Positions 1 to 38,836 of a stretch of 38,836 bases of DNA are shown here, in pieces; the first letter of the stretch is position 1; each line of letters starts with the position of its first letter. Where the stretch lies: contig JAGLOO010000038.1 in assembly GCA_023138875.1 (NCBI GenBank), forward strand, positions 1 to 38,836. Reading direction: 5' to 3'. A program made the position numbers and the translations under genes. The DNA is from Bacteroidales bacterium. Its GTDB lineage: Bacteria; Bacteroidota; Bacteroidia; Bacteroidales; GCA-2748055. A model generated the notes under the pieces. That model was not told the origin of the DNA. It ran no database searches and saw only the letters and a program-made list of their open reading frames with translations.

Positions 1-507
1 CCACAAATTGGGATTGCACCCGATTCAGGTGAAACGGAAATATTGTGTACTTCCTTGATGGATACCAAGACATGTCCTCATGAACAATTTAAAGAGCTTT
101 ATCATTATAGGTGGAATGAAGAAGAAGCCTACAAACTACTGAAAAACCGCATTGAGCTATAGGATTTCTCGGGCAAGACCGCAAAGGCTGTGAGACAAGA
201 TTTCCATGCCAAAATATTTTTACTTACCCTGAGCGCTGCATATGCACACCCAATTGAAGAAAAAGTAAGAGAAGAATATAAAGCTGACAAACAAAGAAAG
301 CACGATCAGAAGATAAACAGAACCAACTCCATATCAATGACAAAAGATATATTAGTGTCACTTTTTTTGAAGCGGAGAATTAATAATGCGCTTGAAGCTT
401 TTGATGATATAGTTTATCAAACCAGAGAAATCATAAGGCCAAACAGAAAAAATGAACGAAAACATAGACAGAAAAAACCTTATTGCATGAATTACAAAAG
501 GTTATGA
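1..507 (+). pseudogene. IS4-family transposase, 3' part, interrupted by an amber stop
   Basis: The reading frame is open from the first base of the window and carries the IS4 signature Y-(2)-R-(3)-E-(6)-K, seen in residues YHYRWNEEEAYKLLK (about 103-147). It then meets TAG at 160-162, and the same frame continues without a shift (DFSGKTAKAVRQDFHAK...) to TGA at 505-507. The C-terminus is Lys/Arg-rich and ends KKPYCMNYKRL, which I associate with full-length IS4 enzymes. The stop falls where these enzymes usually have an acidic residue (RIE-x-DFSGKT), so one GAG or GAA change would explain it. The protein would be a DDE transposase, but the main DDE aspartates lie before the window. The right end of the element is probably just after 507, near the TTAACTAAACGACATTG stretch at 515-531; this is inferred because the left end is not visible. 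An amber-interrupted copy is most likely inactive. Confidence 0.85.
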
Positions 508-528
508 CGAAATGTTAACTAAACGACA

Positions 529-981
529 TTGATACATAAAGGGAAAGATTTACCCATACCTGTATTAGTAAATACGGCTTATGCCGAAGAATTGAATCTG
601 ATTAAAGAGTACTACGGTTTTGAGATGCTAAAGAAATTTAGTTGGAGCGGAACGCAATGGTCCTACATTTGTGATCTTAATGCACTGAAGATATTCTTTA
701 AAACCAAGCCTTCCTCTGAGATCAAATCCATAGATTTTTCAGTAATTGACTTTTCATGCCGTGCACCAGTAAAAATGTTGGATATACATGCTTTTTTTAA
801 CGGTCCTGTCGAAAAATATTTTCATGACTACAGCACAGAATATAATATTGGTTGTGTAAAAAGTACATTTATTGTTAGTAATTATGAATCTGTTTTCACA
901 TCGCATGGAAGCACATTGGAACAAGCGATTTTAAACTTTGGTAGATATTCAGATTCGACAAATTGTACTTCAAATGAGTAA
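529..981 (+). CDS. Hypothetical protein, possibly the remainder of a gene cut by the IS
   Basis: This is an open frame of 150 codons that I do not recognise. It has no signal peptide, no membrane segment and no obvious catalytic motif. The only start near the 5' end is TTG at 529, with no convincing ribosome binding site; an in-frame TAA lies at 520-522 and the first internal ATG is near 622. It begins where the right end of the adjacent IS4 element should lie. It may therefore be the 3' remainder of a host gene into which the element inserted, rather than a gene with its own start. The DNA is AT-rich compared with the rest of the window, which fits an acquired or decaying segment. That it is a coding remnant is reasonably supported by the long open frame; function is unknown. 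Confidence 0.45.
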   Translation: MIHKGKDLPIPVLVNTAYAEELNLIKEYYGFEMLKKFSWSGTQWSYICDLNALKIFFKTKPSSEIKSIDFSVIDFSCRAPVKMLDIHAFFNGPVEKYFHDYSTEYNIGCVKSTFIVSNYESVFTSHGSTLEQAILNFGRYSDSTNCTSNE

Positions 982-1149
982 TAATTCTCAATTACAAGTC
1001 ACCATGCTTTTAGTGCTCACTTGTATTTAGCAATATTAGTGAAGGTCAATTATTGAAAATATTTTACTTGTTGGATAATTATATAAACTTTGCTCTTCCT
1101 TGTGGACAATTTGGTAACTTCAAAATATTTGGGCACATTAGCTGAGTTC

Positions 1150-1165
1150 GGACAGCAAGCTGTCC
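1150..1165 (-). terminator. Perfect 6-bp hairpin downstream of the TonB gene (weak terminator candidate)
   Basis: GGACAG-CAAG-CTGTCC is a perfect 6-bp stem with a 4-nt loop, 19 bases beyond the stop of the minus-strand TonB gene. There is no T-run on either side, so intrinsic termination is doubtful. The rest of 982-1184 shows nothing else that I can support. Confidence 0.3.
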
Positions 1166-1184
1166 CTCTGTCAGATTACCTGAA

Positions 1185-1874
1185 TCACTGCAATACAAAA
1201 TTGATCGGGAAGACGTAGATCACATTTACCGTCCTGCCGCTTTGCACACCCGGGGACCACTTTGGAGATGACATAATCACCCTCAAAGCTTCCTGGTCAA
1301 GCGTCGGATGAACACTGCGAATTACTTCTGCCCTTTCGAGTGACCCTGTTCTGCTCACTACAAATTTGACAATCACACGGCCTTTAACCCCATTTTCCAC
1401 TGCAGATTCAGGATACCTGAGGTTCTCAAGGATAAACTTACAAAACTCAATGCTTGGATCACCCCCATTGAATGTGGGCATGATTTCTACATTAAAATGA
1501 TCCTCCTCCTTATCGATTTTTTCCGGGTCATCATCGGGGAAACTGGTAAAAATATACCTCGTGTCAGATGTGGCTTCAGTATCGAAAAGGTAGTCCTCAT
1601 CCAATTCGATATCGTTATCAACCATTATAATAACCTTCTTGATTTTTGGTAATTCGGGTTTGGACTCCTGTTTTGGTTCTTCTCTTGGGGTAATCTGTAT
1701 CATTTCCTCTTCAAACTGGATCTCCGTTGCCAAATAAACATGACTTAGCACTGTTGAAAGGGTAGTCCACTCAAAACTGATAAGGATGAGTGAAAGGGAG
1801 ATAACTAATCCCAGGAAGATATTTACACCTATCTTTTTTTCAAGGTTTGCTGTTTTTGATTTTTTCAGGTCCAT
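1185..1874 (-). CDS. TonB family protein (energy transducer)
   Basis: The 229-residue protein has a short basic N-terminus, one membrane helix (about 15-38), a Pro/Glu/Lys-rich linker (PREEPKQESKPELPKIKK, about 63-80) and a C-terminal TonB domain (about 133-229). The domain contains the Bacteroidota pattern MPTFNGGDP...LRYP..A..NGVKGRVIVKFVV and ends VNVIYVFPINFVLQ. TonB proteins span the periplasm and pass inner-membrane proton-motive force to TonB-dependent outer-membrane receptors. No ExbB/ExbD or receptor lies nearby, so the partner is unknown. The C-terminal domain closely resembles that of the M56 protein at 10326-11654, including the near-identical final motif. The gene is divergent from the YD-repeat protein. 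Confidence 0.85.
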   Translation of the reverse strand: MDLKKSKTANLEKKIGVNIFLGLVISLSLILISFEWTTLSTVLSHVYLATEIQFEEEMIQITPREEPKQESKPELPKIKKVIIMVDNDIELDEDYLFDTEATSDTRYIFTSFPDDDPEKIDKEEDHFNVEIMPTFNGGDPSIEFCKFILENLRYPESAVENGVKGRVIVKFVVSRTGSLERAEVIRSVHPTLDQEALRVIMSSPKWSPGVQSGRTVNVIYVFPINFVLQ

Positions 1875-1927
1875 GGTGGCAGGTTTTAAGGATTACAACT
1901 ACAAAACCTCAAGAATGGTACCATAGC

Positions 1928-1960
1928 TTGCGACCCAGCTCATTACATTTACTAACTTTA
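1928..1960 (+). promoter_or_regulatory. Candidate Bacteroidota-type promoter for the YD-repeat gene
   Basis: TTG at 1928-1930 is followed 22 bases later by TAACTTTA (1953-1960), one base off the TAnnTTTG -7 consensus. It lies 33 bases before the chosen start codon. Confidence 0.35.
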
Positions 1961-1993
1961 GGCAAGTCACCGAACCTAACAGGTGATATGGAT

Positions 1994-3196
1994 ATGAAAA
2001 CTACCTTCGCAATAATCTACCTTATTTCCCTGTCTATTTACACTTTCGGTCAACCTTTTGGATCTGCTGCACCTGGATACCGGGTTGCTCACCAGGAGTA
2101 TAAAAACAGCAGCGGGGAGATTGCTTCCACCAGTTTCAACTATGATTGTGCCGGCAGGTTGTCCAGGGGATACTGGACCCTTGAAGACAGAAGCAGAAGT
2201 TCGATCAATGATTATACCCATGATGAAAACGGCTGGCTGATATCAGCCTACAGGGAGTTTTCCGATGGGCTCACCTCATTGGAGACCTTCACATACGATT
2301 CAGCAGGCAACAAAACAGCCGAAAACTTTTTCAGGTCGGATGGAGTAAAAGGTTCTGCTATCTATCATTATGAGGATCAGCTCCTGACAAATGCTGAGTT
2401 TAAGAACCACAAAGGATGGTTAAAGGGAACCGTTACTTTCAAATATGACAGCCAGAGGAGAAGGATCGGGGCTAATATAATGCAAAGCGATCATTTGATC
2501 GGACAGATCAACTATAATTACGACGATTGCAACAACCTCATTAAGGAGTCATGGAATTTTGGGGAAACCTGGAGCCAGGTTTTTCATTACCGGTACTCAA
2601 AAGTGAACGGACAAAAACACTACTACTCCAGTCCGTTTCTGTCTCCCCTTGAAGGCTACCGGATAAAAGGGGAACATTTTACATTTAATGGGGAGACAGG
2701 TGGCCCCTCCTATTACCACTATGATAAAAACGGTCTGTTGTACAGGAAAGAATTTATCCGGTCTGATAGCGTTTTTACGAGCACCACCTATCAATACGAT
2801 ACAGATCGGAAACTGACCAGCTCAACACGTTATTACTCAAATGGTGACACGGCCCGGTTCTATTACACCTATGATAAATGCAAGCACCTGGTATTGAAAA
2901 CTTGTCACCGGTCAGACTCCATTACCGGATTTGAATCCTATATGTACGCTCCGGAAGGAGTGTTGCAGAAAGCCTGTATGAAGAACTTTGATAACTGGCT
3001 AACTGGAACCATCACTTTTAAGTCTGATTTTCAGGGGGCCATTCAGGAAGGATCATTCAAAGGAGAAGATGGTTTTGATGCCCGGATTGGCTTTGAATAC
3101 AATTCAGAAGGATTGCTTTCCGGTATTATATGGGAGTTTACTTTCGGCAAGTTCCAGCAATACTCTTTTGAATACGAACCGGAGTACCCAGAGTAA
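1994..3196 (+). CDS. Secreted YD/RHS-like repeat protein
   Basis: The 400-residue protein starts with a clear signal peptide (MKTTFAIIYLISLSIYTFGQ). It then consists of repeats of about 20-25 residues built around an aromatic-x-Tyr-Asp core: FNYDCAGRLS, YTHDENGWLI, FTYDSAGNKT, FKYDSQRRRI, YNYDDCNNLI, YHYDKNGLLY, YQYDTDRKLT and YTYDKCKHLV. These match the YD-repeat unit of RHS and teneurin proteins, which form beta-sheet shells or barrels. It is far shorter than a toxin-carrying RHS protein and has no RHS core motif or C-terminal toxin, so a small extracytoplasmic structural or binding role is more likely. I chose ATG 1994 because AGGTGA at 1981-1986 is correctly spaced for it; ATG 1988 is possible, and the frame stays open upstream to 1847. 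Its 3' end faces the membrane protein at 3219. Confidence 0.75.
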   Translation: MKTTFAIIYLISLSIYTFGQPFGSAAPGYRVAHQEYKNSSGEIASTSFNYDCAGRLSRGYWTLEDRSRSSINDYTHDENGWLISAYREFSDGLTSLETFTYDSAGNKTAENFFRSDGVKGSAIYHYEDQLLTNAEFKNHKGWLKGTVTFKYDSQRRRIGANIMQSDHLIGQINYNYDDCNNLIKESWNFGETWSQVFHYRYSKVNGQKHYYSSPFLSPLEGYRIKGEHFTFNGETGGPSYYHYDKNGLLYRKEFIRSDSVFTSTTYQYDTDRKLTSSTRYYSNGDTARFYYTYDKCKHLVLKTCHRSDSITGFESYMYAPEGVLQKACMKNFDNWLTGTITFKSDFQGAIQEGSFKGEDGFDARIGFEYNSEGLLSGIIWEFTFGKFQQYSFEYEPEYPE

Positions 3197-3218
3197 ACTC
3201 CCGGGAACTTCAGAAGTA

Positions 3219-3905
3219 TTATTCCCTCGAATACCTGATCTCAGGAATACCATCCTGCAATTCAACAGCATGATACATGGCAGCAAATGCTGAGGAAATC
3301 CACATGATGGAAATGAACACGCCTACAAAGAGACAGATCAGGCCCGCGATAACAATGAAAATAGCCAGTAAACCCATCACGAAGATCTGCAGGCCATACC
3401 CCCTGGTCATATCCCAGCTGACTCTTAGCGCATCCATCACATCCATGTTCCTGTCGACAACCAGGTAGGGCACGAAAGCCAGACGACATGCAAATATGAT
3501 CCCTGGTACAATGAGCATCACAATTCCCAGGCCCACGATAACTCCAACAACAATATTTGCGATGACAGCATTCCAGTAATTCCTCTGAAATACCACGAAC
3601 ATATCCTTGATCTCGATCCTTTCTCCCCTGACCGCTTTCAGAAATACCAGGTTCACTCCGTACCCGATAGGACCCGCAACGAAAACTCCATATGCGATTG
3701 CAAAAATGACAAGTGGTGCAATGAACCATTCAAAATGATCCATCTTCCATTGGACAGCATTAAACGGACCAGTTAGTAGTGCATATACAATGGATATAAC
3801 CAGCAGTTCCACAAAATAGACCCAGATCACCTTCCAGCCGATGCTGTAACTTCTTCCCGCATCGGGAAGGAAATCGTATTTTTCATTATTGAGTATTGTT
3901 ACCAT
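3219..3905 (-). CDS. Multi-pass membrane protein (DUF975/GPDPase-membrane-domain-like)
   Basis: The 228-residue protein has about five to six hydrophobic helices, roughly at 25-45, 60-85, 115-140, 150-160 and 175-215, and no signal peptide. Its layout resembles the DUF975 / glycerophosphodiester-phosphodiesterase membrane-domain group: a short cytoplasmic N-terminus, a charged loop (KAVRGERIEIKDMFVVFQRNYW, in part) and a PGIIFACRLAFVPYLVVD helix pair. It probably sits in the inner membrane, and no enzymatic residues are evident. It is transcribed divergently from the LuxR-type regulator and shares with it an intergenic region full of repeated half-sites. Regulation by that protein is an inference. 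Confidence 0.6.
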   Translation of the reverse strand: MVTILNNEKYDFLPDAGRSYSIGWKVIWVYFVELLVISIVYALLTGPFNAVQWKMDHFEWFIAPLVIFAIAYGVFVAGPIGYGVNLVFLKAVRGERIEIKDMFVVFQRNYWNAVIANIVVGVIVGLGIVMLIVPGIIFACRLAFVPYLVVDRNMDVMDALRVSWDMTRGYGLQIFVMGLLAIFIVIAGLICLFVGVFISIMWISSAFAAMYHAVELQDGIPEIRYSRE

Positions 3906-3921
3906 CGCTTTATGTTTTGAT

Positions 3922-4028
3922 TTACTACCAAAACTACTGCCCTTTCATGCGATATCCTTCAGACTTAAGTAGTGTATTTATTTTTCCAACTTTAGTAGGA
4001 AGGATGCAGGTTTTCTACTAAAGTAGGA
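3922..4028. promoter_or_regulatory. Cluster of TAGTAG-like half-sites, including a 10-bp inverted repeat
   Basis: ACTTTAGTAG (3989-3998) and CTACTAAAGT (4015-4024) form a perfect 10-bp inverted repeat with a 16-bp spacer. ACTTAAGTAG (3963-3972) repeats the left arm with one change. TACTACC (3923-3929) and CTACTGCC (near 3934-3941) add further copies, and CTACTAAAGTAG (4015-4026) is itself nearly palindromic. The cluster fills the divergent region between the membrane protein and the LuxR-type regulator, which suggests an operator array. A stem-loop in the leader of the regulator is the alternative. Confidence 0.5.
3929..3936 (-). promoter_or_regulatory. -7 box for the membrane protein gene
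   Basis: On the minus strand this reads TAGTTTTG, an exact TAnnTTTG match, 23 bases before the start codon at 3905. No good TTG lies at the -33 position; CTG is the nearest. The box overlaps two of the TAGTAG-like half-sites described separately. Confidence 0.4.
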
Positions 4029-4092
4029 TTTTTATTTATGGGCCACATTGAACCATGCAATTGTTGTATCTTAACAAAACCATCAGGGAAAT

Positions 4093-5049
4093 ATGGGAGA
4101 ATCGTTGCGTCTTATATTGTTGTTTACCCCGCTCATTGCCGGTGCCATAGCCATTTTCTTTTCATTCCAGCTCATGAAGCGTTATGGGGTTCCGTTTGTA
4201 ATCAGCTATTTTTATTACCTGGTCTTTCTGTACATATTTGGAGTTTACAGCCTGATCGGATCCGGGGTCCTGGAACACCTGTTTATAAGGATGGAGATTG
4301 AACAGGATATCATTCACTCTGCCCGGTTGTTCATGATCTTCCTGGGTATACCGTTCATGGCACTGTCTACATTTATGCTGCTCCGGAGCATGGTGGAATT
4401 CTTTCAGAGGAAGATCGCACATGCTTTTACCCTCTCCTATTTTATTACATCCATACTGGCCTTTATCCTGTATGGATTTTTCATTATTAAACTCACCCGG
4501 TTCGAGCAGGGTGACTACCAGTTTCTGATTACTGTTCAGCGATGGGTGTTTCTGGGATTTATGGTATTCATGTACCTGGTTGTTTACCTGAATATTGTTA
4601 TATTAACAAGGAAACAGACGGACAGTTATGAAAAGAAGTTTATCAGGAGATTCGGATCCTGGTACCTCCTTTTTATGGTGTTAAGCTGTACATCATTTGC
4701 CCTGTCTCCCCTGCATGACATTGTGCCACATGTTTTTATTTTCATCTTTCTTTCCTGGCACCTGATCCCCATCCTATTTCTCAGTCTTTACCTGGAGAAA
4801 TATCACGGTCAATCCTCATCTGTGCAGGAAGATTTTGCAATAAAACTGATGGCATTTGCAGAAAAATTTGAGATATCAAAACGGGAACGGGAAGTAATAC
4901 AGCTCATCTGTAAAGGATTGGCAAACCAGGAAATCGGAGATTCACTATTTATTTCCCTTCAGACTGTGAAGGACCACATCCACCGTATCTTTGTGAAAAC
5001 TGGAGTAAAAAACAGGGTTCAGTTAACCAACCTGATCCGTTCAATGTAG
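4093..5049 (+). CDS. Membrane-anchored LuxR-type transcription regulator
   Basis: The N-terminal 230 residues hold about seven hydrophobic helices (roughly 6-28, 38-60, 78-100, 110-135, 148-170, 190-210 and 213-233), and there is no receiver or PAS domain. The last 65 residues form a LuxR/GerE helix-turn-helix: SKREREVIQLICKGLANQEIG, then SLFISLQTVKDHIHRIFVK (about 257-300). The DNA-binding domain is thus tethered to the inner membrane, and the membrane part is the likely sensor. The next gene starts 4 bases after its stop, so the two are probably cotranscribed. The half-site cluster upstream is the obvious candidate target. The ligand is unknown. Confidence 0.8.
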   Translation: MGESLRLILLFTPLIAGAIAIFFSFQLMKRYGVPFVISYFYYLVFLYIFGVYSLIGSGVLEHLFIRMEIEQDIIHSARLFMIFLGIPFMALSTFMLLRSMVEFFQRKIAHAFTLSYFITSILAFILYGFFIIKLTRFEQGDYQFLITVQRWVFLGFMVFMYLVVYLNIVILTRKQTDSYEKKFIRRFGSWYLLFMVLSCTSFALSPLHDIVPHVFIFIFLSWHLIPILFLSLYLEKYHGQSSSVQEDFAIKLMAFAEKFEISKREREVIQLICKGLANQEIGDSLFISLQTVKDHIHRIFVKTGVKNRVQLTNLIRSM

Positions 5050-5053
5050 AAAC

Positions 5054-5554
5054 ATGATGACAAGCAGAAAAAAGGTATTGAATGTCCTTGAAGATCTGAA
5101 CATCAAGTATGAGATCTTTGAACATCCCCCTGTTCCCACTGTAGAGGATGCGCTGCCCTACTGGAAAGAAATCGATGCCACCCACTGTAAAAACCTTTTC
5201 TTCAGAAACCACAAGGGCAACAGGCATTTCCTGGTCATCCTTAATCATGAACGGCAGTTAAAGATACGCGATTTGGAACAGCGCCTAAAGCAAGGTAAGA
5301 TCTCATTTGCCTCGCCTCAAAGAATGGAGCGGTACCTCGGTTTGAGCGGAGGATCGGTTTCGGTATTTGGTCTGATCAATGATCTGGAAAATCATGTTCA
5401 TCTTTTTCTGGATGCTGAATTACAATCTTCCAAAAAGATCAGCTTCCATCCCAATGAGAATACAGCGACAGTTGTGCTATCCTTCGATTCATTCCTGAAA
5501 TTCCTGGATTGGAGCGGTAATTCTTATGAATTCATTGCCCTTTATGATCCCTGA
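5054..5554 (+). CDS. YbaK/ProX-type aminoacyl-tRNA deacylase (prolyl-tRNA editing protein)
   Basis: The 166-residue protein matches the YbaK/ProXp family along its whole length. It has the N-terminal helix VLNVLEDLNIKYEIFEHPPV (about 7-28), the central ATHCKNLFFRNHKG (about 42-55) with the Lys expected to contact the substrate, and the glycine loop LGLSGGSVSVFGLINDLE (about 96-113). Such enzymes hydrolyse mischarged tRNA, typically Ala-tRNA-Pro, in the cytoplasm. Two ATGs (5054 and 5057) are possible starts. It lies 4 bases downstream of the membrane LuxR regulator, an unusual partner for an editing enzyme. Confidence 0.85.
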   Translation: MMTSRKKVLNVLEDLNIKYEIFEHPPVPTVEDALPYWKEIDATHCKNLFFRNHKGNRHFLVILNHERQLKIRDLEQRLKQGKISFASPQRMERYLGLSGGSVSVFGLINDLENHVHLFLDAELQSSKKISFHPNENTATVVLSFDSFLKFLDWSGNSYEFIALYDP

Positions 5555-5617
5555 CCCTATCTTCGATTGGGTATCGTTATTGATACTGAATAATTTAAAT
5601 ATTTTAAACATCTTATT

Positions 5618-5998
5618 ATGGAAAACAGAAATATGAAACAGCATGTCTCATTCGTTGGGGCACTTCACGTTGGATTTGGGATCCTGGGATTCCTGGTAGC
5701 CCTGGCAATTTACCTTTCTTTTCATTTTGCATTCGGATTTATAGAAGACGAACCCATTGCGCAAAAAGTGCTTTCACTCATTGGAAACACCCTTTCACTG
5801 ATCATTATCTTTTTCAGCAGTCTTGGTGTTATTGGCGGAATCGGATTGTTCTCCTACAGACCCTGGGCCAGGATCCTTGTGATGATCGTTTCGGCCTTCA
5901 ATTGCCTGAACGTACCCATCGGTACCGCCAAAGGTGTATATTCCATCTGGGTCCTCATGCAGAAAGAAACCATCGAACTCTTCGAACCTGCACCATAG
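5618..5998 (+). CDS. Small membrane protein of unknown function
   Basis: The 126-residue protein has three hydrophobic segments (about 10-35, 48-75 and 83-100). It ends with GTAKGVYSIWVLMQKETIELF, a tail common in small bacterial membrane proteins of the DUF4064-like type. There is no catalytic motif. The 63-bp gap upstream contains GTATC-N6-GATAC (5571-5586), a small inverted repeat that could be an operator or a weak end signal for the preceding gene. An AT-rich stretch just before the ATG is a possible promoter without a clear consensus. Confidence 0.65.
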   Translation: MENRNMKQHVSFVGALHVGFGILGFLVALAIYLSFHFAFGFIEDEPIAQKVLSLIGNTLSLIIIFFSSLGVIGGIGLFSYRPWARILVMIVSAFNCLNVPIGTAKGVYSIWVLMQKETIELFEPAP

Positions 5999-6044
5999 AT
6001 CACATCATTGATAGCCCTTTATTCCCTTCATACATAGGATGCAG

Positions 6045-6132
6045 CTAAATTCTTCAAGGTGTTTAAAAAAGGGACCTTAGCGAATGCGAAGCATGCGGTT
6101 CAGTCCCGTTAGAAATACCTTGAAGAATTTAG
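6045..6132. repeat. 88-bp imperfect palindrome between convergent genes
   Basis: CTAAATTCTTCAAGGT (6045-6060) is repeated exactly in inverted form as ACCTTGAAGAATTTAG (6117-6132). Inside lie a second pair, GGGAC (6071-6075) with GTCCC (6103-6107), and an apical ATGC-GAA-GCAT hairpin (6084-6094). It begins 9 bases past the hydA stop on the minus strand and 46 bases past the stop of the gene at 5618. Neither side has a T-run and no target duplication is visible. It may act as a bidirectional end-of-transcript structure, or be a REP/MITE-like repeat. Confidence 0.75.
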
Positions 6133-6141
6133 ACCACGTTC

Positions 6142-7923
6142 CTAGTATCGTACCCGTTCAGTATAATGGGTATGAAGCAATTCATGGGATTTATGACCCA
6201 GAGGTTCTCCCAGGAACTCTTTATAGATCGCTACAATCTCCGGATTTTCATGAGATTTTCTGATCTCCATGGACATGTCTTCTGCATAAATGGCCTCGGT
6301 CCTTTTCTTACGGATCTCTTCATTGGTAGGAATGGGTTGTCCACCACCACCTAGGCAGCCTCCGGGACATGCCATTATCTCGATGAAATGTAATGCCAGT
6401 TCTCCGCTTTTCACACTATTCATCAATTCACGGGCATTTACCAGGCCATGTGCCACAGCACATTTCAACTCTACTCCCTCCAGAAAACTCCACTCTTCCT
6501 TGCAATTCTCAATCTTTATCGTTGCTAATCTCACGCCTTCCATACCACGTACAGGAATAATATTCAACCCTTCAAACGGTACTTCCCTGCCTGTAATGAT
6601 TTCATAAGCCGTCCTCAATGCGGCTTCCATCACTCCACCTGTTGCACCAAATATGACACCTGCCCCCGTGGAAACACCCATGATGCTGTCATACTTATCT
6701 TCTTTCAACCTATTGAAATCCACACCGGCCTGCCTGATCATTCTGGCCAGCTCCCTGGTGGTTAAAACATAATCAACATCCTTATAACCACTGGAACGCA
6801 TCTCCGGTCGGTTGGCCTCATACTTCTTGGCTGTACACGGCATGATGGATACGCTTACCACATCTTTGGGATCCAGCTTCCTGACCTGTGCATAGTAAGT
6901 CTTTGCCAGGGCTCCGAACATCTGCTGGGGCGATTTACAGGTAGAAACATTGGGAAGGTATTCCGGGAAGGTATGCTCAATGAACTTGACCCATCCCGGT
7001 GAACAGGAGGTGGTCATGGGCAATGCCACGGAAGGATCTTTGTCTACCAGGGCTTTCTTCAGCCTTGTAAGTAATTCTGTTCCCTCTTCCATGATAGTAA
7101 GATCGGCTGAAAAGTCTGTATCAAGTACCGAATCAAAACCGAGCCTCTTCAGAGCCGCCACCATCTGTCCGGTCACCCGGCTACCGGGTTCATAGCCGAG
7201 CTCTTCTCCAAGACCAACCCTAACAGCGGGTGCCGTCTGCACAACCACATGCTTCTGAGGATCAAGGATAGCATCCCATACTTCATCCAGGTAGGTCCGC
7301 TCAACCAGAGCCCCGGTCGGACAACGATTGATACACTGTCCGCAGTTGGTACAGATTACATCAGCCATGGAGAATTCCTCAAAGGTGCTGATCTTCTGCA
7401 TATCTCCTTTATAAGCTACTGTAAGCGCATTGACTCCCTGTAATTGTTCGCAGGTTCTTACGCACCTCTGACAGCGGATGCACTTGCTGTCATCCTTCTG
7501 GATGGAAGGAGAAAACCTGTCAACGGTATAATCCTTAATATTGGTCAGGTCCAGAAAAATGTGGTCACCTACACTGAACTCGTTGGACAGGTTCTGCAAT
7601 TCGCATATCCCATTCTTATAGCATTTGGTACAGTCGGCATTGTGCTCCGAAAGAAGCAATTCGATCACATGCTTCCTGGCTGCACGCACCTTCAGTGAAT
7701 TGGTCAGGATCTGCATACCCTCACTTACAGGTACGGCACATGCTGCCAGCAGTGTCCGGCCCCCCAGTTGTTCAACCACACATACCCTGCAGTTTCCGGC
7801 CACACAAAGGTCATCATGATGACAGAGCGTCGGAATTTTGAAATTCAACTTTTTGGCAGCATCAAGAATGGTGGTTCCCTCGGGAACTTTTAACAGCATG
7901 CCATTGATAGATAAACTTACCAT
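6142..7923 (-). CDS. hydA: [FeFe]-hydrogenase catalytic subunit of a trimeric NADH-linked enzyme
   Basis: The 593-residue protein makes or uses H2 at its H-cluster. In order: a [2Fe-2S] ferredoxin domain (Cys34, 40, 45, 48 and 62 region), a His-ligated [4Fe-4S] site (H94-x3-C98-x2-C101-x5-C107), two [4Fe-4S] sites (C148/151/154/158 and C191/194/197/201), then the catalytic domain. The H-cluster motifs are TSCSPGW (305-311), MPCTAKKYE (361-369) and EIMACPGGCLGGGGQP (515-530). In the first motif the second cysteine of the common TSCC form is serine. The C-terminus ends LLHTHYTER, typical of HndD-like subunits, and there is no extra C-terminal cluster domain. It follows hydC and hydB with a 27-base gap, so all three should form one complex. 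Maturation genes hydEFG are not in the window. Confidence 0.95.
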   Translation of the reverse strand: MVSLSINGMLLKVPEGTTILDAAKKLNFKIPTLCHHDDLCVAGNCRVCVVEQLGGRTLLAACAVPVSEGMQILTNSLKVRAARKHVIELLLSEHNADCTKCYKNGICELQNLSNEFSVGDHIFLDLTNIKDYTVDRFSPSIQKDDSKCIRCQRCVRTCEQLQGVNALTVAYKGDMQKISTFEEFSMADVICTNCGQCINRCPTGALVERTYLDEVWDAILDPQKHVVVQTAPAVRVGLGEELGYEPGSRVTGQMVAALKRLGFDSVLDTDFSADLTIMEEGTELLTRLKKALVDKDPSVALPMTTSCSPGWVKFIEHTFPEYLPNVSTCKSPQQMFGALAKTYYAQVRKLDPKDVVSVSIMPCTAKKYEANRPEMRSSGYKDVDYVLTTRELARMIRQAGVDFNRLKEDKYDSIMGVSTGAGVIFGATGGVMEAALRTAYEIITGREVPFEGLNIIPVRGMEGVRLATIKIENCKEEWSFLEGVELKCAVAHGLVNARELMNSVKSGELALHFIEIMACPGGCLGGGGQPIPTNEEIRKKRTEAIYAEDMSMEIRKSHENPEIVAIYKEFLGEPLGHKSHELLHTHYTERVRY

Positions 7924-7950
7924 GATATCTTATGTTATCTGATTTTTCAA

Positions 7951-9111
7951 TTAGTAAATAATCTCTTCTGTAAAATTCTCAACGATGGAACCAAAGGCAT
8001 TTCCAACCGATTGTCCCAATCCACACTTGGATGCCCTTTTCATGGTTTTGGCCAGTTTGACCAGTTCATCCAGGTATTTGGAATTTTTCTCTCCGCGCTT
8101 CACTGCCTCAACACCTTTCAATAGTTGCTGGCATCCAACACGACATGGTGTGCACTGTCCGCATGATTCTTCAGTAAAGAAATCCAGGTAGTTGTGCAGC
8201 ACATTGTACATGGAACGTGTGGAGTTAAACAATTTCATGGACCCCCCTGTGGGCACTCCTTCAAATCCAATGATGGTCTCTTCAAACCTTTTCCTGGGAA
8301 CACAGAATCCGGAAGCGCCACCAACCTGTACGGCTTTTGTATCACCATCACCAAACTCTTCCACGAACTCATTCACAGACATTCCCAGTTCAAGTTCAAA
8401 AATACCGGCCTTTGGGGTATCTCCGGAAACGGAAAATACTTTCGATCCCCTTGAGTCCTTTGTACCAAGCTCCTTAAAGTGAGCTGCTCCATACTTCATG
8501 ATCATGACAGAGTGCACCAGTGTTTCCACATTATTGATGACAGTTGGTTTTCCGAACAAACCTGAAGTTGTGGGATAAGGAGGTTTGTTGCGGGGTTCAC
8601 CCCGCTTGCCCTCAATGGACTCAAACAAAGCACTCTCTTCACCACAGATATAGGCACCACTTCCCAGTCGAATCTCAATCCTGAAATTGTGATTGAATTC
8701 ATCCATTATCTGGTGGAATTTAGCGAGTTCCTCATTGAGCATAGGGATCAGGAATTTATACTCCCCCCTAAGATAGACGTAACCGTATTTTGCCCCCACA
8801 GCTTTTGCTGCGATTGCCATACCACAGAATACCTTTCCCGGGACCTGATCCAGGATCTCCCGGTCCTTGAATGTTCCCGGTTCTCCTTCATCCGCATTAC
8901 AAACAATATATTTTATGGGGTCTTTTTCCTGTGATGCGAACCTCCATTTCATCCCAGTTGGAAATCCGGCACCTCCCCTGCCTTTCAGGTCAGAGTCGAG
9001 CACTTCCTGACAGATGGCATCGGCCTCTATATTCATGATCTCTTTAAGTATATCCCTGCATTCGACTTTTTCGAAAATCAGATCTACCCTTTTTACATGC
9101 TTATCACTCAT
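7951..9111 (-). CDS. hydB: NuoF-like NADH/FMN subunit of the [FeFe]-hydrogenase, compact form
   Basis: This 386-residue subunit should oxidise NADH through FMN. It has the NADH-binding loop GRGGAGFPTGMKW (44-56), the FMN segment CNADEGEPGTFKDR (71-84), GSGAYICGEESAL (150-162), and one [4Fe-4S] site (Cys317, 320, 323 and 363). It lacks both the N-terminal thioredoxin-like [2Fe-2S] domain and the C-terminal ferredoxin domain found in longer HydB/HndC proteins (about 500-630 residues), so it is closer to plain NuoF. That reduces the cofactors in the complex and bears on whether it can bifurcate electrons. It lies between hydC (20-base gap) and hydA (27-base gap). Confidence 0.93.
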   Translation of the reverse strand: MSDKHVKRVDLIFEKVECRDILKEIMNIEADAICQEVLDSDLKGRGGAGFPTGMKWRFASQEKDPIKYIVCNADEGEPGTFKDREILDQVPGKVFCGMAIAAKAVGAKYGYVYLRGEYKFLIPMLNEELAKFHQIMDEFNHNFRIEIRLGSGAYICGEESALFESIEGKRGEPRNKPPYPTTSGLFGKPTVINNVETLVHSVMIMKYGAAHFKELGTKDSRGSKVFSVSGDTPKAGIFELELGMSVNEFVEEFGDGDTKAVQVGGASGFCVPRKRFEETIIGFEGVPTGGSMKLFNSTRSMYNVLHNYLDFFTEESCGQCTPCRVGCQQLLKGVEAVKRGEKNSKYLDELVKLAKTMKRASKCGLGQSVGNAFGSIVENFTEEIIY

Positions 9112-9131
9112 GTTATTGATATTTTCGGTTA

Positions 9132-9602
9132 TTATTTCCTGATATAATCACGCAGCACTTCTGTTACTTTCTCCGGAGTCAATTCAGTGTACGGTGTATC
9201 ATTGATCAACATGGCCGGCGCTTTATGACACCAGCCAATACAATTGGCTTCCAATAAACTGAATTTCCTGTCCGAGCTGGTTTCCCCCAGTTTTATCTTC
9301 AGGATATCCTCAATGGTGGAAAGAATGTCATTCTTACCCTTCATTGCGCATGAGATGGTTTTACAGATCCTGATGATGTATTTGCCCCTCACCTCGGTAT
9401 CAAGAAATGTATAAAAGGTGGCTGTTCCAAATACATCGGCTGCTGATATGTCCAGTTCCCTGGCCACATCAACCATGTCCTGTTTTGACAAAAAGCGGTT
9501 ACGTACAACCAGGTCCTGCAATATGGGAATCAGGCTTTCCCGTGTTCTGCCATGCTTATTGGCTAGATCCTTAACTAATTCGTTTTCAATAATCGTCTCC
9601 AT
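9132..9602 (-). CDS. hydC: NuoE-like [2Fe-2S] subunit of the [FeFe]-hydrogenase
   Basis: The 156-residue protein is a thioredoxin-fold [2Fe-2S] protein of the NuoE/HndA family. An N-terminal helical part (about 1-60) leads into VFGTATFYTFL, and the four ligands are Cys80, Cys85, Cys121 and Cys125 (ICKTISCAMKG ... EANCIGWCHKAP). It transfers electrons between the flavin subunit and the rest of the complex. It is the first gene of the hydCBA operon and starts at 9602. Upstream lie two Rex-like palindromes, so expression is probably controlled by the NADH/NAD+ ratio. Confidence 0.92.
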   Translation of the reverse strand: METIIENELVKDLANKHGRTRESLIPILQDLVVRNRFLSKQDMVDVARELDISAADVFGTATFYTFLDTEVRGKYIIRICKTISCAMKGKNDILSTIEDILKIKLGETSSDRKFSLLEANCIGWCHKAPAMLINDTPYTELTPEKVTEVLRDYIRK

Positions 9603-9656
9603 GGGCTCACAAATAGGTTAATGTATTTAGCTAATTTAAAGAACGTTAAAGATTCT

Positions 9657-9674
9657 TTGTTATTTATTTCACAA
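9657..9674 (-). promoter_or_regulatory. Rex-like redox operator, proximal to hydC
   Basis: On the minus strand this reads TTGTGAAATAAATAACAA, which matches the Rex consensus TTGTGAAnnnnTTCACAA (or TTGTTAAnnnnTTAACAA) at 12 of 14 defined positions. It lies 55 bases before the hydC start, where binding would cover a promoter. Rex is an NADH-sensing repressor of fermentation and hydrogenase genes. No rex gene is present here. Confidence 0.6.
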
Positions 9675-9700
9675 AAAGAAGATGTAAAAGTAGTTTTTTG

Positions 9701-9718
9701 ATGTGAATCATATAACAA
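9701..9718 (+). promoter_or_regulatory. Second Rex-like operator
   Basis: ATGTGAATCATATAACAA shares TGTGAA-N4-ATAACAA with the first site but lies in the opposite orientation, 26 bases further upstream. It matches 11-12 of 14 consensus positions. A separate inverted repeat, ACAAAT-N6-ATTTGT (9718-9735), abuts it and could belong to another regulator. Confidence 0.5.
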
Positions 9719-9735
9719 CAAATGTCATAATTTGT

Positions 9736-9880
9736 CATTCTGCTGAAAATACATATTCGATCTAAATAAGAATAGACTTGATCTCTCTATTATATATAGT
9801 ATTACGATACACCATATATAAATAAGAAAGCCGATCGTTTCAGGCAGTAATTTGTGCGTTTTTTTGTTTTAATAACATAT
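9736..9880. other. AT-rich non-coding stretch between the hyd and bla promoters
   Basis: There is no gene here. Visible structures are GTAT-TACG-ATAC (9799-9810) flanked by TATATA runs on both sides, a CGATCG core near 9832-9837, and a T-run near 9859-9870. The stretch completes the divergent control region of about 350 bp. I see no promoter in it that I can support. Confidence 0.5.
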
Positions 9881-9916
9881 AACTAATGTTTTAGTTGTTT
9901 AACTAAATATTTAGTT
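9881..9916. promoter_or_regulatory. Tandem BlaI-type operators
   Basis: AACTAA-TGTT-TTAGTT (9881-9896) and AACTAA-ATAT-TTAGTT (9901-9916) have the same AACTAA-N4-TTAGTT form. Their starts are 20 bp apart, about two helical turns, and the second is a perfect 16-bp palindrome. They sit on the promoter of the blaI-like gene. A further ACTAAA half-site follows near 9932-9937. Confidence 0.75.
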
Positions 9917-9925
9917 TTACATTTG
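9895..9925 (+). promoter_or_regulatory. Bacteroidota-type promoter of the blaI/M56 operon
   Basis: TTG (9895-9897), a 20-base spacer and TACATTTG (9918-9925) match TTG-N20-TAnnTTTG exactly. The -33 element lies in the end of the first operator and the second operator fills the spacer, so a bound repressor should block RNA polymerase. The start codon is 28 bases beyond the -7 box. Confidence 0.75.
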
Positions 9926-9952
9926 TAGTGTCACTAAATAGAAATTGTGAAT

Positions 9953-10333
9953 ATGACAACCTTAACCAAAGCAGAAGAGCAGGTGATGCAGATCCTCTGG
10001 AATGAAAAGGAAGGATTCGTCAAGGACCTGCTCCAGCACTTCCCTGAACCCAGGCCAGCATACAATACGGTTTCTACTATTGTCAGGATCCTGGAGAGAA
10101 AAGGATTTGTTGATCACCGGAGTTTTGGAAAATCACACCAGTACTATCCAGTCGTTAGCCGGGACCAATATCGCAATGAAAGGTTTTCCAATCTGATGAA
10201 GGACTATTTTAATAACTCCATGCAACAAGTCCTCTCCCATTTCGGGAAAAGCGGCAACCTTAACATGAAGGAAGCCGATGAGATCATCAGGATGATGGAA
10301 GAGATCAAACAAAAAGCCGGAAACAATGAATAA
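9953..10333 (+). CDS. BlaI/MecI/CopY-family repressor
   Basis: The 126-residue protein has the family's winged helix from the first residues: TLTKAEEQVMQILWNEKEGFV, then RPAYNTVSTIVRILERKGFVDHR (about 3-60). The C-terminal half is a dimerisation helix. I chose ATG 9953; GTG 9947 in the same frame is less likely. Family members are dimeric repressors cleaved when a membrane M56 protease is activated. The next gene encodes such a protease and overlaps by 8 bases, indicating coupled translation. The two AACTAA-N4-TTAGTT palindromes upstream suggest autorepression. Confidence 0.9.
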   Translation: MTTLTKAEEQVMQILWNEKEGFVKDLLQHFPEPRPAYNTVSTIVRILERKGFVDHRSFGKSHQYYPVVSRDQYRNERFSNLMKDYFNNSMQQVLSHFGKSGNLNMKEADEIIRMMEEIKQKAGNNE

Positions 10334-11654
10334 CCTTTTTGCATATCTGTTTGAGCTGAATATAGCTCTTGTCATCCTGTTTGTGGCATACAAACTCTTT
10401 TTTGAGAGGGATAAGAATTTCACAGTACGGCGTATTTATCTGCTTGGAGTTACCGTGCTACCATTTATCCTTCCCCTTATGCCCGATGTTGCACGCATGT
10501 CTGTGAATAATATTGCCCCGGTATCAATTAATCTGGAAGGGATCACTGTGTTTGGCAAGGGTGGTCCACAGGAAGCATCGAGGTCTGTTTCCATGGGAGA
10601 TGTGATGCTTTTCGGTTACCTGTTAATTCTATCATTAGGGCTTATAAAACTATTTATTCAGCTGTTGAGCATCTTCAGAGCCATCATTAAATCGGAACGG
10701 ATGAAGGCACACGGGATCACCCTGCTGTCCAATCCAACCTTCCATGCCAGCTCCTTTTTTGGATACATTTTTATAGATCCCGAATCACTGAAACAGGAAT
10801 CTTTCAATCATATTCTAGTACACGAGAGTATTCATAAAAGGGAGTGGCATTCCATTGACAGAATTCTTGTGGAGCTGTTTGTGATGATCAACTGGTTCAA
10901 TCCTGTCGCCTGGATGTTCAGAAAATCGGTGATCGAAAACCTGGAGTACCTGGCCGATTCCGCTGTGGTGAGTGAAGGTACCGATCCCATGAAATATCAA
11001 TTGTCTATATTAAATCAATATATAGGAAGCGCTTCAATTACCAATCAATTCAGTAGTCAAATTAAAAACCGTATCAACATGCTAAACAAAAATTATAGAA
11101 TTGGGAGCAAATGGAAACTTTTCCTGATGCTTCCCCTTGTAACTATTGCTTTCTACCTTGTCTCCTGTACGGAAAATGGTGAAAGTGAAGTCAAAATGAT
11201 CGAAGAGAGACCCTCTTTCAAAGAGCAAGACCCCTTCGCTCGTGGAGAGATTTTTTATATCGTTGAAGAGATGCCCACTTTCCAGGGTGGAGATCCCAAG
11301 ACTGAATTCAGAAAACACATTGCTCAGAATCTGCGTTATCCCGAAGAAGCATACGAAAAAGGAGTAGAGGGCAGAGTAATCATCAGTTTTGTGGTAACCA
11401 GTGTGGGTAAGGTTGTCATTCCGGAACCTGAAGTACTGCATAAACCTAATCATGCCTTTCTGGATGAAGTAGTAGTGGTATCATTTCGCACCCTTGAGGA
11501 AGATCAGCCTGATCCCGAACAAAAATACATCGATATGCTCAAGGATGAGGTGATCCGGGTTATAACCGAATCGCCTGAATGGGAACCAGGAAAGCAACGG
11601 GGCATAGCCGTCAATGTAATGTATACTTTCCCTGTAAATTTTATCCTTCAATAA
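10326..11654 (+). CDS. BlaR1-type M56 membrane protease fused to a TonB C-terminal domain
   Basis: This is a 442-residue sensor protease. Membrane helices lie near 5-25, 36-52, 93-118 and 263-282; between the third and fourth is the zinc protease core HESIH (166-170) with Glu207 and ADSAV downstream. After the last helix a periplasmic part carries a TonB domain (about 318-442: EMPTFQGGDP ... LRYPEEAYEKGVEGRV ... VNVMYTFPVNFILQ). Compared with the TonB protein at 1185-1874, this domain has an insertion of about 25 residues in the middle (PNHAFLDEVVVVSFRTLEED, in part). It should cleave the BlaI-like repressor encoded just before it. There is no beta-lactam-binding domain, so the signal is probably something other than beta-lactam. 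A strong terminator follows. Confidence 0.88.
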   Translation: MNNLFAYLFELNIALVILFVAYKLFFERDKNFTVRRIYLLGVTVLPFILPLMPDVARMSVNNIAPVSINLEGITVFGKGGPQEASRSVSMGDVMLFGYLLILSLGLIKLFIQLLSIFRAIIKSERMKAHGITLLSNPTFHASSFFGYIFIDPESLKQESFNHILVHESIHKREWHSIDRILVELFVMINWFNPVAWMFRKSVIENLEYLADSAVVSEGTDPMKYQLSILNQYIGSASITNQFSSQIKNRINMLNKNYRIGSKWKLFLMLPLVTIAFYLVSCTENGESEVKMIEERPSFKEQDPFARGEIFYIVEEMPTFQGGDPKTEFRKHIAQNLRYPEEAYEKGVEGRVIISFVVTSVGKVVIPEPEVLHKPNHAFLDEVVVVSFRTLEEDQPDPEQKYIDMLKDEVIRVITESPEWEPGKQRGIAVNVMYTFPVNFILQ

Positions 11655-11667
11655 ACGCTCTATTCTG

Positions 11668-11699
11668 TGACCGCCGGGATTTTCCGGCGGTCATTTTTT
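11668..11699 (+). terminator. Intrinsic terminator of the blaI/M56 operon
   Basis: TGACCGCCGG pairs perfectly with CCGGCGGTCA (10-bp stem, loop GATTTT) and is followed by six T. It starts 13 bases after the M56 stop codon. It ends 7 bases before the next reading frame. Confidence 0.92.
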
Positions 11700-11706
11700 C
11701 ACCACA

Positions 11707-12692
11707 ATGAACCAACTCCGGAACTCCCTATTAACAGGAATTTTCTTACTGCTTTCAACTCACCATTCAACTGCCCAGGAGAACATTCTGGATCTGTACT
11801 ATTCCGGCAGCTACGAAAAGGTGATCGGGCGTACCACCGAATACATTGTTTCGGGAGACACAGCTTTCAACACCTTCTATCTCAAAGCCCTTTCAGAAGT
11901 GCAGGTAGGGAGGACTGAAAATGCCATTCAAACGCTGGAAAGAGCTGCTGGGGTATATCTTGAAGATGACAGAATCACAAGAATACTGGCAGGCCAATAC
12001 CACGAAGCAGGCGATTATGTGAAGGCATGGAACCGTTATTCGGCGCTGGATTCCAAAAATTTGAGCAGCCTGCTGATGCTGGGAGAAATCCTGAACAGGC
12101 TGAGCAACAGCGGGGCCATTGTCTATTATGAAAGAGCTTACGAAATCTATCCTGAGAACCAGAAAGTGGCTTATGCCATGGGAAACTAGTATATCCTGGA
12201 GAAAGATTCCACAAACATTAAGTTCCACAAACTTATGGGATATGCATACTACAAGATGGGAGATCCGGATCCGGCCGTTCATCATTTTGAATATGCCATT
12301 ATATGAATGTCGATTTCCCGGGCGCCACTGAATCATTGCAGATGGCTTTGGAAAAGGATAGCCTGGATGCGGAGGTTCATTTCTTCCTGGGTGCCAGCCT
12401 TGCCAATACCACACAGAAGGCCAAGGCCATGGTTCACCTGGATAAATCGCTGGAACTAATGAACCCAGATCCTGCTGTGATCTCAAGGATCTATTCCGAA
12501 CAGGGAAACATCATGGACAACAGCATGCATCGCTCAAAGGAGGCCTTGGTAGACTATCAAAGATTCATTGATCATCTGAATCGCCTTCCCGAATCTGACA
12601 GAAAAAATCAGCAGCTACCAACAATCAGGGGCATCGTGGAGGACCGGATAGAATCGCTGAAAGAAGAACTGTTTTTTCTGGATCAGCAATAA
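11707..12692 (+). pseudogene. TPR-repeat secreted protein gene broken by an amber codon and a frameshift
   Basis: The first part (11707-12189) encodes a signal peptide (MNQLRNSLLTGIFLLLSTHHSTAQ) and TPR-like helices, then stops at TAG 12187-12189. Past the stop the same frame still encodes TPR-like sequence (YILEKDSTNIKFHKLMGYAYYKMGD) until TGA at 12304-12306. The rest (to 12692) continues in another frame beginning MNVDFPGATESLQMALEKDS. One missing base near ATTATATG (about 12298-12305) would rejoin the frames. The intact gene would encode a periplasmic or lipid-exposed TPR scaffold of about 328 residues. Two separate lesions argue for true decay, although two sequencing errors cannot be excluded. 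It has no visible promoter of its own after the terminator. Confidence 0.8.
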
Positions 12693-12718
12693 GGAGGTTC
12701 CGAATCCCTGCAGCCATC

Positions 12719-13088
12719 CAGGGCCAACGCATTTAAAACTCAGGAATTAGGCTTCTGTCAACATTTTCCAGATGATTATTAACAGGGTTTTCTCGCTTAT
12801 TCGTGCTGTTGTAGCTGATATCTTTCTTAAAAATTCCCTTCTCCGTTTTTCAAGATCTGAATGTCACATCAGTGTAACATTTCAACCTGGGAAGCAGGAT
12901 ATAAGTGATCCCACAACCCTTTAAATATCAGTTGTATATAATCTTGATGGCAGCAAGACTATCAAATATGAATGTAACAACAGCGTGATATTAGTATCTT
13001 CTGAAATGAAGACTCCTTTTTCCTGCTTTGTACGATGGGACAATGAGTTCTAGCTAAAAATCCTCACAATTTAAATGCGTTGGCCCTG
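12719..13088. mobile_element. 370-bp MITE-like element with 19-bp TIRs and a 10-bp target duplication
   Basis: The left end CAGGGCCAACGCATTTAAA (12719-12737) and right end TTTAAATGCGTTGGCCCTG (13070-13088) are perfect 19-bp inverted repeats. TGCAGCCATC directly abuts the outside of each end (12709-12718 and 13089-13098), a perfect 10-bp direct repeat and thus a target-site duplication. The 332-bp interior has no long reading frame, so the element cannot move itself. Removing it and one copy of the repeat leaves an ordinary 77-bp gap between the TPR pseudogene and the DUF2721 gene. A 10-bp duplication suits IS4-group transposases. Inside, ATGTCACATCAGTGTAACAT (12861-12880) is an imperfect hairpin. 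Confidence 0.9.
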
Positions 13089-13098
13089 TGCAGCCATC

Positions 13099-13129
13099 TT
13101 GATAAATCCATATTAATTCACAACATTTG
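13099..13129 (+). promoter_or_regulatory. Candidate promoter of the DUF2721 gene
   Basis: TTG (13099-13101), a 20-base spacer and AACATTTG (13122-13129), one mismatch to TAnnTTTG. The TTG starts immediately after the right target duplication, so the mobile element has inserted just upstream of this promoter. Confidence 0.45.
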
Positions 13130-13149
13130 TAACTATAATTCTGTGATGT

Positions 13150-13626
13150 ATGGAAACGCCAATTGTTCATCTAATCCAGGGAATGCTGGCACCCGGACTG
13201 ATGATCTCAGCCTGTGGTTTGCTTTTACTGGGAATGAACAACAAATACAGCCTGGTTGTAAACCGCATCAGGTTGTTGAACGAGGAGAAACGGAAGATTT
13301 TTCACCAGGAAAAATTCGACGAAACCGACACCAGCAGGTTGAGCAATATTGAACTCCAGATCAGCCATTTGATCGGTCGTATTTCCCTGGTCCGCAACGC
13401 TGTATTCAGCTACTCCATGGCTGTGGCCCTTTTTATCGTTAGCTCTGTACTGATAGGGGTTACCATCCATGCACGCACCCCTGGATTTGACTGGTTGATC
13501 GTTGGGTTTTTCTATGCCGGTATGTTTGCAGTATTCGTAGGTATTATATTCGCGGCCATCGAGGTATGGAAAGGATACCGCATCGTTAAAATTGAAATCT
13601 CTGAAGTCTTCAAACACGTGGACTGA
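13150..13626 (+). CDS. DUF2721 family membrane protein
   Basis: The 158-residue protein begins with the family hallmark, an N-terminal helix PGLMISACGLLLLGMNNKYSLVVNRIRLLNEEKR (in part; about 15-48). A charged cytoplasmic loop with helical character (about 48-85) and two further membrane helices (about 88-107 and 116-138) follow. Function in this family is unknown. The mobile element upstream ends 62 bases before the start codon. The stop codon is 5 bases from the convergent DUF3160 gene, with no terminator visible between them. Confidence 0.8.
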   Translation: METPIVHLIQGMLAPGLMISACGLLLLGMNNKYSLVVNRIRLLNEEKRKIFHQEKFDETDTSRLSNIELQISHLIGRISLVRNAVFSYSMAVALFIVSSVLIGVTIHARTPGFDWLIVGFFYAGMFAVFVGIIFAAIEVWKGYRIVKIEISEVFKHVD

Positions 13627-13631
13627 CAACC

Positions 13632-16217
13632 CTACTGGATCACCATTTCTTTCACAACAAACTGGTTTCCTATTCCTATCCTGAGGAGGTACAATCCCTG
13701 TTGCCAATTGTCTACAGACAGAGAAATGTCATGCTCTGCCGGAGCCAGGTTCTGTCTTTGCTCAGTATAGACCTTCCTGCCGGAAGTATCAAAAACCTCC
13801 AGACTTACATCGCTTTCCCTGTTGAGCACGAAACGTATATGGGCCTCGACCGAAACCGGATTAGGGAATACCAGCAGATAATCGAATAACTTTTGTTCGA
13901 TTCCGGGCATCGTACCTGTTCCTGTATACAGCGCTCCTTTTAACAACCTGCCTTCCGGGTATGAACTGCCTTTTTTATCAACCAGATAAGAGGATACCCA
14001 GTCGGGTCGATCGGGGTAGGATTCATATCCGTCCCAAAAACAGGCTTCCCATTCCTGGTCGGTGAGCCGTTTGAAATTGGTAGTTACTTCATTATGAAAA
14101 GATGAAACTGGTCCGGCATATGCCATATATTGTCCGGGATTACAGGGATTATCCGCTATGAATATCCCCATATTGATCATTCCATTCCCCACGTGCAGCA
14201 CATTTCCCACCACCGCCCCATTATATTCCGTGGGTTGAGTATGCACATCGGCCACCGTGAAATCCATTCCAAGTCCCTTCTGGATATCAAAAAAGAGATC
14301 GGTATACCAGCCGCTGATGGATGGACCTGAAACCATGTATTGGTTGATCATGGTCTTCAGGAAAGTCACCTCATCATCAGAGAGACGGATTTGTTCCAGT
14401 TCTTTCTGTGCAATGAATTCCAGTCTCTCCATGATCTCTGCATAGCCATTGTAATAGTCAACAATCTGATTCTTGCTTGCAACCTGCTCACCGGCCAGAA
14501 CATCACTGAAGAAGCCGGATGCATTCTCTGCAAATACTTTTAATTTACTGTACAGCCTGGGGTAGGGCTCTACATACGTGTATGGATAAGAACACCCGGT
14601 GCCTCCTGTATAGGATTGCTTGCCATAGAGGATGTTATCGTGCCGCAGCTGTGCCCATGAAGTAAGCTGGGTATTTAGCTTCTCATGATGCCATGCGGTG
14701 GTTTGCATAAAATAGGGCAATCCGCTGGACGACGGTAAAGGATTGAGGCTGCGGATGGCGTTGAGCCATGTATTGTAAAGCGACTGTTCCCAGAAGTCGT
14801 CATCGTAAGCATCAATCAGGTACTTTAGTCCGGCCATATTTGCAGCATATTTGAATTCATCCAGCTCACTCTCAAGAAGGGCCAGTGCATCTTCATTACC
14901 CAGGGCAGCCATGGCATCCAGCGGATCGGGTAAGGGCCTCCATATCTTCTGTCCGTTATAAACGATTCTGTCAAAAACCACTTCACTGAAAACATAGGAA
15001 TCCACCAGAAATTTCTGACCCAGCAATTTGTAAGAAATCGGCAGGTTGCCCGGATCGGAGGAAAAAGGATCTACAAAGAAGAAATTGGACATGATCTTTT
15101 GCCCATAGTCATCCGATGCATTCAGGTTTTCCATGAATGTATCGAAGGTCCCCTGCTGGAACAGATCCTGACTTTCGGGCAGCAACCGGTCGCTCAGGTC
15201 TTTCAACTCACCCGGTGTCATGTTATCATCCGGACCAACCATAAAAGAGATGATCTCCTCATGTTTGGTCAGGTTCTCCAGTTTCCCGCAACCGTACAGA
15301 ACCTCATTCAGCAACAATGCTCCCAGCTGCATCCGCCTTAACTCCTCATCTGTCCAATCCGGTTCCCAGGGATTCTCCGGAGGAGCGGTCAGAAGAAAAT
15401 CGATCCTTCCCAACCACATCATAGTCCTGAAATATTTCTCCAGGGTAATTTTTCCATCGGAGGTGTAAATCTCCTTATTATAATGTCCCCTGGGAGTGAA
15501 TTGACTGAAATCCAGCTTTCGCCGTTTGGTATCGGTAAACAGTGTCATGGAGATCATCTTCTCAGCATCAATAGCTACCATTAGCTCTTTGTACTTAACC
15601 GGTGTATCGTACTGTGGTAAATAATCCCCGTCTTCGGCAAGTGACAATGCCACAGATATAAAAAGGTCCACATCCTTCAGCACATCCACGAACCTGGTGT
15701 CGGCTGAATATGTATCAACCAGATCGGAAAAATGAGCATACATGGCATGCAGCAGTTCCAACAAATTGGGTTCCAGAAATTGCCACTCAATGGTCTGCAG
15801 GATGGCATCGTAGGAGTTGTGAAGGGTAGACAGTACAAAATCTGTGCTTATGAAGAGGGGCAGATCGCTGCTGTAAATACCGAGGAAGGCGCTGGGCCAA
15901 TCATACGATCCCAGGCGTTCCGAAACCATGAAGAAATTCTGACTGAGCATATTGTTCTCATCCTCCGTAAACCGGAACCTGCTGTTCAGTGAATCATACC
16001 AGGGAATGGCCGACAGGTCAGCGGGATATTGCCTGCTGGAATAGTAAGTGGTTCTGGGAGGATGGTCCCCCAGCAACTCCTGCGCACTGTAATCTTTATG
16101 TTCTTCAAGGAATTGCATGTAAGTGTCTGGGGAAAAGGTGCCTTGTGCTTTTACCTGCAGGGTGCAAATCAGCATTAAGGCTATAACCGGAAAAAATTTG
16201 ACTTGATTTTTCATCAT
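13632..16217 (-). CDS. DUF3160 domain protein with type IX secretion tail
   Basis: A protein of 861 residues from the chosen start. It begins MMKNQVKFFPVIALMLICTLQVKAQG, a clear signal peptide, which is why I prefer ATG 16217 over the longer frame from 16298. The body is a DUF3160 domain, with the characteristic N-terminal ...FISTDFVLSTLHNSYDAIL... segment and a long helical region. The last 90 residues (FPNPVSVEAHIRF ... LEVFDTSGRKVY ... QGLYLLRI ... KEMVIQ) are a type A type IX secretion sorting domain, so the protein is exported across the outer membrane and probably attached to the surface. DUF3160 has no established activity that I know of. Transcription converges with the DUF2721 gene. 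Confidence 0.85.
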   Translation of the reverse strand: MMKNQVKFFPVIALMLICTLQVKAQGTFSPDTYMQFLEEHKDYSAQELLGDHPPRTTYYSSRQYPADLSAIPWYDSLNSRFRFTEDENNMLSQNFFMVSERLGSYDWPSAFLGIYSSDLPLFISTDFVLSTLHNSYDAILQTIEWQFLEPNLLELLHAMYAHFSDLVDTYSADTRFVDVLKDVDLFISVALSLAEDGDYLPQYDTPVKYKELMVAIDAEKMISMTLFTDTKRRKLDFSQFTPRGHYNKEIYTSDGKITLEKYFRTMMWLGRIDFLLTAPPENPWEPDWTDEELRRMQLGALLLNEVLYGCGKLENLTKHEEIISFMVGPDDNMTPGELKDLSDRLLPESQDLFQQGTFDTFMENLNASDDYGQKIMSNFFFVDPFSSDPGNLPISYKLLGQKFLVDSYVFSEVVFDRIVYNGQKIWRPLPDPLDAMAALGNEDALALLESELDEFKYAANMAGLKYLIDAYDDDFWEQSLYNTWLNAIRSLNPLPSSSGLPYFMQTTAWHHEKLNTQLTSWAQLRHDNILYGKQSYTGGTGCSYPYTYVEPYPRLYSKLKVFAENASGFFSDVLAGEQVASKNQIVDYYNGYAEIMERLEFIAQKELEQIRLSDDEVTFLKTMINQYMVSGPSISGWYTDLFFDIQKGLGMDFTVADVHTQPTEYNGAVVGNVLHVGNGMINMGIFIADNPCNPGQYMAYAGPVSSFHNEVTTNFKRLTDQEWEACFWDGYESYPDRPDWVSSYLVDKKGSSYPEGRLLKGALYTGTGTMPGIEQKLFDYLLVFPNPVSVEAHIRFVLNRESDVSLEVFDTSGRKVYTEQRQNLAPAEHDISLSVDNWQQGLYLLRIGIGNQFVVKEMVIQ

Positions 16218-16321
16218 GCGGGGATCAGGTTTACAAGATACTGAAAACATATTGTTAATCATTACAAAGATGCATTCAATCAAGAAAGGGTTGCGCACTG
16301 CGGTAATTCAGTAAAAAGCCT

Positions 16322-16329
16322 TAATTTTG
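16322..16329 (+). promoter_or_regulatory. -7 box for the SRPBCC gene and the large sensor
   Basis: TAATTTTG is an exact TAnnTTTG match, 18 bases before ATG 16348. CTG at 16298-16300, 21 bases upstream, is the only -33 candidate. It would drive both the SRPBCC gene and the sensor, which are 6 bases apart. Confidence 0.45.
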
Positions 16330-16347
16330 GTGGTAACTGAACCGACC

Positions 16348-16728
16348 ATGAAGGAACTCCGCAAATACTATCGCATCAAAGGCTCCCCGACCGAAATCTA
16401 TGCCGCTCTAACCAATCCTTTTCCCATTACACTGTGGACCGGCAGTCAGGCCGAAATGAAAGAGGAGCCGGAATCAGAATTTTCCCTTTTTGATGGTGAC
16501 ATAGAAGGGAAAAACCTCTCCTTTGAAAAAGATAGTAAAATTGTCCAGGAGTGGTATTTCGGAGATCAGAAAGAGAAATCCATTGTAACCATCACCCTTC
16601 GTCCTGACAGGCTCTACACCAAGATTGAACTCCATCATTCAAACATTCCGGATGAGGCTTTTGAAGATATAGCCCATGGCTGGGATACTTATTACTTCGG
16701 AGGATTGAAGGAGTATTTTGAAAAGTAA
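16348..16728 (+). CDS. SRPBCC/AHSA1-like domain protein
   Basis: The 126-residue protein matches the START-like AHSA1 fold: IKGSPTEIYAALTNPFPITLWTG at the N-terminus, a beta-rich middle (LFDGDIEGKNL ... IVQEWYFGDQ) and a C-terminal helix GWDTYYFGGLKEYFEK. Such proteins bind hydrophobic ligands or act as chaperone partners in the cytoplasm; no catalytic residue is evident. ATG 16348 is used instead of TTG 16327, which overlaps the promoter box. The large sensor gene starts 6 bases after the stop, so it may be coexpressed. A functional link is only suggested by position. Confidence 0.75.
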   Translation: MKELRKYYRIKGSPTEIYAALTNPFPITLWTGSQAEMKEEPESEFSLFDGDIEGKNLSFEKDSKIVQEWYFGDQKEKSIVTITLRPDRLYTKIELHHSNIPDEAFEDIAHGWDTYYFGGLKEYFEK

Positions 16729-16734
16729 CCGATA

Positions 16735-19700
16735 ATGCATGTAAGAAAACTCTCACTCTTCCTGTTCCTGTCCCTGCTTTTCACCGGAGTTTTAGGAAGA
16801 AGCATCGATGAAATCAAGCGCAGCGGAAAAATCTATATGGCCTTCACCAGTGATGATCTTAAAAACATCAATTACGACCTGGCGCTGGAATTTTCCCGGT
16901 ACCTGAATGTGGAATTGATCGAAGTGGAGATTGACTGGGACGAAGCCTTCATGAAGAACGGTTCAATCCCTCCCGGTCTTGAGACCGATCCGGATCTCAG
17001 TTATACTCCCGATGCCCTGAAGAAAGCAGACATCATCTGCTCTACTTTTACCATCATCGAATGGCGAAAGAAATTGTTCGGTTTCGCCGAAACACTACAA
17101 TCTGCCGAATTACTGATGATCAATAAAAGTGAGGATATCCCGGGTGGATTCGACGAGCTTGCGGGCAGGAAGATTGCATTCATGGGTGCTACAACTTTTG
17201 AACAGCACCTCAAAGAGATCAATGCATCCATCGGGGATGGGATCCGCCTGATTCCCACAAAAAGTAGTGTTGAGACTAAACGTCTGTTGCAAAATAAAGA
17301 GGTATATGGAATTGTTCTGGATGCCGATGAGGCATTAATTTTCAATGCAAACAGTGATCAGAAGTATAAAATTGCTTTCCCCATCAGTGATATTACCCGT
17401 ACAGCCTGGGCGGTGGACAAGAACAATCCCCTTATACAGGAAGTGGAGAATTTCTTCGAAACCATTGCCAGTAACGGGGTGCTGGATGAAATTTTCTACC
17501 GGAGGTTCGGGATTACCTACTCCTCTTACCTGGACAGGCTCAACAAAAACCTGAAGCTTGAACGATACCAGCGTGACCTGGACGAGATCATGGCTTCCAG
17601 GAAAATTGTGATTGCCCTCAGGGACCGCAATTTCATTTATCGCGATGGTGGCCAGAAACAATTCATGCATGCCCTGGCTGAAGAATTTGCGGATTACCTG
17701 GGAGTCACCCTTGAATTTGTGGTCACTCCCTATTTCGGAAAATACTGGGAAAACAAAGACGGGGTAGTGTTCAGGGATTCTTCCTATACTCCCGATTGGT
17801 TCAACTATTTCGATCTTGCATGCGAGATTTTTGCTCCCCTGGACTGGCGCACCAACAAGGTAAACATGGTCCCGGTGTATCCTTCGGCCTACACGGTTGT
17901 TGCCAGGAAAGATACAGAGATCAACTCCCTGGAGGACCTGAAACAACTTAGGGGCGTGACTGGAAGTGAGACTGTATATGAAGACATTCTGTTTGAAAAC
18001 AAGATCACCAACTATTATTACGAGCGAGTCAATAACTTTATTCCGGATGTGGCAGCAGGGAAGGCCGATTATACCATCATATACAATGCATTTTATGAAT
18101 TATCAGCCTATCCCGACCTGGAAGTCAAAATGGAACTGGGCCAGCTGGATGTAAGCTGGGCTCTCTGTAAGGACCAGCCGAAACTGCAGAAGGAGGTCCA
18201 GCATTTCATCGCTCAGTCCCGCCAGAAAGGATTAATAAAGGTATTGCTGAAGGCGTTACGGGGAAACACCCTCCAGACGCCAGAAGCATTTATCAACAGC
18301 TATTATGAAAGTTTCCAGACCGGACACCTTCCCTATGTCAACTATGGAGCCGATAACGGCCTTCCACAGGAGGATATTTTCTCCATTTTCCAGGACAGGA
18401 AAGGATACCTGTGGTTTGGCACAAATTCAGGCGCTGTAAGGTACAATGGAAGGGAAATGATTGTATTCAATCATGAACAGGGACTGCCCAATAATTCGGT
18501 GAGGGATATCAAACAGGACAGCAGTGGTACCATGTATTTCGCAACAACCAACGGAATCGCAAAATTCAGCGGTGATACTGTGTCCGACATTCTTTTGGAA
18601 GGAATCTCATTTAACAAAGTATTCATAGATTCCAGGGACAACAGGTGGTTTATCGGAGACGACGGGGTTTATCTGGAAAAGCAGGACGGCAGTATCCGGT
18701 TCCTGAATGCCGAGTTTTCGGTGTTGCCTGAACTCATTTACCACATTTCCGAGGATCCGGGGACGGGTCATCTGCTATTTGCCACAATCCTGGGTGTGTT
18801 TATGTACGATCGGGAAAACGAAAGAATAATTCAGCTGAGCAATACAGATAGTTACTCGCTATTCATAGATACCAATGACAGCATCTGGATCTCAACACGG
18901 AAGGGCCTTTACATCACACATTTATCAGATCTTATTGAAAACCGGTTTGATGCGGTATCCCGGAACCTGAATAAGAGACTTCGTTTCCCTGTGAACATCA
19001 TCTCCGATATTACAACCAATAAATTCGGTTCGGTCTGGCTGGTCACCGATTCCAGGATTCTCCAGGTCATCTCTACAGATCAGAAGCCCATCATCTATGA
19101 ACAGGAAATAGGAATAAAAAACAATAAAATCCTGTCATTCCTGATCGACCAGGAAGACAATCTCTGGATCGGCTTTTCGGGTGGATTGCAGCGACTGACC
19201 AACCGAAGAGGCCTTCGGAATTTTTACCCAAGCACCATTGACAGTTACATCTATTCTGTATTCCAGGATAACCAGAACCGCATCTGGATCACCTCCGACA
19301 ATGGAATCTTCTATTTCCGTAACGATCAGTTGGTGAATTTCACACCCCAGACCGGAACGAGCAACACCAAGTTTGCCGGCACACTGCTGCCTAACAACAA
19401 CATCCTGCTGTCCAACAATGAAGGATTATATGAAGTAAGCAGCCGGACCCTGGAGATCGTCAGGCATACCTTGTTCCACCAGATTGCCCACAGCCTGGAA
19501 AGCATCTTTGTGACCAGTAATGGGGAGATATTCCTGCTGACCGGAATCAATGGGATCATCTACTATTTTCCTACATTCTATTCCCAGCCTCTGCAGTTGA
19601 AAAATAAATACACGTCCAATATTTTACAGCTCATTGAACTGGATGGCCGGGTGATCGGAGGCAACAGCACCGGTTTTGTGACCTTTAACGGTACTACCTT

Positions 19701-21381
19701 TGAATTACTCCAGGAAACAGATTGCAATGTATGGTCCCTTCACAAAGAAGAAGGGAACAATGTATGGGTAGGGACCGACTGCGGAATAGGCCTGGTTCGT
19801 GATGGCCGGTTCGACCAGGTAGAACTCTCTACCTTTAACAGGGAACTGGTAATCAAATCAATTATTCCCGCAAAAAACAGAAATCACCTCTGGCTGGGCA
19901 CCAACAAAGGCTTCAGCTACTTTAATACAAATAGCCGGGAATTTGAATTTACCATCAATAGCAAGGATGGACTGAGTGGCGATGAGATCACCCCCGGTGG
20001 ACTCTTTATAGATAAGAATGACCTGCTTTGGGTCGGGACCTATCATGGCATATCCAACTTCAACATCAGGGCCAAATCGACCCTCACCTATTCCCCTGTA
20101 TGCTATATTGAGAAGATATTTCTGAATGGTGAACGTACCGATGCGAAGAACGGACATGCTTTTTCCCACAATGAGAACAATTTTATTTTTGAGATCAGTG
20201 CCCTCTCCTTCTCAGATGAAGCTTCGGTTGAATATGAATACTATTTGCGTGGTACCGGAAACAAATATTCTTCCTACCACCGTGGAAGGGAATATAAAGC
20301 CTATTATAACAACCTGCCCCCCGGAAAGTATGAGTTTATTTACAAGGCCAAGGGCAAGAATAACATCTGGGGATACGCAGAAAAATATGAATTTTCCATC
20401 AGTAAGGCGTGGTACAATACCTGGATATTCAGGATTTTGCTCTTTCTGGTTTTCATCTTTTTCACTTATCTCTTCTACATTATCAGGATCAGTGCCATCA
20501 AGGCACAGCGGAACAGGCTTGAACAACAGGTCAGGGAAAGGACCCATGAACTGGAGGTGGCCAATACAGAAATTGAAGCGCAAAGGGACTTTGCCCGCTA
20601 CCAGAGGGACCAGATCGCCCAGGCGCAAAAATCGATCATGGACAGCATCACCTATGCACAGACGATCCAGAATTCATTGCTGCCCTCCACTCAAATACTG
20701 AAAAAACTGCTTCCGGAACACTTCATCCTGTTTAGACCCAGGGATATTGTCAGCGGTGATTTCTACTGGGTCAGTAATCAGCAGGATCACCTCTATTTTG
20801 CTGCCGCTGATTGTACCGGACATGGAGTGCCAGGTGCATTTATGAGCATGCTTGGAATGGCTCTGATGAACGAGATCGTCAACAAACAGCCTCAGATCGA
20901 TCCGGATGAACTACTCAATAAACTTCGAAGCCAGATCATCGAAACCCTGCATCAAAAGGGCGACCCCGGTACAGCCAAGGACGGCATGGATATGGTGGTA
21001 TGCAAATTCAGCCGCAAGGACCGGAAATTGTTATTTGCAGGAGCAAACAATCCACTTTACCTGGTACGGGATGGTGACCTTACCGAGTACAAAACGGATA
21101 AAATGCCAGTATCCATCCATCTGGTAATGACTCCTTTCAATGGCCAGGAGATACAGCTCAAACCCGGCGATGCCATCTACCTTTTCTCCGATGGATATGC
21201 AGATCAGTTCGGAGGTCCGCAGAACAAGAAATTCAAGTACCGTACCTTCAAAGAATTGCTCATCGCCAACTCCGAAAAGGAGATGAGCGACCAGGGACTT
21301 CTCCTGGACAAATCCTTCGAAAGGTGGAAAGGAGATTTGGAGCAAATTGATGATGTGGTGGTCATAGGGTTAAAATTCTGA
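16735..21381 (+). CDS. Multidomain sensor phosphatase: two SBP domains, reg_prop propeller, Y_Y_Y, SpoIIE
   Basis: A 1548-residue single-chain receptor. In order: signal peptide (1-21), a solute-binding SBP_bac_3-like domain (about 25-268), a second one (about 283-525), a beta-propeller of reg_prop repeats (about 533-1112, for example GLPQEDIFSIFQDRKGYLWF and LLWVGTYHGISNFN), a Y_Y_Y domain (about 1122-1222), one membrane helix (WIFRILLFLVFIFFTYLFYI, about 1229-1250), a coiled coil (about 1252-1310) and a cytoplasmic SpoIIE/PP2C phosphatase (about 1322-1548). The phosphatase metal sites are visible in DIVSGDFYW, ADCTGHGVPGAF, FSDGYADQF and QIDDVVVIGLKF. The usual reg_prop sensor has a kinase or phosphatase but no periplasmic binding domains. 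I infer ligand binding in the periplasm controlling dephosphorylation of an anti-anti-sigma or similar partner, which is not encoded here. Confidence 0.88.
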   Translation: MHVRKLSLFLFLSLLFTGVLGRSIDEIKRSGKIYMAFTSDDLKNINYDLALEFSRYLNVELIEVEIDWDEAFMKNGSIPPGLETDPDLSYTPDALKKADIICSTFTIIEWRKKLFGFAETLQSAELLMINKSEDIPGGFDELAGRKIAFMGATTFEQHLKEINASIGDGIRLIPTKSSVETKRLLQNKEVYGIVLDADEALIFNANSDQKYKIAFPISDITRTAWAVDKNNPLIQEVENFFETIASNGVLDEIFYRRFGITYSSYLDRLNKNLKLERYQRDLDEIMASRKIVIALRDRNFIYRDGGQKQFMHALAEEFADYLGVTLEFVVTPYFGKYWENKDGVVFRDSSYTPDWFNYFDLACEIFAPLDWRTNKVNMVPVYPSAYTVVARKDTEINSLEDLKQLRGVTGSETVYEDILFENKITNYYYERVNNFIPDVAAGKADYTIIYNAFYELSAYPDLEVKMELGQLDVSWALCKDQPKLQKEVQHFIAQSRQKGLIKVLLKALRGNTLQTPEAFINSYYESFQTGHLPYVNYGADNGLPQEDIFSIFQDRKGYLWFGTNSGAVRYNGREMIVFNHEQGLPNNSVRDIKQDSSGTMYFATTNGIAKFSGDTVSDILLEGISFNKVFIDSRDNRWFIGDDGVYLEKQDGSIRFLNAEFSVLPELIYHISEDPGTGHLLFATILGVFMYDRENERIIQLSNTDSYSLFIDTNDSIWISTRKGLYITHLSDLIENRFDAVSRNLNKRLRFPVNIISDITTNKFGSVWLVTDSRILQVISTDQKPIIYEQEIGIKNNKILSFLIDQEDNLWIGFSGGLQRLTNRRGLRNFYPSTIDSYIYSVFQDNQNRIWITSDNGIFYFRNDQLVNFTPQTGTSNTKFAGTLLPNNNILLSNNEGLYEVSSRTLEIVRHTLFHQIAHSLESIFVTSNGEIFLLTGINGIIYYFPTFYSQPLQLKNKYTSNILQLIELDGRVIGGNSTGFVTFNGTTFELLQETDCNVWSLHKEEGNNVWVGTDCGIGLVRDGRFDQVELSTFNRELVIKSIIPAKNRNHLWLGTNKGFSYFNTNSREFEFTINSKDGLSGDEITPGGLFIDKNDLLWVGTYHGISNFNIRAKSTLTYSPVCYIEKIFLNGERTDAKNGHAFSHNENNFIFEISALSFSDEASVEYEYYLRGTGNKYSSYHRGREYKAYYNNLPPGKYEFIYKAKGKNNIWGYAEKYEFSISKAWYNTWIFRILLFLVFIFFTYLFYIIRISAIKAQRNRLEQQVRERTHELEVANTEIEAQRDFARYQRDQIAQAQKSIMDSITYAQTIQNSLLPSTQILKKLLPEHFILFRPRDIVSGDFYWVSNQQDHLYFAAADCTGHGVPGAFMSMLGMALMNEIVNKQPQIDPDELLNKLRSQIIETLHQKGDPGTAKDGMDMVVCKFSRKDRKLLFAGANNPLYLVRDGDLTEYKTDKMPVSIHLVMTPFNGQEIQLKPGDAIYLFSDGYADQFGGPQNKKFKYRTFKELLIANSEKEMSDQGLLLDKSFERWKGDLEQIDDVVVIGLKF

Positions 21382-21453
21382 TCCGTCCGCTGTAACTTTT
21401 TCTACCTCCCTCCGTCCTACAACCGAAACAATTAAACCCAAAATTTTAAACAA

Positions 21454-22461
21454 ATGAAACGTCTGTTTATACTACTGATAGTCTGCATAATGGTTTTCCC
21501 TGTTTATGCGCAGCAGAAGGATAGTGTTCCGGTGCCCGAAGTGCCCGAAGTACCCGAAGTGCCCGAAGTACCCGAAGTGCCCGAAACCCCCTCATCATAT
21601 GCCGACACAATTAAGGTCCTGGATAAGTTGGAGGTGATTGAAACTCCCGACAAGACGAGGGTCACCCTCGGTGAAAATGAAGTGCTCATTATTGAAGAAA
21701 ATGGCGATACGGTAAGAGTAGTACTGGGTTCCCGCGGCATCAGTATCGTTGAAGGGGAGGATGGCACCCAGATCAAGATCATTGAAATGGAGGAGAAAAA
21801 GACCTCCCACAATAAGAAGAAGAAGAAATTTAAACCTCATTATGCCGGACTTGAAATCGGCCTGAACAATTACCTGACGCCCGATAATGATATGCAGCTG
21901 CCTCCCGGTCAGGAATATATGGACCTGAATACAGGCAAATCCTGGAACTGGAACCTGAACATCATTGATTACGGCTTTGGACTTGGGACCGATAAAATAG
22001 GAATTGTCACGGGACTAGGATTCGAGTTTATTAATTACAATTTCGACGGACAGAACAGCATTCGGAAAGATCCGGTCACAGGTGAGATTGTAGAATATGT
22101 GCCAGATTATGCAGGCAATATCACCAAATCAAAAATGAACATCACCTACATAACTGCCCCCCTGTTGCTGGAATTCCAGATTCCTGCGGGTAAACATCGG
22201 ATCCATATTTCCGGAGGAGTTATCGGAGGTGTGAAACTCTGGTCAAATACCAAAATGAAGTACACGATCAGTGGCGAAAAGTCCAAGGAGAAGGCCAAAG
22301 GTGATTATAACCTGTCTCCCTTGCGCTGGGGAATTACAGCAAGGGTTGGTTACAGGGCCATTAATTTTTACGCAAATTACTATATGATGCCACTGTTCAA
22401 AGAGAACAAAGGACCCGAATTGTATCCTTTCAGTATAGGGCTTGCATTGATACCGTTCTAA
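21454..22461 (+). CDS. Outer-membrane beta-barrel protein with N-terminal Pro-Glu-Val repeat
   Basis: A 335-residue protein with signal peptide (MKRLFILLIVCIMVFPVYAQ). A Val-Pro-Glu repeat tract follows (about 27-44), then a short beta-rich region (about 48-110), a Lys-rich linker (KKTSHNKKKKKFK) and a C-terminal barrel (about 128-335) of alternating residues ending in aromatic-rich strands and SIGLALIPF. The barrel resembles the PorT/OMP_b-brl_2 group. The repeat could be a rigid periplasmic spacer. It follows the sensor by 72 bases and may be in its transcript. A strong terminator follows. Confidence 0.78.
   Translation: MKRLFILLIVCIMVFPVYAQQKDSVPVPEVPEVPEVPEVPEVPETPSSYADTIKVLDKLEVIETPDKTRVTLGENEVLIIEENGDTVRVVLGSRGISIVEGEDGTQIKIIEMEEKKTSHNKKKKKFKPHYAGLEIGLNNYLTPDNDMQLPPGQEYMDLNTGKSWNWNLNIIDYGFGLGTDKIGIVTGLGFEFINYNFDGQNSIRKDPVTGEIVEYVPDYAGNITKSKMNITYITAPLLLEFQIPAGKHRIHISGGVIGGVKLWSNTKMKYTISGEKSKEKAKGDYNLSPLRWGITARVGYRAINFYANYYMMPLFKENKGPELYPFSIGLALIPF
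21532..21585 (+). repeat. Six tandem 9-bp units encoding Val-Pro-Glu
   Basis: The unit GTGCCCGAA or GTACCCGAA occurs six times in a row. From the second unit on, GTG and GTA alternate, giving an 18-bp period. The length is a multiple of three, so slippage would change only the number of repeats in the protein. Confidence 0.95.
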
Positions 22462-22484
22462 AGATTTTTCTCCACTACCGTGGG

Positions 22485-22526
22485 ACCGGCCGGTTTCGGG
22501 ATTTTCCCGGACTGGCCGGTTTTTTT
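22485..22526 (+). terminator. Intrinsic terminator after the outer-membrane barrel gene
   Basis: ACCGGCC (22485-22491) pairs with GGCCGGT (22514-22520), with further imperfect pairing inside (GGG with CCC), followed by seven T (22520-22526). It lies 23 bases after the stop codon. Confidence 0.88.
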
Positions 22527-22544
22527 ATGGCTTCCCGAAAATAT

Positions 22545-22552
22545 TAACTTTG
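22545..22552 (+). promoter_or_regulatory. -7 box for the pepE operon
   Basis: TAACTTTG is an exact TAnnTTTG match, 25 bases before the pepE start and just after the terminator. No TTG is well placed for -33. Confidence 0.45.
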
Positions 22553-22577
22553 TTGGTGAACTTTAAAAGCACATCTC

Positions 22578-23285
22578 ATGAGACTACTCCTGATCAGCAA
22601 TTCCACCAACGCAGGTGAACCATACCTGGATTATCCCAAATATAACATCCGGGACTTCCTTGGCGAACAATCCCTCAATTGTATTTTCCTGCCCTATGCA
22701 GGAGTAACCATCAGCTTTGACGATTATGAAGAAAGGGTCAAAGAACGTTTTGCCGAGGTGGGTCACCGCATTACATCCATTCATCATGCCTCCGATCCGG
22801 TTGCAGCAGTGAAAGAGGCTGATGCCATCGTAGTGGGTGGCGGAAATACATTTCAGCTTATCAAGATGATCCAGGAAAACGGGCTCATCGATCCTGTCAG
22901 GGAGAAGGTATTATCCGGTACCCCCTTTGTGGGATGGAGCGCCGGAAGCAATGTAACCTGTCCTTCCATACGTACAACCAATGACATGCCCATTCTGGAA
23001 CCAGAAGGATTCCATGCCTTTAACCTGGTTCCCTTCCAGATCAATCCGCACTATACCGACCTGAATCCTCCCGGCCATGCCGGTGAAACCAGGGAAGACC
23101 GCATCATGGAATACCTGGCGGCCAACCCGGGTGACACCGTCCTTGGTTTAAGAGAAGGGTGCATGTTCAGGGTGGAAGGTTCAACGATGAACCTGATTGG
23201 TGAACGCCCTGTAAGGTTGTTCAGGCACAACGAAACTCCGGTAGAGCTGGACAATAAACATGATTTCAGTGAGTTTTTGAGGTAA
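22578..23285 (+). CDS. pepE: Peptidase E (alpha-aspartyl dipeptidase)
   Basis: The 235-residue protein is a class I glutamine-amidotransferase-like serine peptidase of family S51. It cleaves dipeptides with N-terminal aspartate in the cytoplasm. The nucleophile is Ser121 in GWSAGSN, with His158 (NPHYTD) as the likely base and Asp136 nearby (TTNDMPIL); VVGGGNTFQL (about 85-94) is the family's glycine turn. Length is normal. The AsmA-like gene begins 2 bases after the stop, so both are probably in one operon, although no functional link is evident. Confidence 0.92.
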   Translation: MRLLLISNSTNAGEPYLDYPKYNIRDFLGEQSLNCIFLPYAGVTISFDDYEERVKERFAEVGHRITSIHHASDPVAAVKEADAIVVGGGNTFQLIKMIQENGLIDPVREKVLSGTPFVGWSAGSNVTCPSIRTTNDMPILEPEGFHAFNLVPFQINPHYTDLNPPGHAGETREDRIMEYLAANPGDTVLGLREGCMFRVEGSTMNLIGERPVRLFRHNETPVELDNKHDFSEFLR

Positions 23286-23287
23286 CC

Positions 23288-25960
23288 ATGGGACGGCTGA
23301 CCAGGATCATATTTGAATACCTGCTCGCATTTGTGTTGATCACATTGCTGCTTTTCGCCATTGCCAGTGTTGTGGTGGTGAAGTTTTACGGGGATGACCT
23401 CCAATCCTTTGTAATTGAAGAGGTAAACAGTAACCTTGACAGCAAAGTTTACGTGGCTGAAGTAGACATAAAAATATTCCACAAGTTTCCCAACACTTCC
23501 ATTGTACTCAATGAGATCACGATCTGGTCCAGTCACAATTTTAACACATCTGGTTTTGAAGAGGCAGGTGCAGATACACTGCTAACGGCCGAGACTGTGA
23601 ATGTAAGTTTCAACCTGTTCAGCCTGATCCGAAAAAAGTACAACATCCGTCAGTTAGAAATCAAGAACGGCGCCCTTCACCTGTTCACTGACCGGGCCGG
23701 GGAAGTAAACCATCATTTGCTGGTGAAAGATTCCCGGGAAGGGAAGGCTGAACAACAGATCAATATTACGCAGCTAAAGGTGAGTAACTTCCACATATTG
23801 CTGAACAATAAAGCCAAGCAACTGAAGGCATCAGGCATACTGGAACAGCTTGACCTGAACGGAAAGTTTTCCAAAAAAAACACCCAGATCAAAGGCTCTT
23901 TAAAAGGAGCCCTGGAGGAGATCTCCAACAAGGGGATTCTTTATGCGTCGGACAGGGAGATCAGGGCAAAGTTTAACTTTCATGTAAACGATTCTCTCTA
24001 TACCATTAAGGCAGGACAGATGCAGATCGACAGGATCATTGCTGATGTGGACGGAACGTTCCGGATGAATCCAGGCAACGGAGTCCATATGGACCTTTAT
24101 GCAGCAGCAAGGGATCTGAATATCCATGAGATCCTGGACCTTTTACCCAGTGAATTAAGCAACCCGTTGAAGAAAATCGAGGGGAACGGGATCCTCCAGC
24201 TTTATACCAGGGTGACCGGAATGGCCAGCTCAACACTTACCCCCAGGGTTGAAGCTGATTTTCAAACCTCCAATGCAAACCTGCGTTGGGACAGGGTTCC
24301 CTTTGCAGTGAAAAACCTCAACCTGACAGGCAGCTATTCCAACGGAGGTGAATTCAATCCGCAGACCACCTCCCTGAATATTGAATCCATCAGTGCAGTA
24401 ATCGGCGATGATCATATATCAGGACGGGGACAAATCAGGAATTTCTATGAACCGGATTTTTCTTTCGAAGTAGAAGGCGATCTCCATCCTTCACAGTGGA
24501 TCAAATGGTATGGATCGATTCCCATTGATGATGCAGAAGGAACTATTGTAAGTGATATCAAAGTGACAGGATCATATGACCGGTTGAAGTCCCCCGGAGA
24601 TAAATTCATTTCATTTGATATTTCCGGGGATATTGGATTGAAGGATCTGATGATTCAGGTCACAGAAAAAAGTCTGCCTTTTTCAGAGCTGAATGGCACC
24701 GTCCATATAGACAATGATTTCTGGGAGCCAGCTATCTCAGGGAACTATGGAGCCAGTGATTTTACTATTTCCGGATCAGGCCTGAACCTGCTGTCGTTTC
24801 TCCTGGACCACAACGAAGACCTTGTGGCCTCAGCTACCTTTCGTTCCAACCGGTTGGATCTCCAGGAAGTGCTGGATAACCTGCCCCGGTCGAACGCCAA
24901 CAGAAACGGGCAAATCCTTTTTCCTGAGAAGCTTAAACTGAAGCTGGATTTTGTGATCAATAAATTCTCCAAAGACCGGTTAACGGCCGAAAAAGTAAGG
25001 GGTATCGCCCAATACGATTCACCGTTCCTTTATGTTGATTCGCTTCATATGCAAACCATGGAGGGCACCCTGAAAGGTCGTTTCGGAATGACCCAGGATC
25101 ATGAAGGCAATATCTCAACAAACGTCACAGCCAGCCTCTATAACCTGGACATCCATCAGCTTTTTTATGCATTCAACAATTTTGGCCAGGCACAGCTTAC
25201 ACATGAACACCTGAAAGGTTCTGTTTCAGGTTCCTCATCATTTTCGGCCAGTTTTGACAGCACTTTCACCATCCGGACGAAAACCATTCTGAGTGAAAAT
25301 GAAGTGATCATACAGGACGGCGAGCTGATCGGATTCTCCCCCATCATGGCCCTTTCCAGGTTTATCGAGGTGGAAGAACTCCGGAATATACAGTTTGAAA
25401 CCCTCGAAAACACCATCCTGATCAAAGAGAACCAGGTGATTATCCCGGTCATGGACATCCAGTCAAATGCCCTGAACCTTACGGCGTCGGGTTCACATGG
25501 ATTTGACAACCACTATGATTACCGTATCAAGCTGCTTTTATCGGAGCTGCTCTATAATAAAGCCCGTAGATCAAGGAACCCGGAGTTTGATGTGGCAGCA
25601 GATGAATCCGATAAACGGACACTCTTTCTAAAAGTATATGATGAAGGAGCCGGTGCAAACGTGGAGGTTGACAGGGAAAAAACCGCAGAAAAAATCCGCA
25701 AGGAACTGAAGGATGAAAAAACTGAACTCAAAAGCATCCTGAATAGGGAGCTGGGCCTTTTTAAGCATGATGAAGAGGTCAATGAACATAAAAAACAGCA
25801 GGATATGGATGAGAAAATATTTAAATTCGAATTTTCTGATGAACCTGATAGTGCTGCCGTTCAGAACCGGGATAAAGAAAAAGTCGGGTGGTGGAAGAAA
25901 CGGGCAAAAAAGGAGACCCTTCAGAATAAACCAGCAAGGGAATTCGTTATTGATGAATAA
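23288..25960 (+). CDS. AsmA-like envelope protein
   Basis: This 890-residue protein has one N-terminal membrane helix (about 10-32) and a long beta-rich body typical of AsmA/DUF748/TamB-like proteins (VNSNLDSKVYVAEVDIKIFHKFPNTSIVLNEITI; LLPSELSNPLKKIEGNGILQL). The AsmA C-terminal signature appears near 640-760 (INDGELIGFSPI-like segment: IIQDGELIGFSPIMALSRF). The C-terminal 100 residues are charged and helical, with long Lys/Glu runs. Family members are thought to help move phospholipid or shape the outer membrane; here that is inferred. It is coupled to pepE, and the histidine kinase follows 20 bases later. Confidence 0.78.
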   Translation: MGRLTRIIFEYLLAFVLITLLLFAIASVVVVKFYGDDLQSFVIEEVNSNLDSKVYVAEVDIKIFHKFPNTSIVLNEITIWSSHNFNTSGFEEAGADTLLTAETVNVSFNLFSLIRKKYNIRQLEIKNGALHLFTDRAGEVNHHLLVKDSREGKAEQQINITQLKVSNFHILLNNKAKQLKASGILEQLDLNGKFSKKNTQIKGSLKGALEEISNKGILYASDREIRAKFNFHVNDSLYTIKAGQMQIDRIIADVDGTFRMNPGNGVHMDLYAAARDLNIHEILDLLPSELSNPLKKIEGNGILQLYTRVTGMASSTLTPRVEADFQTSNANLRWDRVPFAVKNLNLTGSYSNGGEFNPQTTSLNIESISAVIGDDHISGRGQIRNFYEPDFSFEVEGDLHPSQWIKWYGSIPIDDAEGTIVSDIKVTGSYDRLKSPGDKFISFDISGDIGLKDLMIQVTEKSLPFSELNGTVHIDNDFWEPAISGNYGASDFTISGSGLNLLSFLLDHNEDLVASATFRSNRLDLQEVLDNLPRSNANRNGQILFPEKLKLKLDFVINKFSKDRLTAEKVRGIAQYDSPFLYVDSLHMQTMEGTLKGRFGMTQDHEGNISTNVTASLYNLDIHQLFYAFNNFGQAQLTHEHLKGSVSGSSSFSASFDSTFTIRTKTILSENEVIIQDGELIGFSPIMALSRFIEVEELRNIQFETLENTILIKENQVIIPVMDIQSNALNLTASGSHGFDNHYDYRIKLLLSELLYNKARRSRNPEFDVAADESDKRTLFLKVYDEGAGANVEVDREKTAEKIRKELKDEKTELKSILNRELGLFKHDEEVNEHKKQQDMDEKIFKFEFSDEPDSAAVQNRDKEKVGWWKKRAKKETLQNKPAREFVIDE

Positions 25961-25980
25961 CCATAATAAACCTTTATAAA

Positions 25981-27126
25981 TTGGACATTTATAGGAAAAA
26001 ACAACGCTGGAAACAGATCCTGTTAATGACAGCTATCCTGATCGGGGCTGGATCGCTCTTCTACACAAACAGACTGGTAAGCGATATCGAGACCACCGAA
26101 AGGCAGAAGGTGGAGATATGGGCTGAAGCCAATCGCATCGTGATTTCAGCAGGTTTTGAAACCGACCTGGCATTCCCCTTTTCCGTCATTGAAAGCAATA
26201 CGCATATCCCGGTTATCCTTACAGATTCTGAAGGTGGCATCTTATACCATAAGAACCTGGATTCATTGAAAGTGGATGATCCGGCCTATCTTAAAAAACA
26301 ACTTGAACACGCCAGGGTTGAAAATGACTCGCTTGTCATAACCCTGGGCAATGATGAATTCCAGTATATCTTTTACCGGGATTCCATCCTTCTCAGGACA
26401 TTAATTTTCTTTCCATATGTACAACTGGGAGTGATCGTGCTGTTCATTTTGGTCTCCTACATCGCCTTCAGTGTTTCCAGGAAGGCGGAACAAAATGAAG
26501 TGTGGACTGGTATGTCCAAAGAAACCGCACATCAACTGGGCACTCCCATTTCATCCTTAATGGGCTGGATGGAGTTGCTCAAACAATCGAAGCTGGATCC
26601 CGGCATGGTCAGGGAAATGCAAAAAGATGCCTCCAGGCTTGAAAAGATCACCGACCGGTTCTCCAAGATCGGATCGAAACCCACACTGAAAAAAGCGGAC
26701 CTGACCAGCATACTCTCCAGCAGCCTTGAATATATTCAGAACAGGAGTCCGAAAAGTATAGAATATCTGCTGGATATACCAGAAAATCCGATCCATGCCA
26801 GGTTGAATGAAACCCTTTTTGAATGGGTGATTGAGAACCTTTGCAAAAACGCCATCGATGCTATAAAAGGCAACGGAAGAATTATACTTCATGCTGTGGA
26901 GACTGAAAACAACATCATCATCGATGTAGAGGACTCGGGAAAAGGGATCTCCAAATCCCGCTTCAGAACCATATTCAAACCAGGGTACACCACCAAAAAG
27001 AGGGGCTGGGGGCTGGGCCTTTCGTTATCCAAACGGATCATTGAATCTTACCATCATGGAAAGATCTTTGTGTTCTCCTCCGATCAGCGAGTATCCACTA
27101 TAATCCGAATCATTCTGAAGAAATAG
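25981..27126 (+). CDS. Sensor histidine kinase
   Basis: A 381-residue protein with two membrane helices (about 11-30 and 140-165) and a periplasmic sensor region of about 110 residues between them. The phospho-accepting His184 is in ETAHQLGTPISS, and the ATPase domain has ENLCKNAIDAI (N box), DVEDSGKGI (G1) and TTKKRGWGLGLSLSKRII (F/G2). The start is TTG 25981: no ATG is nearby upstream, and MDIYRKKQRWKQIL matches the usual N-terminus of such kinases. No response regulator lies next to it, so its partner must be elsewhere. Confidence 0.85.
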   Translation: MDIYRKKQRWKQILLMTAILIGAGSLFYTNRLVSDIETTERQKVEIWAEANRIVISAGFETDLAFPFSVIESNTHIPVILTDSEGGILYHKNLDSLKVDDPAYLKKQLEHARVENDSLVITLGNDEFQYIFYRDSILLRTLIFFPYVQLGVIVLFILVSYIAFSVSRKAEQNEVWTGMSKETAHQLGTPISSLMGWMELLKQSKLDPGMVREMQKDASRLEKITDRFSKIGSKPTLKKADLTSILSSSLEYIQNRSPKSIEYLLDIPENPIHARLNETLFEWVIENLCKNAIDAIKGNGRIILHAVETENNIIIDVEDSGKGISKSRFRTIFKPGYTTKKRGWGLGLSLSKRIIESYHHGKIFVFSSDQRVSTIIRIILKK

Positions 27127-27144
27127 GGGATTCTCCCAGGAATA

Positions 27145-28389
27145 TCATGAACGGGGTACCAGCTTAAACACTTTATCGGACCGTCGGACTACCTGGTCCA
27201 CCGGGAAAGAACACCTTTCACCTTTACTGGCAGTATTGCAGTTTAATTCATTTACCCTCAGCTCCTTAACTGATATTTCAATTACCCCGGTAGTGGGTCC
27301 GATGATCAGGATCTCATCTCCCACATCCAGGCTTCCGGTTTCGATGAGGACCTCTGCTACCCCGATGCGGTCAAAATAATTGGTTCCTTTTCCCACGTAC
27401 ATCTTTTTCCGGGTAGCCTTTGAGCCATATGCTTCGCTCCACTCGCCGAGTCTCTGTCCAAGGTAATAACCATCCCAGAAACCACGGTTAAAAACAGTGC
27501 TTAAACGGTCACCCCAATCCTCGATCCTTTCTCTTGTAAAAGTTCCATCCACCCAGGCATGGATCGCTTCATCGTAGCAGGTGGTGACAGTCTTTACATA
27601 CTCGGCCGATCTTGCCCTGCCTTCAATTTTCAGGACCCTTACCCCGGCATCCAGCAGCTTATTCAGAAAATGAATGGTTTTCAAGTCTTTGGGCGACATG
27701 ATATATTCATTGTCAATGTCAAGCTCTACTTCCCGCTCTTTATCTGTAACCGTATATCCGCGACGGCAGACCTGGAAACAGTCGCCCCTGTTTGCCGAAT
27801 GGTTATGTTCGTGAAGACTCAGGTAACACTTGCCAGAAATGGCCATGCAGAGTGCCCCGTGGACAAACATCTCAATCTTGATCAGCTCACCTGATGGGCC
27901 CCTGATCTCTTCCAGGGCAATACCGCCGGCAATCTCCCTGACCTGTTGAAGATCCAGCTCCCTGGCCAGGACAACCACATCCGCGAAATTTGCATAAAAC
28001 TTCAGCGTGTCAATGTTGCTGATATTCAATTGTGTGGACAGGTGTACCCTGACACCTACGCTGTTACAGTACTGCAGTACCGATTGGTCCGATGCGATAA
28101 TGGCCGATACACCATGCTTTGCAGCAAGATCCACGATCTTTCTCATCTGGATAAGCTCGTGGTTATAGACTACCGTATTAACTGTGAGGTAGGCATTCAT
28201 TCCCTGTTCAGCTGCCCGGGACACAATCTGCGGTAGGTCCTCCGCAGTGAAATTTGCTGAAGACCGGGAACGCATGTTGAGCTGTTCGATGCCAAAATAG
28301 ATAGCATCGGCACCTCCCTGGGCAGCAGCGGCCAATGATTCATAGCTTCCGGCAGGCGCCAACAGTTCATAATCCTTTCTCTTTCTCAT
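27145..28389 (-). CDS. U32 family (peptidase U32-like) protein, likely RNA-modifying
   Basis: The 414-residue protein has the U32 family start ELLAPAGSYESLAAAAQGGADAIYFG and the central EMFVHGALCMAISGKCYLS with RGDCFQVCRRGY, whose four Cys probably hold an iron-sulfur cluster. A C-terminal barrel domain follows (about 320-400). Although named peptidases, characterised relatives such as TrhP and RlhA hydroxylate RNA (tRNA wobble uridine or 23S rRNA). The gene overlaps mnmH by 4 bases (ATGA), and mnmH also modifies the tRNA wobble uridine, which makes a TrhP-like role the better guess. RlhA-like is the alternative. Confidence 0.85.
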   Translation of the reverse strand: MRKRKDYELLAPAGSYESLAAAAQGGADAIYFGIEQLNMRSRSSANFTAEDLPQIVSRAAEQGMNAYLTVNTVVYNHELIQMRKIVDLAAKHGVSAIIASDQSVLQYCNSVGVRVHLSTQLNISNIDTLKFYANFADVVVLARELDLQQVREIAGGIALEEIRGPSGELIKIEMFVHGALCMAISGKCYLSLHEHNHSANRGDCFQVCRRGYTVTDKEREVELDIDNEYIMSPKDLKTIHFLNKLLDAGVRVLKIEGRARSAEYVKTVTTCYDEAIHAWVDGTFTRERIEDWGDRLSTVFNRGFWDGYYLGQRLGEWSEAYGSKATRKKMYVGKGTNYFDRIGVAEVLIETGSLDVGDEILIIGPTTGVIEISVKELRVNELNCNTASKGERCSFPVDQVVRRSDKVFKLVPRS

Positions 28390-29408
28390 TTTTGAAAATA
28401 CTTCCGAAGGAGTCCGGCATTGGTCGCCGGATCAACATAATCGGAATGGATAACAATATGTTGCTTATGATTCTTTTCCAGGGAATACATGTAAGCCTTA
28501 TCATAATAATGGAGGGTAATCATGGCCGTATTGAAAAAGTCCTCCCTGTCAATGGACTCAAGGGCATCCCTGGTCCGGTCACCTCCAAGTTTTTTCTCGA
28601 TCCTCAACACACATCCTTTTAATGCTTCGCTGTCATACTCAGCATAATGTTTTACCAGGTGATGTGCCCTCTTCTCCCTGGGAATATCAAGAAAAATAAT
28701 ATCGCTTTCCCGCAGCCTGGAATAGAAACCACCCGGAATCACGCATCTTCCTACGTTTCTGCTCTCATCCTCGATCCAGATCTTCCTGCTCCGGTCCAGG
28801 TCCGATAACTCCCTGTACAGATCATTCTCAAATTGTTCCGTAGTGGGCTGTTGGGATTCTCCCAGTGCTCCAAATGCAGAACCCTTATGATGGGCAAGCC
28901 CTTCCAGGTCAATCACCTGTTCTCCGGCCTGTTCCAGGTAATGCAAAATATCGGTCTTCCCACTGCCGGTTCGTCCGCCAATCACATTCAGATGCACCGG
29001 GAGGGACAGTTCACTGTGTACGTAATGCCTGTAAGACTTATAACCACCTTCAAGCAAATAACAGGTCAGGCCCAGGGTTTCAAAAAGCCAGACCATGCTT
29101 TTGCTGCGCATTCCCCCCCTCCAGCAATGTACCAGCAGGGTCCTGTTCTTTCCAGCCATTTTCTCTCCTTCTTTGGCCAGTTCAACCAGTTTTTTCCCTG
29201 CAAACTCCAGTCCGGTGTACATGGCGGCTTCTTTATTGATCTGCTTGTAGGTAGTGCCAACTACTTTCCTCTCCTGATCATCAAAAAGGGGAATGTTCAT
29301 GGCGCCCGGAATATGTCCCTGGATAAACTCCGAGGGAGAACGGACGTCAATAACAGGATGAGAGGCTGACAGCGTAATAAATTGTTCTATCTGTATCAAA
29401 TCAGCCAT
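28386..29408 (-). CDS. mnmH: tRNA 2-selenouridine synthase
   Basis: The 340-residue protein has an N-terminal rhodanese domain with active Cys95 (HCWRGGMRSKS) and a P-loop domain (GGRTGSGKT, 144-152) with DLEGLAHHKGSAFG. That pairing is diagnostic for MnmH/SelU, which replaces the sulfur of 2-thiouridine at the tRNA wobble position with selenium, using selenophosphate. It implies a SelD enzyme elsewhere in the genome. It is the upstream partner of the U32 gene, with an ATGA overlap at 28386-28389. Upstream lies the AIM24-like gene, 20 bases away. Confidence 0.93.
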   Translation of the reverse strand: MADLIQIEQFITLSASHPVIDVRSPSEFIQGHIPGAMNIPLFDDQERKVVGTTYKQINKEAAMYTGLEFAGKKLVELAKEGEKMAGKNRTLLVHCWRGGMRSKSMVWLFETLGLTCYLLEGGYKSYRHYVHSELSLPVHLNVIGGRTGSGKTDILHYLEQAGEQVIDLEGLAHHKGSAFGALGESQQPTTEQFENDLYRELSDLDRSRKIWIEDESRNVGRCVIPGGFYSRLRESDIIFLDIPREKRAHHLVKHYAEYDSEALKGCVLRIEKKLGGDRTRDALESIDREDFFNTAMITLHYYDKAYMYSLEKNHKQHIVIHSDYVDPATNAGLLRKYFQK

Positions 29409-29428
29409 CCTGGTGCTTTAATGGTCTG

Positions 29429-30196
29429 TTACCGTTCAAAGAAGTTGCCAAGGAGAGAACTGCCCTCTTTCCTTATATTTCTGCCATAGGGAGAAATGGC
29501 CTGGATCAGTTTCCGGATGGGCATGGATTGGAGCCAAACGGTACCGGTTCCACGGAGTGTGGCCAGGAATATACCTTCACCTCCAAATATCATGGACCGG
29601 AGATTGCCCGAGGTTTCAATATTGAAGTCTATACCCGGGGTATATGCCACCACGCAACCTGTATCGATCTTCAGGGTCTCGTTGTTCAGTTTTCTTTCAA
29701 TAACCGTTCCTCCCGCATGCATAAAAGTTTTGCCATCACCTTCCAGCTTTTGAAGGATAAAACCCTCTCCTCCTACCAGCCCGCTACCGATTCTCCGGTT
29801 GAGTGTGATTGAGATCTTTGTTCCTTTGGCGGCACACAGGAATCCATCTTTCTGCACAATGATGGATCCGCCAAGGTGCGCAAGGTCCACTGCAATAATT
29901 TTCCCCGGATAGGGAGCTGCAAAAGCTACCTTTTGCTTTTCCGGTCCATGATTGGTAAAGTGTGTAACAAATAACGATTCGCCTGTTAGTACCCGGGTCC
30001 CTGCAGAAAGAAGCTTTCCCATCAGGCCCTGGTTGGGATCCGAACCATCACCCATTTTTGTGTCAAAACGGATCTCGTTGTCCATATACATCATCGATCC
30101 TGCTTCGGCAATAACCGTTTCCATCGGATCAAGCCCAATTTCTACAAGCTGGATATCGTCTCCAAGGATCTTGTAGTCCAATTCGTGTGATCGCAT
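29429..30196 (-). CDS. AIM24/TIGR00266 family protein
   Basis: The 255-residue protein has the TIGR00266 pattern throughout: [55 protein letters not shown], and [18 protein letters not shown]. The family forms a beta-sandwich and its biochemical role is unknown. It has no signal peptide or membrane helix. It lies 4 bases after the hybrid kinase stop and 20 before mnmH, inside a run of minus-strand genes, and none of these neighbours suggests its function. Confidence 0.85.
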
Positions 30197-30200
30197 TGTT

Positions 30201-33068
30201 CTAAATGTTTGTTGAAAATAGTTTGATGAGCAGCTGCTTAATGTTTTCCACCCTGGCCGGTTTCATCACATAATCATTCATGCCGGCTTTAAAGGCCGCT
30301 GCCCTGGTTACACCATCCTCATCGGCCGACATGGCAATAATGGGAAGGGTGTGGCCTGCTTTACGGATCTCTTCAGTGGCCTGGTAACCATCTGTTTCCG
30401 GCATCAGAAGGTCCATGAAAACCACATCATATTTGCTCTTTTCCACGAACTCCACAGCTTCACGGCCATTCTTGGCAATATCAATTTCGTATCCAATGTT
30501 CTTGAAGATTGATTGGGCCACCTTTTGATTGATCAGATTATCCTCAGCAATCAGGATTGAAAGCTCCGAAGGCAAGGCATTGAGCATTGGTTCCAGGCTC
30601 TTACGATCCTCTATACCCGGATAATTATCTGATAAAATATCAAATACTTCTTTGGTTTCAAAGGGTTCAATGAGATAATAATCGATTCCCAGTTTCCGGC
30701 AGATTTTATAATTCCCCGACTTATCATTGGAACTCACCAGTACAATGGGAAAGTGATTGGTCAGGTTTCTATTCTGCATTTCCTGGGCAATGGCAAATCC
30801 ATCAAGCTGGTTCTTATCCACCAATACAATCAGATGGTAATTGTCCTTTTTCACTTGCAGGTGATGGATCACACTGTCGACCGAACTGTCCTGATATATT
30901 TTAGTCACCACATTCAGTCCAAAGTTACCCAGCATCCTGGCCATGGTATTCTTGGAGGGATTCGATTCTTTGGTAAGGATCAGGGCGCTGATCTCACCTA
31001 ACCTGGAAATATGTTCGAAGTTGAAAGTTTTTGGGATACGTTCGTTGGAATAAGCATCAATTGTGAAGCTGAATTTTGAACCTGGAAATTTCTCCTCCAT
31101 GGAGATGGTTGATGGACTTTCCACCCAGATCTCTCCATGCATAAGTTCAACAAGCTGTTTCGCAATGGTTGTGCCCAGTCCGGTTCCTCCAAATTTACGG
31201 GTAACCGATCCCCTGGCCTGTGTATAGCTTCCAAAGATCTCTTTGATCCGGTCCTGGGGTATCCCGATACCTGTATCCTCCACGCTGAATAGAATATTGA
31301 CCTGACTTTTATAGGAATCCATGAGGGCTGCCCCGATCACAATACTGCCTTTCTCGGTAAACTTGATTGCGTTACTCACCAGGTTTGTAATGACCTGACG
31401 TAACCTGAACGGATCTCCAATAAGCTTGTTCGGAACATCCTCTTTAAGATCAATGGTCAGTTCCAGCTCCTTTTCCTCGGCAAGCGGTCTGAACAATTCA
31501 CCCACCAGTTCCAGCTCATCGAAAAGGATGAACGGGATCTCTTCAAGCATCATGCGGCCAGCTTCAATTTTTGAAAAGTCCAGAATGTCATTGATAATGG
31601 TCATTAAAAGGTCTGCAGAACGTTTGATTACCTCGATTTTACCCTTCAGTTCTTTACTTGTTTTCTGTTCAAGCACGTTGTTGACCATTCCCAATATCCC
31701 GTTCATGGGTGTACGGATCTCATGGCTCATGGCTGCCAGGAAATCCGATTTTGCTTTGTTGGCGGCTACCTCAACCTTTCTTGATTTCTCCAGAGAGGAA
31801 ACATCGATCAATGCAATCAGTTTCAATTCTTCTCCTCCGATGGAGGTGACTTTCTCCGATCTGTAAATGACCGTTTCAATCCCGTCTTTCTCATAATAGA
31901 GGTAATGAGAATCATCCCGAAAAGGACTGGGCCCGTCACTGAGCAAGTACCTGTTTGAAATGAGGAATTGCTTACTGAAATCTTTCCCCACCAGGTTATC
32001 CGTTTTTCCCAGAAACAACATCTTCTGTGCCGCACTGTTGATGTTGCGGATGATGTTCATTTCATCAATGATCATGATCCCCATGGGGAAGTGTTCGATG
32101 ATCTGTCTGAACACGATCTCTGAGAGCTTCAAACGTCGTTCTTTCTTCTTCTGTATACTCAGCGAAATAAGCAGATAGATCACCAATCCCGTTACCAGCA
32201 GCTGTGAGAAAATCGCTACCAGCAGACTCCGGTGAAGGATGAAATTGGAAAATTCGTTTCGACTCACAGAAAACATGATCCCCATTTTCCTGGAGTAAAT
32301 ACTCAATGGATAATAGGCGGTATAAACCTTATGTCTTGTGCCTTTCCCATTAATACAGGTATGCGTCAGGATACCTGTAGCTTCAGCACCAACACTGTCA
32401 ACCAGTATTTCCAGGTGCTCGATATGAAATGAATCGTTGGGGAAATTATGAAGGATGATGGTTCCATCGACACCAAGAATCCACTGCCAGTGTACCGTCT
32501 TCCCAACAGGATATAAGTGAAAAATCTCTTTTGCAAATCGCTCGATATCCACTTCGACCATTACATTGCCTTTGACCACATCCTGACCGAAGTAAGGATA
32601 ATAATACTTCAGGATGCTGCCCTGTTGCTCCACCCTGTTGCGTGGGTAGAGTCTTTTCTGGGTTTTCGTTGGAAAACTATCCACAACAAACCGGTCCGAT
32701 TTTCTAAAATTATCTTCCGCCTCAAGGTATAGTGCATAGAAATTCTTCTTGTTATCGTACACCGAAATGTTGGTAATCAAATCGCGGTATTTCGTATAGA
32801 AAAGGCGTAGACTTTGGGTAGCTTCCCGGAACTTTGCAGGGTCTCCGAAAATCTCGGAGTAATTGTACATGTTCAGTTCATAGTTGATGTCGCTGGAAAA
32901 CTGTAACAACGTGGTCTCCATATACTCACCACAGCGTTGGGATTGTGACAGGATCGTTTCATTGAGAAAAATAATATTGCGTTTGTTGATGTTGAAGATG
33001 GTTATTCCATTCAGCGCAAGCATGATGAATAGTATAAGTCCGGATATGAAGTTGCTTCTGCTCATCAA
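30201..33068 (-). CDS. Hybrid sensor histidine kinase with a degenerate receiver
   Basis: A 955-residue membrane kinase. In order: membrane helix (about 8-28), periplasmic dCache-like sensor region (about 35-270), second helix (about 280-305), PAS-like domain (about 320-430), HisKA domain with [14 protein letters not shown] (His near 447), ATPase domain with [15 protein letters not shown] and [17 protein letters not shown], a receiver-like domain (about 690-815) and a complete receiver (about 830-950: IAEDN, phospho-Asp in [11 protein letters not shown], near 884, and KPA). The middle domain lacks the acidic pair (ILTKES) and the conserved lysine (YYLIEPFE), so it is probably inactive as a phosphate acceptor. 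No separate response regulator is nearby. The signal is unknown. Confidence 0.88.
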
Positions 33069-33088
33069 CAGGCCAGATTGTCAGATTA

Positions 33089-33121
33089 TAAACTTATGAA
33101 CTATTTTCCACTTGCTTGCAA
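33089..33121 (-). promoter_or_regulatory. Candidate promoter of the hybrid kinase operon
   Basis: On the minus strand TTG, 22 bases, TAAGTTTA (one mismatch to TAnnTTTG). It fits between the rsgA stop and the kinase start, 20 bases before the ATG. Confidence 0.4.
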
Positions 33122-33125
33122 AAAA

Positions 33126-34061
33126 CTATCGATATTTACCACCTTCCTCATCCATCATCATTAGATAGTTCAGATACCTGGATTCGCTGATGATACCCTT
33201 TCCAACCTCATACTTCACGCCACAGTCCGGCTCGTTCAGATGCATACAGTTGTGATACCTGCACTGCTTACTGGCCCTGAAGATCTCCGGGAAAAAATGG
33301 AACAATTCGGATTTGTCGATATCTATGGTTCCGAACCCTCGTATGCCAGGCGTATCAATGACCTGAATTCCGGAAGCAAGCTCAAACATTTCTGAAAAAG
33401 TGGTGGTGTGCTTTCCTGTCTGATGAAAATCAGAAATGGTGTCAATCTTCAATCGAATGGTTGGATCGAGAACGGTAATCAAGGTGGACTTCCCCACCCC
33501 GGAATTGCCTGCAATGACGTTCACCTTACCCTTCATCTCATGCCTCACCTCTTCAATACCATCCTTTGTTTGAAGAGAGAGTTTCATGCACTTGTAACCG
33601 ATCTTTGTGTATACAGACCATAAGTCCTGCATCTCTAATACTTCATTATCGCCATAAAGATCTGTCTTATTGAACAATATGATCACAGGTATCCTGTATG
33701 CTTCAGTAGAAACCAGGAAACGGTCGATAAATGCAGTAAGTGTTCTGGGAAGGATCATGCTAACCATGAGCCAGGCCACATCCACATTGCAGGCCAACAG
33801 TTGGTACTCCTTCGACAGTTTCGAGGATTTACGAATGATGTAGTTTGTGCGTTCCCCGATGGAGGTGATGATCCCTGTTTTTTTGTCTTCCGACCATTCA
33901 AACTCTACATGATCACCCACGGCTACCGGGTTGGTGGCCCTGATCCCTTTTATCCTGAATTTCCCTTTGATGCTGCAACGCACTGTAAGGTTGTCCTGAA
34001 TCCTGACCGTATACCAGCTCCCGGTGGATTTTATGACCGTCCCTTTTTCCAACAATTTCAA
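33126..34061 (-). CDS. rsgA: Ribosome small-subunit GTPase RsgA
   Basis: A 311-residue protein with an OB fold at the N-terminus, then a circularly permuted GTPase: NKTD (131-134, G4), GNSGVGKST (185-193, G1) and DTPG (236-239, G3). A C-terminal zinc knuckle follows (C267-x4-C272-x-H274-x5-C280). The order G4-G1-G3 is diagnostic. It helps late 30S ribosome assembly in the cytoplasm. Length is normal. A separate promoter probably drives the kinase downstream. Confidence 0.95.
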   Translation of the reverse strand: MKLLEKGTVIKSTGSWYTVRIQDNLTVRCSIKGKFRIKGIRATNPVAVGDHVEFEWSEDKKTGIITSIGERTNYIIRKSSKLSKEYQLLACNVDVAWLMVSMILPRTLTAFIDRFLVSTEAYRIPVIILFNKTDLYGDNEVLEMQDLWSVYTKIGYKCMKLSLQTKDGIEEVRHEMKGKVNVIAGNSGVGKSTLITVLDPTIRLKIDTISDFHQTGKHTTTFSEMFELASGIQVIDTPGIRGFGTIDIDKSELFHFFPEIFRASKQCRYHNCMHLNEPDCGVKYEVGKGIISESRYLNYLMMMDEEGGKYR

Positions 34062-34088
34062 GTTTCATCCAAATGTAATCAATTTTCA

Positions 34089-34114
34089 AAGGCCGCCACT
34101 TAATGGACGGCCTT
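34089..34114 (-). terminator. Terminator between the barrel gene and rsgA
   Basis: On the minus strand AAGGCCGTCCA-TTAAG-TGGCGGCCTT forms an almost complete stem with one bulged T, followed by TTGAAAATT, a poor T-run. It lies 45 bases after the stop of the gene at 34159 and separates it from rsgA. Confidence 0.6.
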
Positions 34115-34158
34115 CAAAAATAATTCCCGAAGATGGGAGGAAAATATGTAGGAACCTG

Positions 34159-34752
34159 TTAAAACCAGCCAAACTTAAAACTGAGGAAACCACCAGGGCC
34201 TGACAGATCACCGGACTTATAACCATGCAGGTGCTCATCAACACCTGTAAAAAGGTTATAGGAAGCACCTGCCCCGATCCTGAAATACCTGGTCAGGTTC
34301 AACTCCACCTCAACGGTTGGAGCCAGTGTAAAAATTTTATCCCGGATAAATGGATAATATCCTTCGTATTGCGTGATCCCGAATTCACCCCAACCGATCA
34401 ATGTGGAAATACTGACATGAATGGGCTTCTCCCCGAAAAGGGTATATCCTAGCCAGAAACCTCCATGACCGAGGCTCAGCCGATTATTGGTATTGTTGTT
34501 TACATAATCCGGAATCGCATTGGTGAGCCCAAGCCCGTAACCACCAAAGAAAAAATCATTCAGCAGGACACCACCACCACCACCCATCATATGAGCAAAT
34601 TCTCCCGCAACCCCTGTAAATTGCATAAACGGACCTCCCATACCGGAGATTCGAAGTTCCTTATTGTCAAAAATCGTCTGGTACTCCTTATCCTGGGAAA
34701 ATGCAGCAAATGTGACAGTCAGGATAACCAGTAAGAAAGTCGCTTTTTTCAT
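34159..34752 (-). CDS. Small secreted, probably outer-membrane barrel, protein
   Basis: The 197-residue protein has a signal peptide (MKKATFLLVILTVTFAAFSQ) and then alternating, glycine-rich strands (ISGMGGPFMQFTGVAG, GGGGGVLLNDFFFGGYGLG) ending with the aromatic FLSFKFGWF. That is compatible with a small outer-membrane barrel. No named family is recognised with certainty. It is the third gene after the ECF sigma factor and anti-sigma candidate (64-base gap) and may be one of their targets or part of their operon. Confidence 0.65.
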   Translation of the reverse strand: MKKATFLLVILTVTFAAFSQDKEYQTIFDNKELRISGMGGPFMQFTGVAGEFAHMMGGGGGVLLNDFFFGGYGLGLTNAIPDYVNNNTNNRLSLGHGGFWLGYTLFGEKPIHVSISTLIGWGEFGITQYEGYYPFIRDKIFTLAPTVEVELNLTRYFRIGAGASYNLFTGVDEHLHGYKSGDLSGPGGFLSFKFGWF

Positions 34753-34816
34753 GATATTGTATTTAAATTTCCTCTATAAAGACAACATCATTTTGGAGAG
34801 GTTGCATGCTGGCAGA

Positions 34817-35890
34817 TTATTCCGATCCTTCAATGGGAGTTGACAATGAAAATCTCCTGGATTTAAACCGGATTCCCGATACGTCACCCTCTTCATTCCT
34901 GGAGGCCAGGAGAGACAAATCGGCCCCGGTTACCCTGTTGATGCCCCTGATTCCAGCATTGGCAATGTTCCAGATGGAAATTTCATTTTCTTCGGTGTAA
35001 TCATCAAACAATTCCTGCAGGTCCAAGTCTGCCAGCTGAGAAAAAGAAAAACTGGACATGTGTATGGAAGCCGGTGGAATTTCAATGGGCCTGATCTGAT
35101 CATACCTGCCGCTATTTATGAACCCTGTGGCGCTGTGAGCAGTGCCGGCTATCCGCACCGGCCGGGGCTGAGTATGCTGCTGACGCACCTGGCTGACTGT
35201 ATCAGCCTTCTCTGAGGTTTCTCCGGCGCCATTTTTTATCCCCGTCAATTCCGGAGGATCGGGATTTTTCTTAATTGAAAGATAAACCGGGTAATCTGCC
35301 AGTATCACTTTTTCCTCCAATACGGATTGGTCCGTTTCGGCAGGCTGAATGGTTGATGCCTTCTCAACCAGGGCCGGTTCCTGGACAGCTGTATCGATCC
35401 TTAACAGGGTGACGAGCAGAGTGATAACAGCAGCTGATGAAACAACACTCAGCCATATCACCCTTCTGTTGAGACCTTTCTTTTTCTTTAACTGATCTTT
35501 TCCGGTGAAGGCAACGGGGGCAGCCATTAGCTTTGTCTTCTGCCAGTCCATCCATTCCCGGTTTTTATCTCCATCCTTCGTCACCATGGATTCATGGTCT
35601 TTTTCCTGCCTGCCGGTCAGGTCGCCCTCAAGCCTGGCAACGGAAAAAAGATCAAAATTTGTTTCCGTGAGCATCGACGCAGCATTTGGAAATTCCTTTT
35701 TTAACTGTTCCCTGCCTGGAAAGGGTATCTTATATTTTTCCAGTATCCAGGGTTCCATTGCAGCCAATCCCTCCGTACAATCCGGATTCAATAACAGAAA
35801 ATCACCGACCGCCTGCTGATCTTCAACGGTTAACCTGCCTTCAAGCAGGTCAAGGAGATACGCCTCGTAGTTATTTCTGTTAATATCCAT
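34817..35890 (-). CDS. Membrane anti-sigma factor candidate
   Basis: A 357-residue protein with an N-terminal cytoplasmic part that begins INRNNYEAYLLDLLEGRLTVEDQQAVGDFLLLNPDC, resembling an anti-sigma helical domain. One membrane helix lies at about 144-164 (VIWLSVVSSAAVITLLVTLL), and a long low-complexity, probably periplasmic, part follows. No metal-binding HxxxCxxC motif of ZAS domains is seen. It begins 2 bases after the ECF sigma factor stop, the classical position for the cognate anti-sigma factor. Assignment rests mainly on this context; sequence support is moderate. Confidence 0.6.
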   Translation of the reverse strand: MDINRNNYEAYLLDLLEGRLTVEDQQAVGDFLLLNPDCTEGLAAMEPWILEKYKIPFPGREQLKKEFPNAASMLTETNFDLFSVARLEGDLTGRQEKDHESMVTKDGDKNREWMDWQKTKLMAAPVAFTGKDQLKKKKGLNRRVIWLSVVSSAAVITLLVTLLRIDTAVQEPALVEKASTIQPAETDQSVLEEKVILADYPVYLSIKKNPDPPELTGIKNGAGETSEKADTVSQVRQQHTQPRPVRIAGTAHSATGFINSGRYDQIRPIEIPPASIHMSSFSFSQLADLDLQELFDDYTEENEISIWNIANAGIRGINRVTGADLSLLASRNEEGDVSGIRFKSRRFSLSTPIEGSE

Positions 35891-35892
35891 GC

Positions 35893-36378
35893 TTATATTA
35901 CCTGTTCCATGCTTCCGATGAAGTTCTTCAAATAGACCCTGGCCCTGTAGATGTATACCTTCACCTGGGATTCTGATAAACCTGATATTTCCGCTATTTC
36001 TCTGTATGAATATCCTTCATAATCCCTTAACATCACCACAGCCTTCTGGTCATCCGGCAGGTTTTCAACTGCCCTCTCCAACACCTCTCCAAGATCCGAA
36101 TACTGCCTGGTATGAGACGGTTCATTCACCGAAACCAGATCCACATCTGAATATCTTTTTTCTTTCCTGATATAGTCGATCATGGCATGATAGGCTGAGG
36201 TAAAGAGGTACGATTTCACTTTTAATGCCGATACATCTTCGAGTTTCACCCACAGTTTTTCATAGGTGTCCTGGATGATGTCCCGAGCCATATGCTCATC
36301 CTTCAGGTTTTTCAAAACAAACCTGTACAGATTGTCGGCATATGTATCTACTGCCTTGTTGTACTCCTCTACCGTCAT
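35893..36378 (-). CDS. ECF-type RNA polymerase sigma factor
   Basis: A 161-residue protein from the chosen start. It has region 2 (YADNLYRFVLKNLKDEHMARDIIQDTYEKLW, in part, about 12-45) and region 4 (LPDDQKAVVMLRDYEGYSYREIAEISGLSESQVKVYIYRAR, in part, about 107-150). I chose the Met at 36378, because homologues begin M-T-x-x-E-Y-N-K; the frame also has an ATG at 36441 that would add 21 residues unlike the family. It is followed after 2 bases by the anti-sigma candidate, with which it should form an operon, and is divergent from the TetR gene. Stimulus and regulon are unknown. Confidence 0.85.
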   Translation of the reverse strand: MTVEEYNKAVDTYADNLYRFVLKNLKDEHMARDIIQDTYEKLWVKLEDVSALKVKSYLFTSAYHAMIDYIRKEKRYSDVDLVSVNEPSHTRQYSDLGEVLERAVENLPDDQKAVVMLRDYEGYSYREIAEISGLSESQVKVYIYRARVYLKNFIGSMEQVI

Positions 36379-36458
36379 TGAACCAGAATGGTTAGCGCTT
36401 ATAGGACGATGATTTTGATTGAAAGTTACACTGAAAAACAAAATAAATTAAAAAAGAC

Positions 36459-36490
36459 TTGACTTTTTGATTTCGAATCATTTATCTTTG
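36459..36490 (+). promoter_or_regulatory. Promoter of the TetR/LolA/permease operon
   Basis: TTG (36459-36461), 21 bases and TATCTTTG (36483-36490) match TTG-N20-21-TAnnTTTG. Between the boxes lies TGATT-TCG-AATCA (36468-36480), another small palindrome. Confidence 0.7.
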
Positions 36491-36506
36491 ACTAAACGTT
36501 CAGTCA
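36489..36506. promoter_or_regulatory. TetR-type operator
   Basis: TGACTAAACGTTCAGTCA is an 18-bp palindrome with only one mismatched pair (positions 6 and 13). It starts at the end of the -7 box and ends 6 bases before the TetR start codon, so binding should block transcription. Confidence 0.8.
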
Positions 36507-36512
36507 TTAATT

Positions 36513-37106
36513 ATGTCACCAAGAACACAGAAGCAATTTGAAGAGATGCGTGAATCCCGCAGGCAACAGATCATGGAAGCCGCGCTAAAGATGTTTGCTA
36601 CAGAAGGGTATGGACACTGTTCAATATCAAAATTAGCGAGCCATGCAGGGATCTCAAAAGGGCTGATGTACAACTACTTTGAAAGCAAGGAAGCGTTGCT
36701 TGCCGCGATCATTGAACATGGGATGAACGATATCATGGATCTGTTCGATCCCGATCACGATGGGATTCTGGAATCTGATGAACTGGTCGTTTTCATCAGG
36801 AAAGTGTTTGCTGCAATGCGTAACCACCAGGAATACTGGATCCTCTTCATCAGTGTGATACTTCAGCCCGGTGTAAGAGAGTTGCTGATAGATAAGCCGG
36901 TCTTCAAATATATGGAGCAGTTCACCACCATGCTTTTGGAGTATTTCGAGAAGAAAGGATTTGAAGACCCGTACCTGGAAGTCCTTACACTTTCAGCACT
37001 AATTGAAGGGTTTGGAGTCCTGTTGATTTATGCATACCCGACCATGCAAATCCCCGATGAAATGCTTCAGAAATATGAAAACAGGATCATCGATATGTAC
37101 AAATAG
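36513..37106 (+). CDS. TetR/AcrR-family regulator
   Basis: The 197-residue protein has the N-terminal TetR helix-turn-helix (RRQQIMEAALKMFATEGYGHC, then SISKLASHAGISKGLMYNYFESKEALL, about 15-62) and a helical ligand domain (about 65-197) with no recognised ligand motif. It is the first gene of a likely operon with the LolA-like gene (14-base gap) and the permease. An operator is visible just upstream, so it probably represses its own operon. The likely subject is an export or lipid-transport system. Confidence 0.9.
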   Translation: MSPRTQKQFEEMRESRRQQIMEAALKMFATEGYGHCSISKLASHAGISKGLMYNYFESKEALLAAIIEHGMNDIMDLFDPDHDGILESDELVVFIRKVFAAMRNHQEYWILFISVILQPGVRELLIDKPVFKYMEQFTTMLLEYFEKKGFEDPYLEVLTLSALIEGFGVLLIYAYPTMQIPDEMLQKYENRIIDMYK

Positions 37107-37120
37107 TAACTAAATCAATT

Positions 37121-37894
37121 ATGAATCAAATAATGAAACCAACGATGGCCACGCTATGTACCCTTTTTTTCACAGGGATTTTCACTTTGGGTATGGGCCA
37201 GGAGATAACGCCAAAGGATATTATCAGGAAAGCCGACGATAGATTCAATGGAGAAAAAACCAGCAATAGCCTGATGGCCATGACCATCGTAAGGCCTACC
37301 TGGGAACGTACCGTTGAATTCAAGAGCTGGACCAGTGGCAGGGACTATTCGCTCACCCTGATCACTGCCCCTGCCAGGGATAAAGGCCAAACTTTCCTGA
37401 AGCGTAAAAATGAAATGTGGAACTGGAATCCAACCATCAGCAGGTTGATCAAGCTTCCGCCTTCCATGATGTCACAGGGCTGGATGGGATCGGACTATAC
37501 CAATGACGATATCCTGAAGGAATCTTCCGTTGTAAATGATTATGATCATGAGATTAGCGGGGAAGAGATGGTGGATGGACGAACCTGTTATAAGATAAAG
37601 ATGGTTGCAAAAGAGGAGGCTGCCGTGATCTGGGGCCACCAGATCCGGTGGATCGATAAGAAAGACTTCCTCTTCCTGAAATCTGAACTGTATGACGAAG
37701 ATGGTTATCTCATACGAACCGAACTTGGTCTGGATATAAAAAGCATGGATGGCCGTTTAATACCCACCCGGCTGGAGCTGATCCCCGCCGAAGAAGAGGG
37801 CCATAAAACCATCGTGGAAATCAAGGAAATAATATTCAATAAACCCATCAACGACAGCTTCTTTTCACAACAGAATATGAAAAGGGTCCGCTAA
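37121..37894 (+). CDS. LolA-like outer-membrane lipoprotein-sorting protein
   Basis: The 257-residue protein has a signal peptide ending near residue 26 (IFTLGMGQEI) and a LolA-like beta-sheet body (about 30-257): DIIRKADDRFNGEKTSNSLMAMTI, FLKRKNEMWNWNPTISRLIKLPPSMMSQGWMGSD and GHQIRWIDKKDFLFLKSELYD. The pattern WNWNPTISRLIKLPPSMMSQ is typical of the LolA-like group found next to LolCE/FtsX permeases. It should carry a lipid or lipoprotein in the periplasm. It follows the TetR gene by 14 bases and precedes the permease by 10. Confidence 0.85.
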   Translation: MNQIMKPTMATLCTLFFTGIFTLGMGQEITPKDIIRKADDRFNGEKTSNSLMAMTIVRPTWERTVEFKSWTSGRDYSLTLITAPARDKGQTFLKRKNEMWNWNPTISRLIKLPPSMMSQGWMGSDYTNDDILKESSVVNDYDHEISGEEMVDGRTCYKIKMVAKEEAAVIWGHQIRWIDKKDFLFLKSELYDEDGYLIRTELGLDIKSMDGRLIPTRLELIPAEEEGHKTIVEIKEIIFNKPINDSFFSQQNMKRVR

Positions 37895-37904
37895 TACTTT
37901 TGCT

Positions 37905-38836
37905 ATGAGGAATTTAATGATTGCCTGGCGAAACCTATGGAGGAACAGACGACGTACACTGATTACCTCGGCATCTATCTTTTTCGCCGTTATCTTCGCC
38001 CTCTTTTTCAGGTCCCTTCAGCTGGGTTCCTACGATAAGATGTTCCGGAATGCCATTGAATCCTACACCGGATATGTCCAGGTGCAACATCAGGACTTCT
38101 GGGATGAGAAGATTGTTGACAATACCTTTCATTTTGATCCTGTCCTGGATCAGCAAATCCGTGAAGATGAAAATGTGTTGGCCACTGTTCCCCGCTTTGA
38201 ATCATTTGCCCTTGCTTCCAACGGTCCGCAAACCAAGGGAGTCCTTGTGATGGGTATTGATCCAGAAAAGGAGAACTATCTTTCAAAGATCACCGACAAA
38301 ATGGTGAAATACAGGCTGACCCCGGAAACCATCGACAGGATCCAGGGAGATCCGAACATCCCCCAAAAGGTAAAGGAGCTCACCGGTCTCTTAGAGAACA
38401 ATTCCTATACCAGCGCCTCCAGGCTTCAACTGGACCTGGGGATCCCCGACAAAGAAGCTCATGACGTTATGCCTGCTATTGAACGACATTCTAAATTCGA
38501 AAACGGGCATATCCTGGCCGGAGAGCCGGGTGTCTGGTTGGGAGACCGATTGTCCAAATACCTCCAGCTGGGGATCGGCGATACGATTGTACTGATCAGT
38601 CAGGGATACCATGCCACCACGGCTGTGGGGAAATATGAGATCAAAGGTATTGTCAAACTGCCATTGCCGAACATTGATAACAAGATCGTTTACCTTCCCC
38701 TGGATATCTGCCAGGATTTGTTCAATGCAGAAGGTAACCTCACATCACTAGCACTTCATGTGAATAATAACGAGGATAAGGCCATTATGGAGACCGTTGA
38801 AAGGATCAGTGAGATCATTCCTGAAAATCAACGGGT
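37905..38836 (+). CDS. FtsX/LolE-type ABC transporter permease, 3' end cut by the window
   Basis: The frame opens with ATG 37905 and has no stop before the window ends, giving at least 310 residues. It starts MRNLMIAWRNLWRNRRRTLI, then a hydrophobic helix (SASIFFAVIFALFFRSLQLG, about 21-40) and a MacB-like periplasmic region, in the usual order for MacB/LolCE permeases. The reading frame is coherent throughout. It is the third gene of the TetR/LolA operon; the ATPase subunit should follow beyond the window. The substrate is probably a lipid or lipoprotein, by inference from its LolA-like neighbour. Confidence 0.85.
   Translation, partial: MRNLMIAWRNLWRNRRRTLITSASIFFAVIFALFFRSLQLGSYDKMFRNAIESYTGYVQVQHQDFWDEKIVDNTFHFDPVLDQQIREDENVLATVPRFESFALASNGPQTKGVLVMGIDPEKENYLSKITDKMVKYRLTPETIDRIQGDPNIPQKVKELTGLLENNSYTSASRLQLDLGIPDKEAHDVMPAIERHSKFENGHILAGEPGVWLGDRLSKYLQLGIGDTIVLISQGYHATTAVGKYEIKGIVKLPLPNIDNKIVYLPLDICQDLFNAEGNLTSLALHVNNNEDKAIMETVERISEIIPENQR

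Follow-up and report, generated by a model that had tools for sequence, protein, structure and literature searches.

The question raised by this locus is what a single polypeptide that joins two solute-binding protein (SBP) domains, a Reg_prop propeller, a Y_Y_Y-like domain and a PP2C-type phosphatase may sense, and on which partner it may act. The gene is located on the forward strand at positions 16735-21381 of the window, i.e., the whole analysed stretch of 38,836 nucleotides, and encodes 1548 amino acids without an internal stop; its reading as a receptor phosphatase is based on the open reading frame, Pfam, NCBIfam and a survey of related loci. The sequence-only reading had placed two SBP domains first, followed by the propeller and the Y_Y_Y domain, and had named a PP2C-type phosphatase as output, and all three assignments were borne out by domain searches and structure prediction. 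A signal-peptide-like start (residues 1-21; 16735-16797, forward strand as for all domains of the receptor), recognised by eye and by hydropathy, is followed by SBP domain 1 (about residues 23-262; 16801-17520), which is identified by Pfam SBP_bac_3 (43.2 bits at residues 96-256, cut-off 26.4), an AlphaFold model, Foldseek and residue counts. SBP domain 2 (about residues 266-510; 17530-18264) was not named in the Pfam scan of the receptor, and was assigned from an NCBIfam MltF match (69.3 bits, best stretch 275-506, far below the equivalog cut-off of 354), the model, Foldseek and residue counts. The model of residues 1-527, built from 36 sequences, has a mean pLDDT of 83.6 and a pTM of only 0.49, so that the placement of the two SBP domains relative to each other is not reliable; its best Foldseek match was the SBD1-SBD2 tandem of GlnPQ, and the periplasmic parts of BvgS, CdgH (5gzs) and EvgS were also among the first five. 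The propeller (about residues 531-1120; 18325-20094) is supported by a Pfam Reg_prop score of 94.8 bits and by PDB entries 3v9f and 4a2l. The Y_Y_Y-like beta domain (about residues 1121-1226; 20095-20412) scored 24.7 bits at residues 1159-1222, just below the cut-off of 26.6, and reached 38.0 bits in the related locus L110; it is further supported by the model and by a Foldseek match to 3ott. Beyond the N-terminus, hydropathy indicates one strong hydrophobic stretch (windows of 19 residues with starts at 1225-1239), and the model of residues 1121-1548 (pLDDT 83.6, pTM 0.56) shows a beta domain, then an unbroken helix of 86 residues (1230-1315; 20422-20679) which includes the membrane segment and continues as a linker, and finally a PP2C fold. 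The phosphatase domain itself (about residues 1331-1548; 20725-21378) is recognised by Pfam (SpoIIE, 71.4 bits at residues 1350-1547), by the NCBIfam SiaA model and by structure 6k4e, the latter both by sequence and by Foldseek.

This architecture, SBP1-SBP2-propeller-Y_Y_Y-TM-PP2C, is real, conserved and rare. It goes beyond a chance assembly, because each domain is conserved across 37 receptors, all 1000 residues or longer, whose tree divides into two halves: the mean identity per domain to the window receptor is about 60-67% for the nearer half and 40-50% for the more distant one. A search with the N-terminal 527 residues (E 0.001) in 61 genomes, consisting of the window's own and 60 relatives, returned matches in 27, of which 21 were strong (E below 1e-30) and 19 of these 21 belonged to the window's family. 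At least 43 related loci were found in 84,980 species' genomes, a lower bound, as the scan was seeded with a pair of peptide patterns and may lack records very close to the window's genome; all of the loci carry Bacteroidota or Chlorobi titles and MAG-type isolate names. The order SBP1-SBP2-propeller-Y_Y_Y-TM-SpoIIE is present in 31 of these 43 loci (L107 starts inside SBP1), and of the remaining 12, 11 leave the contig before the phosphatase and one, L085, is split. The receptor of L085 consists of two overlapping frames (5024-7261 and 7243-9669), owing to either a sequencing error or a real break. Across the phylum, a full match of the SBP pair was obtained in the own genome only (1/395); 17 genomes gave matches, 16 of them weakly in frames of 477-532 residues, with at most three candidates per genome scored for other outputs behind the SBP pair. 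What does not hold is the earlier view that a phosphatase behind Reg_prop and Y_Y_Y is the unusual part: PP2C domains placed after a propeller are commonplace in this genome, which has 17 SpoIIE matches, 16 besides the receptor, and five of the seven scanned among these 16 (picked among the longer ones) have the order Reg_prop-Y_Y_Y-SpoIIE without SBP domains. Two SpoIIE genes of the own genome are arranged head-to-tail in L053 (12042-12842 and 12842-16216), coding for a protein of 267 residues and for a Reg_prop-Y_Y_Y-SpoIIE protein.

A description of the combination of SBP, Reg_prop and SpoIIE was not found in the open-access literature among the matches listed. Likewise, no open-access paper was found on Reg_prop with SpoIIE (among the matches listed), on SBP_bac_3 with SpoIIE, or on partner-switching, Bacteroidetes and SpoIIE together, none of the open-access matches listed connected Venus flytrap domains with PP2C, SpoIIE or partner switching, and the terms DUF6272, "SiaC family" and "SiaB family" did not occur in that literature. 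The main text of a survey of PP2C domains (PMC12088040) is without the terms Reg_prop, SBP, Y_Y_Y and SiaA, and that of the open-access paper naming DUF1987 is without "Bacteroid-". The parts of the receptor are already known from elsewhere, namely tandem SBP domains on kinases (BvgS, EvgS) and on a cyclase (CdgH), as well as SiaABC with a cyclase output in Pseudomonas. With the sensor kinases BvgS and EvgS (PMC4352136) the receptor shares two tandem N-terminal SBP domains in a single chain (Foldseek matches 4q0c and 9ilw), whereas here a propeller and a Y_Y_Y domain precede the membrane and a phosphatase replaces the histidine kinase. CdgH of Vibrio cholerae (PMC5431781) likewise combines tandem SBP domains and an enzymatic output in one chain (Foldseek match 5gzs), the output being a diguanylate cyclase in CdgH and a phosphatase in the receptor described here. 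The propeller and Y_Y_Y ectodomain is shared with Bacteroides Reg_prop/Y_Y_Y receptors such as BT4673 (ectodomains 3ott, 3v9f and 4a2l), whose hybrid two-component output of kinase, receiver and AraC is absent here by Pfam. Those receptors are not known to carry SBP domains, nor is CdgH known to have a propeller. The attachment of tandem SBP domains to a PP2C domain via a propeller supports the notion that sensor modules are exchangeable across kinase, cyclase and phosphatase outputs.

As judged from its sequence and predicted fold, the phosphatase is of the SiaA type. The NCBIfam SiaA match reaches 204.7 bits over residues 1256-1548, far below the equivalog cut-off of 700, and SiaA-PP2C (6k4e) is both the sole solved sequence match at 1e-6 (E 6.5e-40) and the best Foldseek match (TMt 0.87, E 2e-20, at 33% identity), followed by RssB (3.5e-12), SpoIIE and the RsbU domain of Rv1364c. 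Residues D1337, D1342, D1359, D1486, D1539 and D1540, which we take to form the metal site, do not vary among 16 aligned sequences, nor among the 27 of a second count. The SiaA score was dropped as a discriminator between partners, because all eight other SpoIIE proteins of the genome run against NCBIfam match SiaA as well (147.9-199.2 bits), so that the class of the phosphatase singles out no partner. The unbroken helix 1230-1315 of the model fits an activation as in RsbU, where crossing helical linkers are reported to dimerise and activate the PP2C domains, a principle proposed to be general across sensor modules (PMC12143880). In a receptor paralogue, L091 (6126-10889), the segment from the TM linker to the end of the phosphatase is 43% identical, compared with 70-76% elsewhere, and the phosphatase groups in the tree with L054, another SpoIIE protein of the window's genome; L091 is probably the product of a domain swap.

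The neighbourhoods of the related receptors point to the partner of the phosphatase. In 13 of the 43 loci, all of them in the sister half of the receptor tree, the receptor gene is preceded on its own strand by genes for DUF6272 (SiaB-like) and SiaC proteins. The sister half comprises 18 loci (15 by the tree, and L109, L115 and L119 assigned by similarity). Within this half, 13 of the 16 loci with more than 700 bases of upstream sequence carry both genes; L115, L120 and L122 have no SiaB/SiaC upstream. The identity of the genes was established by Pfam for members of L106, L110 and L125, and by clustering for the rest. In nine of the 13 linked loci SiaC is the gene next to the receptor, with a gap of 222-472 bases (stop codon included), and gaps of 200-470 bases make a separate transcription possible; the genes found between SiaC and receptor code for SpoIIE proteins in L106 (TPR-SpoIIE by Pfam) and L108, a PALP protein in L117 and a nucleotidyltransferase pair in L125. 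Since more distant genes are common to few of the linked loci, the link to SiaB/SiaC has persisted through rearrangement. All 15 SiaC copies of the 13 linked loci keep a YFNTS motif (YFNTSTS or YFNTSSS), which aligns with T68 of the Pseudomonas protein. No SiaB/SiaC genes are present in the flanks of the window's half of the tree, so that the link to SiaC would be one of homology on this side. A common origin with the SiaBC-linked half was not established by the phosphatase-domain tree, in which the two halves form no single supported clade (51-76% bootstrap at the deep nodes). The receptor shares with SiaABC(D) of Pseudomonas aeruginosa (PMC7647112, PMC8457831) a SiaA-type PP2C domain on a membrane receptor, as well as adjoining SiaB (DUF6272) and SiaC in its sister loci with the phosphoacceptor Thr motif kept. 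It differs by its tandem SBP domains, propeller and Y_Y_Y domain from SiaA of Pseudomonas, which has two membrane segments and a HAMP domain, and further in that the genome is without a match to GGDEF (SiaD) and that SiaB/SiaC are not adjacent in the window.

A partner-switching pathway, as anticipated in the sequence-only reading, is therefore likely, but SiaB (DUF6272) and SiaC are more likely partners, in view of the 13 linked loci, than the anti-sigma factor and STAS antagonist that had been expected. In the latter case, the substrate of the phosphatase would be a STAS anti-anti-sigma factor, bound by an anti-sigma kinase of the HATPase_c_2 type whose gene lies elsewhere. Such an action on STAS proteins is known from PP2C domains of the superfamily in Bacillus, and the genome does encode three STAS proteins and eight HATPase_c_2 matches, two of them in short frames of 136 and 172 residues and six in frames of 375-1272 residues, which were set aside as presumed histidine kinases. 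However, none of the contigs of the own genome with the three STAS or the two short HATPase_c_2 genes carries a SpoIIE match, the phosphatase is much nearer to SiaA than to the structures of RsbU or SpoIIE, and the related loci tie it to SiaB/SiaC; with no support from the neighbourhoods, sigma-factor partner switching was dropped as first choice and is regarded as quite unlikely. The preferred partners, SiaB and SiaC, are represented in the own genome by four DUF6272 and seven SiaC proteins. Two SpoIIE genes lie less than 1 kb from SiaB-SiaC pairs (contigs C15 and C20), and on C82 a SpoIIE pair and a lone SiaC are 3.8-5.0 kb apart, so that neighbours are not always partners. The SiaB-SiaC pair on C2 adjoins no phosphatase, and its SiaC, with the motif YFNTSSS, is the best of the genome's seven for 15 of 15 receptor-linked SiaC proteins, from which we infer that this pair is the preferred partner. 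The phosphoacceptor is Thr in the SiaC proteins of C2, C15 and both copies of C31, and an aligned Ser in the other three. Trees of SiaB and SiaC were of no use in naming an orthologous pair: in them, the copies from this genome group with one another on long branches, so that the C2 pair is the best match by SiaC score only; for SiaB, the best own-genome match varies. SiaC is present in 21 of 21 genomes with a strong receptor match, but also in 19 of 40 receptor-less ones, so that the co-occurrence of receptor and SiaC is not specific; kinship is a further confounding factor.

With respect to the signal, the residues noted at the ligand site of SBP domain 1 are Arg111 and Thr104, joined by Asp196 on the window's side of the family. 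The printed profile alignments place Arg111 opposite the Arg of amino-acid binders, and Arg372 of SBP domain 2 was aligned by hand from a repeated W-R motif. Asp196 is present in all 19 receptors on the window's side and in none of the 17 from the SiaBC-linked half, which have Val or Thr instead, and aligns with an Asp of AncQR that contacts the alpha-amino group in such binders. In CdgH, the Arg corresponding to Arg111, R109, contacts the carboxylate of the ligand (PMC5431781). Judging from Arg111 and Asp196, SBP1 of the window receptor probably binds an alpha-amino acid, and that of the SiaBC-linked half probably something other than an alpha-amino acid. At the hand-aligned Asp196 site, SBP2 of the window receptor has Tyr450, and the other receptors have Tyr, Asn, Asp, Ser or Leu. 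The absence of an Asp in most of these rows, the similarity of SBP2 to MltF and the lack of Asp196 in half of the family would also be compatible with SBP domains that are structural or bind a protein or a cell-wall fragment, with the propeller or strain in the ectodomain providing the signal, as proposed for BvgS, whose ectodomain acts by conformational strain (PMC4352136). This we consider unlikely, given that neither Arg111 nor Arg372 varies in any of the 36 receptors, with identities as low as about 40%, and that most of the closest single domains of solved structure bind amino acids. The AHSA1/START-like gene at 16348-16728 (forward strand; Pfam AHSA1, 61.4 bits), which ends 6 bases upstream of the receptor gene, might alternatively encode the true cognate partner, binding a lipid or hydrophobic ligand and regulating the phosphatase from inside. 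It is found directly upstream on the same strand in 15 of the 43 loci in addition to the window, most close relatives having gaps of about 6 bases (the listed values run from -40 to 135), but on the window's side of the tree only: it does not adjoin the receptor gene in the sister half or, on the window's side, in L091, L098, L099, L100-L103 and L105, so that the receptor in general does not require it. We thus judge such a role very improbable, and of the earlier suggestion that this SRPBCC gene is an accessory, the close 6-base spacing stands, but not a need of the architecture for it. The gene probably starts at ATG 16348 and not at the listed TTG 16327; in many relatives the match begins at residue 8.

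The reading we favour with moderate confidence is that of a one-piece receptor which couples an extracytoplasmic small molecule to the dephosphorylation of a SiaC-type phosphoprotein. According to sequence and model, the protein is predicted to be exported and held by one transmembrane anchor, with SBP1, SBP2, propeller and Y_Y_Y domain outside the cytoplasm. A carboxylated small molecule would be bound by SBP1, and perhaps by SBP2, as suggested by the Arg and Asp pair of SBP1 on the window's side, which is typical of alpha-amino-acid binders. Closure of the SBP domains might then be passed on through the propeller and the Y_Y_Y domain to the continuous helix, which would dimerise the PP2C domains as in RsbU-type linkers. 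The SiaA-type phosphatase would strip from SiaC the phosphate added by the SiaB (DUF6272) kinase, as deduced from the conserved synteny of the sister loci and the published SiaABC chemistry, the best candidate in this genome being the SiaB-SiaC pair on C2. Free SiaC would finally act on an effector other than a GGDEF diguanylate cyclase.

Since the own genome gives no GGDEF match, the known target of SiaC, a SiaD-like protein, appears to be absent; GGDEF was matched in one of the 61 genomes, at 27.5 bits, and SiaC in 40. The interest of the locus lies mostly in the link to SiaB/SiaC and in the missing c-di-GMP output, and it makes testable the role of SiaC (DUF1987) in lineages where SiaC copies are numerous and GGDEF matches nearly absent. 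In the own genome, each of the three SiaB-SiaC pairs adjoins a gene for a protein of 1011-1027 residues, a TerB-like ABC-2 transporter of about 1020 residues (L127 13298-16378 on C2; L057 4491-7523 and L049 3906-6959 on C15 and C20, respectively). Two of the three were identified as ABC_tran plus ABC2_membrane by scan, and the third aligns throughout. All three N-termini match TerB below threshold (15.3-18.8 bits against a cut-off of 24.4), besides scattered other matches; no support was found for an FHA domain in this place. The first 255 residues match in 40 of the 61 genomes, the same 40 that contain SiaC. Among 33 families represented by one genome each, outside the window's own, 12 have both ABC protein and SiaC and 21 have neither, a pattern with a probability of 2.8e-9 if families were independent, which kinship and life style weaken. 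The ABC gene is located less than 6 kb from a listed SiaC in 56 of 120 places, in 32 of the 40 genomes, against a chance expectation estimated at roughly 2 (assuming about 6 SiaC per 4 Mb). A fourth such ABC gene (C51) has no SiaC on its contig, and near the receptor-linked SiaC genes there is no full-length one, with a weak ATPase-sized match in L117 only, so that the transporter is no more than a candidate output for this receptor. It is a tentative possibility that the SiaA/SiaB/SiaC switch has been uncoupled from c-di-GMP and drives the TerB-like ABC-2 transporter, with the receptor as an extracellular amino-acid or carboxylate sensor gating it via SiaC dephosphorylation; if true, this would make it a nutrient sensor that works through a phosphatase and has transport as its output.

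Some further features of the loci may be mentioned. Divergent from the receptor genes, the window encodes a DUF3160 protein with a type IX secretion sorting tail (13632-16298, reverse strand), which is found in seven of the 43 loci; DUF3160, an outer-membrane barrel, PepE and a histidine kinase are recurrent neighbours in the window's genus and family. The window contains no tRNA, 13 promoter-like sites (14.0 in shuffles) and 13 terminator-like sites (7.6, sd 3.0, in shuffles). In L136, a Reg_prop-Y_Y_Y-SpoIIE gene follows an array of SiaB-SiaC-SiaB-SiaC-SiaC, and SiaB-SiaB-SiaC fusions of 505-519 residues occur in L134 (2067-3584) and L135 (6822-8381). L110 (8211-9315) and similar loci contain two consecutive SiaB copies, and in several loci the second SiaB has the sequence SPNIGL in place of the glycine-rich GTGNIGL of the first, by which this second copy may be kinase-dead.
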